From: Cellulomonas avistercoris
GTDB taxonomy: Bacteria > Actinomycetota > Actinomycetes > Actinomycetales > Cellulomonadaceae
NCBI RefSeq assembly: GCF_014836445.1
Contig: NZ_JACSQV010000002.1
Location: forward strand, 11,927-75,926
DNA: 64,000 bases
Reading direction: 5' to 3'
Every line of letters starts with the position of its first letter. Position 1 is the first letter of the stretch. The notes under the pieces are model-generated. The model worked only from the letters and a program-made list of their open reading frames with translations. It searched no databases and was not told the origin of the DNA. This document shows positions 1 to 64,000 of this stretch, piece by piece. A program made the position numbers and the translations under genes.

Positions 1-1480
1 CGCCCCCCCCCCCCCCCCCCCCCCCCCCGTCCGGCGTGCGGTGCCACGCCAGGCCGATCCGGTCCCAGTGCCGCCCGTGGTGGCGCAGCCGCAGCGTGAA
101 GTCGTCGAAGTCCCGGCGTGCGGGGGCGCTCCACGCGACCTCCGCGACGGCCGCGAGGCGCGGCAGGAGCATGGTCGTGAGGTCGTCGAGCGTGCGCAGC
201 GTCTCCGTCCAGAGCGCGGCCTCGACGCCGATGACGGCCTCGGGCGGCAGCCCGGCGACGAGTGCGTCCGGCTCCCAGTCGTAGGCCTGGCGCAGGTCGA
301 TCGTCCCGGCCCACTCCAGCCCGAGCGGGAAGCCCGGCTCGTACCTCATGTCGAGGTACACCTTCGACGCGGGCGACAGCAGGATCCGTGCGCCCGCCTC
401 GGCCGCGGCGACGAAGGGCGCGGGGTCGACGCGCGTGTCCCAGTACTGCACGACCGTGCCGGCGGGCAGGTCGGGCACCGACGCGACCTCCTGCCAGCCG
501 ACCACGCGCCTGCCGTGCGCCGTCACGGCGGCGGACGCCGAGCGCACGAGGCGCGCGTACTCGTCGTCGGCCATCGTCAGGACCTCGTCGCCGCCGATGT
601 GCAGGTACTCACCGGGGGTCATGTCGGCGAGGTCGCCGAAGACGTCGACGAGGAAGGCGTGCGTCGCCGGCAGGTCGTCGTGCAGCCGCGAGAACCCGAC
701 CTCGGTGCCGAGGTACTCCTCGGCAGGTCGCCCGTCCGGCGTGAGCTCGCCGTACGCGTGCAGCGCCGCGTTGACGTGCCCGGGGACGTCGATCTCCGGC
801 ACCACGCGGATCGCGCGTGCCCGGGCGTACGCCAGGATCTCGTCCCAGTCGGCCGCCGAGTAGTACCCGCCCGGGTCGCCGCCCACGGAGTGCGCGCTCG
901 AGCGTCGCACCAGCTCCGGTCGCGACGGCAGGTCGATGCGCCACGCCTGGTCGTCCGTGAGGTGCAGGTGGAGCACGTTGAGCTTGTAGTGGCCCATCAG
1001 CCCGATGACCACCTTGAGGTCCGGCACGGCGACGAAGTGCCGCGCCACGTCGAGCGACAGACCCCGCCACGGGTAGCGCGGGGCGTCCTCGATGCGCACG
1101 GCCTCGACCTCGACGCCGCCGTCGGGCCGCTCGCGCAGCAGCTGGCGCAGCGTGACGACCGCGTGCACGAGCCCGTCGGTGGTCCGTGCCTCGAGCAGCA
1201 CCCGGCCGGCCCCCACGACCACCCGGTACGGCTCCGTGCCGGGCGGCAGGTCCTCGACGAGCCGCATGCGGACGACACCGGCGGTGCCGAGCTCGGCGTG
1301 CCGGATCTCGACGGCGCGCCCGCTCACGCGGCCCAGCAGGTCGGCCGTCAGCACGGCCAGCGGCAGCAGGTCCTCGTCGGCGTCGACCACGACGACGGTC
1401 GAGCGCGTGATGACGAACGGCGCCTGCGACGACGGCTCGACGACGAGCGGTGCGGGCACGACCCCTGGGACGTCGGACAC
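1..1480 (-). CDS. GH20 beta-N-acetylhexosaminidase, 3' end cut by window edge
   Basis: This enzyme would release terminal N-acetylglucosamine or N-acetylgalactosamine from chitooligosaccharides or glycoconjugates by substrate-assisted catalysis. Reading from a GTG at 1480 (preceded by GAGGAG), about the first 120 residues fit the GH20 N-terminal alpha/beta domain. The catalytic barrel starts near RYPWRGLSLDVARHF. The family hallmark HIGGDE is present and places the catalytic Asp-Glu pair at residues 298-299. An HLHLTDDQAWR segment and a tryptophan-rich end (WSAPARRDF, LAWHRTPDG) also match the family. No signal peptide is visible, so the enzyme is probably cytoplasmic. The frame stays open to the window edge and runs into the poly-C tract. 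By comparison with family length, only the last few residues should be missing. Confidence 0.93.
   Translation of the reverse strand, partial: MSDVPGVVPAPLVVEPSSQAPFVITRSTVVVVDADEDLLPLAVLTADLLGRVSGRAVEIRHAELGTAGVVRMRLVEDLPPGTEPYRVVVGAGRVLLEARTTDGLVHAVVTLRQLLRERPDGGVEVEAVRIEDAPRYPWRGLSLDVARHFVAVPDLKVVIGLMGHYKLNVLHLHLTDDQAWRIDLPSRPELVRRSSAHSVGGDPGGYYSAADWDEILAYARARAIRVVPEIDVPGHVNAALHAYGELTPDGRPAEEYLGTEVGFSRLHDDLPATHAFLVDVFGDLADMTPGEYLHIGGDEVLTMADDEYARLVRSASAAVTAHGRRVVGWQEVASVPDLPAGTVVQYWDTRVDPAPFVAAAEAGARILLSPASKVYLDMRYEPGFPLGLEWAGTIDLRQAYDWEPDALVAGLPPEAVIGVEAALWTETLRTLDDLTTMLLPRLAAVAEVAWSAPARRDFDDFTLRLRHHGRHWDRIGLAWHRTPDGGGGGGGGG
3..28. repeat. 26-base C homopolymer at window edge
   Basis: Positions 3-28 are uninterrupted C. 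The run falls inside the last codons of the GH20 gene on the minus strand, where it would encode only glycine. A run this long at the extreme edge is most simply a contig end or a read-through artefact. A real homopolymer cannot be excluded. Confidence 0.9.
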
Positions 1481-1667
1481 GGGACTCCTCACGACGACGG
1501 ACGGCCCCCCGCAGCCGAACCTACCCGCCGGGGGCGCGGCGAGGTGGTCGAAATGGGTGGATCCGTTGCCCCGGGCAGGCCGTGTCCCCGCTCGACAGGC
1601 GAGGATGCCGGGACTGCCCTAGTTTCCTCTCAGACCGGGCATCGGTCCTGACCTCTGAGGAGTGCAC

Positions 1668-1934
1668 ATGGGTTTCGGCGGAATCATCAGCGCCATCGTC
1701 GTCGGCGCGATCATCGGCGCACTGGGCCGGCTGGTCGTGCGCGGTCGCCAGAAGATCTCGATCATCGCGACGATCCTCATCGGGATCGTCGCAGCGCTCA
1801 TCGGTACGTGGATCGCCTCGCTCGCCGGCTGGGACACCACCGAGGGCCCTGACGTGCTCGAGATCGTCATCCAGGTCGCCCTGGCTGCGCTGTTCGTGGC
1901 GCTCTACGCGGGTTACGCCGGCAAGCGCCGCTGA
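1668..1934 (+). CDS. GlsB/YeaQ/YmgE-family small membrane protein
   Basis: This is an 88-residue integral membrane protein of the transglycosylase-associated (GlsB/YeaQ/YmgE) stress-response family. Three hydrophobic segments are visible. They begin FGGIISAIVVGAIIGALGR, the glycine-rich first helix typical of the family, and the protein ends in the basic AGKRR. The start is set at the ATG at 1668 because TGAGGAG lies five bases upstream; the in-frame GTG at 1662 overlaps that site. The biochemical role of the family is not settled; some members are general-stress genes. It converges on the uridylyltransferase gene, with a strong hairpin between them. Confidence 0.88.
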   Translation: MGFGGIISAIVVGAIIGALGRLVVRGRQKISIIATILIGIVAALIGTWIASLAGWDTTEGPDVLEIVIQVALAALFVALYAGYAGKRR

Positions 1935-1946
1935 CCCCACGCTCGC

Positions 1947-1985
1947 AGGGCCGGCACCGCGGCGCACGCCGCGGGGGGCCGGCCC
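1947..1985. terminator. Bidirectional hairpin terminator candidate
   Basis: An inverted repeat, roughly AGGGCCGGC...GCCGCG paired with CGCGGC...GCCGGCCCT, fills the gap between two convergent genes. There is no T tract, as usual in high-GC actinobacteria. Confidence 0.6.
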
Positions 1986-1997
1986 TCGGCATGTCCG

Positions 1998-3377
1998 TCA
2001 GACGTGCGCGACCTGCGCGTCGAGCGTCGCGCCGTCCGGCACGGTCCCGCCGTCACCGACGAGCTCGGCGTCGCCGGCGACCCGCACGCCCTGCCCGAAC
2101 GTCCAGTCGCCCCGGACCTTGAGCGAGGTGGCGCCCCGCAGCGACGGGACGTGCGGCACGCGGGCGTCGAACTCGCCGACCAGCGCGTAGTGCGCGGGGT
2201 CGAGGTCGACGAACGGCGCCTCGGCCACGGCCACGAGGCGGTGCGCGTCGTCCTCCTCGTACACGTCGGAGCGCAGCACCAGCAGGTCGTTGGTCGTCTT
2301 GACGGGCAGGAAGCGCTCGCGCCCGACGCCGAGGACCGCGGCGCCGTCGAAGACCTCGATCGCGGCGCCCATCGCGGACTCGATCTGCACGACCTTCGGC
2401 GACGTCTTGTCGGTCGGGTCGACGTTCTTCTCGTTGCGGATCAGCGGCAGGTCCAGGACGCCGCCGGTGCGGGCCAGCTCGGCGGCGACCGCCTCGAGGT
2501 CCAGCCAGAGGTTGTTGGTGTTGAAGTAGCGGTGCGTCTCGATGTCCGCGGCCGCGGCGGCGTCCTCGGGGGCCGTCTGCGCCGTCTCGCGCAGCACGAT
2601 CCGCCGGTCCTCGCGGCGCACGACGAGGTGGCCGCCCTTGCGGTCGGCGGGCGTGCGCAGCGCCACCTCGGCCGCGAACGGCGCACGGGTGGCCGCGAAC
2701 CAGCCGGCGACGCGCGCGTCGGGCGTGGCGCCGAGGTTGTCGGAGTTGGAGACGGACGCGTACCGGAAGCCCGCGGCGAGCAGCGCGTCGAGGACGCCCG
2801 ACGCGTAGAGGGCCGTGTAGAGGTCGCCGTGGCCCGGCGGGCACCACTCGAGCGTCGGGTCGGCGTCCCACGTCACGGGCGTCAGACCGTCGACCAGGAG
2901 CTTGGGCTCGCGGTTCTGCAGGAAGTCGAGCGGCACGCCGTCGACGGCCAGCTCCGGGTGGGCGGCGAGCGCGGCGAGGGAGTCGTCGCGCGTGCGGAAC
3001 GAGTTCATGAGGACCAGCGGCAGCCGGGCACCCGTCGCGGCCCGGGCCGCGAGCACCTGGTCGGCGATGACGTCGAGGAACGTACGGCCGCCGCGCACGG
3101 GCAGGAGCGACTTGGCACGGTCCATGCCCATCGACGTGCCGAGCCCGCCGTTGAGCTTGATGACCGCCGTGAGCGCGAGGGCCTCGGCCGCGGCGGCGTC
3201 GTCGACCTCGAGGTCCTCGAGGTGCGGGACGTCGGTCAGCGGGTCGACGTCGGCCTCCGGGACGAGCCCGGTGCTGCCGGACTCGAGGAGCCCGTAGAAC
3301 CTGGTGAACACGTCGACGGCGGTGGCGGCGACGCCACCGTCACGCATCTTCTGCTGGGCGAGCTCGAGTCCGTTCAT
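1998..3377 (-). CDS. UTP-glucose-1-phosphate uridylyltransferase, UDPGP (eukaryotic-type) family
   Basis: The enzyme makes UDP-glucose from UTP and glucose-1-phosphate in the cytoplasm and so supplies precursors for glycans and trehalose. The 459-residue protein carries the UDPGP signature KLNGGLGTSMGMDRAKSLLP near residue 75. It also has NSDNLG and FNTNNLWLDL, and a C-terminal left-handed-helix part (GDWTFGQGVRVAGDAEL). This is the UDPGP fold family, not bacterial GalU. The ATG at 3377 has no ribosome site; instead TACAGT lies exactly six bases upstream, suggesting a leaderless mRNA. It lies next to the divisome locus, in the place where galU occurs in related actinobacterial loci. Confidence 0.92.
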   Translation of the reverse strand: MNGLELAQQKMRDGGVAATAVDVFTRFYGLLESGSTGLVPEADVDPLTDVPHLEDLEVDDAAAAEALALTAVIKLNGGLGTSMGMDRAKSLLPVRGGRTFLDVIADQVLAARAATGARLPLVLMNSFRTRDDSLAALAAHPELAVDGVPLDFLQNREPKLLVDGLTPVTWDADPTLEWCPPGHGDLYTALYASGVLDALLAAGFRYASVSNSDNLGATPDARVAGWFAATRAPFAAEVALRTPADRKGGHLVVRREDRRIVLRETAQTAPEDAAAAADIETHRYFNTNNLWLDLEAVAAELARTGGVLDLPLIRNEKNVDPTDKTSPKVVQIESAMGAAIEVFDGAAVLGVGRERFLPVKTTNDLLVLRSDVYEEDDAHRLVAVAEAPFVDLDPAHYALVGEFDARVPHVPSLRGATSLKVRGDWTFGQGVRVAGDAELVGDGGTVPDGATLDAQVAHV

Positions 3378-3496
3378 GCGTCGACTGTAGGAGCGATCAC
3401 GTCACCCGGGCTGGTGAATCCGGTCACATCGGGCGGGTCGTCGACCGGTGTTCACGTGACGGTCGCCGTCGCCCGGGCACTCCCCGACAACGCATC

Positions 3497-3522
3497 AGGC
3501 CGGACCCCTGGGGGTCCGGCCT
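3497..3522. terminator. Hairpin downstream of tRNA-Ala
   Basis: A 12-bp perfect inverted repeat, AGGCCGGACCCC paired with GGGGTCCGGCCT across a two-base loop, lies 28 bases beyond the 3' end of the minus-strand tRNA-Ala gene. It probably ends that transcript. Confidence 0.65.
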
Positions 3523-3548
3523 GTTGCCGATGTCCTGCGACATCACAG

Positions 3549-3623
<75 letters not shown>

Positions 3624-3714
3624 TTGAAGCGGGGATCACACTAGCATCACCGACGCCCCGCCACGAAACCCGCGAGCCACGCGCCGGCGGCGTTGCGGTG
3701 CGCGAGTCGGACCA

Positions 3715-4860
3715 CTACTGCCCGGCGGCGCGCCGCCGCGCGAGCACCGCGTTGAGGTCGATGCTCCCGGTCGTCTCGACCGACGGCTCGGACGCCGTCG
3801 ACTGCGACTCGCGGGCGGCCGGTGCCACCTCGTCGCTCGGCGCGTCCGCGGGGCGGCGCACCGTCGAGGCCTCGGCGTCCGGCTCCGCGAGCGGCGCCGG
3901 CGTGCGGCGCGGCGCGGGCGCCTTCATCGCGTAGGTGGGACGCGGGACGCGCACGGGCGACCACTCGGCGTCACGCTCGTCCTGCGCGGTCGCGTCCTGC
4001 GCGTCGTCCTGCGCCGTGGGGCCGGCCGGGGCGCGCACGACGGGCACCTGCCCGGTCGCGTGCCGCGCCGGGCCCGTGGACTCGCCGCGGTCCTCGACGA
4101 TCCGCTCGAAGACCTCCGTGTGCGCGTCCGACGGCCGCACGGCGTGCCCCGTGACGAGCGGGACCGGCACACCGGGCTCCGCGTCGGGCCGCACCGCCGG
4201 GGTCGCCCCCGTGCGCGGTCGCACCACCGGGGTGGCACCGGTCCGCGGGCTCGCCGCGAGACGCTCCTCGCGGTGGATGGTCGCGACCCACTCGGCGTCG
4301 GCCACGTGCCCGGCGATCACCGCGCGGCGTCCGAGCACGACGACGGTCGCGAGCAGCACGGTCGGCACGGCGCCCAGCAGCCACGTCGCCGCCGGCACGA
4401 CGCCCGTGACGACCCAGCCCGCGACCGAGGCCGCGACCAGGACGGCGGCGAGGAGCCCACGACGACGCGCGGCGGCGCCCCGCCGGGCAGCGGAGGCCGC
4501 CCGGGCGGCGCGGGCCTGCGCCAGGCGGCGCGCGGCCTCGGCGGAGATGCGCTCGGGTGTGGCGTGCGGTCGGTCCACGGTGGTGCCTCCTGTCAGCGTG
4601 CCGGCGTACGCGGCCGGCACCCCCGTCCCCGGGGTCAGCAGTGCCGTCGTGCTCGGTCCCCACATCCCGGCCGCCGCGGCCCGGCGTCCCAGCCGGCGGC
4701 GCGTGCTGCTCGCCACCGCGACGACGCGCAGACCCGCGGAGAACCGGTCGTCGGTCCGAGCCTCCAGCAACCGTTGACGGTGCCGCAGGTGGTGCGGCAC
4801 CAGATACGCCGCCCACAGACCCACGAGCGCGAGCGCCACGAGGCCTGCGAGTCCATTCAC
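3715..4860 (-). CDS. sepX: Divisome membrane protein SepX/GlpR family
   Basis: A 381-residue protein that is probably the membrane partner of the gephyrin-like Glp protein encoded upstream. It starts with a transmembrane helix (LAGLVALALVGLWAAYLVP) followed by the basic HHLRHRQRLLEARTDDRFS and a VVAVASS segment, the typical N-terminus of actinobacterial SepX/GlpR. Two further helices occur near residues 165-210. The rest is a charged cytoplasmic linker containing short repeats of the type TGATPVVRP. The start is the GTG at 4860, six bases after TACCGT, so a leaderless mRNA is likely. In Streptomyces and Corynebacterium the family acts at the FtsZ ring; that role here is inferred from sequence type and gene order. 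It is the third gene of glp - acetyltransferase - sepX. Confidence 0.82.
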   Translation of the reverse strand: MNGLAGLVALALVGLWAAYLVPHHLRHRQRLLEARTDDRFSAGLRVVAVASSTRRRLGRRAAAAGMWGPSTTALLTPGTGVPAAYAGTLTGGTTVDRPHATPERISAEAARRLAQARAARAASAARRGAAARRRGLLAAVLVAASVAGWVVTGVVPAATWLLGAVPTVLLATVVVLGRRAVIAGHVADAEWVATIHREERLAASPRTGATPVVRPRTGATPAVRPDAEPGVPVPLVTGHAVRPSDAHTEVFERIVEDRGESTGPARHATGQVPVVRAPAGPTAQDDAQDATAQDERDAEWSPVRVPRPTYAMKAPAPRRTPAPLAEPDAEASTVRRPADAPSDEVAPAARESQSTASEPSVETTGSIDLNAVLARRRAAGQ

Positions 4861-4953
4861 GTCACGACGGTAGGGGGCGCGACGGCCACGACGCCGCAAC
4901 GGCGCGGCGTGTCGCGTGGACATCCCCCGAGGGGAGGGTCCGGGCGCTGCGGC

Positions 4954-5556
4954 TCAGGCGGTGCCGCGTCGGCGGTGCCAGCGCTCGACCAGCCCCTCGG
5001 GCACGTCCTCGACCGTCAGCGCGAACGTCCGGTGGTCGCACCACCGCCCCTGGATGTGCAGGTAGCGCTCGCGCAGGCCCTCGTCGCGGAACCCCAGCTT
5101 CTCGACGACGCGCAGCGACGGCGTGTTCTCGGGGCGGATGTTCACCTCGACGCGGTGCAGACCCAGCACCCCGAAGCAGTGGTCCGTGGCCAGCGCCACG
5201 GCCGTGGGCGTGATCCCCTGCCCCGCGACGTGCTGCGACACCCAGTACCCGATGGCCGCCGACCGCAGCGACCCGTACTGGATCGAGGAGACCGTGAGCT
5301 GGCCCACGAGCTCACGGTCGCGCTGGACCGCGAACGGCAGCGCCGTGCCCTCGCGCGCCTGCGCCGACAGCGCCCGCACGAACTGCCCGAACGTCGGCCG
5401 CGGGCCCCGCACCGGCTCGGGGCTGGTCGCGTCCCACGGTTCCAGCCAGCCCAGGTTGCGTCCGCGCAGCGTCATCCACGCGTCCGCGTCCCGACGACGC
5501 AGCGGCCGCAGCCGTACGTCGCCGTCGACGAGCTGGGCGGGCCACCCGACGGCCAT
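4954..5556 (-). CDS. RimJ/RimL-type GNAT acetyltransferase
   Basis: A GNAT-fold N-acetyltransferase of 200 residues, probably acting on protein alpha-amino groups or a small amine with acetyl-CoA. Recognisable parts are the RLRPLRRRDAD start, the central IGYWVSQHVAGQGITPTAVAL segment (acetyl-CoA loop), and the RVEVNIRPENTPSLRVVEKLGF block typical of RimJ/RimL. An ATG at 5562 overlaps the stop of glp, but GGAGG would then be only one base away. The ATG at 5556 has GGAGG seven bases upstream and is preferred. This leaves a two-base gap to glp and implies translational coupling. In other actinobacteria the same gene sits between glp and glpR. Its substrate is unknown. Confidence 0.85.
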   Translation of the reverse strand: MAVGWPAQLVDGDVRLRPLRRRDADAWMTLRGRNLGWLEPWDATSPEPVRGPRPTFGQFVRALSAQAREGTALPFAVQRDRELVGQLTVSSIQYGSLRSAAIGYWVSQHVAGQGITPTAVALATDHCFGVLGLHRVEVNIRPENTPSLRVVEKLGFRDEGLRERYLHIQGRWCDHRTFALTVEDVPEGLVERWHRRRGTA

Positions 5557-5558
5557 CC

Positions 5559-6803
5559 TCATCCCTCCAGCACCAGGCAGTGCACGACGTCGCCCGGACG
5601 CACCGCGAGGTCCGTCTCGCCGACCACCGCCAGGGCGTTGGCGTGCGCGAGCGCCGTGGTCGACGGCGCCGACGGGTCCCCGAGCGGGGTCGCGCGGTAC
5701 CCCTCCTCCGGTGACCCCAGCACGGTCGCGGGGACGAACTGCCGCAGGCCCGCGGGGGACGCCCAGCCGTGGGTGGCCGCCGCCGCGACCGACGGCCGGA
5801 ACAGCTCGGTGTACCCGGCCATGGCACGCAGCGCCGGACGCACGAAGACCTCGAAGGACACCTGCGCGGCGACCGGGTGCCCCTGCAGCGCGAACAGCGG
5901 GACGGTGCGCCCGCCCTCGTCCACCAGGTCGAGCCCCAGGGCGCCGACGATCCCGAACCCCTGCCGCAGGCCGGGGGTCATGGCGACCTGGTCCAGCCGC
6001 ACGGTGCCCAGGGGCGCCAGGACGTCCTTGACGGTGTCGTGCGTGAGCTCCGACAGCCCGCCGGTGAGCACGACGAGGTCCGCGCGCACGAGCTGGTCCT
6101 CGAGCGCCTCGCGCAGCGCCGCGTGGTCGTCGGGGACCACCCCGACGCGCACCGGGGTGGCACCCGCGTCGTGCACGGCGGCCTCGAGCGCGTGCCCGTC
6201 GACCTCGAAGACCGTGCCGGGACGGGCCGACGTGGTCGGCTCGACCAGCTCGTCGCCCACGGACAGCAGCACGACGCGCGGGGTCGGGTGGACGGTCAGG
6301 CGGCCTCGGCCCATGGCCGCGGCGAGGGCGATCTGCCGGGCGCCGAGCCGGGTGCCGGCCGTCAGCACGATGCCGCCCGCGCGCACGTCGTCGCCCGCGC
6401 GCCGCACGTGCTGCCCGGGGGTCGCCGCCCGCTGGAACGCGACGCGCGCCTGGCCCCGGTCGGTCTCCTCGACGGGCACGACCGCGTCGGCGCCCAGCGG
6501 CAGCGGCGCGCCCGACGCGACGCGCACGGCCGTCCCGGGCACGTGGCGCAGACCCGCGGGGCTGCCGGCGTGCAGGTCGTGCGCCACCGGCAGGCTCGGG
6601 CCGTGGGCGCCCCCCGCGGTCGTGTCGTGCGCCGCGACCGCGTACCCGTCGCGCGACGCGACCGCCACCGCCGGCACGTCGACCGGCGCGACGACGTCCG
6701 CGGCCAGGATGCAGCCCGCGGCGTCGTGCAGGACGACGTCGAGCGGCGGGACCGGACCCGCGGCGGCGAGCACGGCGGCGAGGTGCTCCTGGACCGATCT
6801 CAT
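5559..6803 (-). CDS. glp: MoeA/gephyrin-like protein Glp, divisome paralogue
   Basis: A 414-residue protein with the full MoeA fold. The N-terminal linker region starts RSVQEHLAAVLAAAGPVPP. It is followed by the SRDGYAV motif, the MoCF/MogA-like domain (VLLSVGDELVEP, VLTGGLSELTHDTVKDVL), and a beta-barrel C-terminal domain. MoeA inserts molybdate into molybdopterin. In actinobacteria the copy linked to rimJ and glpR is the cell-division protein Glp, which binds FtsZ and the receptor GlpR/SepX. The gene order here favours that role; no other molybdenum-cofactor gene is in the window. CACAAT lies six bases before the ATG and no ribosome site is seen, so the mRNA is probably leaderless. True MoeA activity cannot be excluded. 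Confidence 0.82.
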   Translation of the reverse strand: MRSVQEHLAAVLAAAGPVPPLDVVLHDAAGCILAADVVAPVDVPAVAVASRDGYAVAAHDTTAGGAHGPSLPVAHDLHAGSPAGLRHVPGTAVRVASGAPLPLGADAVVPVEETDRGQARVAFQRAATPGQHVRRAGDDVRAGGIVLTAGTRLGARQIALAAAMGRGRLTVHPTPRVVLLSVGDELVEPTTSARPGTVFEVDGHALEAAVHDAGATPVRVGVVPDDHAALREALEDQLVRADLVVLTGGLSELTHDTVKDVLAPLGTVRLDQVAMTPGLRQGFGIVGALGLDLVDEGGRTVPLFALQGHPVAAQVSFEVFVRPALRAMAGYTELFRPSVAAAATHGWASPAGLRQFVPATVLGSPEEGYRATPLGDPSAPSTTALAHANALAVVGETDLAVRPGDVVHCLVLEG

Positions 6804-6925
6804 GGCCGCATTGTGCCCGCTGCGACGCCGCGCACCCGCGCGCGCCGCGCCCCCGACCCGGCCGCCGTCACGACGCCCCGGGCTCCGTCCCCCCGGCCGG
6901 CGCCCGTCTTTGCGACACTGGTGCC

Positions 6926-7594
6926 ATGAGCGCCGTCGCCCAGCCCCCTTGGCACGCCCACGAGGACGCGGCGGCCCACCGGTCGCGGCCCCGGGACACG
7001 GCGGAGGAGAAGGACCGGCTACGGCGTCAGGTCCGGGCGCGCCGCGCGCACCGGTCGATGCGGCGCCGCGCCGAGGCGGCGGACCGGCTGGCCGAGGTGG
7101 TGCTCACGATCCCCGAGGTGGCCGCGGCCGGCTGCGTGAGCGTGTACGCCTCGCGTCCTGGCGAGCCGGGCACGGGGCCGCTCATCGCGGCGCTCGCCGC
7201 ACGCGGCGTCCGGCTGCTGGTCCCGGTGCTCGGCACGGGCCTGCAGCGCGACTGGGCCGAGTACGCCGGTGCCGACGACATGCGCGAGCGCGCCCCGGGC
7301 CGTCCCCCCGAGCCGAGCGGCGCCCCCCTGGGTTCGGCGGCCCTCGGGGAGGCCGACGTCGTGCTCGTCCCGGCGCTCGCCGTCGACGCGCGCGGCGGGC
7401 GGCTGGGCCAGGGCGGCGGCTGGTACGACCGCGTGCTCGCGCACGTCCGCCCCGGCGCGCCGGTCATCGCCCTCGTCCACGAGGACGAGATCCTCGCGGA
7501 GGTCCCGCGCGAGGCGCACGACGTCCCTGTGACCGCGCTCGCGACCCCCGACGGGTGGCGCCACGTCGAGACGCCCGACGCCCCGCAGGCCTGA
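6926..7594 (+). CDS. 5-formyltetrahydrofolate cyclo-ligase
   Basis: The enzyme converts 5-formyl-THF to 5,10-methenyl-THF with ATP and returns the storage folate to one-carbon metabolism. The 222-residue protein has the basic N-terminal helix LRRQVRARRAH and the VYASRPGEPGTGPLI segment. The family signature GGRLGQGGGWYDRVLA is followed by HEDEI. About 35 residues at the N-terminus precede the conserved core, slightly long for the family. GACACT six bases before the ATG at 6926 suggests a leaderless mRNA. It is divergent from glp; this pairing is common in actinobacteria. It ends 19 bases from the convergent acylase gene. Confidence 0.92.
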   Translation: MSAVAQPPWHAHEDAAAHRSRPRDTAEEKDRLRRQVRARRAHRSMRRRAEAADRLAEVVLTIPEVAAAGCVSVYASRPGEPGTGPLIAALAARGVRLLVPVLGTGLQRDWAEYAGADDMRERAPGRPPEPSGAPLGSAALGEADVVLVPALAVDARGGRLGQGGGWYDRVLAHVRPGAPVIALVHEDEILAEVPREAHDVPVTALATPDGWRHVETPDAPQA

Positions 7595-7613
7595 CCCGCA
7601 GGACCGCCCGGGA

Positions 7614-10184
7614 TCAGTCCCCCGGCGGCACCAGCATCTGGCTGTCCACCGCGTCGGCACGCACGGCGGCCGCGGAGTACGGCCACGGGAACTGCCGGCC
7701 CTGCGCCCACGCCTCGAGCTGGTCGGCGTAGTGCGCGCTCGCCGGGTGCCCGGAGGTGCCGGTGAGGTTGACCCAGGTCGAGGAGTCGAGGTCACCGAGG
7801 TCGACGACCATGCGCATCGACGGCGCCGACGTCACGCCGTACGAGCCCGTGGCCGCGTCCCAGCTCGTCGCGGAGACGATCGACGAGCCGCCGCCGACGC
7901 GCTGCGGCGCCGGGTTCACCAGGCGGTGCAGCATCCCCGGCACGCCGTCGCCGCCGAGCACGGGGTGCGTGGGCGCCGCGGTGTGCAGCTGGCCCCACTC
8001 CCAGTCCTCGGTGCGGCTGCTGATCTGGGCGGTGAGCTGGCGCCGCGCGGACACCAGCGCCCGGGCGAGGACGTCGTCGCGGCCCTCGACGACGCCGGGC
8101 GTCGACCGGTCGTCCCACCAGGGGGACGTCGGGTCGTCCAGCATCCCGCGGACGACCTCGAGCCACCGCGAGTCGCCGGTCGGCGCGTGCCCCTCGGGCA
8201 GGTCGTCCGCGAAGGTCAGCTCGAGCACGTCCGCCCACACGGCGGCGAAGTACATGGCGGCCGCCGAGTCGACGTCCATCATCTGGTCCCAGTCGCGCAG
8301 CAGCTGCTGGCCGGCACGGTCGAACGGGTCCTCGACGCGGACCTGCAGGAGGGCCGGGACGAGCACCTGCGCGTAAGGGCTGTGCGCGTCCGTCTGCAGC
8401 TCGGCCGTGCTCGCGACGTCCAGGGGCTCGCCCGTCGCGATGCGTGCCGCGAGCAGGTCGCGGACGCGCTGGCTGCGGTACCCGTAGTCGGTGTCCTCCG
8501 CGAGGAACGGCCCGACGCCGAGCGGGGTCACCGCCTGGTTCGCCGCGACGACGAAGCCCTCGACGGGGTCCAGGACGCGCGGCATGTCCGCCGGGTCGAC
8601 CCAGCCCTGCCAGTCGTAGCGCGAGTCCCACCCGGGACGCGGCCATGTGCCGTCCGACGGGACGGGGCCGGCGACGGCACCGCGCAGCGGGACCCTGCCG
8701 GGCGCCTGGTACCCGATGTGCCCGTCGGTCGTGGCGAACACGATGTTCTGCGCGGGCACCTCCAGCAGGACCGCGGCCGCCGCGACGTCCGTGGCGTCCT
8801 GCGCGGTCATGAGCGCGAAGATCGCGTCGCCCGTGCGGCCCGGCGTCAGCGCCGTCCACGACAGCGCGACCTCGAACCGCAGGCCCGGGGCGTCGTCCGG
8901 GACGGGCGCGCGCTCCACGTCGGGCAGGTCGAGGACGTCCGAGACGAGGGGTCCGTGCCGCGTGCTGCGCACGTCGATGTCGACGTCGTCACCGCCCGCG
9001 ACCTCGATCGTCTCGGTCCGCACGTCGAGCGGCACCCGCTGCCCGTCGACGATGACCTCGCCGTCCTCGACGCGCTCGAGGAAGAAGTCGGTGACGTCGG
9101 CACCCATGTTCGTCAGGCCCCACGCGAGCGACCCGTTGTGGCCGATGACGACACCGGGCAGCCCCGCGAGCGAGAACCCCGTGGCGTCGAACGGGCACGC
9201 GTCCGTCACCTCGGCGCAGCGCAGCCCGACCTGGGACCAGACCCCCGGCGCCGAGATCCCCATGTGGGGGTCGTTGGCGAGGAGCGGCTTGCCGGACACG
9301 GTGTGCTCCCCGGCGACGGCCCACGAGTTCGACCCGACGCCGTCGCCGTCGCCGACGAGGTGCGGGACGGCCGCGAGCGCGCGCTCGGCCGACTCCAGCG
9401 CGCCCTGCAGACCCGCGTCGGTCAGGTCCAGCTGCGTCGTCGAGGCCGCGGGGGACGTCCCGGCGGCGACGTCGGCGGAGGTGACGATCGGCAGGTTGCG
9501 GTCCTGCGGGTACGGCGGGAAGAGCTCCTCGACGCGCGCGACGTCCTGCACGAACCGATAGGTCTGGGCGCGCGAGAGCTCACGGTCGTAGTTGGCGCGC
9601 AGGTCCCAGGCCATGGCCTTGAGCCACGCGAGCGAGTCGATCGGGTCCCACGCCTCGGGCGCCCGCTGCGGGACGCGCAGGCCCAGCACGGTGTACTCCA
9701 TCCCGATGGAGCCCGGGTCCCGGTCCTCGAGGTAGGCGTTGACGCCGTCGGCGTAGGCCTGCAGGTGGTCACGGGTGTCCTGCGACAGCAGGTCCCACTC
9801 CTGCTCGGCGACGCGGCGCCAGCCGAGCGTGCGGATCACGCGGTCCGCCTCGATCGCGCTCTCGTCGTCCCCGACGAGCTCCGCGAGCCGGCCCGCGCTG
9901 ACGTGGCGGCGGTAGTCCATCTGGAAGAACCGCTCCTGCGCGGACACGTAGCCCTGCGCGAGGAACAGGTCGTACGGCGTCTCGGCGACGATCGTCGGGA
10001 CCCCGCGGGCGTCGCGCGTGACCTCCACCTCGGCCTCGAGCCCGGCGAGCGCCTGGGTGCCCTGGACGTCGGGCAGGGGGCGGCGGACGACGAGCGCGCT
10101 GACGAGGGACGTGACCACCAGCGCGAGGACGACGACGACGGCGAGGACGACGAGCGCGGCTCGCAGGCGATGGCGACGGGGCAC
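7614..10184 (-). CDS. Penicillin acylase family N-terminal-nucleophile hydrolase, membrane-anchored
   Basis: An 856-residue Ntn-hydrolase that should self-cleave into alpha and beta subunits and hydrolyse an amide. Residues about 8-32 form one hydrophobic helix, so the protein is exported and anchored or secreted. The alpha region carries VEVTRDARGVPTIVAETPYDL and QERFFQMDYRRH. The maturation site is GVG-Ser285-Asn-Ser-Trp; Ser285 would become the nucleophile of the beta subunit. LANDPHMG and VIGHNGSLAWGLTN follow, as in the family. The C-terminal part has the usual GGDGVPG and GGGSSIV blocks. Start is the GTG at 10184, with TAGCCT seven bases upstream. The substrate (penicillin, acyl-homoserine lactone or another amide) cannot be read from the sequence. 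Confidence 0.88.
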   Translation of the reverse strand: MPRRHRLRAALVVLAVVVVLALVVTSLVSALVVRRPLPDVQGTQALAGLEAEVEVTRDARGVPTIVAETPYDLFLAQGYVSAQERFFQMDYRRHVSAGRLAELVGDDESAIEADRVIRTLGWRRVAEQEWDLLSQDTRDHLQAYADGVNAYLEDRDPGSIGMEYTVLGLRVPQRAPEAWDPIDSLAWLKAMAWDLRANYDRELSRAQTYRFVQDVARVEELFPPYPQDRNLPIVTSADVAAGTSPAASTTQLDLTDAGLQGALESAERALAAVPHLVGDGDGVGSNSWAVAGEHTVSGKPLLANDPHMGISAPGVWSQVGLRCAEVTDACPFDATGFSLAGLPGVVIGHNGSLAWGLTNMGADVTDFFLERVEDGEVIVDGQRVPLDVRTETIEVAGGDDVDIDVRSTRHGPLVSDVLDLPDVERAPVPDDAPGLRFEVALSWTALTPGRTGDAIFALMTAQDATDVAAAAVLLEVPAQNIVFATTDGHIGYQAPGRVPLRGAVAGPVPSDGTWPRPGWDSRYDWQGWVDPADMPRVLDPVEGFVVAANQAVTPLGVGPFLAEDTDYGYRSQRVRDLLAARIATGEPLDVASTAELQTDAHSPYAQVLVPALLQVRVEDPFDRAGQQLLRDWDQMMDVDSAAAMYFAAVWADVLELTFADDLPEGHAPTGDSRWLEVVRGMLDDPTSPWWDDRSTPGVVEGRDDVLARALVSARRQLTAQISSRTEDWEWGQLHTAAPTHPVLGGDGVPGMLHRLVNPAPQRVGGGSSIVSATSWDAATGSYGVTSAPSMRMVVDLGDLDSSTWVNLTGTSGHPASAHYADQLEAWAQGRQFPWPYSAAAVRADAVDSQMLVPPGD

Positions 10185-10228
10185 GGTCGAAAGGCTACCC
10201 GCGAGGACGCTTGACGGTGGCGCTAGAG

Positions 10229-10255
10229 TTGGCACTCGGATCCTGAGAGTGCCAG
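10229..10255 (+). promoter_or_regulatory. CIRCE element (HrcA operator) with overlapping promoter
   Basis: TTGGCACTC, nine bases, then GAGTGCCAG matches the CIRCE consensus TTAGCACTC-N9-GAGTGCTAA at 16 of 18 arm positions with the exact spacer. A -10-like TAGAGT (10224-10229) ends where the element begins, so HrcA bound here would cover the transcription start. It faces the zinc-ribbon gene at 10438, with about 180 bases of leader between. No groES, groEL or hrcA gene is nearby. Confidence 0.85.
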
Positions 10256-10437
10256 CAGCGCCCGCGACGCGGGCGCGACCGGACGGACGAGCTCGGTGAC
10301 CCGACGGCAGGCCGAGCGGCGTCCAGGACGCCACCGGCCGGGACGGGTGGACACCCGCCGCCGCCGGTGCAGCGGCACCCTCGGGGAAACCTTCGAGCAC
10401 GGCCGGGGACGCCCGGCGACGACGATCGGGAGTCACC

Positions 10438-10803
10438 TTGCCCACCTATGCCTACCGCTGCACGGCCTGCGACCACGCCTTCGAGGTGCAGCAGTCGTTC
10501 ACCGACGACGCGTTGACCGTCTGCCCCGCGTGCGAGGGGCGCCTGCGCAAGGTGTTCTCGAGCGTCGGGGTCGTCTTCAAGGGCTCCGGCTTCTACCGCA
10601 ACGACGCTCGCACGGGCAGCACCACGTCCGGCAGGTCGAGCGGGTCGGGCACGTCGGGCACCTCGACGGACACGTCGTCGTCCTCGTCGTCGTCCTCCGA
10701 CGCGTCGACGTCCACGTCGAGCAGCACTCCGGCACCGTCCTCCACGGGCTCGACGAGCTCGCCGGCCCCCGCGACGACGTCCAGCTCCGCCGCCTCCGCC
10801 TGA
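10438..10803 (+). CDS. FmdB-type zinc-ribbon protein
   Basis: A 121-residue protein whose first 55 residues are the FmdB/CxxC_CXXC_SSSS zinc ribbon. It starts PTYAYRC; the four zinc cysteines are C8, C11, C29 and C32, followed by LRKVFSSVGVVFKGSGFYRND. The remainder (about residues 60-121) is low-complexity Ser/Thr/Asp tail. The start codon is TTG at 10438 with GGGAG upstream; homologues begin at exactly this MPTYxY. The function is not known; the fold suggests metal-dependent binding to nucleic acid or protein. It is first after a CIRCE element and is followed by the SAF and mscL genes, an order usual in actinobacteria. Heat-shock control is an inference. Confidence 0.88.
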   Translation: MPTYAYRCTACDHAFEVQQSFTDDALTVCPACEGRLRKVFSSVGVVFKGSGFYRNDARTGSTTSGRSSGSGTSGTSTDTSSSSSSSSDASTSTSSSTPAPSSTGSTSSPAPATTSSSAASA

Positions 10804-10938
10804 CCCCACCCGCGGCGGGGCCCGTCGGGCACGCCCCGGACCGGCGCGAGCCGACCACAGGCCCCGCACCCGGCACCCTCCTCCCCCGGCAGGGAGGAGG
10901 CAGGCCCGCCGCGGGCCGTGCGCACCTAGCGTCGCGCC

Positions 10939-11652
10939 ATGGCCCTCCTGACACCCGCGAGCGCACCGCCCCGGCGCGCGACCGACGAGCGTCCGCTGCC
11001 CCCACCGCTGCCGCACGTGCGCGGCGCCGCCCGCGCGCGGGCACGGTCGGCGCTCTGGCGGTTCCGGTTCCTGCTCGCGGCGGTGTGCCTGGGCGTGGCC
11101 ACGGCTGCGACGGTCGAGGCGCTGCGCCCGCCGGCCGCCGCCACGCTCCCCGTGGTCGTGCTCGCGCACGACGTGGGTGCGGGTGCCGTCCTGGCGGCGG
11201 GTGACCTCGTCGTCGCCGACGTGCCCGCGGACGCCGCGCCGGACGGCGCGTTCCGGTCGCCCGACGACGCGCACGGGAGCGTCGCCGCCGTCGACCTGCC
11301 CGCTCGCCTCCCGCTCGCCCCCACGCTGCTGGCCGGCACCGGGCTCGCCGGCCCCACCGGCACCGTGGTGGTCGCCGTCCGGCTCGACGACCCCGCCGTG
11401 GCGGAGCTGCTGGAGCCGGGCCTGCACCTCGACCTGGTGGCGGCACGCCTCGAGGGCGGCCCCGGTGAGACGGTGGCCCGCCGGGCGCTGGTCCGCCCCG
11501 CGCCCGGCGCCGGCACCCCGTCGGGCGGCCTGCTGGGCGCTGCGCCGGCGGACGACGGACCACCGGTGCTCGTCGCGGTGACCCCCGAGGAGGCGGTGCG
11601 CATCGCGCAGGCGTCGGTCGCGTCCCGCCTCGTCGCGGTCGTCGTGCCATGA
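10939..11652 (+). CDS. SAF-domain (CpaB/RcpC-like) membrane-anchored protein
   Basis: A 237-residue protein with a basic proline-rich N-terminus, one transmembrane helix near residues 45-62 (FLLAAVCLGVATAATVEAL), and then a SAF domain starting at VVVLAHDVGAGAVLAAGDL. The C-terminal half resembles the RcpC/CpaB beta domain (VVVAVRLDDPAVAELLEPGLHLDLVA). CpaB/RcpC proteins assist Flp pilus assembly, but no pilus genes are in the window. This gene occurs next to fmdB and mscL in many actinobacteria, so it is probably a stand-alone exported protein of unknown role. TAGCGT lies six bases before the ATG at 10939, so it can also be transcribed on its own as a leaderless mRNA. Confidence 0.8.
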   Translation: MALLTPASAPPRRATDERPLPPPLPHVRGAARARARSALWRFRFLLAAVCLGVATAATVEALRPPAAATLPVVVLAHDVGAGAVLAAGDLVVADVPADAAPDGAFRSPDDAHGSVAAVDLPARLPLAPTLLAGTGLAGPTGTVVVAVRLDDPAVAELLEPGLHLDLVAARLEGGPGETVARRALVRPAPGAGTPSGGLLGAAPADDGPPVLVAVTPEEAVRIAQASVASRLVAVVVP

Positions 11653-11698
11653 TCGGAGAGGAATGCCGGAAAACCGCCGCAGGTCCAGGAGGGGTCGA

Positions 11699-12319
11699 AT
11701 GTCCGAGAACAGGCGTGACGGACTGCGCGGGGCGGGTCACCGGTTGCGATCCGTCGGCGAGAATCCCCAGGTCAAGGGCGTTGCGAAGGTGTTCCAGGGT
11801 TTCAAGGACTTCATCTCCCGCGGAAACGCGGTCGAGCTGGCCGTCGGTGTGGTCGTCGGTGCGGCGTTCACGCAGGTCGTCGACGCCCTGCAGAACGGGC
11901 TCATCAGCCCGGTCGTCGGGTGGATCTTCGGCAAGCCCAACCTCGACAACCTGTGGAACATCGGGCCCTACACGTGGAACGGCGACATCGCGGACACGGC
12001 CCAGCCGATCATGGTCGGGGTCATCCTCAACGCGATCATCCAGTTCCTCATCACGGCCGCGGCGATCTACTTCCTCATCGTCCTGCCGCTCAACGCGCTC
12101 GCGGCACGGCGCAAGAAGGGCCAGGAGGACGAGCCGGCCGCACCGGCCGAGGACCTCCTGCTGCTGCAGGAGATCCGCGACCTGCTCGCGCAGCGGCTCA
12201 GCCCGGCGATCGCGAACGACACGACCGGCGCACCCGGCGACCCGGGCACGCCGCCGCCCCCGCCGCCGTCACCCGCCGGGCCTGCAGGCGGTCCGCCCAG
12301 CATCCCGCCGGGCGCTTGA
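11699..12319 (+). CDS. mscL: Large-conductance mechanosensitive channel MscL
   Basis: MscL opens under membrane tension to release solutes after osmotic downshock. The 206-residue protein has the core GFKDFISRGNAVELAVGVVV (TM1) and the FLITAAAIYFLIVLPLNALA helix (TM2). The cytoplasmic helix EDLLLLQEIRDLLAQR follows. Two features exceed the usual 130-150 residues: about 30 extra basic N-terminal residues and a proline-rich tail. The ATG at 11699 is chosen because AGGAGGGG sits four bases upstream. An ATG at 11663 with GGAGAGG almost touching it would add 12 residues. It is probably co-transcribed with the SAF gene. Confidence 0.93.
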   Translation: MSENRRDGLRGAGHRLRSVGENPQVKGVAKVFQGFKDFISRGNAVELAVGVVVGAAFTQVVDALQNGLISPVVGWIFGKPNLDNLWNIGPYTWNGDIADTAQPIMVGVILNAIIQFLITAAAIYFLIVLPLNALAARRKKGQEDEPAAPAEDLLLLQEIRDLLAQRLSPAIANDTTGAPGDPGTPPPPPPSPAGPAGGPPSIPPGA

Positions 12320-12331
12320 CCGTCCGCATCT

Positions 12332-12352
12332 GACGGTCCGCGCCTGACCGTC
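12332..12352. terminator. Hairpin after mscL
   Basis: GACGGTC and GACCGTC form a perfect 7-bp inverted repeat across a seven-base loop, 13 bases after the mscL stop. The segment CCGCGCCTGACCGTC recurs once more just downstream (about 12377-12391), so the region up to 12400 is mildly repetitive. Confidence 0.5.
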
Positions 12353-12434
12353 CCGCAGACCGTCAAAACCTGAGGCTCCGCGCCTGACCGTCGGGACGCG
12401 AACGTCCGGACCACGCCGATCCGGCGGACCACGG

Positions 12435-12812
12435 CTACCAGTGCGGGGGCTTCTCGCGCCGCAGCCGTTCGTCGTTCGACGACGACTCCTCACGACCCCA
12501 GCCGTGGTCGGAGTCGTCGGCGGACCGCGTCGCGCGCCACAGGTCGTCGACGGTGACACCGGTCCCCGTCGCCCCCGGACCGCCGGTCGCGTCGGTGACG
12601 GCTCCGGACGCCACGGCGTCCGGGACGTCGGCGTCCGGGGCGTCGGCGTCGGGTGCGTCCGCCGGCGCCCGGTGCGCCGCAGCCGCACCCTCGCGGGCCG
12701 GTCCCGTGGCGGACGGGAACGCCGGCAGGTGGGCGTGCAGCACCGACTCGTCGGTGCCGACGGTCCCGGAAGGTCGCACGGCCCGGCGCGGACGGCGAGG
12801 TGCGCTGCTCAT
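12435..12812 (-). CDS. Small acidic protein downstream of the helicase-like gene
   Basis: A 125-residue protein of unknown function. It starts basic (SSAPRRPRRAVRPSG), runs through an Ala/Asp-rich low-complexity stretch (DAPDADAPDADVPDAV), and ends in a more ordered tail (VDDLWRATR, DDSDHGWGREE, SNDERLRREKPPHW). The final NDERL...PPHW pattern looks conserved in character and is the part most likely to be functional. The ATG at 12812 follows GAGGATCGGGAC. It lies 99 bases downstream of the large helicase-like gene on the same strand and may be co-expressed. Confidence 0.7.
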   Translation of the reverse strand: MSSAPRRPRRAVRPSGTVGTDESVLHAHLPAFPSATGPAREGAAAAHRAPADAPDADAPDADVPDAVASGAVTDATGGPGATGTGVTVDDLWRATRSADDSDHGWGREESSSNDERLRREKPPHW

Positions 12813-12911
12813 GTCCCGATCCTCGCACCGCACGCACCGGCACCGCGCCGGGGGACGGTGCGCGACCGCCCGCCCTCCCCTGTCGCCGGTCGGTCGCGCA
12901 CCGGCGGCGGA

Positions 12912-15900
12912 CTAGCTGAAGGCGCGGGTGACGGCCGCACGCACGGCCGAGTCGACGCGGTGGCTGCGCCGTGTCACGCCGAGCTCGGCGCGGAGCGCGT
13001 CGGCGAGCTGGTCGCGCGTGCGCTGGGCGCCGTCCGACCGCAGCCAGCGCACGAGGTCGTCGAGCTGGTCGTCGCTGTACGCGTTGATCGGCAGGCCCGC
13101 CCGCACGTCGGGACGCGGCAGCGTCGGCACGGCGAGCGCGAGCTGCTCCCCCGCCGGCGGCGTGTCCATGAACGCCTCGGTCTGCGCCACGACACCCGTC
13201 ACCGGGGCCTGCGGGGCGGGCGTCGCGGTCGCGGGCACGGCCCCCGACCCCACCACCGGCATGACACCGGTGGGCGTCCGCACGATCGGCGTCGCACCCG
13301 TCGCCGGCCGCACCACGGGCGTCGCACCGGTCGCCGGCACCACGGGCGTCGCACCGGTCGCCGGCACCACGGGCGTCGCGCCGGTCGCCGGCACCACGGG
13401 CGTCGCGCCCGTCGCGGGCCGGACGACGGGCAGCGACCCGGTCGTCGGGTGCGTCACGTAGGGGCGCACGGGGCGGCTCTGCTGGTCGTCGAGCGCCTCC
13501 GGCGCAGTGGGCACCGCGACCGGCAGCGGCTCCGCCGCATCTGGCAGCCGCTCCACGAGCGCCGCGTGCACGGCGCGCCGGATGCGGTCGACCTCCGCCT
13601 GCGGGTCGAGGAACGCGGCCGCGGACCACACCCGCACGACGGACCAGCCGAGGCGCGCGAGCCGGTCGCCGACGAGGCGGTCGCGCACGCGCACGCTCGG
13701 CTCGCCGACGTAGGTGTCGTCGTCGGTGAGGACCGCCACGAGCATCTCGTCCGGCAGGTCGGGGTGACCCACGACGAGCGGGATGCGCGCGCCGCCGGGG
13801 ACGCCGTGGTCGACGTCGACGAGCAGGCCGTGCCGCCAGAGCCGCTCGGCCAGGTCGAGGACGAGGCGGTCGGGGTCGGCACCACCCGTGGGCCGCTCCT
13901 TCGCGCCGTGCCCGGCACCCTGGGCGCCGCGCTCGGCGGCGAAGCGCAGGACGTCGGCCAGCAGCCTCGGGCCGGGGCCGCGCAGCCGGTCGGGGTCGAG
14001 GTCGTCCCCGCCGAAGCACGTGACGACGGTCAGCCGGTGCCGCGTCGAGCCGAGCGCGTCGAGCAGCAGCGCGTCGCCGCCGGGGCGGCTGACGGGACCG
14101 AACGTGTGCAGCACCCGGCGGTGCGGCGTGCGGCCCAGGCCGACGGACAGGATGACGGCGTCGCGCCGCAGGCCACCGACGTTGGTGACGTCGACCACGA
14201 CGAACGGGTCGGCGCGGCCGGCGTCGAAGAACACGGCCAGCGCCGGGTTGTCGCGCACCTCCGCCATGACGGTCTCGCGCACCGCGTCCGCGTGCCGCGG
14301 CGTGAGCGTGACGACCGCGAGCGACTCGCCCGGGTGCTGCAGCACGTGCTCGACGACGAGCTCGAGGACCCGCTCGACCTCGGCGGACGTCGAGTCGACC
14401 ATGCTCGAGGCGGGGTCCGGCATGCCCGTGCCGTCGACCGTCTCGAGGGTGACCAGGGGCCGCGAGTCCGGCAGGGGCGTCGGGACCAGCACGCCCTCGT
14501 AGCCGTGCTCGGCGAGGAAGCGCGTGAGGTACGGGTCGCGCCGCGAGGCGTCGGCGTGCAGCGCGACCGACGGCAGGACCGCGGCGAGCTCGCGGACCGC
14601 GCTGCCCGACGCGCAGCGCGCGTCCCCGACGACGACGACCTGACGGCCGCGCGCGATCGCGGGCACGGCGGCCTCGATGGGCAGGTGCGCGGCCGCGTCG
14701 ATGACCACGAGATCGACCGTGCGGGTCGCGGGCAGCACCTGCGAGACGAGCATGGGACCGGCGACGAGCACGGGGCGCAGCCGGCGCGCGAGGTCGGGGT
14801 AGCGCGCGACGGTGTCGCGCAGCGAGGTCATGCGCTCCTCGACGAGCTCGGCGAACAGCCCTTCGGCCTGGTCCCGGTGCGCGCGTACGGCGGCCGCGAT
14901 GCGGCCGATCGCCGCCGCGAGCACGGGTGCCGTCCGGCTGACGACGTGCCGGCGGTCGAGCGCCGCGTACCGCGCGGACAGCTCCCCGAGCGCCGAGCCG
15001 TCGTACCCCACGAGCGCGGGGTCGGCGGCCAGGACGTGCTCGAAGACGGTGCTCCACCAGGCCAGGTCCAGCTCGGCGGGCGCCTGCCGGGGGTCGGTGC
15101 GTCGCGCCGCGAGGTCGTCGACGAGCTCGCCCAGACCGGCGGCGCGCAGACCGTGCAGCAGCTGGGTGCGCTCGGGCAGCGTGTCGAGCGCGGCCGCACC
15201 GGAACGCAGCCGCGTGAGCCGCTCGCGCAGCTCGTCGAACGGCGTGGTCGTCAGGCGCCCACCCAGCGGCGTCGTCGCGAGGACCTGGGCGACGCCCTCG
15301 ACGTCCTGCCGGACCGCCGCGTGCTCGTCCTCGATGACCTCGAGGCTGTCGGGCAGCCGCGGCCAGCCGCCGGCGGGGCAGTGCGCCTGCCACACCTCGC
15401 GGCGCTCCTGCACCTCGATGAGCGCACCGTGCAGGTCGGCGACGGGACGCCCGGGCCGCAGCATGTCCTTCGCCTGCTTGCGCAGGCGCCGGCGCACCCA
15501 GTACCCCATCGCGATCCCGCGCTCCTCGCGCCACTGCTTGGTCGCGGTCGCGGCGACCAGGTCGGCGGCGGTGCGCTCGAAGACCATCGGCTGGAAGACG
15601 TCGAGGGACGCGCGGACGCCGTCGAGCATGCGCAGCTGCTCGGCCCACTGGTCGAGGGTCGTCGCGTGCGTCAGGCCCGTCTCGCCCGCGACCTGCGCGA
15701 CGCGCTCGACGAGCAGCGGCAGGCTGACGTCGAGGAGCCGGTCGAGGCGGCGGCGCACCACCTGCGCGTCGGCGGCGGTGCGCAGGTCGGCCCCGTACCA
15801 GGGCGTGTCCTGCGGCCGCAGCGAGAACGCGCCGAGCTCACCGGCGTGGACCAGGTCCTGCGCGAGCCGCGTGCGCCGCTCGGGGTCGAGCGCGTGCGCG

Positions 15901-17417
15901 ACGTCGGGGCGCAGGCGGACCGTGGTGGCCGGCGTGGGGCGGGTCGCGGTGAGCCGCGCGAGCTCCTGCAGCGCGTCGTACGCCGACGCGCCCCACGGCT
16001 CGCGGCGCTCGTGCAGCGCGTCGACGTAGCCCCGCAGGCGCTCGCGGTGCTCGACGAGCGGCACCCGCACGGCCTGCACGGCGTCGGTGTCGACGACGGG
16101 CGGCTCGAGGGTCATCGCACCGAGGAGGCGGCGCGCGGCGGTGGCGCGCCACCCGGCGTGCGGCTCGACGTCGAGCACGACCTCCCCCAGCCCGAGGCGC
16201 TGCAGGCGCTCGACGAGGGACACCGCGGCGCGGCGGTGGCCGGGCACGTAGAGCACGGTGCGGCCCTCGGCCGCGGCGTCGGCGACGATCGCGGCCAGCG
16301 TCCCGGTGACGTCGGACCCCGTGGGCGCGTCGACGAACACGTCGGCGCGCGTGGCGACGACGTCGAGGACGTGCTGCTGCGCGGGGTCGAGGTCACCGAC
16401 GCCCCGCTCGAGCGCGGGGTCACGGTCGCCGGCGACCGGCGTGGGCAGCGGCACCTGCAGGGCCGCGCGGGCGTCGTCCAGCCCGGCGAGCGCCCGGACG
16501 AGGTCGTGATGCTCGAGCGTGCCGGCAAGCTGGTCGAGGTCGTCGACGATGACCTGACCGGGGTGGACGAACGTGCCGACCACGACGCGCTCGACCAGCG
16601 AGAAGTCCTCGAGCACGGCCTCGCCCAGGGACGCGAGCCGCTGCAGCGCACCCCGGGGGTCGAAGCCCGCGCCGGTGAACGTGCCGCGTGCGACCGCTGC
16701 GGGGTCGAGCAGCGCGCCGTGCCCGCGCAGCGCGCGCGCCAGCACGGGGTTGACCTCGATGGACGGCTCGAGCTCGAGCTCGTAGTCCCCCTCGCCGGTC
16801 CCCCGGGCACGCAGGCCCACGGGTCGCAGGAGGACGGGCGCGCGCACGGTCCGCACCGCGGCGTCCTGCCCGTCGAGGGCCGACGTGCGGCCGGCGGCCG
16901 TGCGGGGGTGGCGCGTGACGTGGGCGAGCGCGCCGACGTCGTCGGACGCCAGGTCCGCGCTCGACCGGTCGGTCCAGGTCGCGACCCCGATGGCCAGGGA
17001 CGTGGACGCGATGCCGTAGCGCTGGGTGTACCCGGCGGCGCGCGCGCTGACGGCACGCGCCCGGCGACGGGCGCTCGACAGCGCCCCGGGCTCGCGCACG
17101 AGGTTCGACAGGCGCGTGGGGCGACCGGCGAAGAGCTGGGCCATCCCCGACGGGTGCGCGGCCGACAGGTCGAGCGCGGCGTCGCCGAGCTGGTCGACGT
17201 CGGCGAGCGTCGAGGCGCCCGCGGCCTCGACGAGCGCGGCACGCCACGTCGCGACGGCGCCCTCGAGGACCTCGGCTGGCGGCGGGGGCTCGACGAGCGT
17301 CACCGGGGGGCCGTCCGCCGCATCGGTCCGCCCGGCCGTGGCGACGTCACCCTCGGCGGGCGGCGTCGAGCCGGCCGGGGGGGTCCCCGTGGTGGGGGTG
17401 CGCACAGGAGCGGTCAT
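12912..17417 (-). CDS. Large helicase-like protein with degenerate ATPase motifs and C-terminal nuclease-like domain
   Basis: A 1501-residue protein built like the SF1 helicases of the DUF4011 group. The N-terminal part (about 1-350) contains a DUF4011-like region. The position of Walker A reads VFVDAPTGSDVTG (near residue 366) and lacks the GKT/S lysine. The position of Walker B reads LVVIDAAAH (near 906) and lacks the DE pair. VVVVGDARC keeps the fold of motif III. A linker with repeated TGATPVV units occurs near 1325-1390. Before it, about residues 1186-1290 form a restriction-endonuclease/Vsr-like domain (DEMLVAVLTDDDTYVGEPSVRVRDRL, split by short loops). ATP hydrolysis is therefore doubtful. 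TACCGT six bases before the ATG at 17417 suggests a leaderless mRNA. Confidence 0.75.
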   Translation of the reverse strand: MTAPVRTPTTGTPPAGSTPPAEGDVATAGRTDAADGPPVTLVEPPPPAEVLEGAVATWRAALVEAAGASTLADVDQLGDAALDLSAAHPSGMAQLFAGRPTRLSNLVREPGALSSARRRARAVSARAAGYTQRYGIASTSLAIGVATWTDRSSADLASDDVGALAHVTRHPRTAAGRTSALDGQDAAVRTVRAPVLLRPVGLRARGTGEGDYELELEPSIEVNPVLARALRGHGALLDPAAVARGTFTGAGFDPRGALQRLASLGEAVLEDFSLVERVVVGTFVHPGQVIVDDLDQLAGTLEHHDLVRALAGLDDARAALQVPLPTPVAGDRDPALERGVGDLDPAQQHVLDVVATRADVFVDAPTGSDVTGTLAAIVADAAAEGRTVLYVPGHRRAAVSLVERLQRLGLGEVVLDVEPHAGWRATAARRLLGAMTLEPPVVDTDAVQAVRVPLVEHRERLRGYVDALHERREPWGASAYDALQELARLTATRPTPATTVRLRPDVAHALDPERRTRLAQDLVHAGELGAFSLRPQDTPWYGADLRTAADAQVVRRRLDRLLDVSLPLLVERVAQVAGETGLTHATTLDQWAEQLRMLDGVRASLDVFQPMVFERTAADLVAATATKQWREERGIAMGYWVRRRLRKQAKDMLRPGRPVADLHGALIEVQERREVWQAHCPAGGWPRLPDSLEVIEDEHAAVRQDVEGVAQVLATTPLGGRLTTTPFDELRERLTRLRSGAAALDTLPERTQLLHGLRAAGLGELVDDLAARRTDPRQAPAELDLAWWSTVFEHVLAADPALVGYDGSALGELSARYAALDRRHVVSRTAPVLAAAIGRIAAAVRAHRDQAEGLFAELVEERMTSLRDTVARYPDLARRLRPVLVAGPMLVSQVLPATRTVDLVVIDAAAHLPIEAAVPAIARGRQVVVVGDARCASGSAVRELAAVLPSVALHADASRRDPYLTRFLAEHGYEGVLVPTPLPDSRPLVTLETVDGTGMPDPASSMVDSTSAEVERVLELVVEHVLQHPGESLAVVTLTPRHADAVRETVMAEVRDNPALAVFFDAGRADPFVVVDVTNVGGLRRDAVILSVGLGRTPHRRVLHTFGPVSRPGGDALLLDALGSTRHRLTVVTCFGGDDLDPDRLRGPGPRLLADVLRFAAERGAQGAGHGAKERPTGGADPDRLVLDLAERLWRHGLLVDVDHGVPGGARIPLVVGHPDLPDEMLVAVLTDDDTYVGEPSVRVRDRLVGDRLARLGWSVVRVWSAAAFLDPQAEVDRIRRAVHAALVERLPDAAEPLPVAVPTAPEALDDQQSRPVRPYVTHPTTGSLPVVRPATGATPVVPATGATPVVPATGATPVVPATGATPVVRPATGATPIVRTPTGVMPVVGSGAVPATATPAPQAPVTGVVAQTEAFMDTPPAGEQLALAVPTLPRPDVRAGLPINAYSDDQLDDLVRWLRSDGAQRTRDQLADALRAELGVTRRSHRVDSAVRAAVTRAFS
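13288..13440 (-). repeat. 27-bp tandem repeat encoding a TGATPVV-rich linker
   Basis: Three 27-base units at 13321-13401, nearly identical, encode the nonapeptide VPATGATPV. They are flanked by related 33-base units that add RP or RT. The array forms a flexible linker of the helicase-like protein. It is prone to copy-number change. Confidence 0.85.
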
Positions 17418-17429
17418 CTTGGCACGGTA

Positions 17430-17820
17430 ACCGCGCGGCAGGCCGATCGCCGGGCGGCCACGCCGTGCTCGCGCGGGTTGCGTCCGGACGAGTGGCGCAG
17501 GGCCGCGCCGCGGTCCGCGGACGGGTCCGCGGGGGCCTCGTCCGGTCCCGGGAACGAGCGACGGGACGGGCCGCTGGGGCCCATCCCGTCGCTTCGGAAG
17601 CTGAGACGGTGCGCACCGCGCAGGGGGCAGGCGATACGCACCGTCGGGTTCAACTATGCGCCATCTCCGAGTGTTGGTCAACTGTCCAGGCCACCCCGGG
17701 AAGGTGAAAGTTCACAGAACTTCCGCCGGACCGCGGACCGCCCGCGACCGAGCCCCGGACCATCCGGGAGCATCCCGACACGCCGCCTACGCTGGTGCGG
17801 GACGACGGACGGAGGGGCGG
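17430..17820. other. Intergenic region between helicase-like gene and MFS gene
   Basis: A 390-base divergent spacer with no convincing protein gene. It holds the promoter and double hairpin at 17557-17681. Towards the MFS gene there is a -10-like TACGCT about 27 bases upstream of that gene's ATG. Confidence 0.7.
17557..17645 (-). ncRNA. Candidate small RNA or structured leader with two hairpins
   Basis: On the minus strand a good sigma-70-type promoter (TTGACC at 17681-17676, 17-base spacer, CATAGT at 17658-17653) is followed seven bases later by a structured stretch. Hairpin 1 pairs GACGGTGCG (from 17645) with CGCACCGTC (to 17605) around a C-rich loop. Hairpin 2 pairs AGCGACGGGA (17593-17584) with TCCCGTCGCT (17566-17557), plus an inner GGGCC stem. 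The layout suits an sRNA of about 90 bases ending in a terminator hairpin. Equally it could be an attenuator leader for the helicase-like gene that starts at 17417, although that gene has its own -10. It resembles no RNA family I can name with confidence. Confidence 0.45.
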
Positions 17821-19113
17821 ATGCGAGGGCACCGCAGCGCGATGGCGGTATGGGCCGTCGCGGCCCTCACGTACCTCGTCGCCGTCGTGCACCGCACGGC
17901 GCTCGGGGTCGCCGGGGACGCGGCGATCGACCGGTTCGCCCTCGGCGCGACCGGTCTGGCGATGTTCTCGGTGCTCCAGCTCACCGTCTACGCAGCCCTC
18001 CAGATCCCCGCGGGGCAGCTGCTCGACAGGTTCGGGGTCCGGGCGCTCATCACGACGGGTGCCGGCGTCATGGCGCTCGGCCAGGGCCTGCTCGCGCTCG
18101 CCGACGACGTCCCGACGGCGCTCGTCGCCCGTGCGCTCATCGGCGGCGGCGACGCCGCCATCTTCATCAGCGCGTGCCGGCTCATCGCGCAGCACTTCCC
18201 CGCCCGGCAGGTCCCGGTCATGGTGCAGGTCACCGGGCTCGTGGGCCAGTCCGGACAGATCGTGTCGGCCACCGTCGTGCTGTGGCTCCTGGCCGCACGC
18301 GGCTGGGGCGCGACCTTCGGCGCCCTCGCGGTCGTCGGGGCCGCCGTGACCGTCGCCGCGGCCGTCGGGCTGGGCCCCCGACCCGCACCGCCCGCGGAGC
18401 GCGCGGCACGCGAACGGTTCGGGCAGGCCGTGCGCGCGGCCGCCCTGCCCGCCGGGACGCGCCTGGGGTTCTGGGCGCACTTCCTGTCCCCGTTCTCGTT
18501 CAACGTCGTGGCGATGCTCTGGGGCACGCCGTTCCTCCTCACGGCCCAGCAGCGCACCCTCGGCGAGGTGAGCGCGCTGCTGTCCGTGATGACGCTGTCC
18601 GCCATGCTCAGCGGCCCGCTCGTCGGCAGGTGGACGTCGCGCCACCCGCTGCGACGCTCGTCGGTCGTGCTGGCGTCGGCGGGCGCGACGCTCGTGGCGT
18701 GGGTCTGGCTGCTCGTCCCGGACACGCCCCGCCCGTTCGCGCAGCTCGTCGTGTTCTGCGTCGTGATCGGCGCCGGCGGGCCCGTGTCGCTCATCGGCAT
18801 CGACCTCGCGCGCACGTTCTCCCCGCTCGAGCGCCTCGGCACCGCCACCGGGTTCGTCAACACCGGCGGCTTCACGTCGACGATCCTCGGCGTCCTCGCC
18901 GTCGGCGTCGTCCTCCAGCTCGTCTCGCCGCCGGGAGCCACGACCTACTCGCTGGACGCGTACCGGATCGCGTTCGCGGTCCTGCTGGCGCCGTGGCTCG
19001 TGGGCGTCGTCGGCCTGCTGCGCAGCCGACGCCGTGCGCGCGCCGACCTCCGCGACGCCGGGACGCCCGTGCCTCCCCTCCGGGAGGCCCTGCGCCGCCG
19101 ACGGGCCGGGTGA
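17821..19113 (+). CDS. MFS transporter
   Basis: A 430-residue major facilitator with about twelve hydrophobic segments. It starts MAVWAVAALTYLVAVVHRTALGVA, and the RFGVRALITTGAG loop after the second helix follows the MFS motif A pattern (D-R-x-G-x-R). A charged break near residue 195 (PPAERAARERFGQAV) separates the two six-helix halves. The best resemblance is to nitrate/nitrite- or sugar-phosphate-type MFS antiporters of actinobacteria, but the substrate cannot be assigned. GGAGG lies five bases before the ATG at 17821. The last four bases overlap the next permease gene (GTGA), so the two are translationally coupled. Confidence 0.88.
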   Translation: MRGHRSAMAVWAVAALTYLVAVVHRTALGVAGDAAIDRFALGATGLAMFSVLQLTVYAALQIPAGQLLDRFGVRALITTGAGVMALGQGLLALADDVPTALVARALIGGGDAAIFISACRLIAQHFPARQVPVMVQVTGLVGQSGQIVSATVVLWLLAARGWGATFGALAVVGAAVTVAAAVGLGPRPAPPAERAARERFGQAVRAAALPAGTRLGFWAHFLSPFSFNVVAMLWGTPFLLTAQQRTLGEVSALLSVMTLSAMLSGPLVGRWTSRHPLRRSSVVLASAGATLVAWVWLLVPDTPRPFAQLVVFCVVIGAGGPVSLIGIDLARTFSPLERLGTATGFVNTGGFTSTILGVLAVGVVLQLVSPPGATTYSLDAYRIAFAVLLAPWLVGVVGLLRSRRRARADLRDAGTPVPPLREALRRRRAG

Positions 19114-20252
19114 CGCGCACCCTCGCCGTCGGGTCCGTCCTGCTGGCCGCCGGTCTGCTGGCGCTGCTCGCGGGCGTCCTGCCCGTGCCCGCGGCCCTCG
19201 CGCTGGCGGCTCGCGTCTGGCCCGTGCTCACGTTCGTCGTCGCGATGACGGTGGTCACCGAGCTGGCAGCCGGGGCCGGGCTCTTCCGCGCGGTGGGTGC
19301 GGCCGTCGCCCGGCGGGCGCACGGACGCACCGCGCTGCTGTGGGGCGGGGTCGTCGTGCTCGCGGTGCTGTGCACGGTGTTCCTGTCGCTCGACACGACG
19401 GCCGTGCTGCTCACGCCCGTGGTGCTCGCCGTCGTGGTGCACGCCCGGCTCGACCCCCGGCCGTTCGCCCTGGTCACCGTGTGGGTCGCGAACACCGGGT
19501 CGATGCTGCTGCCGGTCTCGAACCTCACCAACCTGCTCGCCGCCCACCACGTCGGCGGGGTCCGCGAGTTCGTCGCGCTCACGTGGGCGCCCGCGCTGGC
19601 GTGCGTCGCCGTGCCCGTGGCGGTCGTCGCGCTCGTGCACCGCCGGCGGCTGCGCGGCACCTACGAGGTCGGCGCGCCCGAGCCCGTCGAGGACCCCGTG
19701 CTGCTGCGCCGGAGCGCCTGGGTCGTCGGCGCGCTGCTGGTCGCCCTCGTCAGCGGGGCACCCGTGTGGGTGCCCGCGGTCCTCGCCGCGCTCGCCCTGC
19801 TGGTCGTCACCGCCCGGCGGCGGCCCGGCACGCTGACCCCCGCCCTGGTGCCCTGGCCGCTCCTCGTGCTCGCGTCCGGCCTCTTCCTCGCGGCCGAGGC
19901 CGTGCAGGAGGCCGGGCTGCGTGCCGTGCTCGAGCAGGACCTCGCCGGACGCGGCCCCGTGGGGGTCGCCGCGACGGGCCTGATCGCGGCCAACACCCTG
20001 AACAACCTGCCCGCGTACCTGGTGCTCGAACCGGCCGCGGCGCACGACCCCCGCCTCCTCGTCGCGCTCCTCGTGGGCGTGAACGCCGGCCCATTGATCA
20101 CGCCGTGGGCGTCGCTCGCGACGCTGCTCTGGCACCGCGCGCTCGTGCGGGCCGGGGTCGACGTGCCGTGGGGCCGCTACGTCGTCCTGGGCCTCGTGGT
20201 CGCGCCGCTCACCGTCGCAGCAGGCACCGGGGCCCTGGTGCTGACGACGTGA
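19110..20252 (+). CDS. SLC13/ArsB-like permease
   Basis: A 380-residue membrane protein of the ion transporter superfamily that includes ArsB, NhaD and the SLC13 carriers. Ten or more hydrophobic segments are seen. Family-type loops are LSLDTTAVLLTPVVLAVVV and NTGSMLLPVSNLTNLLA, with a second ANTLNNLPAYLVLEP in the C-terminal half. These paired N-x-x-N/P hairpins are the expected substrate-binding re-entrant loops. The anion or cation carried is not evident; there is no arsenic regulator nearby. The GTG at 19110 overlaps the MFS stop codon. Confidence 0.85.
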   Translation: MTRTLAVGSVLLAAGLLALLAGVLPVPAALALAARVWPVLTFVVAMTVVTELAAGAGLFRAVGAAVARRAHGRTALLWGGVVVLAVLCTVFLSLDTTAVLLTPVVLAVVVHARLDPRPFALVTVWVANTGSMLLPVSNLTNLLAAHHVGGVREFVALTWAPALACVAVPVAVVALVHRRRLRGTYEVGAPEPVEDPVLLRRSAWVVGALLVALVSGAPVWVPAVLAALALLVVTARRRPGTLTPALVPWPLLVLASGLFLAAEAVQEAGLRAVLEQDLAGRGPVGVAATGLIAANTLNNLPAYLVLEPAAAHDPRLLVALLVGVNAGPLITPWASLATLLWHRALVRAGVDVPWGRYVVLGLVVAPLTVAAGTGALVLTT

Positions 20253-20317
20253 ACCGGCGCGACGGGCCACCGGTACGGGCGACGCGGCGCACGCGACCCG
20301 CGGGATAGGTTCGGCCG

Positions 20318-20548
20318 ATGGACCCGGTGGATCCCGCGCTCGCCGGCGTGCGCGCCTACCTCAGCCACCTCGACGGGTGCGAGGTGGCCGTCCGCACGAC
20401 CTCCGGCGGTGAGTACGTCGGCCCGCTGTCGTGCCTGCTCTCCGGCAACGTGGTGTTCGTCGGGCCGTCCGGGGCCGCGCCGTGCATCCGCATCGACACC
20501 GTCGAGTCGGTCCTGCTCCTGCGCGGCGAGCCCGGCCGCTCCGGCTGA
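20318..20548 (+). CDS. Small hypothetical protein
   Basis: A 76-residue protein of unknown function (DPVDPALAGVRAYLSHLDG at the start). It has no membrane segment and shows an alternating beta-strand pattern (VAVRTTSGGEYVGPLSCLLSGNVVFVG) that suggests a small barrel. Codon third positions are nearly all G/C, which supports coding. TAGGTT six bases before the ATG indicates a leaderless transcript. A strong hairpin 17 bases after the stop separates it from the convergent peptide gene. Confidence 0.65.
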   Translation: MDPVDPALAGVRAYLSHLDGCEVAVRTTSGGEYVGPLSCLLSGNVVFVGPSGAAPCIRIDTVESVLLLRGEPGRSG

Positions 20549-20564
20549 GCGGCGGCCGCCGTGG

Positions 20565-20601
20565 CGCCGGTCCGAGAGCCCCGCGGGGCCACGGACCGGC
20601 G
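20565..20601. terminator. Nested hairpin between convergent genes
   Basis: CGCCGGTCCG (20565-20574) pairs with CGGACCGGCG (20592-20601). The loop itself contains the palindrome GCCCCGCGGGGC. It lies between the small gene ending at 20548 and the peptide gene ending at 20638 and can serve both. Confidence 0.7.
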
Positions 20602-20637
20602 ACGCGAGCCGCGCGCGCACGGTGAGGACGCTCCCCC

Positions 20638-20757
20638 TCAGATGTACTTGCAGCAGGGGGAGTTGACGCTGACCGAGCCGGCGACGGTGGCGGATGCGCC
20701 GACCATGCCGGAGAGGGCGACGAGGACGGTGACGGCGGCGACGGTGAGCTTCTTCAT
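20638..20757 (-). CDS. Short secreted peptide precursor next to an XRE-TPR regulator
   Basis: A 39-codon gene. The product starts MKKLTVAAVTVLVALSGM, a clear Sec signal peptide, with two possible cleavage sites (after ASA at residue 23 or after TVA at 26). The mature end would be a 13- to 16-residue peptide finishing NSPCCKYI, with adjacent cysteines. AAGGGG lies seven bases before the ATG and all third positions but one are G or C, so it is very likely translated. It follows the XRE-TPR regulator gene on the same strand after 169 bases. The arrangement is that of an RRNPP-type signalling cassette (regulator plus propeptide), but no function has been shown. It could instead be a small secreted effector or a modified peptide. 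Confidence 0.75.
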   Translation of the reverse strand: MKKLTVAAVTVLVALSGMVGASATVAGSVSVNSPCCKYI

Positions 20758-20779
20758 GATGGAACCCCTTAGGAGAGAC

Positions 20780-20798
20780 GTGCCGGACTGTCCGGCAC
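20780..20798. promoter_or_regulatory. Perfect 19-bp palindrome in leader of the peptide gene
   Basis: GTGCCGGAC, one central base, then GTCCGGCAC. It lies 22 bases upstream of the peptide start codon, just before its ribosome site. It is a candidate operator for the adjacent XRE-TPR regulator, or an RNA hairpin controlling translation. No consensus -35/-10 pair is obvious upstream, which fits an activated promoter. Confidence 0.6.
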
Positions 20799-20926
20799 CC
20801 CGCATGTTCCACAGGGGTGTGTCGTGACCGCAATGACTCAGCCATAAACCGTGTAGACGCTCCCAGGAATACGGTCGCCCGGGCGTGTCGCGGCGAGGCC
20901 CTGGTCCGGGCCTCGAGCTCGACGGC

Positions 20927-22222
20927 TCAGAGCCGCGCGGAGCCCACGCCGGCCGCGTCGAGCGCCCGCCGGTACGCCTCGGCCACGCTCGCGCGGTCCT
21001 CGCCCGCGGCCCGCAGCCGGTCGCCGAGGCGGCGCCACGCGATCGCGGCCGGCCGGCCGGCCGGGACGAGGTCCAACCGGTCCTGGACCTGCCGGTACGC
21101 CTTGACGGCGGCCGAGCGCTCGCCCGCGGCGAGCAGCGCGTCGCCCAGGGCCTCGTGCGCGGGCGCGGCGTCCCGGCGGTCGCCCGACGCGAGCATCTCC
21201 GTCGCCCGGGCGGCGTGGACGAGGGCCGCACGGTTCTGGCCGAGCAGCAGCAGCGCACGCGAGCGGATCGTCGCCGCACGCGCGAGCTCGACCTGCGACT
21301 CCCCGACCTCCAGGGCCGTGCCCGCGGCGTCGAGCTCCGCCAGCGCCTCGCGGGGCCGGGCGGGCGTGACGGCCAGCAGGAAGTGGGCCAGGTCCAGGCG
21401 CAGACGTGGCACGTCGCGCTCCGCCTCCCGACCGCCCGCGATGGCCAGCGCCGCGCGGACGTGGGCGAGCGCGTCGTCCGCGTCCCCGAGCGCGTCGTCG
21501 ACGAACGCCAGGTTCCAGTGCACCGACCAGACGGCCCGCGCGGACCCGTGCTGCAGCGCGCGGCCGAGCAGGTCGGTGCCGCGCACACGCGCGTAGGTGA
21601 CGTCGCCGCGCGCCACGTAGGCCCAGACGACGGTCGACTCGAGGCGGAACAGCTCGTCCGTCTCGGCGGCGGTCGTGCGCAGCGTCGACAGGTGGGCCTC
21701 GCCCGCGTGCACGGCGCCGTGCAGGTCGCCCTCCTCGGTCAGCGCCATGACCAGACGCGTCGCGGCGTACGCCGCCTCCTGGGGACGGTGCCCGTCGACG
21801 AGACGGCGCGTGGTGTCGGCGAGCACCTCGGCCGAGGCCTCGAGGTCCCCGGCCAGGTCCAGCGCCTCCGCGCGCGCGAGGAGCACCCGCGCGCTCTGGT
21901 CGACGTCGAGGGCGTCCAGCTGGACCGTCGCGAGCTCGGCCACCGCCTCGCGGGCCCGGCCCGCACGTACGAGCTGGCGCGCGCGGACGACGGACGCCTC
22001 GGACGCGAGGTACGCGGGCGAGCGGTCGCCCTCCTCGAGGTACGTCGTCGTGACGCCCAGGGCGCGCGCGAGCCGTTCGAGGGCGCCGTCGCCCGGGCCC
22101 CGGACCCCGCGCTCGAGGTGCGACACGTAGCTGGGGTGCATCATCGCCGCGCGGGCGAGGTCGGCCTGGGACAGGCCGGAGCGCTCACGGGACTCGCGGA
22201 TACGTTCACTGACGGGGTGCAC
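20927..22222 (-). CDS. XRE-family regulator with C-terminal TPR domain (RRNPP-like)
   Basis: A 431-residue cytoplasmic regulator. Residues about 4-65 are an XRE helix-turn-helix (IRESRERSGLSQADLARAA, then HPSYVSHLERGVRGPGDGAL and LARALGV). From about 80 to the end the protein is all-helical with tetratricopeptide spacing. Clear repeats include AYVARGDVTYARVRGTDLL, NLAFVDDALGDADDALAHV and ALGDALLAAGERSAAVKAY. This HTH-plus-TPR architecture is that of RRNPP regulators, which bind imported peptides, and also of some Streptomyces developmental regulators. It is followed by a secreted-peptide gene, which supports the peptide-sensor reading. Start is the GTG at 22222, six bases after TATCGT (leaderless type). 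Confidence 0.85.
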   Translation of the reverse strand: MHPVSERIRESRERSGLSQADLARAAMMHPSYVSHLERGVRGPGDGALERLARALGVTTTYLEEGDRSPAYLASEASVVRARQLVRAGRAREAVAELATVQLDALDVDQSARVLLARAEALDLAGDLEASAEVLADTTRRLVDGHRPQEAAYAATRLVMALTEEGDLHGAVHAGEAHLSTLRTTAAETDELFRLESTVVWAYVARGDVTYARVRGTDLLGRALQHGSARAVWSVHWNLAFVDDALGDADDALAHVRAALAIAGGREAERDVPRLRLDLAHFLLAVTPARPREALAELDAAGTALEVGESQVELARAATIRSRALLLLGQNRAALVHAARATEMLASGDRRDAAPAHEALGDALLAAGERSAAVKAYRQVQDRLDLVPAGRPAAIAWRRLGDRLRAAGEDRASVAEAYRRALDAAGVGSARL

Positions 22223-22278
22223 GACCTCACGATAGGGACCAGTCTCCCCGCACGGAAGAGGGGTCACCTGTACTCCTG

Positions 22279-23337
22279 TCACGGCCGCGGTGACGCAGGT
22301 CCCCCGACGTCGGGGCGCACGTCCCGCGCGGGGGCGTCCGGGAGCGACCACGCTGGCCCGCCCGACGGCCCGTACGGGGCCGCCGCCGGGGTGGCCACGG
22401 CGGTCGGCGCGGGCGCCGTCACCACGCGCACCGAGGCCACGCGCGAGCGCCTGACCAGCACCTCGACCAGCCCGACGTAGGCCAGCGTCGACGCCGTGGA
22501 CACCGCGAGCGCGTCCGGGCCGATGTCGACCAGGTCGAGGTCGGCGAGGCCCACCGACCCCAGTGCGAACACCACGAGGTTGTTCACCACGTGCGCCGCG
22601 GCCGCCGCCTCGAGACCACCCGTACGCCACACGAGCCAGCCCATCGCGAGCGCCCAGACGGCGGTGTCGACCATCGCCAGCCCGACGTAGGTGTGCCCTG
22701 CGACGAACAGCGGCACGGGCAGCACGATCGCGACGGCGGGGTGCCTCGCCCAGGCGCCCAGCGTCTGGACGAGGTACCCGCGGAACACGACCTCCTCGGC
22801 CACGCACTGCGCGGGCACCAGCAGCAGGACGAGCCCGAGGAGCACCCACGTCGTGTCGTCGACGCGCGGCTGCCACGGTGTCCCCTGCGCCGCCGCGATC
22901 GCGAGGTCGGCCCCCTGGACGACCAGCGCGAGCACCGCGGACAGCGCGAGGCAGCGCAGGGCCCAGCCCCAGCGGACGCGCCCGGCGACGGAGGCGAGCA
23001 GGCCGGTGGGCCGCGCGCCCAGGAGCCGCGTCGCGACGACCACCGCGGGCAGCATCGCGATGATCGTGAGCATCCCGACCGTGAAGGCGAGGGGGTCGCT
23101 CAGGTCGAGCACGTCGAGGCCCGCCAGGGCGTCGAGCCCGCCCGGACCGGACGCCAGCGCCGCGACGGCGACGAGCACACCGCCCACGGCCAGCAGGACG
23201 ACGAAGAGCGCGCCGGCCACCACCCCGACGAGCAGGGGCCGCCACCAGCGCGACCCCGGCCGGGTGCGCCCCAGCCGGTGGTAGGCGTAGACGCCCGGCA
23301 CCTCGTACGGGTCGACGACGACGTGCGCGCTGCTCAC
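22279..23337 (-). CDS. CPBP-family intramembrane metalloprotease
   Basis: A 352-residue multi-pass protein with the three CPBP (Abi/CAAX) motifs. These are CVAEEVVFRGYLVQTL with the glutamate pair and arginine, FVAGHTYVGLA with the first histidine, and AAAAHVVNNLVVF with the second. About eight hydrophobic segments surround them. The N-terminus (AHVVVDPYEVPGVYAYHRLG) and the long Ala/Pro-rich C-terminal tail are cytoplasmic. Members cleave membrane proteins or process secreted peptides and bacteriocins. Since the peptide gene and its regulator are the next genes downstream on the same strand, this protease is a reasonable candidate for peptide maturation, which is inference only. Start is the GTG at 23337, six bases after CAGGAT. 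Confidence 0.85.
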   Translation of the reverse strand: MSSAHVVVDPYEVPGVYAYHRLGRTRPGSRWWRPLLVGVVAGALFVVLLAVGGVLVAVAALASGPGGLDALAGLDVLDLSDPLAFTVGMLTIIAMLPAVVVATRLLGARPTGLLASVAGRVRWGWALRCLALSAVLALVVQGADLAIAAAQGTPWQPRVDDTTWVLLGLVLLLVPAQCVAEEVVFRGYLVQTLGAWARHPAVAIVLPVPLFVAGHTYVGLAMVDTAVWALAMGWLVWRTGGLEAAAAAHVVNNLVVFALGSVGLADLDLVDIGPDALAVSTASTLAYVGLVEVLVRRSRVASVRVVTAPAPTAVATPAAAPYGPSGGPAWSLPDAPARDVRPDVGGPASPRP

Positions 23338-23439
23338 CGCACCATCCTGACCGGTCGTCACCCGCGGCACATCGGTCGCGCGGCCGAGCGCTCGGGATTC
23401 CCCTCCCCCCGGCCCGCACCGCGCGCCTACGATCGCCGG

Positions 23440-23829
23440 ATGCCGGACGAGACCTGGGTCGAGCACCGCCGCAGCGGTGACCGCGAGCTGCTGGGCTGGG
23501 TGCGCCCGGCGGGTGAGGGGTTCGTCGCCGTCGACCGGCTCGGGCGTGACCTCACGGGCCCGCTGGACTGGACGGACGCCGAGGACGCGCTCGAGGCCCA
23601 CGGTCTGCACTGGCTCGCGGAGCTGTGGCAGCTCACGCACGACGACGGCACGGTGGTGCGGGTCCGGCTCGTCGAGGTGAGCCCGACGCGGGTCGTCGTG
23701 AAGCAGGACGACCTCAACGCGGTCGGTGAGGAGGCGGCGCCGACGTGGACGCTGCCGTTCCCGGCGCCGCCCGCGCTCGCGCCGTTCGCGGGTGACGCGT
23801 TCACGTTCGACCCCGGCTGGGGCCGCTGA
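23440..23829 (+). CDS. Conserved-looking hypothetical protein
   Basis: A 129-residue soluble protein (PDETWVEHRRSGDRELLGWVRP). It is rich in beta strands and aromatic residues and has no signal or membrane segment. No family is recognised. TACGAT sits six bases before the ATG at 23440, so the mRNA is probably leaderless. It is divergent from the CPBP protease gene and 86 bases upstream of the histidine kinase gene. Confidence 0.75.
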   Translation: MPDETWVEHRRSGDRELLGWVRPAGEGFVAVDRLGRDLTGPLDWTDAEDALEAHGLHWLAELWQLTHDDGTVVRVRLVEVSPTRVVVKQDDLNAVGEEAAPTWTLPFPAPPALAPFAGDAFTFDPGWGR

Positions 23830-23915
23830 CCAGCACGGGGTGACCCTCGGCACGGTCCGGCGAGTCGTCCGCGCGACCGATCCGGCGCCGCCGCGCCGCG
23901 ACCTAGCATCGCCAC

Positions 23916-25169
23916 GTGACCTCGACGGACCCCACCGCGCCGCCCTCGCCCAGCCGGGCGCGGCGCACGTGGGCGCACACCTGGCGGCTGCTGCTGGCGC
24001 TGGTCGTCGGCGGCTCGTCGGGGCTCGTCGTCTACGGCGTCGGCATGTCGGGGATGGCCGAGCTCGACGTCCCGCCGACCGCGGCGGCCTGGGTCTTCGT
24101 CGACCTCCTGTGCCTGCTGGTGTGCGCGCCGCTGTACGTCCTGCGACGGCGCGCACCGCTGGTGATCACGGGCGTCCTGGTGGTGCTCGGGTCGTTCTCG
24201 CTGTTCTCCGCGGGTCTCGTGGTCCTGGCCGTGGTGTCCCTCGCGACGCGGCGCCGGTGGCTGGAGATCGGCGCCGTCTACGCGCTGTGGTGCGGGGCGG
24301 GGCTCGTCAGCGAGCGGGCGTTCAGCCAGTGGGTGGTGCCGACCGAGGCCCTGCCGGGGCAGAGCCTGTGGGCGATCGCCGCGCAGCTGGTGTTCAGCGC
24401 GCTCGTCGTCGTCACCGGCATGTTCATCGGTGGCCGGCGCGCGCTCGTCGCGTCGCTGCGCGAGCAGGCCGCCATCGCGCGTCGCGAGTCCGACGCGCGC
24501 GGCGACAGCGCCCGCGCGGCCGAGCGCAACCGCATCGCCCGCGAGATGCACGACGTGCTGGCCCACCGCCTGTCGCTCGTCGCGCTGCACTCCGGTGCCC
24601 TGGAGTACCGCGCCGGGCTCGACCCGGAGCAGGTCCGCGAGACCGCCGCCGTCGTGCGGGAGAACGCCCACGAGGCCCTCGGCGAGCTGCGCGAGGTCCT
24701 GGGCCTGCTGCGCGACACCAGCGCCGCGGACGAGAGCTCGCGCCCGCAGCCGACGTTCGCGCAGGTGGGCGAGCTGATCGAGGGGACGCGCGCGGCGGGC
24801 TCGCCCGTGACGTTCGTGCTCGACCGCGTCGGTGAGGACGACCTCGCGCGCCTGCCCGTCTCGACCAGCCGGCACCTGTACCGCGTGGTGCAGGAGACGC
24901 TGACCAACGCCCGCAAGCACGCGCCGGGCGCACCCGTGCACCTGCGCCTGCACGGCGCGCCGGGCGAGCGCATCGCCCTCGAGGTGACCAACCCCGTGCC
25001 GGAGCAGGAGCCGGCCACCCGGCTGCCGACGTCCGGGTGGGGCCTGACGGGCCTGTCGGAGCGGCTGCGGCTCACGGGTGGGGAGCTCGACGCGCGCCGG
25101 CGGGCCGACGGGACGTTCATCGTGCAGGCCTGGCTGCCCTGGGCGGCCGCGACGGAGGGACAGACATGA
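23916..25169 (+). CDS. NarL/DesK-type sensor histidine kinase
   Basis: A 417-residue membrane sensor. Residues about 25-175 hold five or so transmembrane helices with no large extracellular domain, so it probably senses a membrane-related cue. A HisKA_3 dimerisation domain follows, with the phosphoacceptor His212 in REMHDVLAHRLS. The HATPase domain has the N box RVVQETLTNARKHAPG and a G box GWGLTGLSERLRLTGG. The stimulus is unknown. The GTG at 23916 lies six bases after TAGCAT. The stop overlaps the start of the response regulator by four bases. Confidence 0.93.
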   Translation: MTSTDPTAPPSPSRARRTWAHTWRLLLALVVGGSSGLVVYGVGMSGMAELDVPPTAAAWVFVDLLCLLVCAPLYVLRRRAPLVITGVLVVLGSFSLFSAGLVVLAVVSLATRRRWLEIGAVYALWCGAGLVSERAFSQWVVPTEALPGQSLWAIAAQLVFSALVVVTGMFIGGRRALVASLREQAAIARRESDARGDSARAAERNRIAREMHDVLAHRLSLVALHSGALEYRAGLDPEQVRETAAVVRENAHEALGELREVLGLLRDTSAADESSRPQPTFAQVGELIEGTRAAGSPVTFVLDRVGEDDLARLPVSTSRHLYRVVQETLTNARKHAPGAPVHLRLHGAPGERIALEVTNPVPEQEPATRLPTSGWGLTGLSERLRLTGGELDARRRADGTFIVQAWLPWAAATEGQT

Positions 25170-25864
25170 CGACGACGACGGCGCAGCACGCGGCGGGACA
25201 GGCCGTGCGACCGACGGTGCGGGTGGTGCTGGTCGACGACGAGACGCTCGTGCGCGTCGGCCTGCGGCTCATCCTGGGGGCCGAGCCGGCCATCGAGGTC
25301 GTCGGGGAGGCCTCCGACGGGGTGGACGCGCTCGACGTCGTACGACGCACGTCCCCCGACGTCGTGCTGATGGACATCCGCATGCCGCGCCTGGACGGGC
25401 TCGCCGCGACCGAGCAGCTCCTCGCGACGCAGCCCGACGCGCGCGTCGTCATCCTCACGACCTTCGACACCGACGAGATGGTGCTGGGTGCCCTGCGCCT
25501 GGGCGCAGCGGGCTTCCTGCTCAAGGACACCCCGCCCGCCGAGATCGTGCGGCACGTGCTCGACGCGGGCGCGGGGCGCACGACCCTGTCGCCCTCGGTC
25601 ACCGACCGCCTCATCGCGTCGGTCACGCAGCGCCCGCGCGACGAGCGGCGCACGGCCGCGCGCGAGTGCCTCGACCAGCTCACGGACCGCGAGCGGGACG
25701 TCGCCCGGGCCATCGGCCGCGGGCTGTCCAACGCCGAGATCGCGTCGGAGCTGTTCATCACGGTCGCGACCGTCAAGACGCACATCAGCCGCATCCTGGA
25801 GAAGATGCCGGCCGAGAACCGCACCCACATCGCGATCTGCGTGCACGAGGCCGGGGACGTCTGA
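25166..25864 (+). CDS. LuxR/NarL-family response regulator
   Basis: A 232-residue regulator paired with the kinase encoded just upstream. The receiver domain has VLVDDETLVRVGLRLIL and the phosphorylated aspartate at residue 70 (VVLMDIRMPRLDG), followed by ILTTFDTDEMVLGALRLGA and the FLLKDTP lysine. The C-terminal LuxR helix-turn-helix reads LTDRERDVARAIGRGLSNAEIA and VATVKTHISRILEKM. The ATG at 25166 overlaps the kinase stop (ATGA) and has GGAGGGA upstream. Its target genes are not evident. Confidence 0.93.
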   Translation: MTTTTAQHAAGQAVRPTVRVVLVDDETLVRVGLRLILGAEPAIEVVGEASDGVDALDVVRRTSPDVVLMDIRMPRLDGLAATEQLLATQPDARVVILTTFDTDEMVLGALRLGAAGFLLKDTPPAEIVRHVLDAGAGRTTLSPSVTDRLIASVTQRPRDERRTAARECLDQLTDRERDVARAIGRGLSNAEIASELFITVATVKTHISRILEKMPAENRTHIAICVHEAGDV

Positions 25865-25867
25865 ACG

Positions 25868-25955
25868 CCGCCGGGCGCCGCGAGGTGCCCGTCGCCCGGC
25901 GGGTGGTGCAGCGGCCGCGCCCGTCGAGGACGCCGAGGAGGACGGGCGCGGCCGC
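25868..25955. terminator. Two consecutive hairpins between convergent genes
   Basis: CCGCCGGGCG (25868-25877) pairs with CGCCCGGCGG (25893-25902). Then a perfect 15-bp arm at 25911-25925 (GCGGCCGCGCCCGTC) pairs with 25941-25955 across 15 bases. The pair fills the space between the response regulator gene and the GH39 gene. Confidence 0.75.
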
Positions 25956-25958
25956 GGT

Positions 25959-27608
25959 TCAGGCCGCCGGACGCGGCCCCGCCTGGACGATCCCCACGAC
26001 CGCCCACGGCGGCAGGTCGAGGTCGATCTCCAGGACGCCGTCGTCCGACGCGGTCAGCGTGCGACGCAGCAGGTCGTCCGCCGCGTCGCGCAGCGCGGCC
26101 GTCTGCGGCAGCGTGAGGTTGATCGGCTGCCCCATGGCGTGCCACGCCTCGGCGACGTTGCCGTGCTCCCAGTCGAGCTGGACGAGGTCGAACGTGGCCC
26201 CGGCGGGCAGCCCCGCGACGGTGTGCGTGACCCGTCGGGGCGTGCCCACGTCGGCCAGGCCGCGTGCGGCCGCGTACGTGTGCTGCGCGCGGACGGAGCG
26301 TCCGCCCATCTCGTCGGGGTAGTGGTGCAGCACGCCGGCGACCCGCCCGGTCGCGCTGTCCCGCGTCAGGACGCCGTGCGGCAGGTCGGCCAGGACCTCG
26401 TCGCCGAGCTGCGCGAGCATCGAGAACGCGTGAAACGTCGGCTTGTGCAGGCCCTGCTCGTTGACGAGCCCGAAGCCGCCGTGGAACGGCCCGAGGCCCG
26501 CGCCGCCCTCCTCGAAGACGTCGGTGAAGGTCCAGTACGAGATGGAGTCCGCGAGCGACGCGCAGCGCAGGTAGGCGCGCGTGATGTACGTGGCGGCGAA
26601 CAGCGTGTCGTGGCTGCGGTCGCGGCTCGACGGCGACGTCGACCACTCGGTGATGTGGATCTCGGCGCCCGCGTAGGGACTGTCCGCGACGATGCGCTGG
26701 AGCAGCGTGAGGTCGTCGTACGTCGCGTCGACGTACCGGCTGATCTCCTTGGCGCCGCCGCTGGGCGTGGCCGCGTAGTCGGTCGGGTACAGGTGCGCGG
26801 TGAAGAAGTCGACGGGCAGGTCGCGCTCGTGGCACCAGGCGATGAACTCCTCGACCCACACGGGACGCCAGTCGAGCGCGTCGGGGTCCTCGGCCTGGCC
26901 GGTGGCGATCGACCTGCTGCTGTCCTCGTACTCGCCCGCGTAGCGGTCGTCGGGGACGAACACGCTGGTGGACGGGCCGCCGACGAGCAGGCGCTCGTCG
27001 ATGGCCTTGATCGCCCGGACGCTCGCCTCGTAGAGCTCGAAGTACTGCGTGCGCGTGCCGGTCCAGAACAGCGGCACGAGGTTCGGCTCGTTCCACACCT
27101 CGAACCGCCACTGCAGCACCTCGTCGATGCCGTACCGCTCGATCCAGTGCCGCACGCTCGCCGCGACGAGGTCGGCCCAGCGCCCCATGTCGTTGGGCGG
27201 GCTGCAGTGCGCCTTCCACCAGAACAGCGTCTCGGTCTGCGTGGCCAGGTCGCGCGGCATGAAGCCGAGCTCGACGAAGGGCTTCGCGCCCGTCCCCAGG
27301 ATGAAGTCGAAGACCTTGTCGACGTAGCTGAACGTGTGGACGGGCTCCGCGAGCGGCGTGGGCGGGCCGAAGCCGCCGCCCCCGCCGTCGTTGCCGCGGT
27401 ACACGAACATGTCGTCGTGGAAGAGGCCGTGGAAGCGCACGTACCGCGCGCCGAGCACGTCGACGGCCTCCCGGAAGTGCGCCTGCCAGTCGGCCCGGAG
27501 CGCCTCGTTGGCACGGCCCGCGCCGACGCACTGGTTCCACACGTGGTGCAGCCGGCGCCCGGTCGAGGGTGCGCCGTCCACCGTGGGCGTGGACGTGCTG
27601 ACGTGCAT
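25959..27608 (-). CDS. GH39 family glycoside hydrolase, probable beta-xylosidase
   Basis: A 549-residue retaining glycosidase of the GH39 type. After about 45 residues the barrel starts with YVRFHGLFHDDMFVY, typical of GH39 xylosidases. The acid/base Glu174 is in RFEVWNEPNL and the nucleophile Glu321 is in EIHITEWSTS. A C-terminal beta-sandwich ends LDLPPWAVVGIVQ. No signal peptide is present, so it would act in the cytoplasm on imported xylooligosaccharides. The alternative activity of the family (alpha-L-iduronidase) is less likely in this genomic setting. The promoter carries an AACGTTCA operator motif also found at the GH10 xylanase gene, suggesting a shared xylan regulator. Confidence 0.9.
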   Translation of the reverse strand: MHVSTSTPTVDGAPSTGRRLHHVWNQCVGAGRANEALRADWQAHFREAVDVLGARYVRFHGLFHDDMFVYRGNDGGGGGFGPPTPLAEPVHTFSYVDKVFDFILGTGAKPFVELGFMPRDLATQTETLFWWKAHCSPPNDMGRWADLVAASVRHWIERYGIDEVLQWRFEVWNEPNLVPLFWTGTRTQYFELYEASVRAIKAIDERLLVGGPSTSVFVPDDRYAGEYEDSSRSIATGQAEDPDALDWRPVWVEEFIAWCHERDLPVDFFTAHLYPTDYAATPSGGAKEISRYVDATYDDLTLLQRIVADSPYAGAEIHITEWSTSPSSRDRSHDTLFAATYITRAYLRCASLADSISYWTFTDVFEEGGAGLGPFHGGFGLVNEQGLHKPTFHAFSMLAQLGDEVLADLPHGVLTRDSATGRVAGVLHHYPDEMGGRSVRAQHTYAAARGLADVGTPRRVTHTVAGLPAGATFDLVQLDWEHGNVAEAWHAMGQPINLTLPQTAALRDAADDLLRRTLTASDDGVLEIDLDLPPWAVVGIVQAGPRPAA

Positions 27609-27674
27609 GACTTCTCCTCGTCGAGAGCCGGGCGGTGTCGAGCCGGACGGTGTCGCTGCACGGTCGGCCCCCGC

Positions 27675-27703
27675 ACCATATGAACGTTAAAGCAGCGGGT
27701 CAA
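27675..27703 (-). promoter_or_regulatory. GH39 promoter with embedded AACGTT operator
   Basis: On the minus strand TTGACC (27703-27698), a 17-base spacer and TATGGT (27680-27675) make a near-consensus vegetative promoter. The spacer contains TTTAACGTTCA (27691-27681), an imperfect palindrome around AACGTT of the LacI-family type. A repressor bound there would exclude RNA polymerase. Confidence 0.65.
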
Positions 27704-27804
27704 GCGAGCCGCGCGACGGCCGGCCCGGTCGCTGCGCCGTGCGGGCGAGGTGGATCCGCCGCATGCTGGCACGGAGCGGACGACCGATCCGACCGGGAGG
27801 GCTC

Positions 27805-28899
27805 ATGACCCGCACGACCCCCGCTCCGGCGGACGACGCCCCCGGCGCCGCCGCCCACAAGAGCGACGCCCCCGCCCCCGACGACCCGCGCAAGCCGGAC
27901 TCCCCCACCCAGCTGCACCGCCGGTCCTGGGTGTACGTGCTGCGCACGACGGTGCGGGAGTTCCTCGGTGACCAGTGCACCGACCTCGCGGCCGCGCTGA
28001 CCTACTACGCGGTGCTCGCGCTCGCGCCCGCGCTGCTCGCGATCGTCTCGCTGCTCTCCCTCGTCGACCGGCCGGACGACGTCATCGACGGCATCGTCGA
28101 GCTGGGCGAGGGCGCCGGCGCGGGTGAGCAGGTCGAGGGCATCCGCCCCGTGCTCGAGAACCTCAGCGACGCCCCCGCGGCCGGCCTCGCGCTCGTCGTC
28201 GGTCTCGTCGTCGCGCTGTGGTCCGCGTCGGGGTACGTGGCCGCGTTCAGCCGCGGCATGAACCGCGTCTACGAGGTCGACGAGGGCCGTCCGATCTGGA
28301 AGCTGCGGCCCGTGCTGCTGCTGCTGACCGCCGCGCTCGTCGTGATCGCGGTCGTGGTCGTGGCGCTGCTGGTCCTCTCGGGGCCCGTCGCGGAGAGCGT
28401 CGGTGAGGCGATCGGCCTGAGCGGGACCGTGGTCGACGTGTGGCAGGTCGTCAAGTGGCCCGTCGTGGTCGTCCTCGTCGTGGTCGCGATCGCCGTGCTG
28501 TACCACTGGACGCCCAACGTGCGGCAGCCGAGGTTCCGGTGGCTGAGCCTCGGCGCGCTGCTCGCGCTCGTGGTGTGGGTGCTCGCGACGGCCGGCCTCG
28601 GGCTGTACGTCTCGCGGTTCGCCAGCTACGACGAGACGTACGGGTCGCTCGCGGGCGTCATCGTCCTGCTGCTGTGGCTGTGGCTGACCAACCTGGCCCT
28701 GCTGTTCGGCGCCGAGCTCGACGCCGAGCTCGAGCGCGGGCGCCAGCTGCAGGCCGGCATCGAGGCCGAGCGCAGCATCCAGCTGCCGCCGCGGGACACC
28801 AGCGCGAGCGACAAGCGCCGCGACAAGCTCGAGAAGGACGTCGAGCAGGGGCGGGCGCTGCGGGAGGCGGCGTCGCGGCGCCACCGCTCGGAGCCCTGA
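27805..28899 (+). CDS. YihY/BrkB-family inner membrane protein
   Basis: A 364-residue protein of the YihY/virulence factor BrkB family, with about six transmembrane helices. The conserved blocks are DQCTDLAAALTYYAVLALAP, LVVALWSASGYVAAFSRGMNRVY, and the long central helices. The family end LLLWLWLTNLALLFGAELDAELER is also present. A disordered acidic N-terminus (about 45 residues) and a charged C-terminal tail flank it. The family's molecular role is not established; RNase BN naming for it is historical. GGGAGG lies four bases before the ATG at 27805. Confidence 0.9.
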   Translation: MTRTTPAPADDAPGAAAHKSDAPAPDDPRKPDSPTQLHRRSWVYVLRTTVREFLGDQCTDLAAALTYYAVLALAPALLAIVSLLSLVDRPDDVIDGIVELGEGAGAGEQVEGIRPVLENLSDAPAAGLALVVGLVVALWSASGYVAAFSRGMNRVYEVDEGRPIWKLRPVLLLLTAALVVIAVVVVALLVLSGPVAESVGEAIGLSGTVVDVWQVVKWPVVVVLVVVAIAVLYHWTPNVRQPRFRWLSLGALLALVVWVLATAGLGLYVSRFASYDETYGSLAGVIVLLLWLWLTNLALLFGAELDAELERGRQLQAGIEAERSIQLPPRDTSASDKRRDKLEKDVEQGRALREAASRRHRSEP

Positions 28900-28921
28900 C
28901 CCCCCTCGCCGTCCCGCGCCG

Positions 28922-30490
28922 TCAGCGCAGGGGCGGGAGCACCTGGTCGCCCGCGAGCACGCCGTGGAACGGGTCGCCGCGCTCGGCGACCCGTTCCAGG
29001 ACCGTGCGGACCGTGAACGCGTCGGGACGCAGCCACGGCTCGTCGAGCTCGTCCCACGTGATCGGCGCGGAGACCGGCGCACCCGCGGCGGCGCGCGGGC
29101 TGTACGGCGCCACGAGCGTCTTGTTGATCGCGTTCTGCGTGTAGTCCAGGCGGGCCTGCCCGCCGCGCTCGCGCACCTCCCAGCGCCAGCTCACCAGGTC
29201 GGGGACGACCTTGCCGACGGTGCGCGAGAGCCGCTCGACCCACGCGCGCGTCTCGTCGAACGACGGCCCGACGGCGACCGGCACCCACACCTGGATGCCG
29301 CGCCGGCCCGTGAGCTTGGGGAACGCCTGCACGCCGACGTGCGCGAACGCGTCGCGGTGCAGCCGGGCGAGCAGCAGGACGTCCTCCCAGGCGGTCGCGG
29401 TACCGGGATCGAGGTCGATCAGCGCGTAGGTCGGCAGGTCGGGTGCGCTGGTCCGGGACGTCCACGCGTGCCACTCGAGGGCGCCGAAGTTCGCGGCCCA
29501 CACGAGCGCGGCCGGCTCGTCGACGACGAGGTACGTGGTCGACTCGCCGGGGTCCGCGTCAGGCCGGTCCCAGCGGGGCACCCAGTCGGGCGCGTGGTCG
29601 GGGAGCTGCTTGTGCCAGAACCCGCGCGTCGCCGCGCCCTGCGGGAACCGGTGCATGTTGAGGGGGCGGCCCGCCAGGTACGGCAGCGCGACGGGGGCGA
29701 TGCGCGCGGCGTACCGCAGCAGCTCGCGCTTGGTCACCGGCGGCTCGTCGTCGCGGCCCGGGAAGAGCTCCTTGTCGAGGTTCGTGACGCGCAGCCGGCG
29801 ACCGAAGACCTCCCACGTGCCCGACGCGCCCAGGTCGTCCAGCGCGGCGAGCTCGTCGTCCGACGGGCCCGCGACGTCCGGCACGGCCGGGTGCGTCTCG
29901 ACCTCCGCGCGGTCGGCCGGGACACCGGAGCGCCACAGGCGGTCGGGCGCCGCCGCGACCTCGTCGTTGGTGCGCCCGGACACCACGGACGTCGGGTGGT
30001 CCTCGGCGTCCCAGCCGTCGACGGCGTGCTCGTCGCGCTTGTGGAACATGAGCCACTGCTCCTTGCCGGAGCGCCCGTCGTCGCGGCGCACGAGCAGGAA
30101 CTTGCCCCGCAGCCGCTCACCGGAGAGCTCGGCGTGCAGCTGCCCGCCGCGGACCTCGGCCGCCGGGTCGTCGGTCTTGTACGGGCGCCACGTGCCGCGG
30201 TCCCACACGATCACGTCCCCGCCGCCGTACTGCCCGTGCGGGATCACGCCCTCGAACGCCTCGTACTCCAGCGGGTGGTCCTCGACGTGCACCGCCATGC
30301 GGCGCGCGGCGGGGTCGAGGGTCGGGCCCTTCGGCACGGCCCAGCTGACCAGGACGCCGTCGATCTCGAACCGCACGTCGTAGTGCAGCCGGCGGGCACG
30401 GTGGCGCTGGACCACGAAGCGACGCTCGGGGCCGTCGGACGGCTCCGGGGCCGCACCCGCGGGCTCGGCCGTGCGCGTGAAGTCGCGCAT
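28922..30490 (-). CDS. LigD-like phosphoesterase-primase/polymerase fusion without ligase domain
   Basis: A 522-residue DNA-repair protein of the bacterial non-homologous end-joining type. The N-terminal 3'-phosphoesterase domain has FVVQRHRARRLHYDVRFE, VPKGP, HVEDHPLEYEAFEG and QYGGGDVIVWDRG. The second half is the archaeo-eukaryotic primase (LigD POL) domain: RVTNLDKELFPG, HRFPQG, LIDLDPG with the metal aspartates, FPKLTGRRGIQVWVP, and RLDYTQNAINKT. The ATP-dependent ligase domain of full LigD is absent, and the order PE-POL differs from mycobacterial POL-PE-LIG. No ku gene is in the window. The conserved N-terminal region seems to begin at or just before the ATG at 30490, but no ribosome site is visible, so the start is uncertain. 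Confidence 0.87.
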   Translation of the reverse strand: MRDFTRTAEPAGAAPEPSDGPERRFVVQRHRARRLHYDVRFEIDGVLVSWAVPKGPTLDPAARRMAVHVEDHPLEYEAFEGVIPHGQYGGGDVIVWDRGTWRPYKTDDPAAEVRGGQLHAELSGERLRGKFLLVRRDDGRSGKEQWLMFHKRDEHAVDGWDAEDHPTSVVSGRTNDEVAAAPDRLWRSGVPADRAEVETHPAVPDVAGPSDDELAALDDLGASGTWEVFGRRLRVTNLDKELFPGRDDEPPVTKRELLRYAARIAPVALPYLAGRPLNMHRFPQGAATRGFWHKQLPDHAPDWVPRWDRPDADPGESTTYLVVDEPAALVWAANFGALEWHAWTSRTSAPDLPTYALIDLDPGTATAWEDVLLLARLHRDAFAHVGVQAFPKLTGRRGIQVWVPVAVGPSFDETRAWVERLSRTVGKVVPDLVSWRWEVRERGGQARLDYTQNAINKTLVAPYSPRAAAGAPVSAPITWDELDEPWLRPDAFTVRTVLERVAERGDPFHGVLAGDQVLPPLR

Positions 30491-30572
30491 CGAGCGGTAG
30501 GTGCCGAGCGCGTCGCCGTCGTCCGGCGTGCCGGGAGTGTCGGGCGTGCCGTGCGTGTCGCGCGCGACCGCG

Positions 30573-30710
30573 TCACGCCTCCGCGGCGTCAGGGTCCTCC
30601 TCCGGCTCGAACGAGCTCGGCTCGTCGGTCGTCGTGCCGCCGACGCCGTCGTCGGACAGGTCCTCGGCGTCGGTGCTGCTGCCGGTGCGGCCGTCGTCGG
30701 TCTCGCTCAC
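30573..30710 (-). CDS. Small acidic hypothetical protein
   Basis: A 45-residue, very acidic protein (SETDDGRTGSSTDAEDLSDD at the start, ending DPDAAEA). It is probably disordered and has no recognised family. It is accepted as a gene because AGGAGG lies six bases before the GTG at 30710, the best ribosome site in this region. It is upstream of the LigD-like gene on the same strand. Confidence 0.6.
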   Translation of the reverse strand: MSETDDGRTGSSTDAEDLSDDGVGGTTTDEPSSFEPEEDPDAAEA

Positions 30711-30871
30711 GGGGTGCCTCCTGCGGTTCGTGGTCCGGCCAGCGTGCGGCGGGCGCGGACGCACCGCAACCGCTGCGCCCCGCGCGGCCCGCACGACGTG
30801 GGGGGGTGGCGGCGCGCCCCCCCGGCAACCCCTCACGCACTGCGTGCCGCACGCCCCGCGGTGCGGGGGGG

Positions 30872-31753
30872 TCACGGGGTCGGGGAGCCGCCGTTGACGT
30901 TGAGCGTCTCGCCCAGGACGTAGCTCGACTCCGGCGACGCCAGGAAGACGTAAGCGGGCGCGAGCTCGGTCGGCTGCCCGGCGCGACCCAGCGGGACCGA
31001 CTGGCCGAACTCCGGCAGCTGCTCGGGCATCTGACCGCCCGACGGCTGCAACGGGGTCCAGATGGGCCCGGGGGCGACCGCGTTGACGCGGATGCCCCGC
31101 GGCGCGAGCTGCTGCGCCAGGCCCTTGGTGAAGTTGTTGATCGCGGCCTTCGTCGACGCGTAGTCCAGCAGCGTCGGCGACGGCTGGTACGCCTGCACGG
31201 ACGTCGTGTTGATGATCGCCGAGCCCGGCTGCAGGTGCTTGAGCGACGCCTTGACCAGCCGAAACATCGCCAGGATGTTCGCCTGGTACGTCGACTCGAG
31301 CTGCTCGTCGGTGATCTCCTCGATGCTCTCGGTCGCGATCTGCTTGCCCGCGTTGTTCACCAGGATGTCCAGGCCGCCCAGCGCGTCCACGGCCCGGTCG
31401 ACCACCCCGGCGCAGAACTCGGGGTCCGTCAGGTCGCCCGGCAGCAGCGCGGCCGTGCGGCCGCTCTCGGTGATGATCCGCTCGACGTCCCGCGCGTCCT
31501 CCTCCTCGGCCGGCAGGTACACGATCGCGACGTCCGCGCCCTCGCGCGCGAACGCGATGGCGACCGCCGCGCCGATGCCGGAGTCACCGCCGGTGACCAG
31601 CGCCTTGCGGCCCGTCAGCCGGCCCGTCCCGCGGGTAGGAGGTCCTCTCGCACGCCTCGGCGTCCTCGGGCGTCGTCCCAGTCCGTGCAGGCCTGCGCCC
31701 CCGCGCATCCGGACGTCGGACGCGGGGGGGCGCGGCGTGCAGCGAGGGGTCAC
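30872..31753 (-). CDS. SDR-family oxidoreductase, N-terminus probably frameshifted
   Basis: A short-chain dehydrogenase of the YghA/glucose-1-dehydrogenase-like group. The NAD(P) site is [13 protein letters not shown]. It is followed by ILVNNAGKQ, the catalytic Ser (NTTSVQAY), Tyr and Lys (YASTKAAI), and the typical end [13 protein letters not shown]. Homologues carry 40-50 residues ending [14 protein letters not shown]. Here [12 protein letters not shown] is preceded in frame by an implausible arginine/proline-rich stretch. The neighbouring frame supplies [11 protein letters not shown] immediately before it. Removing one C near 31630-31636 would join them. This may be a sequencing error or a real frameshift; the true start could then be in the other frame. 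The GTG at 31753 is only the longest reading. Confidence 0.8.
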
Positions 31754-31774
31754 CGTCCTGGCGACACCCGGGCA

Positions 31775-34700
31775 TCACCCCCGGGGGACGCGGACCTTCC
31801 GCCCGGCACCGGCGCGCTGGCGTGCACCGACGACCAGCGCTCCGCCGACCGCGAGCAGCGCGAGCGCCGCCGCGCCGAGGCCCAGGTCGGACCCGCCGGT
31901 GACCGCGAGCCACCCGCCGCCGGACGTGTCACGCTGCGGCGGCGGTACCGGCCGCGTGGGTGTCGGGTGGGTCGTGGTCCGGCACTCCTCCTCGTCGGCG
32001 ACCGCGAGCGTCGTGATCGGCGCGGCCACGAGGACGACGTCGGCGGCCGTGGCGTCGGCCAGCACCGCGGGCGCGACGTCCGCGGGCGGTTCGACGCACG
32101 GCTCCGCCCCCGGTGCGGTGACGACGTTCGTCAGCGCCTCCCCGTTGACGTCGTCGGCGACCCGCACCCGGTACGTCAGCGTCTGCACGCCCACGAGCGT
32201 GCCGACGTCCCACGTCAGGCTGGTCCCCGACGGCGTGGCGGTCCCCGTGCTGGCCGTGATGCTGCCCTCGTCGAGGACGGCGGAGCCGAGCACGCCGGAC
32301 AGGTCGTCGACGATCGGCTCGATGTCGACGGCGTCGCCGGTCAGGACGGTGGCCACGACCGTGTAGGTGATGGTCTGCCCGGGCCCCACCTGCTCGCCCC
32401 GCGGCGGGTCGCTGTCCTTGACGACCGTGAACGTGGCCGGGGCGCTGCGGTCGGTGTTCGTGACCGTGCACGTCGTCACGTCGCCCACCGCGAGCTCGAC
32501 GACGTCGCCCTCGACCGGGACGGGCCCGCCGGCGTCCTCGCACACCCAGCCCTCGGAGCTGTACCCCTCGGGGCCGTCGGCCTCGGACAGCGTGTACCGG
32601 CCCGGGGCGACCGGGACCTCGGTCACCGTCTCGGTCCGCGTCGCGCCATTGACCGACTCGGGCCCGTCGGCCCGCAGCGTCCAGTCCTCGGGGACCGCGG
32701 TGCCGCCCTCCTCGTTGACGACGACCTTGACGAGGGTCAGACGGGGGGCGTCGAACGTGTTGACGACGGTGCACGTGACGTCGTCGCCGTTGCTCACCGC
32801 GACCGTGTCGCCGGTGAGCGTCCCGCCCTCGCAGGTCCACCCGCCGGCGGTGTAGCCGCCCGGGCCGTCGTCCTCCGAGAGCGCGTAGTCGCCCGCGTCG
32901 ACCTGGACGCCCGTGACGTCCGTGCTGCCGCTGGGCCCGGTGAGCGCCGTGGGGCCGTCGGCCGTCAGCGTCCACTCGCCGGGTTCGGCCGTGCCGCCGT
33001 GGTCGTTGACGACGCGCTTGACCAGCGTGAGCGTCGCGGGCTGGTCGTCGTTGACGACCGTGCACGTGACGTCCTGGTCGAGGCCCACCGTCACCACGCC
33101 GTCGGTCACCGGGACGCTCGCCCCGCCCGCCTCGCACTCGTACGGCCCGCCCGCGTAACCGCCCAGTCCGGTCTCGCTGAGCGTGTAGTCCCCGACGGCG
33201 ACCGGCGCACCGGTGACCGCCGGATCGCCGGTCACACCGGTGACGCCCGTCGTCGGTCCGCTGGCGGTCAGGGTCCAGTCGGTCGCCGCCGCGGTCCCGC
33301 CGTTGTCGTTGACGACCTGCTTGACGAGCGTGAGCGTGGGCTGCTGGGCCGTGTTGGTGATCGTGCAGGTCACGTCGGCCCCGTTGGCCAGGGTCACCAC
33401 GTCGTCCGTGACCGCGACGGCGGTGCCGTCAGCCGTCATGCACGACCAGTCACCCGCCGCGAACCCCGCGACCGTCGACTCCGAGAGCGCGTACCCGCCG
33501 GCGAAGACCTCGACGCCCGTCACGCCGTCCTCACCGTCGCCGGACACCGGGTCCTGACCCTCGATGCCCTGCGGGGTCGCCGTCAGCGTCCAGTCCGCCG
33601 GCGTCTGCGTCGCACCGGTCGCCCCCGCGTCGACCACCTTGCGCAGCGTGAGCACCGCCGGGGAGTCCTCGTTGACGATCGTGCACGTCACGTCCTGACC
33701 GAGCGCGACCGTCACCACGTCATCGGCCACGGGCACCGTGGCCTCGTCGGTGGCGCACACCCAGTCCCCGGCCAGGTAACCGGCCGGCCCCGCCTCCGAG
33801 AGCGTGTAGCCACCGATCGCGACCGGCACGTCGGTCACGGCGGGCGCACCGGTCACCCCGGTGACGCCGGCCGTCGGACCGGCCGCCGTCAGCGTCCAGT
33901 CGGTCGCGACCGCCGTCCCGCCGGCGGCGTTGACGACCTCCTTGACGAGCGTCAGCGTGGACTGCTCGGCCGTGTTGGTGATCGTGCACGTGACGTCGGC
34001 CCCGTTCGCCAGGGTCACCACGTCGTCCGCGACCGTGACGGCGGTGCCGTCGGCCGTCGCGCACGACCAGTCACCCGCCGCGAACCCGGCCACCGTCGAC
34101 TCCGACAGCGCGTACCCGCCCGCGAAGACCGCCTCCTGGGTCACGCCCTCGGCGCCGTCGCCGGACACCGGGTCCTGACCCTCGATGCCCTGCGGGGTCG
34201 CCGTCAGCGTCCAGTCCGCGGGCGTCTGCGTCGCACCGGTCGTCCCCGCGTCGACCACCTTGCGCAGCGTCAGCAGCGCCGGGGTGTCGTCGTTGACGAT
34301 CGTGCACCTCACGACCGCGCCGTTCGCGATCGTGACGGTGCTGCCCGTCAGCTCACCACCCGCGCACGTCCACGGCTCGCCGACGTAGCCCGCGGGCCCG
34401 CCCAGCTCCGACAGCGCGTAGGCACCGGCGGACACCGGGACGTCCGTGACCTGCGTGGTGCGGGTGGCTCCCGAGACCGGGGTCGGGCCGTCGGCCCGCA
34501 GCGTCCACTGCGAGGCGTCGGCCGTACCGCCGTACTCGTTGACGACCACCTTGATCAGCGTCAGCAGGCCGGGCAGGTCGTCGTTCACGATCGTGCAGGT
34601 GACGTCCTGGTCGAGGCCCACCGTCACCACGCCGTCGGTCACCGGGACGCTCGACCCGGCCGCCTCGCACGCCCACGACCCGCCCTCGTAGCCGGCGAGG

Positions 34701-37700
34701 GCCGACTCGCTCAGCGTGTAGTCCCCGACGGCGACGGCCGCGCCGGTCACCGCCGGGTCGCCCGTCGTCCCGGTCACGCCCGCGGTCGGACCGCTCGCCG
34801 TCAGGGTCCAGTCGGTCGCTGCTGCGGTGCCGCCGTCGTCGTTCACGACCTGCTTGACAAGCGTCAGCGTGGACTGCTGGGCCGTGTTGGTGATCGTGCA
34901 GGTCACGTCGGCGCCGTTGGCCAACGTCACCACGTCGTCCGTGACCGTGACGGCGGTGCCGTCGGCCGTCGCGCACGACCAGTCACCCGCCGCGAACCCC
35001 GCGACCGTCGACTCCGACAGCGCGTAGCCGCCGGCGAAGACCTCGACGCCCGTGACGCCGTCCTCGCCGTCGCCGGACACCGGGTCCTGACCCTCGATCC
35101 CCTGCGGGGTCGCCGTCAGCGTCCAGTCCGCGGGCGTCTGCGTCGCCCCGGTCGTCCCCGCGTCGACCACCTTGCGCAGCGTCAGCACCGCCGGGGAGTC
35201 CTCGTTGACGATCGTGCACGTCACGTCCTGACCGAGCGCGACGGTCACCACGTCATCGGTGACGGGCACGGTGGTCTCGTCGGTGGCGCACACCCAGTCC
35301 CCGGCCAGGTAGCCGGCCGGCCCCGCCTCCGAGAGCGTGTAGCCGCCGATCGCGACCGGCACGTCGGTCACCGCGGGCGCACCGGTCACCCCGGTGACGC
35401 CGGCCGTCGGGCCCGTGGCGGTCAGCGTCCAGTCGGTCGCGACCGCCGTCCCGCCTGCGGCGTTGACGACCTGCTTGACCAGCGTGAGCGTCGGCTGCTG
35501 CGCGGTGTTCGTGATGCTGCAGGTGACGTCGGCACCGTTCGCGAGCGTCACCGCGTCGTCGGCGACCGGGACCGTGGTGCCGTCCGCGGTCGCACAGGAC
35601 CAGGCGCCCGCCGTGAACCCCGGCACGGTCGACTCCGTGAGCCCGTAGCCGCCGGCGAACACCTCGACGGCGGTCACGCCGTCGGCGCCGTCGCCGGACA
35701 CCGGGTCCTGACCCTCGATGCCCTGCGGGGTCGCCGTCAGCGTCCAGTCCGCCGGGGTCTGCGTCGCCCCGGTCGCACCCGCGTCGACCACCTTGCGCAG
35801 CGTGAGCAGCGCGGCCTGGTCGTCGTTGACGATGGTGCAGGTGACTGCCCCGCCGTTGGGCACGGTGACCGTGCTGCCGGTCAGGGTGCCGCCCTCGCAG
35901 CTCCAGGCGCCGGCCGCGTAGCCCGCCGGGCCGCCGGTCTCCGACAGGGCGTAGTCGCCCGCGTCCACGTCCACGCCGGTCACCTGCGTGCTGCCGCTCG
36001 CGCCGGACAGGGGCGTCGGGCCGTCGGCCGTCAGCGTCCAGTCGGTGGCCTCGGCCGTGCCGCCCTGGTCGTTGACGACCTCCTTGACCAGCGTGAGCGT
36101 CCCGGGCTGGTCGTCGTTGACGATCGTGCACGTGGCGTCCTGACCGACGCCGATCGTGACCACGCCGCCGCTGACCGGCAGTGCCGCCTCGTCCGTCGCG
36201 CACGCCCAGTCCCCGGCGGTGTACCCGGCGGGGCCTGCCTCGGTCAGGGTGTAGTCGCCGACCGCGACCGGCGCGTCGGTGACCGCCGCGTCACCGGTCA
36301 CACCGGTCACCCCGGCCGTCGGCCCGGCGGCCGTCAGCGTCCAGTCGGTCACGGCGGCGGTCCCGCCGTCGTCGTTCACGACCTGCTTGACGAGCGTCAG
36401 CGTCGACTGCTGGGCCGTGTTGGTGATCGTGCAGGTCACGTCCGTGCCGTTGGCCAGGTCCACGACCCCCGCCGTGACGGTGACGGGCGTGCCGTCGGCC
36501 GTCGCGCAGGTCCACGTGCCCGCCGTGAACCCGGCGACCGTCGACTCCGTGAGCGCGTACCCGCCCGCGAACACCTCGACGGCGGTCACGCCGTCGGCAC
36601 CGTCGCCGGACACCGGGTCCTGACCCGTGATGCCCTGCGGGGTCGCCGTCAGCGTCCAGTCCGCCGGAGTCTGCGTCGCCCCGGTCGTGCCGGCGTCGAC
36701 CACCTTGCGCAGCGTGAGCAGCGCCGGCTGGTCGTCGTTGACGATCGTGCAGGTCACGTCCTGGCCGAGCGCGACGGTGACCGCGCCGTCGGCGACGGGC
36801 ACCTCCGTGTCGTCGGCCGCACACTCCCAGGCCCCGGCCGTGTAGCCGGCCGGTCCGGCCTCCGTCAGGGCGTAGCTGCCCACGGCGACCTGTGCACCGG
36901 TGACCGCCGGGTCGCCGGTCACACCCGTCACGCCCGTCGTCGGGCCCGTGGCGGTCAGCGTCCAGTCGGTCGCCGCCGCTGTCCCGCCGTTGTCGTTGAC
37001 GACCTGCTTCACCAGCGTCAGCGTCGAGGGCTGGGCCGTGTTGGTGATCGTGCACGTGACGTCGGCCCCGTTCGCCAGGGTCACCACGTCGTCAGCGACC
37101 GTCACCGCGGTCCCGTCGGCCGTCGCGCACGACCAGTCACCGGCCGCGAACCCCGCGACCACCGACTCGGAGAGCGCGTACCCGCCCGCGAACACCTCGA
37201 CGGCGGTCACGCCGTCGGCGCCGTCGCCGGACACCGGGTCCTGACCCTCGATCCCCTGCGGGGTCGCCGTCAGCGTCCAGTTCGCCGGGGTCTGCGTCGC
37301 CCCGGTCGCCCCCGCGTCGACCACCTTGCGCAGCGTCAGCAGCGCCGGGGAGTCCTCGTTGACGATCGTGCACGTCACGTCCTGACCCACGCCGACCGCC
37401 ACGGCCCCGTCGGTGACGGGCACGGCGGTCTCGTCGGTGGCGCACGCCCAGTCCCCCGCCGCGTACCCGGCAGGCCCGGCCTCGGAGAGCGCGTAGCTGC
37501 CGACCGCGACCGGTGCGTCGGTGACGGCGGCGTCACCGGTCACGCCCGTCACACCGGCGGTCGGGCCGTCGGCCGTGAGCGTCCAGTCCGCGACCGTCGC
37601 CGTGCCGCCCGCGTCGTTGACGACCTGCTTGACCAGCGTGAGCGTCGGCTGCTGCGCGGTGTTCGTGATGCTGCACGTGACGTCGGCGCCGTTCGCGAGC

Positions 37701-40666
37701 GTCACCACGTCGTCGGACACCGGGACCGTCGTACCGTCGGCGGTCGTGCAGGTCCACGTCCCCGCTGCGAACCCGGGCACCGCGGACTCGGACAGGGCGT
37801 ACCCGCCCGGCAGCACCTCGACGCCCGTGACGCCGTCGGCGCCGTTCCCCGAGACGGGGTCCTGGCCGGCGATCTGCTGCGGCGTGGCCGTCAGGGTCCA
37901 GTCCGCGGGTGTCTGCGTCGCCCCGGTGCTCCCGGCGTCGACCACCTTGCGCAGCGTGAGCTGCGCCGGGTCGTCCGCGTTGGTGAACACGCACAGGACC
38001 GACTGCCCGGCGCCCACCGTGATCTCGGTGACGACCTCGCTCGTGCCGTCGACGGTGCAGCTGATCTCGGTGAGCCTGTACCCCTCGGGGCCGGTCTCGC
38101 TCAGGGTGTACGTGTAGTCCGGCCGGACCTCGTTGAGCTGCGCGTCCGCCACGGACGCCCCGGGGACCTCGACGTCGGGGAGCCCCTCGACGGGCGGGGT
38201 GCCGCTCGGCACGGCGCGCAGCGTGAAGTCGGCTGCCACGGCCGTCCCGCCGTCGTCGTTGACGACCTCCTTGGCGAGCACGAGCTGCGCCGTGCGGTTG
38301 GTCGCGGTGCAGCTCACGCGCGTGGCGAGCGGCACCACGACACCACCGTTGAGGCCGTCGGCGAAGCCGGGGACTTGGGTGCCGTCGGCGGCGATGCGGA
38401 TGCAGTTCCACGAGCCGGTCGACGACGGGAAGGACTCGAGGTCGGAGCGCTGGTCGTCCTGCACGTACGTCGGCGTCCCACCGGACTCCGCGAGCTGGTA
38501 GGCCACGTCGGGCGTGACGACCTGGTCGGTCACCACCGCGGTGCCGGCCTGGCCGCTCGGGCCGGGCAGCTGCCCCGCGGGCTCGTCCGGGGCGGGGAGG
38601 GCGGACAGCGTCCACAGGCCCGGGTCGGCACTGCCCTCCACCGACTTCGCGAGCGTCAGGCGGGACTCGCACTCGATGGTGTTGCGGACCGTGTAGGTGT
38701 TGTCGCCATCGTGCAGCGTCGCCTGGTAACCCGTCTCGGGCAGGTCGGCCGGCGTGACCGGCTGGCCGTCGACCGCGACGACCTGAGCCGCGGCCACCTC
38801 GCACAGGTCCGGGTCCACGTCGGGGGCCACGAGGGTGATCTCCTCGTTGAACGTGACCGAGTCGCCCGAGACGTACCCGGTACGCGTCACGTGCCAGTCC
38901 TGCGGCGTCGGACCGGCACCCTGCGGACCCGTGAGCGTGAGCTGGGAGGTCAGGCCGGACGGCTGGTTGCCCTGCGCGACGGGCGCGGCGCCGTTGACGA
39001 CCCACTCCTTGTCGACCGTGACGGACGCGGACGCCGCCTCCTGGTTGTAGACGATGCAGCTCACGGCCTCGGTGCTCGCCACGTCGACGGTGAACCCGAC
39101 GTCACCGGCGTTCGTGACGGTGAGCGTCTCCCCCGTGTCCAGGTCGGTGCAGACCGCGTTGGCTCCACCCACCGGGAACAGCGTCGTGCCCGTCCGCGGC
39201 TCTTCCTGGATCTCGACCGTGCCGGACGTCACACCGCCCTCGTACGTCAGCGGGAAGCTCACGGCGCTCGTCGTGTCGGTCGTGGCGGTGGTCGTCTCCA
39301 ACGAGACCCCTGCCGTGGCGGTCGACGCGTCGAACGTCCACCCGGCGCCGCCCGGTGTCGCGCTCGCGACGTCACCCTCCGGCCCGACCAGCTGCTTGAC
39401 CACGGACAGCGACCCCGCGCACTCGCCGAGCGCGAGCTGGCGCAGGGCCTGCCCGACGATCGCGTAGTCGGCGACCTGGTAGTAGTCGGCGGTGAGCGGG
39501 TTGGTCCCGTCGTACGCGGTGGGGCCGGAGATCGCCGCCAGGTTGCGGGCCGTGGCGGCGTCGGCGACACCGGCGCCCACACCCACGGCCAGGACGCGGC
39601 TGCCCTCGGCCTTCAGCTCGTTGGCGGAGAAGATCCCGTTCTCCATCTCGCGCAGGCGCGTGTAGTTGCCCGGTCCCTGCGCGGGCTGCGAGTAGTACGT
39701 GGGGTCGCCGTCGGTGATGACCACCGTGAGGTCGTACGTCCCGGCGGCCTCGGCCGCTGCCGCGAGCCCGCGGTCCCAGTTGGTGCCGCCGCCGGACGTC
39801 CACGACTCGTAGCGCGACTTGAACGTGTCCGCGCCCGCCTGCGTCGACACCTCGGTGAGGCCGGGATAGTTCCGCGTGGCGCCCGAGGCCGGGGTCACCG
39901 AGGAGAACGAGAACAGCGCCATCTGCGACGGGGTGCCGACGAGCGAGTCGACGAACGTGTCGGCCGCGGCCTTGAGGTCGACCAGCTGGGAGGGGGTCAC
40001 GGACCCCGAGAGGTCCAGGACGAGCGCGACGTTGAGCCCGCACTGCTGCAGCGGCGCGGGGTTGACGCGCGACTGCTGCCACGTGCCGCCCGACGCGCTG
40101 CGGTTGGTGCCGCCGGTCCCGACCATGAAGTCGGACTGGGACGTGTAGGTGTTGCCCGCGCGCAGGAACTCCCCGGTGCGGAACTGGTACGCCGTCAGCT
40201 CCGAGCCGGTGCCGTTGCCGCTGCCCGTGCGCAGGACAGAGTTCTGGGTGAACCCCTCCGGCACGCCGGTCTGCACCACCCAGAACCGGCGGTCGCAGTT
40301 GGCCCCGGCGAGGAAGGTGCACGAGCGCAGACCGGTCTGGGTGTCGGGGACGACGAAGCTGCAGTCCCCGTCCGCGTCGGAGACGCAGGTGGCCCAGTCC
40401 GCCGCGACGGGCGTGGTGGGCGACGTGGTGCCGTCGTAGAGCCGGAGCGTGACGCCCGCGAGCCCGGTCACGCCGGTGGTGCCCACCCGGTCCCCGCCGA
40501 CGCGGACGGTGATGACCGCGTCGTTCCCGGTGGGCGTCGGGACGGCCATCGGGGCGACCCCGGGACCGCTCCCCTGTGCCGTCGTCACACCGGTGAGACT
40601 GAGCAGGAGCACCACCGAACCGAGCACCGCACCGATGCGGCGCAGCCGTCGCGAACCGTTCTCCAT
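31775..40666 (-). CDS. Giant vWA and SpaA/prealbumin-repeat surface protein with LAXTG sortase signal
   Basis: A 2963-residue cell-wall protein. The ATG at 40666 is followed by a signal peptide (RRIGAVLGSVVLLLSLTGVTTAQG, split by charge). A vWA domain carries the MIDAS motif LDLSGS (Asp218) and a TNWD loop, then VVITDGDPTYY. Next come about twenty immunoglobulin-like prealbumin/SpaA units. Two types alternate: one starts LTLVKQVVND-x-GGTA, the other LTLRKVVDAG-x-TGATQTP. Each ends in a beta strand CTITNT or CTIVND, where intramolecular isopeptide bonds form in the family. A DUF11-like domain (FTVVKDSDPPRGEQVGPGQT) precedes the anchor LAVTG, a membrane helix and a basic tail, the class E sortase signal of actinobacteria. 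The role is probably adhesion or a surface fibre. No sortase gene is adjacent. Confidence 0.88.
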   Translation of the reverse strand: MENGSRRLRRIGAVLGSVVLLLSLTGVTTAQGSGPGVAPMAVPTPTGNDAVITVRVGGDRVGTTGVTGLAGVTLRLYDGTTSPTTPVAADWATCVSDADGDCSFVVPDTQTGLRSCTFLAGANCDRRFWVVQTGVPEGFTQNSVLRTGSGNGTGSELTAYQFRTGEFLRAGNTYTSQSDFMVGTGGTNRSASGGTWQQSRVNPAPLQQCGLNVALVLDLSGSVTPSQLVDLKAAADTFVDSLVGTPSQMALFSFSSVTPASGATRNYPGLTEVSTQAGADTFKSRYESWTSGGGTNWDRGLAAAAEAAGTYDLTVVITDGDPTYYSQPAQGPGNYTRLREMENGIFSANELKAEGSRVLAVGVGAGVADAATARNLAAISGPTAYDGTNPLTADYYQVADYAIVGQALRQLALGECAGSLSVVKQLVGPEGDVASATPGGAGWTFDASTATAGVSLETTTATTDTTSAVSFPLTYEGGVTSGTVEIQEEPRTGTTLFPVGGANAVCTDLDTGETLTVTNAGDVGFTVDVASTEAVSCIVYNQEAASASVTVDKEWVVNGAAPVAQGNQPSGLTSQLTLTGPQGAGPTPQDWHVTRTGYVSGDSVTFNEEITLVAPDVDPDLCEVAAAQVVAVDGQPVTPADLPETGYQATLHDGDNTYTVRNTIECESRLTLAKSVEGSADPGLWTLSALPAPDEPAGQLPGPSGQAGTAVVTDQVVTPDVAYQLAESGGTPTYVQDDQRSDLESFPSSTGSWNCIRIAADGTQVPGFADGLNGGVVVPLATRVSCTATNRTAQLVLAKEVVNDDGGTAVAADFTLRAVPSGTPPVEGLPDVEVPGASVADAQLNEVRPDYTYTLSETGPEGYRLTEISCTVDGTSEVVTEITVGAGQSVLCVFTNADDPAQLTLRKVVDAGSTGATQTPADWTLTATPQQIAGQDPVSGNGADGVTGVEVLPGGYALSESAVPGFAAGTWTCTTADGTTVPVSDDVVTLANGADVTCSITNTAQQPTLTLVKQVVNDAGGTATVADWTLTADGPTAGVTGVTGDAAVTDAPVAVGSYALSEAGPAGYAAGDWACATDETAVPVTDGAVAVGVGQDVTCTIVNEDSPALLTLRKVVDAGATGATQTPANWTLTATPQGIEGQDPVSGDGADGVTAVEVFAGGYALSESVVAGFAAGDWSCATADGTAVTVADDVVTLANGADVTCTITNTAQPSTLTLVKQVVNDNGGTAAATDWTLTATGPTTGVTGVTGDPAVTGAQVAVGSYALTEAGPAGYTAGAWECAADDTEVPVADGAVTVALGQDVTCTIVNDDQPALLTLRKVVDAGTTGATQTPADWTLTATPQGITGQDPVSGDGADGVTAVEVFAGGYALTESTVAGFTAGTWTCATADGTPVTVTAGVVDLANGTDVTCTITNTAQQSTLTLVKQVVNDDGGTAAVTDWTLTAAGPTAGVTGVTGDAAVTDAPVAVGDYTLTEAGPAGYTAGDWACATDEAALPVSGGVVTIGVGQDATCTIVNDDQPGTLTLVKEVVNDQGGTAEATDWTLTADGPTPLSGASGSTQVTGVDVDAGDYALSETGGPAGYAAGAWSCEGGTLTGSTVTVPNGGAVTCTIVNDDQAALLTLRKVVDAGATGATQTPADWTLTATPQGIEGQDPVSGDGADGVTAVEVFAGGYGLTESTVPGFTAGAWSCATADGTTVPVADDAVTLANGADVTCSITNTAQQPTLTLVKQVVNAAGGTAVATDWTLTATGPTAGVTGVTGAPAVTDVPVAIGGYTLSEAGPAGYLAGDWVCATDETTVPVTDDVVTVALGQDVTCTIVNEDSPAVLTLRKVVDAGTTGATQTPADWTLTATPQGIEGQDPVSGDGEDGVTGVEVFAGGYALSESTVAGFAAGDWSCATADGTAVTVTDDVVTLANGADVTCTITNTAQQSTLTLVKQVVNDDGGTAAATDWTLTASGPTAGVTGTTGDPAVTGAAVAVGDYTLSESALAGYEGGSWACEAAGSSVPVTDGVVTVGLDQDVTCTIVNDDLPGLLTLIKVVVNEYGGTADASQWTLRADGPTPVSGATRTTQVTDVPVSAGAYALSELGGPAGYVGEPWTCAGGELTGSTVTIANGAVVRCTIVNDDTPALLTLRKVVDAGTTGATQTPADWTLTATPQGIEGQDPVSGDGAEGVTQEAVFAGGYALSESTVAGFAAGDWSCATADGTAVTVADDVVTLANGADVTCTITNTAEQSTLTLVKEVVNAAGGTAVATDWTLTAAGPTAGVTGVTGAPAVTDVPVAIGGYTLSEAGPAGYLAGDWVCATDEATVPVADDVVTVALGQDVTCTIVNEDSPAVLTLRKVVDAGATGATQTPADWTLTATPQGIEGQDPVSGDGEDGVTGVEVFAGGYALSESTVAGFAAGDWSCMTADGTAVAVTDDVVTLANGADVTCTITNTAQQPTLTLVKQVVNDNGGTAAATDWTLTASGPTTGVTGVTGDPAVTGAPVAVGDYTLSETGLGGYAGGPYECEAGGASVPVTDGVVTVGLDQDVTCTVVNDDQPATLTLVKRVVNDHGGTAEPGEWTLTADGPTALTGPSGSTDVTGVQVDAGDYALSEDDGPGGYTAGGWTCEGGTLTGDTVAVSNGDDVTCTVVNTFDAPRLTLVKVVVNEEGGTAVPEDWTLRADGPESVNGATRTETVTEVPVAPGRYTLSEADGPEGYSSEGWVCEDAGGPVPVEGDVVELAVGDVTTCTVTNTDRSAPATFTVVKDSDPPRGEQVGPGQTITYTVVATVLTGDAVDIEPIVDDLSGVLGSAVLDEGSITASTGTATPSGTSLTWDVGTLVGVQTLTYRVRVADDVNGEALTNVVTAPGAEPCVEPPADVAPAVLADATAADVVLVAAPITTLAVADEEECRTTTHPTPTRPVPPPQRDTSGGGWLAVTGGSDLGLGAAALALLAVGGALVVGARQRAGAGRKVRVPRG
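32440..38010 (-). repeat. Long DNA-level tandem repeats within the giant surface-protein gene
   Basis: The segment encoding CTTGCGCAGCGT (part of the LRKVV unit) recurs near 33630, 34250, 35162, 35784, 36697, 37316 and 37938. Spacings alternate between about 620 and about 912 bases. The longer spacing contains one extra unit of about 290 bases. Neighbouring copies are nearly identical over long stretches, so short-read assembly could collapse or expand this region. Confidence 0.85.
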
Positions 40667-40954
40667 GGCGTCCCCCCGGTCGCACTGGCACAACGCCGCA
40701 GGCGGCGCGATTCCGACAGTACGCCCGGATCGGAGAAGGACGCCGTTCGGGAGAAGGGCGATATTTCGGGCGGAGAGGGTGAGGCGCTCACCCGCTGGTG
40801 GCCACCGCCGGCTCAGCCCCTCCACGCGCCGTGCGTGTGTGCGCAGGTCACGACCCCTGCCCGCGACCCGCACCCCGACGTGCGCGACGGCGGTCGGATG
40901 GGGATGCTCGACGGAGGCGACGGCGTCGCGGTCGCCGGTGCGAGAGGAGCAGCC

Positions 40955-41128
40955 ATGAGCGAGAACCCCGGTCCTGCGTCCCCCGGGACGCCGCACGGCC
41001 ACGACCACGACCACGACCAGCAGCGACAGCCGGTCGACACCGGCCCGGGGCCGAGTGCGGCGGACGTCGACCCCCCGTCGGCCGGCTCGGCCGCCGAGGA
41101 CCCCGAGGAGGGCTCGGACGCCGACTGA
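40955..41128 (+). CDS. Small histidine/aspartate-rich hypothetical protein
   Basis: A 57-residue hydrophilic protein with a short HGHDHDHD stretch that could bind metal, followed by Pro/Gly/Asp-rich sequence ending EEGSDAD. No family is recognised. AGAGGAG lies six bases before the ATG at 40955, which is the main evidence that it is expressed. Confidence 0.5.
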   Translation: MSENPGPASPGTPHGHDHDHDQQRQPVDTGPGPSAADVDPPSAGSAAEDPEEGSDAD

Positions 41129-41132
41129 CGCC

Positions 41133-41300
41133 TCAGCCGGCGTGCCGCTGCAGGACGAGGACGTACGGCCGCGGGTCGCCGCGCACGTCCATGACGCCCA
41201 CGGCGGGCGGGGCGTCGAACAGCGCGAGGGCGTCCTCGGGCGTCGTCCCGTGCTCGAGCGCACGCAGCCGACGGCGGGCGTCGGTGGGCTCGACCGGCAC
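41133..41300 (-). CDS. Small protein resembling a GXWXG N-terminal region
   Basis: A 55-residue product. The stretch LRALEHGTTPEDALALFDAPPAV resembles the N-terminal helix region of GXWXG/DUF4334 proteins, but the GxWxG motif that should follow is absent (GVMDVRGDPRPYVL instead). It may be a shortened relative or a chance likeness. The GTG at 41300 is chosen because AAGGAGG lies eight bases upstream; a GTG at 41309 overlaps that site. It is convergent with the small gene ending at 41128. Confidence 0.5.
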   Translation of the reverse strand: MPVEPTDARRRLRALEHGTTPEDALALFDAPPAVGVMDVRGDPRPYVLVLQRHAG

Positions 41301-41376
41301 GCGCGTCACCTCCTTCGTGGCACACGCACGGTACGTCGCGTCGCCGAGCACCGCCGGACGGGGTAGACAGGCAGGG

Positions 41377-43248
41377 ATGAGCACTCCGCTGGAGGACTAC
41401 GCGCTGCTCTCCGACCTGTGCACCGGTCCGCTGGTGTCACGGGACGGGAGCATCGACTGGTTGTGCCTCCCGCGCTACGACTCACCCGCGGTGTTCTCTG
41501 CGTTGCTCGGCGGCCCCGACGACGGGCGCTGGCGGCTGTCCGTCGTGGACGGCGAGGTCGTCGAGCGCCGGTACATCCCGCACACGTTCGTCCTGGAGAC
41601 CACGTGGCGGACCCCGACCGCGCGCGTGCGGGTCACGGACTTCCTGCCGATCGCCGCGGACCGCGCGGACCTCGTGCGGCGCGTCCAGTGCCTCGAGGGA
41701 GAGGCCGAGATCGAGCACGACCTGCGGCTGCGGTTCGACTACGCGCGGGCGACGCCGTGGGTGCGCGTCGTGGACCACGCCGGTGCGCCCGCGCTGCTGT
41801 CGCTCGCGGGCCCGGACGGGCTCATGCTGGTCGGGCCTCTGCTGACGTGGGCGCACGCGGGTGCCGAGGGGCTGCCGGACGGGGCCGCGGAGCAGCCCGA
41901 GGCGGTCGACGTCCCGGCCGACGGCGAGGCCGGACGGCGTGCGCCCCGGCTCACGGGCCGGTTCCGCATGGAGGCCCGCGAGACCCTCGACTGGGACCTG
42001 TCCGCGTTCCCGTCGTACGAGGACCGGCCGGAGCCGGCGTCGGTCGACCACGCGCTGGCGGCGACGATCAAGTACTGGACGGACTGGTCGGCGGCCCGGG
42101 ACGTGGACACCGAGTACGACCCGCAGGTCCTGCGCTCGATGCTCGTGCTGCGTGCCCTGACCCACGGCAGGACGGGCGGGGTCGTCGCGGCACCGACCGC
42201 GTCCCTGCCCGAGAGCCTGGGCGGCAGCCGCAACTGGGACTACCGGTACGTGTGGCTGCGGGACGCGGCCCTGACGATCGAGGTCGCGGTGGCGCACGGG
42301 AGCGCGCACGCGGCTGTGCTGTGGCGTGACTGGCTGCTGCGCGCCGTGGCGGGTGACGCCGAGAAGATCCAGATCATGTACGGGATCGGCGGCGAGCGGG
42401 AGCTCACCGAGAAGGTGCTCGGTCACCTCACCGGCTACGAGGGGTCGCGCCCGGTGCGCATCGGCAACGGCGCGGCTGACCAGTACCAGGCCGACGTGGT
42501 GGGCGAGGTGATGATCGCGCTCGGGCTGCTGCGGGACGCGGGGGTCGAGGAGGACGAGTACTCCTGGGGCCTGCAGAAGAGCCTGCTGCGGTTCTGCGAG
42601 CGCAACCTCGACCGCAAGGACAACGGCATCTGGGAGATGCGCGGCGAGCTGCACCACTTCACGCACGGGCGCGTCATGATGTGGGCCGCCTTCGACCGGG
42701 GCATCACCGCGGTCGAGCACCCGCACGGTCTCGACGGACCGGTGGAGCGGTGGCGCGAGATCCGCGACCGGCTGCGCGACGAGATCGAGCAGCGCGGGTT
42801 CGAGCCCTCGCTCAACAGCTTCACGCAGGTGTACGACGGCACCCGGGTGGACGCGTCGCTGCTGCAGCTGCCGCACACCGGATTCATCGCGCACGACGAC
42901 CCCCGCATGCTCGGCACGGTCGCGCGCATCGAGTCCGAGCTCGTCGACGCGCACGGTCTGGTGCACCGCTACCGCACCGACAACGGCATGGACGGCATCG
43001 CCGGGGACGAGCACCCGTTCCTCATCTGCAACTTCTGGCTCGTCGAGCACTACGCGCACAGCGGGCGACTGGCCGAGGCACGGGCCCTCATGGACCAGCT
43101 CCTCGGGTACGCCAACGACGTGGGCCTGCTGAGCGAGGAGTACGACGCGGGCGCGGGCCGGCTCATCGGCAACTTCCCGCAGGCGTTCAGCCACATCGGG
43201 CTGATCCGTGCGGCGGACGCGATCGCGGCGGCCACGCGCAAGGGCTGA
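41377..43248 (+). CDS. GH15 family trehalase/glucoamylase-type hydrolase
   Basis: A 623-residue intracellular enzyme. The N-terminal beta-sandwich starts LEDYALLSDLCTGPLVSRDG, followed by SIDWLCLPRYDSPAVF. The (alpha/alpha)6 catalytic domain has GSRNWDYRYVWLRDA, the central IWEMRGELHHFTHGRVMMW, and the end LLSEEYDAGAGRLIGNFPQAFSHIGLI with the expected catalytic acids. This layout is shared by bacterial GH15 glucoamylases and by the actinobacterial alpha,alpha-trehalases. In actinobacteria with this N-terminus, trehalase is the more frequent activity. No signal peptide is seen. The ATG at 41377 follows a weak GCAGGG. Confidence 0.9.
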   Translation: MSTPLEDYALLSDLCTGPLVSRDGSIDWLCLPRYDSPAVFSALLGGPDDGRWRLSVVDGEVVERRYIPHTFVLETTWRTPTARVRVTDFLPIAADRADLVRRVQCLEGEAEIEHDLRLRFDYARATPWVRVVDHAGAPALLSLAGPDGLMLVGPLLTWAHAGAEGLPDGAAEQPEAVDVPADGEAGRRAPRLTGRFRMEARETLDWDLSAFPSYEDRPEPASVDHALAATIKYWTDWSAARDVDTEYDPQVLRSMLVLRALTHGRTGGVVAAPTASLPESLGGSRNWDYRYVWLRDAALTIEVAVAHGSAHAAVLWRDWLLRAVAGDAEKIQIMYGIGGERELTEKVLGHLTGYEGSRPVRIGNGAADQYQADVVGEVMIALGLLRDAGVEEDEYSWGLQKSLLRFCERNLDRKDNGIWEMRGELHHFTHGRVMMWAAFDRGITAVEHPHGLDGPVERWREIRDRLRDEIEQRGFEPSLNSFTQVYDGTRVDASLLQLPHTGFIAHDDPRMLGTVARIESELVDAHGLVHRYRTDNGMDGIAGDEHPFLICNFWLVEHYAHSGRLAEARALMDQLLGYANDVGLLSEEYDAGAGRLIGNFPQAFSHIGLIRAADAIAAATRKG

Positions 43249-43269
43249 GGCGCGACCGGGACCACCCGG

Positions 43270-44154
43270 TCAGGCGACCGTCAACACCGTCCCCGGCGGG
43301 ACCTTGCCCCACAGCAGGTCCAGGACCTCCTCGCTCACGCGCACGCACCCGTTGGAGATGGCGCCGGTGCGTGCGATCGGGCTGGTGTGGATCGCGGTCG
43401 CCGACGTCCCCGTCGCCTTGTCGTAGACGTCGATCGTCTCGCTCTGGCTGGACAGCAGCAGGACGCGCGGCGTGTACGTGCCCGGCTGCTCCCACTGCGA
43501 CCCGACGACGAACTGCGGCACCGCGGGCGTCGGGGACCCCGGTGCGCCCACGGCCTTGACCGGCACGGTGCTGGTCGTCGTGCCGTCGTCGACGGTCAGG
43601 CTCAGCGCCGCCAGGTCCAGGTGCAGCCGCCAGTCCGTGCCCGAGGGCGTCGTGTCCTGCGCGCGGATCCACACGCTGCGCCCGTTGACCTGGGACACGT
43701 CCTGGCTCGGCAGCGCGCTGCGCGTCGCGACGAGGACGCGCAGCCAGCCGCCGCGCTGGTCGATGACGGGCAGCACCGTCGGCACGTCGAGCGTCACCGC
43801 GGGGACCGTGGCCACGGGCCGCCCGTGCACCGCGTCGTACCCGGCCGTGTCGCGCACGACGGTCGCGGTCTGCCAGGTGCCGAGGGCGGGGTCGTCGTTG
43901 CGACGCTGCTCGAGACCGTCGGTGCCGGGCAGGCCGGGGACGACGTTGCGCGGCTCGACGACGGGCAGCGACGCCAGGTCGACCGCTCCGAGCGGTGCCG
44001 GCGCGGGGACCGCGGACTTGTCGGCCACGACGGGCGTGCGGACGACGACGACCTCGGGCTCCGCGGGCGCGGCGGCGACGCAGCCCGTCACGGTCACCGC
44101 GCACACCAGCGCGGCAGCCGCCAGCCCTGCCCGTGCCCGTGCGCGCGTCTCCAC
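43270..44154 (-). CDS. L,D-transpeptidase lipoprotein (YkuD domain)
   Basis: A 294-residue lipoprotein that would form 3-3 crosslinks in peptidoglycan or attach proteins to it. The signal peptide ends in the lipobox VTGC near residue 25. A Pro/Ala-rich spacer and an SH3-like part (VLPVIDQRGGWLRVLV) precede the YkuD domain from about 175. The active-site block HTSPIARTGAISNGCVRV places the catalytic cysteine at residue 270. LLWGKVPPGTVLTV closes the domain. The GTG at 44154 lies six bases after CACCAT. Confidence 0.88.
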   Translation of the reverse strand: METRARARAGLAAAALVCAVTVTGCVAAAPAEPEVVVVRTPVVADKSAVPAPAPLGAVDLASLPVVEPRNVVPGLPGTDGLEQRRNDDPALGTWQTATVVRDTAGYDAVHGRPVATVPAVTLDVPTVLPVIDQRGGWLRVLVATRSALPSQDVSQVNGRSVWIRAQDTTPSGTDWRLHLDLAALSLTVDDGTTTSTVPVKAVGAPGSPTPAVPQFVVGSQWEQPGTYTPRVLLLSSQSETIDVYDKATGTSATAIHTSPIARTGAISNGCVRVSEEVLDLLWGKVPPGTVLTVA

Positions 44155-44233
44155 GGGTCCATGGTGCGGGACGTCCGGCCGGTGCGGCGAATGCGGGTGG
44201 CCGCCGCGCCCCACCGCGGCGGACACTGGGGGC

Positions 44234-44791
44234 ATGGAACCCGAGGCCGGCGGCGCCTGGCGGCCGCGCACAGCACCACCGGGCGGGCGCCCGGCCACGA
44301 CGCCGGCGCCCGGTCAGGAGTCCGTCTGGGACTACCCGCGCCCGCCGGCGGTCGTGCCGAGCCCCGAGCGTGTCGTCGTCCGGCTGGGCACGACGGTCGT
44401 CGCCGACACGCGCCGGGCGCTGCGCGTCCTGGAGACGTCGCACCCGCCGACGTACTACCTGCCGCTCGCCGACGTGACCCCCGGCGCGCTCGTGCCCGCC
44501 GACGGCCCGACGACCTTCTGCGAGTTCAAGGGCCGCGCCACGTACAGCGACGTGGTCGGCGTCGACGAGCGCGGCGGGCGCGTCGTGCTGCGGCGCGCCG
44601 CGTGGGGGTACCCGGACCCGGCGCCCGGCTACGAGGCCCTGGTCGGCCACGTCGCGCTCTACCCCGACGGGCTGACGTGCACCGTCGACGGCGAGCTCGT
44701 CCAGCCGCAGGACGGCGACTTCTACGGCGGCTGGCGCACGAGCCGCGTCGTCGGACCCTTCAAGGGCGGGACGGGCACGCGCGGCTGGTGA
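44234..44791 (+). CDS. DUF427 domain protein
   Basis: A 185-residue cytoplasmic protein whose residues about 50-165 are a DUF427 (NTP_transf_9-like) domain. Markers are VVADTRRALRVLETSHPPTYY, YLPLADV, TFCEFKGRATYSDV, and WGYPDPAPGYEALVGHVALYP. Such proteins are common in actinobacteria and their activity is not established. GACACT lies six bases before the ATG at 44234, pointing to a leaderless mRNA. Confidence 0.88.
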   Translation: MEPEAGGAWRPRTAPPGGRPATTPAPGQESVWDYPRPPAVVPSPERVVVRLGTTVVADTRRALRVLETSHPPTYYLPLADVTPGALVPADGPTTFCEFKGRATYSDVVGVDERGGRVVLRRAAWGYPDPAPGYEALVGHVALYPDGLTCTVDGELVQPQDGDFYGGWRTSRVVGPFKGGTGTRGW

Positions 44792-46348
<1,557 letters not shown>

Positions 46349-46406
46349 GGACGGGACCCCGGCGCGGGCGGCGGCGAGGGTTCGCACGGTCGCCTAACCT
46401 CACCGG

Positions 46407-47018
46407 GTGCCTGCACCACCCCTGACCGCCTCCCCCGTCCGTCACCACGCCCGTCGGGTCGCGCAGCAGACGGTCGCGCTCGTCGTGGGCGCCGGCCTCG
46501 GCCTCGTCGCGGCGACGATGGTCCGCGACTACGCGCTGCTGTGGATGGTGCTGCTCCCGCTGGGTCTGTGGGCGCTCGCGAACCGCGCGGGGGTCCGGTC
46601 GGCCGCCGGCGGCTTCGACCTGCGGCGCGTGCCGCCGGGCGACCTCGTCGCGATGACGCTGGGCGTGCTGCTGGCGGTGCCCGCCGCCCTGGCCGCGCTC
46701 GACGGCTCGGTGCCGCGCGCGGCCGGGCTCGTCGCGATGCTCGCGGTGCTCGGCTTCGGCATGCTCGGCCACGCCGGGGCCATCCGCGACGGCGCGACCC
46801 TCGTCACGGACGGACGCGGCCGGGTCGCCCGCGCCGCGGACGTCGCGCTGCGCGGCATCCGCACCACCTCGGGACTGACCAACGTGTACCTCGCCGCGGT
46901 CGGGACGCTGCTGGCGTTCCCCGACGCGGCCGCGTGGCTGCCGACCGTGGCCATGGTCGTGACGGGCGCGCTGCACGCCGTGCTGGAGGGACGCTCGCAG
47001 GGGGTCGTCGAGCGGTAG
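46407..47018 (+). CDS. Hypothetical membrane protein
   Basis: A 203-residue protein with five or six hydrophobic segments (ALVVGAGLGLVAATMVRDYA, ALLWMVLLPLGLWALANRAG and others) and no recognised domain. TAACCT lies six bases before the GTG at 46407, so it appears to be a leaderless single gene. Confidence 0.75.
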   Translation: MPAPPLTASPVRHHARRVAQQTVALVVGAGLGLVAATMVRDYALLWMVLLPLGLWALANRAGVRSAAGGFDLRRVPPGDLVAMTLGVLLAVPAALAALDGSVPRAAGLVAMLAVLGFGMLGHAGAIRDGATLVTDGRGRVARAADVALRGIRTTSGLTNVYLAAVGTLLAFPDAAAWLPTVAMVVTGALHAVLEGRSQGVVER

Positions 47019-47080
47019 GCGCCCGGGTGAACGCACGCGCACCGGGTCAAGCGCACCCGGTGGCGGGTCGATCCCCGTGC

Positions 47081-48217
47081 GTGCACCCTGCCCGCGCCCT
47101 CGCGCGTCCCGCCACCGCCCTGCTCGCCGTCGTCCTGGCGGCCCTCACGCTCACGGCCTGCGGCGGCGGACCCTCCGACACCGCGACGGTCGTCGAGGTG
47201 GTCGACGGGGACACCGTCGACGTCGAGCGGGACGGCACCGAGGTCCGCGTGCGGCTCCTCAACGTGGACGCACCCGAGTCCGTCGACCCGGACGAGCCCG
47301 TCGAGTGCCTCGGCGAGGACGCGGCGGACGTCCTGCGCGAGCTGCTGCCCGTGGGCACCGAGGTGCGCCTGGAGACCGACGTCGAGCTGCACGACCGGTA
47401 CGACCGGCTGCTCGCGGGCGTGTTCACCGGTGACCTGCTCGTCAACGCCGAGATCGCGCGGCGCGGCATGGGCCACGCGGTCGTGGTGGAGCCGAACGAG
47501 AAGTTCTACCCGCCCGTGCACGAGGCGGAGCAGGCCGCGCGGGCGGCCGGTGCCGGGCTGCACGACGCCGAGGTCGACTGCACCTTGCCCGGTCAGGTCG
47601 CTGCCCTCGAGGACGACACGGAGAACACCGTCGTCGCCTCCGCGGGACTCGCCACGGGCGTCGGCCTCGAGGAGGTCGACCGGCACCGCACGCGGCTCGC
47701 GACCGCCGCGACGACAGGTGGCGCGCTGCTCGCCCTGCTCGACGGCGACCGGACGTCCGGTCCGACGTCCCGCTACGACGAGGACGTGCTGGTGGACCTG
47801 CGCGAACGCACGGCACGCCAGCACGAGCGCGTCACCGCCGCCCAGGTGACGACGGACGCGCTGCGTGCCACCGAGGAGCAGCGCATCGAGGCCGAGCGGG
47901 TCGCCGCGGAGGAGGAGGCGCGTCGCGTCGCCGAGGAGGCCGCGCGGCAGGCCGACGAGGCCCGCCGCGCCGAGGAGGCCCGTGAGGCGGACGCCGCGCG
48001 CCAGGCTGCGCGCGCCGCGTCGGCGGCCTCCGCGCCGGCGTCCGGCGGGTCCGGGGGCTCCGCCGCGTCGGGTGGCTCGGGTGGCTCGGGTGGCGGGAGC
48101 GTCTTCTACCAGAACTGCGACGCCGTCCGTGCTGCGGGCGCCGCGCCGCTGCTCGTCGGCCAGCCCGGGTACGCACGCAAGCTCGACCGGGACGGCGACG
48201 GCGTCGCCTGCGAGTGA
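47081..48217 (+). CDS. Secreted SNase-like nuclease lipoprotein with coiled coil and Excalibur domain
   Basis: A 378-residue exported protein. A lipoprotein signal (LLAVVLAALTLTAC) ends near residue 27. The staphylococcal-nuclease domain follows: TVVEVVDGDTVDVERDG, VRLLNVDAPES, then HDRYDRLLAGVF and LVNAEIARRGMGHAVV. A charged coiled coil (ATEEQRIEAERVAAEEEARR and on) and a Gly/Ser linker lead to a C-terminal Excalibur calcium-binding domain (YQNCDAVRAAG, LDRDGDGVACE). The protein is probably an envelope-tethered, calcium-dependent nuclease. The GTG at 47081 gives a normal lipoprotein signal; an upstream GTG at 47027 would add 18 residues. Confidence 0.88.
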   Translation: MHPARALARPATALLAVVLAALTLTACGGGPSDTATVVEVVDGDTVDVERDGTEVRVRLLNVDAPESVDPDEPVECLGEDAADVLRELLPVGTEVRLETDVELHDRYDRLLAGVFTGDLLVNAEIARRGMGHAVVVEPNEKFYPPVHEAEQAARAAGAGLHDAEVDCTLPGQVAALEDDTENTVVASAGLATGVGLEEVDRHRTRLATAATTGGALLALLDGDRTSGPTSRYDEDVLVDLRERTARQHERVTAAQVTTDALRATEEQRIEAERVAAEEEARRVAEEAARQADEARRAEEAREADAARQAARAASAASAPASGGSGGSAASGGSGGSGGGSVFYQNCDAVRAAGAAPLLVGQPGYARKLDRDGDGVACE

Positions 48218-48232
48218 CGGGCGCTCGGCCCG

Positions 48233-50380
48233 TCAGATCACGTCGTCCGCGGCGAGCGCGTCCTTCAGCATCCCGACCAGCGCCTCGACCTGCACGTCGC
48301 TCGAGGACCCGTCCTCGTCCTCACCGGCGCCGTCCAGCGCGCGGGCGGCCAGGCCCGACTTGCTGTCGATGAGCTCGGCGATCCGCGAGTCGATGGTCTG
48401 GGCGGCGACGATGCGCCACGCGGTGACGGGCTCGTCCTGACCGATCCGGTGGATGCGGTCGATGGCCTGCGTCTGCTCGGCGAAGGTCCAGGACAGCTCG
48501 GCGAGGACCAGGTTGGACGCGACCTGCAGGTTGAGGCCCACGCCCGCGGCCGTCAGCGAGCACACGACGATCGACACCTCGGGGTCGTCGACGAACGCGG
48601 CGACGTTCTTGGCCCGGGCCCGGGGCGTCTGGTCGCCGCGGATCGAGGCGTAGCGGATGCCACGGTCGGCGAACGTCTGCTCGGCCACGTCCATGACGTC
48701 GATGTGCTTGGCGAAGAACACGACCTTGCCGACGTTGCGCGCGAGCTGTGCCGCGAAGTCCGCGGCGAGCCCGGCCTTGGCCTGACCGATCCGGCGGACC
48801 ATCGTGAAGACGTTCTCGCCACCCGTCTTGGAGCTCGCGTCCTTGAGCTCGGACGCGGCGACCCGGCGGGCCAGGTCGAGGTCGATGCCGTCGACGGCTA
48901 GGTCTCCCCCGCGCGCCTCCAGGGCCGCGCGGTACCGGCTGACCAGGCGCTGCGCGAGGACGGCCTCGGCGGCGCGGATCGAGCGGCCGACGGCGCCGTC
49001 GAGCTCGACCGGCAGGTCCGCCACCCGGCGCGCGGGGATGTCGGCGACCACGTCGGCCTTGCGGCGGCGCACGATGCCCATGTCGATCACGGCGGCCCGC
49101 GCGGCAGCGGAGAAGCCGCGGTCCGCCGGGGTCAGGCCGGTGTCCTCGAGCGCCGTCATCAGCGCACCCAGCGGCTTGGTCTCGTCGATCCAGCCGAGGA
49201 ACTGCCAGATCGCGCGGAAGTCCTCGATGTCGTTGATGAGCGGCGTGCCGGTGAGCGCCATCAGCAGCGGCCGGGCCATGCGCTCACGGATCCGCTCGGA
49301 CAGCGCCAGGACGTGCTTGGAGCGCTGCGAGCCGGTGTTCTTGATGAAGTGCGCCTCGTCGACGACCATCCCGCGGAAGCCGTGGTCGCCGAGCCAGCCG
49401 ACGTGCCGGTCGAGGATGTCGTAGTTGACGATGACGACGTCCGCGAACGCGTCGACGTCGTCGCCGTCACCGTGGACGACGGTGGCCCGGCGCAGCGGCG
49501 TCCACAGGCCGACCTCGTGCGCCCAGTTGGTCTTGACGACGTTGGGGACGACGACCAGCAGCGGGAACGCGTCGGCGGCCTGCGCGGCGAGCAGCGCCTG
49601 CGCGGTCTTGCCGAGGCCCGGCTCGTCGGCGAGCAGGAACGTGCGGTGACCGCGCACGGCCGCCGCGACGACCTGCGCCTGGTGCGGCATGAGCTCGCGG
49701 CCGGGGGGCGTCGGCACGTGGCGCGGCTCGGGCAGCTTCATGCACGCCGGCGCGCCGGGCGTCGCGTCCTCGAAGGACCGGAAGAGCGGCTCGAGCAGTT
49801 CCCAGCCGGCGAGCCGCCGGGGGCGCGCCACGATCCGCTGGGCGGCGGCCTCGAAGTCGGGCGCGAGGAACGGGTTCGCGCGCTGATGGGAGATGACCGA
49901 CCGCGGCACGACGCGCTTCTCGGCACCGGGCACCGGTGCGGGCGGGGCGGCGGGCTCGGGCTCCTCGGGCGGCTCCAGACCGCCGGCGCGCATGACCGTC
50001 GCGCGGTAGGCGCGGGCGGCGTCGGAGACCCGGGCGTCGTCGGCGAGCAGCTCGAGCAGCGAGGTGTCCCGGGCCGCGGTCTTGGCCAGCTGGGTCGCGA
50101 CCCCGTCGAGCCGCTTGAGCTGCTCGGTCCGTCGCGCCTGGGACAGCGTGGTGTCGGCCATGACGCGGGCGCGCTCCTCGCGCACCAGCAGCGCCACGAC
50201 CTGGAACTTCGTGCGCACCGTCGCACGTGTCGGCGGCCGCTTCACCGCGGCGTCGACCTCACGCGCGAGACCCGCGAGCACCGGGACGATGCCCTGCTCC
50301 GCGGGGCGCGCAGGACGGCGACGCTGCGTGCCGGCGTCGCCGCGTGCCCGACCGGAGCCGCGCTGGCCTGCTCGTGCCAC
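48233..50380 (-). CDS. SNF2/SWI2-type DEAD-like helicase
   Basis: A 715-residue superfamily 2 ATPase. After about 200 residues of basic and proline-rich sequence the helicase core begins. Walker A is FLLADEPGLGKTAQALLA, then VVVPNVVKTNW (Ia), VVDEAHFIKN (II), ALTGTPLIN (III), VVFFAKHID (IV), SLTAAGVGLNLQVA (V) and QAIDRIHRIGQ (VI). This is the full SNF2 set, so it should translocate on double-stranded DNA. It lacks HNH or HARP domains, so it is not a classical SMARCAL1-like fusion. The GTG at 50380 is preferred because AAGGAGG lies just upstream; translation further up would be rich in Arg/Gly. Confidence 0.9.
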   Translation of the reverse strand: MARAGQRGSGRARGDAGTQRRRPARPAEQGIVPVLAGLAREVDAAVKRPPTRATVRTKFQVVALLVREERARVMADTTLSQARRTEQLKRLDGVATQLAKTAARDTSLLELLADDARVSDAARAYRATVMRAGGLEPPEEPEPAAPPAPVPGAEKRVVPRSVISHQRANPFLAPDFEAAAQRIVARPRRLAGWELLEPLFRSFEDATPGAPACMKLPEPRHVPTPPGRELMPHQAQVVAAAVRGHRTFLLADEPGLGKTAQALLAAQAADAFPLLVVVPNVVKTNWAHEVGLWTPLRRATVVHGDGDDVDAFADVVIVNYDILDRHVGWLGDHGFRGMVVDEAHFIKNTGSQRSKHVLALSERIRERMARPLLMALTGTPLINDIEDFRAIWQFLGWIDETKPLGALMTALEDTGLTPADRGFSAAARAAVIDMGIVRRRKADVVADIPARRVADLPVELDGAVGRSIRAAEAVLAQRLVSRYRAALEARGGDLAVDGIDLDLARRVAASELKDASSKTGGENVFTMVRRIGQAKAGLAADFAAQLARNVGKVVFFAKHIDVMDVAEQTFADRGIRYASIRGDQTPRARAKNVAAFVDDPEVSIVVCSLTAAGVGLNLQVASNLVLAELSWTFAEQTQAIDRIHRIGQDEPVTAWRIVAAQTIDSRIAELIDSKSGLAARALDGAGEDEDGSSSDVQVEALVGMLKDALAADDVI

Positions 50381-50646
50381 ATCTCCTCCTTCGCGCCTGT
50401 GCGCACCGCGACCGCGGTGCAGCACGCCGTGCCACCGCCAACCAGGACCGGTCACGCCAGGGCAGCGCCCCGTGCCGCCGGGACGAGGGCTCCTCGGGGC
50501 GAGCGCGCCGTGCAGCAGCGCTGCTTCCCCCGTGCGCGCCACCTACGGGTCCGTGCTGACGTCGGTGGTGCCACGCGGCCGGACGCCGCCGTGAACGCTC
50601 ACGGGGCACGGTCCTGGCCTAGCTCCATCACCGACTGACGCGAATC

Positions 50647-51723
50647 CTACCGCCGAGCACTCCCGCGGGGGGCGTCACCGTCGCGTCCGGTGCGCGCGCC
50701 GCGCCGCGGCCCGTCCGATGCGTCGGCCTGCTCCCGGTCTGCACCGTACGACGCCGCCAGGCGGCGCAGCCCCTCGTCGAGGGAGACCTCGGGGCGCCAC
50801 CGCAGGTCGGTGCGCGTCCGGCGCTGGTCGAACCAGTGGGCGGTCGACAGCTGCTCGGCGAGGAACCGCGTCATGGGTGGCTCGCCGTCGGCGCTGCGCA
50901 GCGGCAGCCGCGCCCAGGCGGCCTCGACCGCACCGCCCGCCGTCCTCGCCACCGGGGCCGGGACGCGGCGCGTGGGCGCGGGGACGCCCGCGGCGGCGCA
51001 GATGCCGGCGAGCATCTCCGCGACCGTCCGCGGCTCGCCGTTCGTCACGACGTACGCCTGTCCGCGCACGGCGCCGTCGTCGTCGGCGAGCCGGTGCAGG
51101 GCCGCGACCAGCGCCGACGCCGCGTTGTCGAGGTAGGTCGTGTCGATGAGGGCCGCGCCGTGGCCCAGCAGCGGCAGCCGCCCGGCGCGGGCCCGCTCGA
51201 CGATCCGCGCGACGAGCTGCTCGTCGCCCGGCCCCCAGACGAGGTGCGGGCGGACGGCGACGACCCGCAGCGGCCCGTCGGCGCCGAGCGCGAGGAGCTC
51301 GGCCTCGGCCTTGGTGCGCGCGTACTCGCCGCGCGCGCGCTGCGGGTCCGCCGGGGAGGCGTCCCGGCCGACGATCGCGGTGCCGGTGTGCGCGACCGAC
51401 GGCGAGGACACGTGGACCACGTCGGTCACGCCGTGCCGGGCGGCGGCGTCGAGGAGCGTGCGCGTGCCGTCGACGTTGACGCGCCGGAAGTCGGCCGGGT
51501 CGCCGGTGAGCGACACCTTCGCCGCGAGGTGCACGACCGCGTCGACGCCCCGCACGGCACGGTCCACGTCGTCGCGCTCGGTGAGCGAGCCGAGGACGTC
51601 GTGCACGCCGTCGACCCCGCTGGGCCGGCGCTGGAACGTGCGGACGTCGTGCCCCGCGTCGCGGACGTGCGCGGCGGTGGTCCGGCCCAGGAGCCCGGAC
51701 GCACCCGTGACGAGGACCCTCAC
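50647..51723 (-). CDS. oleD: OleD-type NAD(P)-dependent 3-ketoacid reductase
   Basis: A 358-residue extended SDR of the 3-beta-HSD group. The Rossmann motif is VLVTGASGLLGRTTAAHV and the catalytic YxxxK is EYARTKAEAELL. By position in oleA-oleBC-oleD it should reduce the 2-alkyl-3-ketoacid made by OleA to the 2-alkyl-3-hydroxyacid, the substrate of OleC. The GTG at 51723 overlaps the stop of oleBC (GTGA). The last 30 residues are charged and low-complexity. Confidence 0.87.
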   Translation of the reverse strand: MRVLVTGASGLLGRTTAAHVRDAGHDVRTFQRRPSGVDGVHDVLGSLTERDDVDRAVRGVDAVVHLAAKVSLTGDPADFRRVNVDGTRTLLDAAARHGVTDVVHVSSPSVAHTGTAIVGRDASPADPQRARGEYARTKAEAELLALGADGPLRVVAVRPHLVWGPGDEQLVARIVERARAGRLPLLGHGAALIDTTYLDNAASALVAALHRLADDDGAVRGQAYVVTNGEPRTVAEMLAGICAAAGVPAPTRRVPAPVARTAGGAVEAAWARLPLRSADGEPPMTRFLAEQLSTAHWFDQRRTRTDLRWRPEVSLDEGLRRLAASYGADREQADASDGPRRGARTGRDGDAPRGSARR

Positions 51724-54512
51724 GGCGGTCCCACCCGGCCGCCCGCGAGGACGCCCTCGGCCCAGCGCGCGAGCCGCGCGCGGTCGATCTTGGAGTTGTG
51801 ACGGACGTCCGTCGGCAGGTCGGGGACGACGAGCACGGCCGCGGCGTCCCGCCCCACCGCCGCGCGCACGTCCGCCGTCAGCTCGGGCGTCGCGAGCGAC
51901 GGCCGACGCGCACCCGGGTCCGTCTCGACCACGACGACCAGCTGCTGCGTGCCGCGCGGCCCGACGCCGACGACGCCCGCACGCGCGACGCCGGGCACGG
52001 ACTGCGCACGCTGCTCGGGACCGACGGGCGTGACGGGCCCGTCGGCGGTGACGACGACGTGCGCGAGGCGACCCTCGACCCACACCCGACCCTCGGCGTC
52101 GAGCCGCCCGACGTCGCCGGTCCGGTGCCACCGGGCGCCCGGTGCGACGTCGCCGTCGACGTCCGCCCGTGCGCCGCCGTCGCCGTCCGGCGTCCCCCGC
52201 CGGCTCTCGCGGTCCGTCAGCCACAGCCGGTCGTAGTGGTCCTTGACGTGCGGCGCCGCGACCACGATCTCCCCCGTCACGCCGGGCGTCGCCGCGAGCG
52301 GCCCGGTCGCGCGGCCGTCGGCGTCGAGCGCGCTGATCCGGACCGTCGCCGCGGGAGCGGGCCGCCCGACGCACACGCCGCCCGCCGCGCCGCCGTCCCC
52401 GGCCGCACGGATCTCCTCGAGCGTCACGTCGGTGAGCAGCAGCCCCTCCGTCATGCCGTACGGCGTGTGCGGCACGGCCGCGGGCAGCAGGTCCCCGATC
52501 GCCGCGAGCAGCCCCTCGCCCACGGGTGCCCCCGCCGAGAGCAGGAGCCCCACGCGCGCGAGCGCGCGATGGTCGTCGTCCGTCAGGTCGTCCGACGTCG
52601 CGACGACGTTGGCGACGGCCGCGGGCGACAGGAACACCGCGGTCGCGCCGTCGAGGGCGGCCGGCGCGGCGGCGACCGCGGCGGCCACGGCCCGGGCCGT
52701 CAGGGTGCGGGGCGCGGTGACGTCCATGTCGGGCGTCACCGAGCGGCAGCCCAGCGCGGGCCCGAGCAGCGCGAACGGTGCGAAGCCGGCGACCAGGCCC
52801 GTCCCGACGCCCAGCCCGTACTGGTCGGCGAGCGCGTCGCGCATCGCCGCGAGCTGCTCGTGCGTGTACGCGACGCCCTTGGCGGGGCCGGTGGACCCGG
52901 ACGTGAACAGGATGGCCGCGACATCGTCCGGGGCCGGCTCGGGCGGCAGGGCAGCCCCGGCGCCGAGGTCCACGAGGTCGGGCAGGCTCAGCTCGACGCC
53001 GAGGGCCGCGGCGGTCGCGCGCGGCAGCGTCGTCGTCGACACGCGCCGCCCGGGCCACCCGAGCGCGCGCGCCGCGACGAGGCCGCGACGCTCCCCCACG
53101 ACCACCGCGGGCTGCGCGCCCCGCACCGCACGCGTGAGCCCGCGCGCGCCGAGCCCGGCGTCGGCGACGACCACGACAACCCCGATGCGCAGGCACGCGT
53201 AGAGCGTCGCCGTGAGGTCGGCACCGGGCGGGACGAGCAGCGAGACGCGGTCACCGCGCCGGACGCCGGCCGCGTGCAGCCCGGCCGCGAGCTCGCGCAC
53301 GCGCCGCGCGAGCAGCCGCCACGTCACGGTCCGCACGCCGTCGCCGGTCGACGGCGCCATCTCGACGAGGGCCGTCGAGCCGTCGTCGGCGAGGTCGTCG
53401 AGGCGGCGCCACAGGGGCGGGCGCCGCGACGCCGGCGCTGTGCCGTTCGCCGTGCCCGTGCCTGTGCCCCGCACGCTCCCCGCGTCGGCCGGCTGCCGGT
53501 CCGCGAGCCACGTCAGCACGGCGCCCGCGGTGTCGACGTCCTCGGCGACGAGGTGCCCCGCGCCCTCGAAGCGGTGCACCTGCGCCTGCGGCAGGCGCGA
53601 CAGCAGGTCGGCGAGGTGCGGGTCGCCGAAGACCGGGTCCCGCGGGCCCCAGAACACGAGCGCGGGGACGTCGAGGCCGCGGACGCCGTCGGCGACGCGG
53701 TCGAGCTCGCCTGCGCTCGGGTGGTCGGGCCCGGCGGGGATGTCGGCGACGAACGCACCGATGCCCGAGCGACGCTCCGCGGTGCCGTACGGCGCGCGGT
53801 AGGCGTCCTTGACGTCGTCGGGCAGCGGCGGGTGCGCGAGCGCGAGCGTCGTGCGCAGGAACGCGGGCGTCACGACGGTCGCGGGGCCGAGCGCACCCAG
53901 CGCGAGGCGCAGCGGCAGCGGGATCGGCCGGTCGGCGGGCTGGTGCACCGCGGTGTTGAGCAGCACGACGCCAGCGAGCGCGTCGGGGTGGTCGACGGCC
54001 CAGCCGAGCGAGACGACGCCGCCCCAGTCGTGCCCGACCGTGACGACCGGGCCGTCGAGGCCGAGGGTGTCGGTGAGGTCGGCGAGGTCCCGCACGCGGC
54101 GGCGCAGGGTCCGGTGCGTACCGGTGCGCTCGGAGAAGCCCATGTCGAGCTGGTCGACGGCCACGACGCGCCAGGCATCACCGGGGGCGTCGTCCGCGGC
54201 GGCGAGGGTCGCGGCGAGCAGGTCCCGCCACAGGTACGACCACGTCGGGTTGCCGTGCACGCACAGCAGGGTCCCGACCGGGGTGACACCGCGTGCGGCG
54301 AGCGCCGGTCCCGTGTCGAGGACGTGCCACGTGCGCTCGACGCCGTGGGGCTCGTCGGCCCGTCCGTGCGCCCCGAGCAGCGGGGTCTCGGGGACCGTGA
54401 CGAGGCGCGACCAGCCGGCGTCCAGGCCGGGCAGGTCGACCGGGGGGAGCCCGGCGGGCGCGGTCGTGGGCGGGGGCAGCCGGTCGGCGTGCCCCGTCGT
54501 GGCACCTGTCAC
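51720..54512 (-). CDS. oleBC: OleBC fusion: alpha/beta hydrolase plus beta-lactone synthetase
   Basis: A 930-residue fusion found in actinobacterial olefin clusters. Residues about 20-335 are the OleB part, a haloalkane-dehalogenase-like hydrolase with the nucleophile Asp162 in VTVGHDWGG and the histidine in FEGAGHLVAED. Residues about 370-930 are the OleC part, an AMP-binding-fold enzyme. It has ILFTSGSTGPAKGVAYTHEQ, TPYGMTEGLLLTDVT and RWHRTGDVGRLD, and ends NSKIDRARLARWAEG. OleC closes the 2-alkyl-3-hydroxyacid to a beta-lactone and OleB decarboxylates it to a cis-olefin. The fusion implies direct transfer of the lactone. Start GTG at 54512 overlaps the oleA stop. Confidence 0.92.
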   Translation of the reverse strand: MTGATTGHADRLPPPTTAPAGLPPVDLPGLDAGWSRLVTVPETPLLGAHGRADEPHGVERTWHVLDTGPALAARGVTPVGTLLCVHGNPTWSYLWRDLLAATLAAADDAPGDAWRVVAVDQLDMGFSERTGTHRTLRRRVRDLADLTDTLGLDGPVVTVGHDWGGVVSLGWAVDHPDALAGVVLLNTAVHQPADRPIPLPLRLALGALGPATVVTPAFLRTTLALAHPPLPDDVKDAYRAPYGTAERRSGIGAFVADIPAGPDHPSAGELDRVADGVRGLDVPALVFWGPRDPVFGDPHLADLLSRLPQAQVHRFEGAGHLVAEDVDTAGAVLTWLADRQPADAGSVRGTGTGTANGTAPASRRPPLWRRLDDLADDGSTALVEMAPSTGDGVRTVTWRLLARRVRELAAGLHAAGVRRGDRVSLLVPPGADLTATLYACLRIGVVVVVADAGLGARGLTRAVRGAQPAVVVGERRGLVAARALGWPGRRVSTTTLPRATAAALGVELSLPDLVDLGAGAALPPEPAPDDVAAILFTSGSTGPAKGVAYTHEQLAAMRDALADQYGLGVGTGLVAGFAPFALLGPALGCRSVTPDMDVTAPRTLTARAVAAAVAAAPAALDGATAVFLSPAAVANVVATSDDLTDDDHRALARVGLLLSAGAPVGEGLLAAIGDLLPAAVPHTPYGMTEGLLLTDVTLEEIRAAGDGGAAGGVCVGRPAPAATVRISALDADGRATGPLAATPGVTGEIVVAAPHVKDHYDRLWLTDRESRRGTPDGDGGARADVDGDVAPGARWHRTGDVGRLDAEGRVWVEGRLAHVVVTADGPVTPVGPEQRAQSVPGVARAGVVGVGPRGTQQLVVVVETDPGARRPSLATPELTADVRAAVGRDAAAVLVVPDLPTDVRHNSKIDRARLARWAEGVLAGGRVGPP

Positions 54513-55537
54513 CAGGCGAGCTCCATCATGGCCGTGTTGATGCCGGAGCCCACGCCCATGAGCAGGACGCGGTCCCCCGGCGACAGGCTCGGCGCCTCGT
54601 GCGCGAGCGTGATGGGGATGGACGCCGGGCCGACGTTCCCGAACCGCGGGTAGGTCAGCGGCACGCGGTCACGGTCGAGCTTGGCGGCCTTGATGATGGC
54701 GGCGGTGTGGACGTCGGACACCTGGTGCATGACGTACCGGTCCATGTCCGACCAGTCGACGTGCTGGCGCGCCTCCTGCCACGCGGCCATGACGAGCTGC
54801 ATGCCGCCGCGCAGCAGCGCCTTGGCGTCGGTGTACATGCCGTTGACGCCGCCGACGCACAGGTCGTTGAACTGCGTGGCGGCGCGCGTGACGCCCATGA
54901 CGAGCCGGTGCCCCGAGGGGTGCGCGTCGGCGCGTCCCAGCAGGGCGGCGACCGCGCCGGAGCCGAGCGTCAGGCTCGGGAACTCGCGCATGAAGTCGGC
55001 CCGGGTCGTCTCCGGCCGGCACAGCCGCTCGACGGTGTGGTGCTGGATCTCGTCGGCGTCCTCGCCGTCGACGACCAGCGCGTACTCGATCTGCCCCGCG
55101 TCGATGAGCTGGGCCGCGAGGCTCATGCCGTTGACGAAGCCGAGGCACGCGTTCGCGATGTCGAAGTTCACGGCCGACGACGGCAGCCCCAGCCCGTGGT
55201 GCATCCGGACCGCGACGGACGGCTCGAGGTGCGGGCGCGTGACCGACGTGTTGATGATCAGGCCGATGCGCCCGCGGTCGACGCCCGCCTCGGCGAGCGC
55301 CTTCTCCCCCGCCTCGACGGTCGCGGCGTCGAAGCTCTGCCCCTGCGCCCAGTTGCGGCGCTCGTGGACGCCCGCGATGCGCTGCAGCAGCCCTGTCGGC
55401 AGGCGCAGCCGCTCCAGGACGGGCCGCAGACGCCCGTCGAGCTCCGCGGACGTCGTCACGCGGTCGGGGGTCACTGCCGCCAGGGACAGCAGAGCCGCGT
55501 TGCGGTACATCGATGTCGCGTTGCCGCCCACTCGCAC
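54509..55537 (-). CDS. oleA: OleA-type thiolase, head-to-head condensation of acyl-CoAs
   Basis: A 342-residue thiolase-fold enzyme of the KAS III group. It would condense two fatty acyl-CoAs head to head to a 2-alkyl-3-ketoacid, the first step of olefin or beta-lactone synthesis. The active-site cysteine is Cys131 in DIANACLGFVNGM. The catalytic His and Asn are in YVMHQVSDVH and GNVGPASIPI. ERRNWAQGQSF and VDGEDADEIQHHTVERL are typical of OleA and differ from FabH. The GTG at 55537 has only a poor ribosome site; an ATG nine codons later is an alternative. Confidence 0.92.
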   Translation of the reverse strand: MRVGGNATSMYRNAALLSLAAVTPDRVTTSAELDGRLRPVLERLRLPTGLLQRIAGVHERRNWAQGQSFDAATVEAGEKALAEAGVDRGRIGLIINTSVTRPHLEPSVAVRMHHGLGLPSSAVNFDIANACLGFVNGMSLAAQLIDAGQIEYALVVDGEDADEIQHHTVERLCRPETTRADFMREFPSLTLGSGAVAALLGRADAHPSGHRLVMGVTRAATQFNDLCVGGVNGMYTDAKALLRGGMQLVMAAWQEARQHVDWSDMDRYVMHQVSDVHTAAIIKAAKLDRDRVPLTYPRFGNVGPASIPITLAHEAPSLSPGDRVLLMGVGSGINTAMMELAW

Positions 55538-55626
55538 GCCCCTCAGGTCACGGAAGTGCCCATCCTCTCCCGAGGGGCCGGTGCCTGCACGCGATGGCCT
55601 GCGACGCAGCGCAGCACGCCGCGGGC

Positions 55627-55663
55627 CGCGCGGGTCCAGGAGCGTCCGCCCTGGACCCGCGCG
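55627..55663 (-). terminator. Hairpin terminator downstream of GH10 gene
   Basis: CGCGCGGGTCCAG (55627-55639) and CTGGACCCGCGCG (55651-55663) form a perfect 13-bp stem with an 11-base loop, 21 bases beyond the xylanase stop and before oleA. It should separate the two transcripts. Confidence 0.75.
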
Positions 55664-55684
55664 GGCCGTCCACCGCCTCGGTCG

Positions 55685-57577
55685 TCACGACCTGGGCGGG
55701 CTCGGCTTCTTCTCGAGCGCGGCGACGGCGTCGAGCAGCGCGGCGGTCGCCGCGTTGACCTTCGCCTGCGGTCCGCCCGAGGACAGGACCGCGACGACGC
55801 GACCGATGGCCGCCTTGACCTTGGCGATGCTGACGCCGCTGTAGTCACGGCCGCGCAGGTCGAGCGCCTTGGCCTGGGCGAGCGCCTCCTCGAGCTTCGA
55901 GGTGTCGACGATCGGCTTGCGCAGGCCGAGCCACCGCTCGGGGTCGGCCACCGCGACCGCGCCCAGCTTCTCCGAGAAGTCGCTGTTGAAGATCAGCGGG
56001 TTGTGGGTGGACCGCCAGCTGAGCTGGTCCGTCAGGCCCCAGAACGTCACCCGGTTGATGTCCGTCGAGTACTTCTTGTAGACCGCGAAGTACTCCGCGA
56101 ACCGCTGGGCCTGGATCCTCTCCAGCTCGGCCCGGTTGGTGATCTTCCCCTCCCAGTAGGTGAACCCCTCGCGGGAGATCCGGCCGCTCACCGACGGGTC
56201 GTTCAGGTCGCGGTACGCGGTGCGGTCGTCGCCCTCGGGCTGACCGTTCCACGCCTCCCAGACCTGCAGGTCCAGCTCGCTGATGCTCACCGAGAAGCCC
56301 GCCTCGACGATCAGCTGGATCGACCGCTCGACCGACGCCTCGTTGCTGCAGGCCCCCGGCTGCCACTCCGCCGCGGAGTCCTTCACCAGCTGACGCAGCC
56401 GCGTGCGGTCCGAGCAGGCGAACGCCGGCGTCTGGTTGATGTAGTTGTGCGACTGCATGCCGATCGCCTCGACCAGCGGCCGCGGGTCCTCGGGGTGCTC
56501 GGCGGCGTACCGCTCGTTGAGGTCCGTGGCCATCGCGATGATGGCCTGCGCCTTGCCCTCGGACTGGAAGACGTTGAAGTCGTTGTACTCCAGCTGCGTC
56601 TCCGGACCGTACGTGCGGGCGTACACGAACGCGTCGTAAAGGAAGTCCGCGGCGTGCTCGCCCGCGGCCGTGTCCGCGCCGTTGGCGTACGCGCTGTACC
56701 AGTTGGACCAGCCGCCGTTGGGGCCGCCGCGCAGGAAGTCGCGCCAGTCCTGCGTCGCGGGGTCGAACTCCGCGAGCCCGTCGACGAACGCCTCGTTGAC
56801 GACGTCCCACGAGACGGTGCGGCCCTGGAAGTGCGTCAGCACCTCCTGGATGTACCGCTCCATGTTGGCCTTGGCCTGCGCGCGCGTGCCGCCCGTCGTG
56901 CCGCTGTTGATGCGCGGCGGCGACTGCCCGTGCCAGACGAGGACGTGCCCGTGCACCTTCATGCCGCGCGCGAGCGTCTGGTCGACGAAGGCGTCCGCCT
57001 GATCGAATTTGAAGGTGAACTCACCGGTCTCGGGGTCGATGTTGTCGTTGGGCAGCAGCTGGTCCGGCTTCATGTTGTTCTCGGCCGTCATGACGCCGTA
57101 GTGCCGGTCGATGGTCGCCGAGTTGGGCGACCCCGCCTCGTACGTGCCCGGGTGCGAGTAGATGTTGCCCACGTCGAAGTAGTCCTTGTAGACGTTCTTC
57201 AGCGACGCGATCTGCTTGCGGAACTCGGTCGTCAGCTCGACGTCCTGCGCCGGCATCGTGAAGGAGCCGACACGCGCGCCGATCCAGCCGAGGTCGGCCG
57301 ACGTCCAGCCGCCCCACACCTGGTCCTTCGCCGGCGCCGCCGTCAGCTCGACCGTCTCCCCGGCCTCGTAGCTGCCGGCGCCGGTCACCGTGCCCTTGCC
57401 CGTCACGCTGATCTCGACGTCGTACGTCTCCGCCGCCGCTGCCTGCGCCGGGACGCCGAGGCCCACGGCCGCGAGCGCGACCGCCAGACCTGCTCCCGTG
57501 GCGCGTGCCGCCCACCGCCGCGCGGCCTGCGCCCCTCGTGTCCCGTCACTCCGTCGTGTGGTGCGCCGATCGATCAT
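55685..57577 (-). CDS. Secreted GH10 endo-1,4-beta-xylanase
   Basis: A 630-residue secreted xylanase. The twin-arginine-like basic start (DRRTTRRSDG...RRWAARATG) leads to a signal helix ending AQAAAAE. Residues about 47-115 form a small beta domain of the bacterial-repeat type (VTGAGSYEAGETVELTAAPA). The GH10 barrel runs from about 120 to 520. It has AENNMKPD, VHGHVLVWHGQSP, acid/base Glu262 in SWDVVNEAF, and nucleophile Glu434 in SVSISELDLQVW. The C-terminal 80 residues are helical, resembling FIVAR-like wall-binding segments. AAGGGGG precedes the ATG at 57577. It is transcribed from a promoter with an AACGTTCA operator, shared with the GH39 gene. Confidence 0.94.
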   Translation of the reverse strand: MIDRRTTRRSDGTRGAQAARRWAARATGAGLAVALAAVGLGVPAQAAAAETYDVEISVTGKGTVTGAGSYEAGETVELTAAPAKDQVWGGWTSADLGWIGARVGSFTMPAQDVELTTEFRKQIASLKNVYKDYFDVGNIYSHPGTYEAGSPNSATIDRHYGVMTAENNMKPDQLLPNDNIDPETGEFTFKFDQADAFVDQTLARGMKVHGHVLVWHGQSPPRINSGTTGGTRAQAKANMERYIQEVLTHFQGRTVSWDVVNEAFVDGLAEFDPATQDWRDFLRGGPNGGWSNWYSAYANGADTAAGEHAADFLYDAFVYARTYGPETQLEYNDFNVFQSEGKAQAIIAMATDLNERYAAEHPEDPRPLVEAIGMQSHNYINQTPAFACSDRTRLRQLVKDSAAEWQPGACSNEASVERSIQLIVEAGFSVSISELDLQVWEAWNGQPEGDDRTAYRDLNDPSVSGRISREGFTYWEGKITNRAELERIQAQRFAEYFAVYKKYSTDINRVTFWGLTDQLSWRSTHNPLIFNSDFSEKLGAVAVADPERWLGLRKPIVDTSKLEEALAQAKALDLRGRDYSGVSIAKVKAAIGRVVAVLSSGGPQAKVNAATAALLDAVAALEKKPSPPRS

Positions 57578-57750
57578 CGATCCCCCTTCGAGCCCTGCAC
57601 CGGAGCCGGCACAGCAGGAGGCGAGCCCCCCGCGAGCCGGCATGTCCACCACCCGCCCGAGAGGTCCACCTGCCGCGAACGATCGATCAGCAACCGCCTG
57701 GGGGAAGGTCCTGCGGTCCTCCGGCGGGTGGCGACGTCATCGTCGACGGG

Positions 57751-57806
57751 GAACGTTCACTAGGCCGAGTGGGTGACACCGTAAGGAGGGTCACGGGGGA
57801 CGTCAA
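57751..57806 (-). promoter_or_regulatory. GH10 promoter with downstream GAACGTTC operator
   Basis: On the minus strand TTGACG (57806-57801), a 17-base spacer and TACGGT (57783-57778) form a vegetative promoter. The palindrome GAACGTTC (57758-57751) lies where a repressor would block the start of elongation. The plus-strand reading GAACGTTCACTA shares AACGTTCA with the GH39 operator. The remaining spacer (57578-57750 and 57807-57882) shows no gene; the xylanase leader would be about 190 bases. Confidence 0.65.
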
Positions 57807-57882
57807 GGAACCACGCTCCCCGCATGCTGCGACCTGCTGGGCGCGGACTCAGGCACGACGTGCCGTGTGCCGATGGTCAGAC

Positions 57883-58473
57883 GTGGAGAGACTGCCCGGC
57901 CTGCTCGCCGGCGAGCCCGTGTACTGGATCGAGCGCGTCACCACCCTGGGCGACGGACGGCTGCGTACCGAGCTCGGGTTCTCGGACGTCGCCGCGCACC
58001 CCTACGAGCGCCTGGTCGCGGGGACCGTCGCGATGCTCCAGCAGGTCGGGGGCGTGGACGACGTGATCCACGAGCAGCGCGAGGTGGTCGTCGTGGTCAG
58101 CCGGGGTGTGACCGCCGAGCAGATCGGTGACCTCGTCGACCGCTACTGGTTCGACCGCCTGCCGAGCACGCCGGTCGACCCCGGGTTCGCGACCGACCCC
58201 GCCGACGTCCTCGCCTCGCCGTGGCCGAGCGCACCGCCCGGCCCGCGGGGTGAGCCGCCCGTGCCGGCGCACCTCGACCTGCGCGAGGCGATGCTGCTCC
58301 CGCCGTCGCGCAGGCGCATGTGGACGTACCTCGTGTGCGGGGCCGTCGCCCTCGCCGGCGGCGCCGCGCTCGCGGCGACCCCCGGGGGCGCCGACGGGAT
58401 GCTCCCGCTCGTCGTGGGGGCGGTCAACATCGCCGTCGGCACCCGCATCGCCGTGCGTCGACGGGCCTCGTGA
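57883..58473 (+). CDS. Hypothetical protein with two C-terminal membrane helices
   Basis: A 196-residue protein of unknown function. The first 120 residues are soluble (ERLPGLLAGEPVYWIERVTT, then VDDVIHEQREVVVVVSRGVT). Two hydrophobic segments near 150-190 end in basic RIAVRRRAS. No signal peptide is seen. The GTG at 57883 has GATGGT five bases upstream and no ribosome site. It is divergent from the xylanase. Confidence 0.6.
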   Translation: MERLPGLLAGEPVYWIERVTTLGDGRLRTELGFSDVAAHPYERLVAGTVAMLQQVGGVDDVIHEQREVVVVVSRGVTAEQIGDLVDRYWFDRLPSTPVDPGFATDPADVLASPWPSAPPGPRGEPPVPAHLDLREAMLLPPSRRRMWTYLVCGAVALAGGAALAATPGGADGMLPLVVGAVNIAVGTRIAVRRRAS

Positions 58474-58571
58474 CTCCACCGGACCCGAGATCGCCTGCCT
58501 GACCGGCGTCGCGGCCGGGCAGTGGATGTGCTGGCGACCGGGCGAGGAGACGTGCGAGGACCTGGCGTCAC

Positions 58572-58622
58572 GCCGAGAGCTCGACCGTCTCCCCGGCCGC
58601 GTCGCTGCCGGCACGCGTCACC
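58572..58622 (-). repeat. Diverged copy of a GH10 N-terminal repeat segment
   Basis: The plus-strand 21-mer starting AGCTCGACCGTCTCCCCGGC is shared with the GH10 gene near 57345, and about 40 of 47 bases match across the whole segment. On the minus strand both encode VT-x-AGS-xx-AGETVEL-x-A. The copy is out of frame with and just beyond the flavoenzyme stop codon, so it is probably a gene remnant. Confidence 0.6.
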
Positions 58623-60570
58623 GCACCGAGATCGCCACCTCCGCGGCCTCGGCGACGGCGTCGATCGCGCGCCGCGGCGAGCGCGCGTCGCCGATGATGT
58701 GGAACGGGATCCTCCTGGCCAGGCAGTGGTCGGTGAGCTCGGTGGTGTCCAGGGAGCGCGAGCCGACGGCGACGACGACGCCGGTCGCGGGGATGGTCGA
58801 GACCTCGCCGTCGTGCTCGACGACGACCCCCTCGGCGTTGATGCGCAGGCAGCGGGTGTCCACGACCGTCGCGACCTCGTGCAGGGCGAGGTGCGTGAGG
58901 ACCTCCTGCTTGCGCAGCGTGCCCAGGTCGCGGCCCACCTCCGAGCCCATCTCGACGACCGTCACGGAGGTGACCCGCGGGTCGTTCTGGGCGAGGTACT
59001 CGGCGACCTCGAGGCCGACGAGCCCACCACCGATGACCACGACGTCGCCCGTGAGCTGCGAGTAGCCGGTGAGGACCGTCTCGGTGTCGATGACGGAGTT
59101 CTGGTCGGAGCCCTCGAGGTCCAGCGTGATGGGGGTCGAGCCGATCGCGATGATCACCTCGTCCGGGGCGACCTGGTCGATGAGGTCGGGCGTCACGGGC
59201 GTGCTCAGCCGCACGTCGACCCCGAAGTGCTCGAGCGTGCTGGCGCGGCTGAGCGCGGCGTCGCTCATCTCCTGCTTCCGCGGGGCCAGCCCGGCCATGT
59301 AGAACTGCCCGCCGAGCCGCGCCGACGCCTCGCACAGGATCGGCTTGTGCCCCAGCGCGTGCAGGCGCTCGGCGGCCTCCATGCCACCGATGCCGCCGCC
59401 CGCGACGAGGATCGTGCGGGGGTTGTCGGTCTTGGGGATCCGGAACTCCGCCTCGCGTCCCACGGCCGGGTTCTGCAGGCACGAGATGTGCGGGAACGTC
59501 GAGGCGTTCGCGGCGGCGATCCGGTCGAAGCAGCCCTGGTTGCAGCCGATGCAGCGGATGATCCGCCACTCCTCGCCCGCCATCGCCTTGTTGCAGAACT
59601 CGGCGTCGGCGATCTGGGCGCGACCCATGACGACCATGTCCGCCTGGCCCGAGGCGATGATCTCCTCGGCCTGCTGCGGGTCGTTGATCCGGCCGACGGC
59701 GACGGTGACCAGCCCCGTGTCCGCCTTGAACTTGGCGGCATTGTGGACGTTGAAGCCGCGGTCGTGGTCCATCGTCGGGACCTGCAGGTTCACGCTCATC
59801 ACGGTGCCGCGGGACACGTTCACCATGTCGACGCCGTGCTCGCGCGCGACCGTGGCGAACGCGATGACGTCGTCGACGGTGTTGCCGCCCGGGACGCCGT
59901 CGTCGCCCGCGGAGACCCGCATCATGAGCGGGACGTCGTCCGGGATGGCGGCGCGGATCGCGTCGATGCACTCCAGGGGGTAGCGCATGCGGTTCTCGGC
60001 GCTGCCGCCGTACTCGTCGGTGCGGTGGTTGAACCCGGGTGAGAGGAACATCTCCGGGGAGTAGTTGTGGCCGGCGTGGAACTCCAGGACGTCGAAGCCC
60101 GCCGCGACCGCGCGCGCGGCCGCCTCGCCCCACGCCTGCACGACCTCCGCGATCGTCTCCACGGTGGCCCCGGGCAGGACGACACCGGGGGCGACCGGCA
60201 TGTCGCTGGGGATGACGGCGTACGTGGCCGGGTCCTGGCCGGGCGTGATGATGCCGCCCTGCCAGAGCTGGATGCAGGTCTTGCCACCGGCGGCGTGGAC
60301 GGCCTCGTTGAAGCGGATCCAGCCCTCGAGGTAGGAGTCGTCGGCGATCGACATGAAGTTGCGCGGCGCCGTGGGCTTGTGCACGGACGTCGCCTCGACG
60401 GTGAGCAGGCCGCAGCCGCCGCGGGCGCGGGCGACGTGGTAGTCGATGAGCGCGTCGGTCACGTACCCGCCGTCGGCACCCATCTTGGTCGCCATGGCCG
60501 GGAAGTCGACCCGGTTCTTGAGCGTCACACCCCGCACGGTCAGCGGCGAGAACAGGTGGGGGTAGAGCAT
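58618..60570 (-). CDS. OYE/FadH-family NADH:flavin oxidoreductase with iron-sulfur site
   Basis: A 650-residue multidomain flavoenzyme of the 2,4-dienoyl-CoA reductase/enoate reductase type. The FMN barrel (1-370) starts YPHLFSPLTVRGVTLKNR and has LQLWQGG-like and FHAGHNYSPEMFLSP segments. An Fe-S cluster site follows: CIGCNQGCFDRI, with the last cysteine in HISCLQNPAVGRE. The C-terminal half carries two dinucleotide sites, ILVAGGGIGGMEAAERL (FAD) and VVVIGGGLVGLEVAEYL (NAD). It should reduce an activated C=C bond; the substrate is unknown. It resembles the OYE-type enzymes linked to mycofactocin genes, but none of the biosynthetic genes are in the window. AAGGAG precedes the ATG at 60570. 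The divergent TetR regulator probably controls it. Confidence 0.9.
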   Translation of the reverse strand: MLYPHLFSPLTVRGVTLKNRVDFPAMATKMGADGGYVTDALIDYHVARARGGCGLLTVEATSVHKPTAPRNFMSIADDSYLEGWIRFNEAVHAAGGKTCIQLWQGGIITPGQDPATYAVIPSDMPVAPGVVLPGATVETIAEVVQAWGEAAARAVAAGFDVLEFHAGHNYSPEMFLSPGFNHRTDEYGGSAENRMRYPLECIDAIRAAIPDDVPLMMRVSAGDDGVPGGNTVDDVIAFATVAREHGVDMVNVSRGTVMSVNLQVPTMDHDRGFNVHNAAKFKADTGLVTVAVGRINDPQQAEEIIASGQADMVVMGRAQIADAEFCNKAMAGEEWRIIRCIGCNQGCFDRIAAANASTFPHISCLQNPAVGREAEFRIPKTDNPRTILVAGGGIGGMEAAERLHALGHKPILCEASARLGGQFYMAGLAPRKQEMSDAALSRASTLEHFGVDVRLSTPVTPDLIDQVAPDEVIIAIGSTPITLDLEGSDQNSVIDTETVLTGYSQLTGDVVVIGGGLVGLEVAEYLAQNDPRVTSVTVVEMGSEVGRDLGTLRKQEVLTHLALHEVATVVDTRCLRINAEGVVVEHDGEVSTIPATGVVVAVGSRSLDTTELTDHCLARRIPFHIIGDARSPRRAIDAVAEAAEVAISVR

Positions 60571-60597
60571 GACGCACTCCTTCGTACGGGCCCGGCT

Positions 60598-60630
60598 TTT
60601 CGGTACTGGAAACGTACTGGCGTCCCGAAA
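60598..60630. promoter_or_regulatory. Candidate TetR operator between divergent genes
   Basis: TTTCGG (60598-60603) and CCGAAA (60625-60630) form an inverted repeat around a 21-base centre. The centre holds a direct repeat TACTGG-N5-TACTGG. The site lies between the flavoenzyme start (60570) and the TetR-family gene (60692), so one regulator could control both directions. Confidence 0.5.
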
Positions 60631-60691
60631 CCGCGGCTCAGGCCCATCGTCCCGATAAGGTCGGCCTCACCTGCCACGAGGAGAACCCGCC

Positions 60692-61321
60692 GTGACCGCC
60701 CCCGAGCCGCCCTCTCCTCCGGGCCCCGGCCGACCCCGTGCGACCACCCACCGCGCCATCCGCGACGCCGCGATGCGCGAGTTCGCCACCCACGGCTACG
60801 CGGCGACGAGCGTCGAGCGCATCGCCCAGGCCGCCGGCATCGGGCGCAACACGTTCTTCCGCTACTTCCCCACCAAGCTCGACGTCCTCGGCGACGACTA
60901 CACCGCGAACCAGGAGGTCGTCGCCCAGCACCTGCGCGACGCCCCGGCGGGCGCGGACGCGCTCGAGCAGGTCATCGACGCCGTCCGCGCCTCGATCCGG
61001 TACGACGACGCCGACCGGGAGTTCTACCGGCTGCGCCTGCAGGTCCTCGCGCAGGACCCGACGGTCCCGCCCGCGTGGGCGCGACCGCTGGTCTCCGGCT
61101 GGGCCGAGCTGGTCGCGTCGCACGTGCTGGCCTCCGCCACCGACACCGGCCCGCGCAACCGCGCGGTCGCGGACGCGGTCGGGTACGGCATCCGCGGGGC
61201 CCTGGCCAGCGTCCTCGAGGCGTGGTCCCAGGACGAGCTGGGGCTCGGCGCGGCGCTCGACCTGCTCGCGGCGACCGTGCGCGAGATGTTCGGCCCGCCG
61301 GTGCGGACGCTGGCCGGGTGA
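60692..61321 (+). CDS. TetR-family transcriptional regulator
   Basis: A 209-residue regulator. Residues about 13-62 form the TetR DNA-binding domain (GRPRATTHRAIRDAAMREFA, then TSVERIAQAAGIGRNTFFRY and FPTKLDVL). The helical ligand domain follows and ends with VREMFGPPVRTL. The HTH is close in character to the regulator of mycofactocin loci (IGRNTFFRYFP), which fits the neighbouring flavoenzyme type; this is a resemblance, not proof. GAGGAG lies upstream of the GTG at 60692. It probably represses the divergent flavoenzyme gene. Confidence 0.88.
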   Translation: MTAPEPPSPPGPGRPRATTHRAIRDAAMREFATHGYAATSVERIAQAAGIGRNTFFRYFPTKLDVLGDDYTANQEVVAQHLRDAPAGADALEQVIDAVRASIRYDDADREFYRLRLQVLAQDPTVPPAWARPLVSGWAELVASHVLASATDTGPRNRAVADAVGYGIRGALASVLEAWSQDELGLGAALDLLAATVREMFGPPVRTLAG

Positions 61322-61440
61322 GCCTTCTGCGTGAGGCGCGCCGCGTCCGTGACACCTCGTGGCCCGACATCGTCGCGCCCAGCGCCGAGCACCTGGGAGT
61401 CACCTTGAGGCGACCGCCCATCCGGTGAGACGCTCCCGTC

Positions 61441-61830
61441 ATGAGCTTCGACGTGTTCGCGCAGCGCATGGTGAACGGCGAGCTGGCGGTGACGGACAGC
61501 GACGCGCTCCGCGCGCTCATCGACCCGTACGTGAAGAGCACCGAGCCCGAGTCCGACTTCGCCCAGCTCCAGTTCGACGACGGGACCGCCGACCTCTACG
61601 GGATCGGCGAGCCGGGCAGCGGGTTCATGGTCAACCACGTCAGCGGCCGGCTGGCCTGGGACCTCATCGCGAAGGTCGCCGCGACGGGTGACATGACGCT
61701 CATGGCGCCCGGGGTGCCGCCGATGATCTTCGACGAGTCCGTGCGCGCTCACCTGCCCGAGGGGCTCGGTGACGAGGCGGTCGTCGTCGCGTCGGGTGCC
61801 GACATCGTCCGCATGCTCGACGAGGCCTGA
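61441..61830 (+). CDS. Hypothetical protein
   Basis: A 129-residue soluble protein (SFDVFAQRMVNGELAVTDSD at the start) with mixed alpha/beta character, no signal, and no recognised family. GACGCT lies six bases before the ATG at 61441, matching the leaderless pattern seen elsewhere. Codon third positions are as G/C-rich as in core genes, unlike the Fic gene that follows. Confidence 0.7.
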   Translation: MSFDVFAQRMVNGELAVTDSDALRALIDPYVKSTEPESDFAQLQFDDGTADLYGIGEPGSGFMVNHVSGRLAWDLIAKVAATGDMTLMAPGVPPMIFDESVRAHLPEGLGDEAVVVASGADIVRMLDEA

Positions 61831-62088
61831 GCTCGCACCCGTGTCGGTAGGCGTCGAGTCTGCGACGGGCATGACGTCGGCATGACGAGGCAGCCCGGAG
61901 TGTCCTGGTCCTACCTCCGGGACAGGACCGGGCGCCCTGGCGAGATCCCGGATCCTCGTGCCGGCGCTCGACCTCGTCGAGCAGCGGGTCGCCGGGGCGC
62001 TGCTGCACGTGCTCGGTCAGCTGCGCCTGGCGATGCGGGAGGCGTCACCGCCCTGCCACCGTCCGGGTCGGCAGGCCATCGTGTCGCG
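61831..62088. other. Spacer with no supported gene
   Basis: A 258-base spacer between convergent genes. It has a weak inverted repeat (GGTCCT paired with AGGACC near 61909-61928) and no frame with convincing codon use or ribosome site. It may hold remnants of transferred DNA. Confidence 0.5.
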
Positions 62089-63312
62089 TCAGGCGCGGCG
62101 CCCAGCACGGGCGGCGAACGCGTCCATCGCGGTCAGGATCTGCGGCGCCTGCCAGACCTTGTGCCGTAGCGCCGAGGTCGACGGTTGAAGGACACCAGCC
62201 TTCTCGAGGACCTCGATCGCGTTGCGGGCACCACGGTCGGAGATGGCGAGCGTCGCTGCGACGTAGCCCGCGTTCACGACGGGCTGGGCGAAGAGCGCGT
62301 CGACGAGGCGCCACGCTGCCGAGTCGGATCTGGCCCTGACCTGGTCCTGCCATGCAGCACGAAGGGCCATGACGTCGTCGGCGAGGTGGCGGCCGTTGAC
62401 GGTGGCGGCCAGTGCCGCGTGGGCGACCTGTTCGGCGATGGGGTCGGGGTCGCCCTCCCGGTAGCTGGTGAGCGCGCGGAAGTAGCGGTCGGGATCGCGC
62501 AAGAGGCCGGCGGAGACGGGCACGGTCGTGTGGCGGGTCAGGCCCCGGCGGCGCAGAACCTGTTGCAGCAGCACACGGCCGGTGCGCCCGTTGCCGTCGA
62601 CGAACGGGTGGATGGTCTCGAACTGGGCCTGGACGAGCGCTGCGTGCGTGAGTGCGGGGATGTCGTCGCGCTCAGCGAACCTGACCATGTCGTCGATTGC
62701 AGCCTGCACGCGTTCGTGGTGCGGGGGGATGAAGTCGGCGCCGTGCGGGCTGATCGCGGAGGCGCCCACCCACACCTGTTCGGCGCGCCATCGGCCGGCG
62801 ACGTCCGGGGCGGAGACGGCGAGCAAGGCGTGGTGGACGGCGAGGATCGTGTCGGGGGTGATGTCGTCGCCAACGGTGAGGGCTTCATTCATGGCGCGCA
62901 CGTTCGCGGCCACGAGGTCGGCGTTCTGCTCGGATCCCACTCCGAGACTTGCCATGGCGAGGTTGCGGGCGTTGGTCGTGAGGTGCTCGATCTGGGAGCT
63001 GGACGCCGACTCGGTGCGGAGCAGGACCGCGGGCATGGGGACAGGCATCGTTGCGACCTCGCTGTCGAACCGCGCGACATCGGAGGTCGCGTCATCGACG
63101 AGGGCGTGCACGTTGCTGCTGATGCGCGGGGTACGGTGCGCGATCGGTGGCAGCACCGACGCCTGGTAGGGGCGCGAGATCCGCTGGCGTTCCCAGACGC
63201 TGAGGCGCCCGTCATCGAGATTCGATGTCCAGTCGCGGGGCTCGGTGGTGAGCGCGGGCCACGCTGCGTCGTCACCCGCGCTGGGTTCGACGTCCGTCTG
63301 CCGGTCGCTCAT
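62089..63312 (-). CDS. Fic-domain protein (AMPylase family)
   Basis: A 407-residue Fic protein. The N-terminal helical part has RTESASSSQIEHL, which resembles the inhibitory helix S/T-x-x-x-E-G/N of autoinhibited Fic proteins, with H in the last place. The catalytic motif HPFVDGNGRTGR has His235, and the flap SAISPHGADFIPP precedes it. A winged-helix domain closes the protein (AISDRGARNAIEVLEKAGVL). Such proteins transfer AMP to hydroxyl groups of target proteins. Base composition and codon use look less GC-rich than in neighbours, which suggests acquisition. It lies downstream of tRNA-Arg on the same strand, a common insertion point. Confidence 0.92.
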   Translation of the reverse strand: MSDRQTDVEPSAGDDAAWPALTTEPRDWTSNLDDGRLSVWERQRISRPYQASVLPPIAHRTPRISSNVHALVDDATSDVARFDSEVATMPVPMPAVLLRTESASSSQIEHLTTNARNLAMASLGVGSEQNADLVAANVRAMNEALTVGDDITPDTILAVHHALLAVSAPDVAGRWRAEQVWVGASAISPHGADFIPPHHERVQAAIDDMVRFAERDDIPALTHAALVQAQFETIHPFVDGNGRTGRVLLQQVLRRRGLTRHTTVPVSAGLLRDPDRYFRALTSYREGDPDPIAEQVAHAALAATVNGRHLADDVMALRAAWQDQVRARSDSAAWRLVDALFAQPVVNAGYVAATLAISDRGARNAIEVLEKAGVLQPSTSALRHKVWQAPQILTAMDAFAARAGRRA

Positions 63313-63547
63313 CAGGCTTCAACCACCGTGGTCACTATTGAAACCTAGCCGCTTAGCCTTCAGTAAGCGACGTGTGTGTTGAAGGCTGCGAGTCGACCGC
63401 ACCCCGAAACGCCTGGCGACCGTACGGCCACACGAGCGCTGGGGCAGCAAGTCCGATCCGGACGATCCTGTTGACCACGAGGCCCTGCCACCACCGCGAC
63501 GGACTCGCGCGCAGCGGCCACACACCCCTTGAGCTGCACCAACACCG

Positions 63548-63620
63548 TGCGCCTGGGCAGATTCGAACTGCCGACACCCGCTTTAGGAGAGCGGTGCTCT
63601 ATCCCCTGAGCTACAGGCGC
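63548..63620 (-). tRNA. tRNA-Arg(CCU)
   Basis: The minus strand gives a 73-base cloverleaf beginning GCGCCTG and ending CAGGCGCA. The anticodon loop CTCCTAA (stem CCGCT/AGCGG) gives anticodon CCT, reading AGG. The D arm (TAGCTCAGGGGATAGAGC) and T loop (GTTCGAATC) are normal. CCA is not encoded. Confidence 0.96.
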
Positions 63621-63791
63621 GTGGGCCCGAGCCGAGCTGCGCCGAAGGCTCGGACGTCACGTCGTCAGGGTCTTCGATCACGGCACTTCCGGTCCCATGC
63701 GGCGTCCGTGGGACCGCGAGGACCCGCACCGACGCGGGTCCCAGGGTAGCGGGGCGGGCACGGAGCTAGCGCCAGGAGCCCGTAGCGGGTC

Positions 63792-64000
63792 TCATGTGAG
63801 GTAGTTCAACGCCTCTCGGAGCGGTCCCTGCGCCCTCGGCAGGGTGCGGGCGATGCTCCGCAGCGCGGCCGGTGAGCTGCCGCGTCGGCGGAGCCACGTC
63901 CGGAGCGCGTCGATGCCGGTCTCGTACCCGATCTCGCCACGCAGCCGGAACGCGTCGACGATGGACCGCTCTGCGCTATACAGACCAACGGTCGCGTCCG
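63792..64000 (-). CDS. AbiEi-type antitoxin, C-terminal part (gene continues beyond window)
   Basis: The minus strand is open from the window edge to a TGA at 63794-63792. The 68 visible residues read DATVGLYSAERSIVDAFRLR, then GYETGIDALRTWLRRRGSSP, ALRSIARTLPRA and LREALNYLT. This is the conserved C-terminal region of AbiEi/type IV toxin-antitoxin antitoxins (VGLYSxERSIxDAFRLR). These repress their own operon and counter the nucleotidyltransferase toxin AbiEii. No AbiEii gene lies in the 171 bases between this stop and tRNA-Arg. The toxin gene would have to lie upstream, outside the window, or be missing. Confidence 0.8.
   Translation of the reverse strand, partial: DATVGLYSAERSIVDAFRLRGEIGYETGIDALRTWLRRRGSSPAALRSIARTLPRAQGPLREALNYLT

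Follow-up and report, generated by a model that had tools for sequence, protein, structure and literature searches.

The HrcA/CIRCE system controls the classic heat-shock regulon of groES-groEL and hrcA-dnaJ, in which heat inactivates HrcA and the CIRCE operator has the canonical consensus TTAGCACTC-N9-GAGTGCTAA. Further reference points for the comparison below are the SigR/SigH promoter consensus GGAA-N-GTT, the HAIR consensus of HspR, and the rule for leaderless actinobacterial promoters, whose -10 box lies just before the start codon.

The closest described system is ruc (rv0991c) of Mycobacterium tuberculosis, coding for a redox-regulated chaperone that was reported as a direct HrcA target in 2020 in an article that also cites an earlier study for this status (PMC7448276). 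Ruc has four cysteines (C8, C11, C29, and C32), coordinates one zinc, and has disorder predicted for more than half of its length; in the Ruc family the hydrophilic disordered C-terminal region spans ~7–61 residues (PMC7448276). Upon oxidation the protein is activated as a holdase and its clients are passed to DnaK, while its gene is directly repressed by HrcA and induced by SigH through overlapping sites (PMC7448276). Hsp33 is its functional analogue, being likewise a redox-regulated holdase with four zinc-binding cysteines, although the two sequences are unrelated and Hsp33 is seldom encoded, or is missing, in Actinobacteria, in which Ruc occurs commonly (PMC7448276). A further article describes rv0991c and rv0990c as one operon under HrcA control (PMC8557902).

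The locus analyzed here lies in a 64,000-nucleotide stretch of Cellulomonas avistercoris DNA (the window) and is an ordinary member of this already known HrcA regulon. We give a probability of about 0.88 to the explanation that HrcA represses ruc, the fmdB-type gene, from a CIRCE element at its promoter and that the following SAF-domain and mscL genes form a separate unit. Beyond the earlier work, the analysis shows how widely CIRCE is conserved before fmdB/ruc, a promoter signature belonging to SAF-mscL itself, and differences between lineages in operator and sigma factor input.

Operator and gene content of the locus

An inverted repeat with 9-9-9 geometry, TTGGCACTC-GGATCCTGA-GAGTGCCAG, precedes the fmdB-type gene (Table 1) and was confirmed as a real CIRCE element. 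Three mismatches separate it from the canonical consensus, so that 15/18 arm bases agree and not the 16/18 given in the preliminary description, which was right about the element itself, its nine-base spacer, and its overlap with a -10 box, and which had also read the genes correctly as FmdB zinc ribbon, SAF, and mscL. The mismatches lie on arm bases that also differ among the 153 distinct sites upstream of fmdB (base 3, A/G; base 25, C/T; base 27, A/G), and the degenerate pattern TTRGCACTC-N9-GAGTGCYAR is matched at 18/18 arm bases. The inner eight bases of the arms are fully complementary, and the element is the sole match at ≤3 mismatches in the window.

Table 1. Coordinates of the features at the fmdB/ruc locus, numbered from the first letter of the window.
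Feature	Position	Strand	Remarks
-10-like TAGAGT, fmdB/ruc promoter	10224–10229	+	Last T doubles as CIRCE base 1
CIRCE operator, predicted HrcA site	10229–10255	+	27-base inverted repeat; shuffles, conservation
Long untranslated leader, CIRCE to fmdB	10256–10437	+	182 bases
FmdB-type zinc ribbon	10438–10803	+	121 aa, TTG start; PF09723, TIGR02605
9-bp hairpin after fmdB	10877–10900	+	Possible terminator without T run
-10-like TAGCGT	10927–10932	+	6 bases before SAF start codon; leaderless promoter signature
SAF-domain protein	10939–11652	+	237 aa; PF08666
mscL, large-conductance mechanosensitive channel	11663–12319	+	PF01741

The searched genome (4.17 Mb in 30 contigs) encodes one HrcA that matches the whole family model, and HrcA was identified in 113/118 genomes of the class. 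Six other CIRCE sites with ≤2 mismatches occur in the genome at four places, i.e., as pairs at groES and at groEL and singly at hsp20 and hrcA, all of these genes being backed by Pfam, and a DnaJ-like reading frame follows hrcA. The locus therefore shares the 27-base operator of the classic regulon within a genome that also has the groES, groEL, and hrcA sites, and differs from it in that the controlled gene would be ruc instead of hsp60, hsp10, or hrcA.

Conservation of the operator

Three partly overlapping sets of fmdB loci were compared. The GTDB scan covered the best 80 of at least 241 confirmed loci, with a site defined as ≤2 mismatches within 450 bases upstream; an even draw over the Actinomycetes contained the gene in 111/118 genomes and yielded, minus the own genome, 109 upstream stretches, or 110 with locus L260 (class set); and the genus set comprised 60 loci including the own genome. 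CIRCE was present before fmdB at ≤1 mismatch in 59/60 genus loci (the exception, L245, has a 4-mismatch copy), at ≤2 mismatches in 87/110 class loci (all 87 among the first 109, with L260 retaining only a 4-mismatch relic), and in 67/80 GTDB loci from the best 80 of at least 241. The check on relatives proposed in the preliminary description thus came out in favor of the operator. A reversed control pattern never fell below four mismatches in the GTDB and class (109) sets, nor below five in the genus set. The comparison suggests that the HrcA-Ruc link of M. tuberculosis is shared generally across the class Actinomycetes, and Ruc would then be open to study as a core part of the heat-shock regulon in harmless organisms like Cellulomonas or Streptomyces.

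The link is not universal, because 22/109 class genomes are without the site at fmdB despite having HrcA (22/22, six as partial matches) and CIRCE-like sites elsewhere (22/22, with the reversed control also matching in 3/22). Loss of HrcA was consequently rejected as the cause of the missing sites. HspR was also rejected as a replacement regulator, as no locus among the 109 class genomes, with CIRCE or not, had a HAIR match at fewer than four mismatches. Two class genomes (G023 and G033) have the site and no HrcA match, which is most simply explained by incomplete assemblies (80 and 94% complete in 450 and 280 contigs, respectively).

Two other explanations of the element itself were weighed. 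A chance likeness, or the site of another regulator, might be suspected from the whole genome, where at three mismatches the CIRCE pattern has further matches (e.g., L008 and L009), with four forward and five reverse for the reversed control; yet 100 dinucleotide shuffles of the window produced no CIRCE match at ≤3 mismatches, the same promoter position is kept in 59/60 genus genomes, and the 109 class genomes show a clean gap between two and five mismatches, into which the 4-mismatch copies of genus L245 and class L260, from outside these 109, fall. Chance origin is refuted by this conservation, and the explanation as a whole retains the smallest probability of those considered. The element also sits between fmdB and a divergent penicillin-acylase gene (7614–10187, minus strand), which it could serve besides or in place of fmdB. 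This is scarcely more probable, since CIRCE is kept before fmdB where the upstream neighbor differs (a same-strand 5-formyltetrahydrofolate cyclo-ligase or others) and overlaps the -10 box that reads toward fmdB. On all the sequence evidence, the gene under CIRCE control would be the fmdB-type gene.

Identity of the fmdB product

The product has cysteines at positions C8, C11, C29, and C32, followed by a Ser/Thr/Ala-rich tail, and the four cysteines are kept in 250/250 proteins compared. The tail in C. avistercoris extends over ~63–66 residues, mostly Ser, Thr, Ala, Gly, and Pro, with disorder judged by composition; over 213 proteins from CIRCE-bearing loci the tails are 42% Ser and 1% bulky hydrophobics. 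With the same numbered cysteines, a disordered hydrophilic tail that is slightly longer than the published range, and an HrcA site over the promoter, the locus resembles M. tuberculosis ruc (PMC7448276). A further point of likeness is the setting in mycobacterial relatives, where 5-formyltetrahydrofolate cyclo-ligase, moeA, SAF, and mscL are found close by. Judged from its sequence, the product is the match of Ruc (Rv0991c), i.e., a known HrcA target in its Cellulomonas-type form, a match based on its relatives from mycobacteria and on the published residue numbering (PMC7448276).

This identity changes how the element is to be read. The preliminary description had placed CIRCE before an unknown small zinc protein rather than a chaperone gene, and both statements give way to the match with Ruc, a chaperone reported as an HrcA target in 2020 (PMC7448276). 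As Ruc is a chaperone under HrcA, CIRCE does precede a chaperone gene here, and as Ruc was already under HrcA control, the CIRCE-fmdB link is to be expected. A literature search found no article pairing CIRCE with FmdB, or FmdB with SigR, most subscription journals lying outside its range. The FmdB family and heat shock came together in one article, on stress in M. intracellulare. The known HrcA link stands in the literature under the name Rv0991c/Ruc.

Promoter and leader of fmdB/ruc

The -10-like TAGAGT that shares its last T with CIRCE recurs as TANNNT at exactly this place in 54/59 CIRCE-bearing genus loci, compared to 0/59 at each of four shifted positions. The same motif was found at this place in 28/87 CIRCE-bearing class loci and in 13/67 CIRCE-bearing GTDB loci (from the best 80 of at least 241). 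A -35 element at normal spacing before the hexamer was not recognized, and a sigma-70 scan of positions 10150–12450 gave no complete promoter.

The distance from CIRCE to the gene ranges from 9 to 184 bases among the CIRCE-bearing loci of the three sets, so that the 182 bases of the window are long, unlike the 25–29 bases of five named Mycobacterium loci. Across 11 genus sequences the leader shows little conservation, apart from the last ~35 bases near the start codon. A structured leader RNA was considered from the fold z of -2.61 for the single sequence 10236–10440 and dropped, as no Rfam family matched up to E 1 in positions 9800–12600 and the leader was unconserved in the 11 genus sequences.

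A second promoter element meets the operator in other lineages. GGAA-N17-20-GTT, with its GTT meeting CIRCE, was identified in 17/87 class, 24/59 genus, and 40/67 GTDB loci (the latter from the best 80 of at least 241), whereas the control at shifted positions gave 0–2 loci. This overlap fits that of SigH described in M. tuberculosis. The window locus is without the element and in this is unlike the mycobacterial, Nocardia, and Streptomyces loci, where the SigH-type GGAA...GTT lies over CIRCE. Promoter input to fmdB/ruc, as predicted from these motifs, is thus variable by lineage.

The SAF and mscL genes

The SAF-domain protein has weak CpaB/FlgA-like matches under curated cut-offs, and mscL may start instead at an in-frame ATG (11699) preceded by AGGAGG. 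A leaderless promoter signature, defined as a -10 mark 6–8 bases before a possible start codon, accompanied 47/53 genus SAF genes at the first count and 50/55 genus genomes after loci that were cut off or missing had been refetched, a count helped somewhat by the trial of several start codons per SAF gene. The same mark occurs at 57/4536 of all ATG/GTG in the genus loci (SAF starts included) and at 0/61 fmdB starts. It is also found before the gene after fmdB in 3/4 Nocardia loci and in 7/9 mycobacterial-type loci, comprising 4/5 named Mycobacterium and 3/4 other genomes judged alike, with no reading frame listed for the remaining two. Pfam identified a SAF domain in the gene corresponding to rv0990c in two of the mycobacterial-type loci (L085 and L185). 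The signature is missing at five genus loci (L210, L215, L220, L229, and L242). Three of them, L215, L229, and L242, are moved cassettes, in which it would be most needed, and its absence there counts against the separate-promoter reading.

Gene order varies independently of the operator in part of the genus. The position of SAF-mscL relative to fmdB is altered in 6/60 genomes, with the pair facing fmdB in three and placed upstream of it in the other three, and CIRCE stays with fmdB; in Gordonia L061 fmdB is flipped relative to its neighbors with CIRCE kept. A same-strand mscL lies downstream in 45/60 genus genomes, while none was present in the stretch examined in 24/67 CIRCE-bearing GTDB loci (best 80 of at least 241), these 24 including three with short flanks (L030, L060, and L070) and a divergent MscL being one that could be missed. 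The hairpin after fmdB was dropped as evidence of a terminator since it has no T run and is unconserved, a hairpin that ≤5/100 shuffles reach being present in only 5/58 genus loci, the window locus among them; a stop of transcription between fmdB and SAF is accordingly unproven.

These observations bear on the alternative that fmdB, SAF, and mscL form a single HrcA-controlled operon with a heat-induced osmotic valve, an extension to mscL that the preliminary description had raised. The three genes share strand and order in the window, with 135 bases between the first two, 10 (or 46) between the last two, and no conserved terminator, the arrangement on one strand is frequent in the genus as given above, SAF is next after fmdB in mycobacterial loci, the signature is missing in 5/55 genomes, and PMC8557902 describes rv0991c-rv0990c as one HrcA-controlled operon. 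Set against this are the SAF gene's own -10 signature in the other 50/55 genus genomes and in most mycobacterial-type loci, the six genomes with SAF-mscL convergent with or upstream of fmdB while CIRCE remains at fmdB, the GTDB loci without a same-strand mscL downstream, and the articles listed for HrcA together with mscL, in whose titles and abstract openings no tie was found. We regard the single operon as unlikely, though well ahead of the two explanations of the element discussed above. The proposal that mscL belongs to the HrcA regulon is not upheld by the signature and the moved cassettes, and mscL is probably outside that regulon with its own switch. Some read-through from fmdB into SAF is possible, given the operon description in M. 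tuberculosis (PMC8557902) and the lack of a conserved terminator. A likely false lead is thereby removed, as there is no need to count the mechanosensitive channel gene among the heat-shock genes.

Predicted regulation and operator asymmetry

In the favored explanation of HrcA repression of ruc with a separate SAF-mscL unit, HrcA on CIRCE would mask both the transcription start point and the last part of the -10 box and thereby block the ruc promoter. Upon heat, HrcA would be inactivated and ruc made alongside GroES, GroEL, and Hsp20. Ruc itself would act as a small holdase, built of a zinc ribbon and a disordered tail, that is activated by oxidation and hands its clients to DnaK. SAF and mscL would be transcribed from their own leaderless promoter and receive at most some read-through. 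For C. avistercoris itself, we infer HrcA binding, the heat response, and chaperone activity from the described system.

The ruc operator also differs from that of the classic regulon in its symmetry, with left-arm base 7 often being a G that breaks a base pair in the class set (40/87 loci) and never in the genus set (0/59). The same substitution occurs in 10/67 GTDB loci from the best 80 of at least 241. Twelve class genomes were searched for all CIRCE-like sites at ≤2 mismatches and read by eye; the G preceded fmdB in 9/12 and was present in 0/44 other sites listed for these nine.

A broader reading, which is tentative and on balance doubtful, is that HrcA control of ruc is ancestral and class-wide in the Actinomycetes and that the ruc operator has in many lineages been tuned weaker than the chaperonin operators. 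In that case the release of Ruc would precede that of GroES and GroEL, and a SigR/SigH-type promoter over the same site would add an oxidative input in some lineages. If this were true, a single stretch of 40 bases would sense both heat and thiol stress, and the sigma factor input would have been gained or lost by lineage. The SigR/SigH-type overlay by lineage together with the one-sided operator change offers a simple comparative system for heat and oxidation signals on one gene. The G at base 7 can also occur elsewhere in a genome without being present at fmdB (G002:C15:343627), and the CIRCE half opposite the one with the G stays nearly fixed.

Apparent extent of the HrcA regulon in Cellulomonas avistercoris

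Scanning of the genome that holds the window also revealed a CIRCE operator approximately 90 bases ahead of the start of the downstream gene coding for an Hsp20/alpha-crystallin protein, so the HrcA regulon of this genome appears to take in a small heat-shock protein as well.

Variation of the operator and promoter ahead of fmdB

Among the Actinomycetes, 22 genomes had no CIRCE before fmdB, yet retained HrcA and CIRCE-like sites elsewhere (e.g., G092, G115, G026, G117, G094, G106, and G080). Base 7 of the left arm was changed from C to G in 40 of the 87 Actinomycetes loci with CIRCE before fmdB (e.g., L092, L108, L126, and L134), breaking one arm pair, and the partner G in the right arm was kept in all loci but one (86/87). 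A tandem operator duplication was identified upstream of fmdB in locus L159, where a second near-identical CIRCE copy immediately followed the first. The hexamer TTGACG was maintained in all 11 aligned Cellulomonas sequences, including that of the window, and was ruled out as the -35 element of the fmdB promoter because only 6-8 bases separate it from the -10 box.

Gene neighborhood of fmdB and mscL

In three Streptomyces loci (L021, L042, and L069), the place after fmdB was occupied by a phosphorylase-family gene instead of the SAF gene; it was assigned by PF01048 in L069, and L021 and L042 carry reading frames that resemble it. In these loci mscL was either located at a distance of approximately 2 kb or not detected. 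The penicillin-acylase-family gene was a frequent, though not invariable, neighbor of fmdB in relatives.

Coordinates of features at the fmdB-mscL region and the hsp20 locus (L006); bare positions refer to the window
Feature	Position	Strand	Remark
CIRCE at hsp20	G000:C22:473625-473651		own-genome scan
hsp20	L006:973-1410	minus	Hsp20/alpha-crystallin
Penicillin-acylase-family gene	7614-10187	minus	divergent from fmdB; PF01804, E 1.5e-225
TTGACG	10211-10216		ahead of -10 box; genus alignment L201-L211
GACCGTC/GACGGTC	12318-12378		several short copies after mscL
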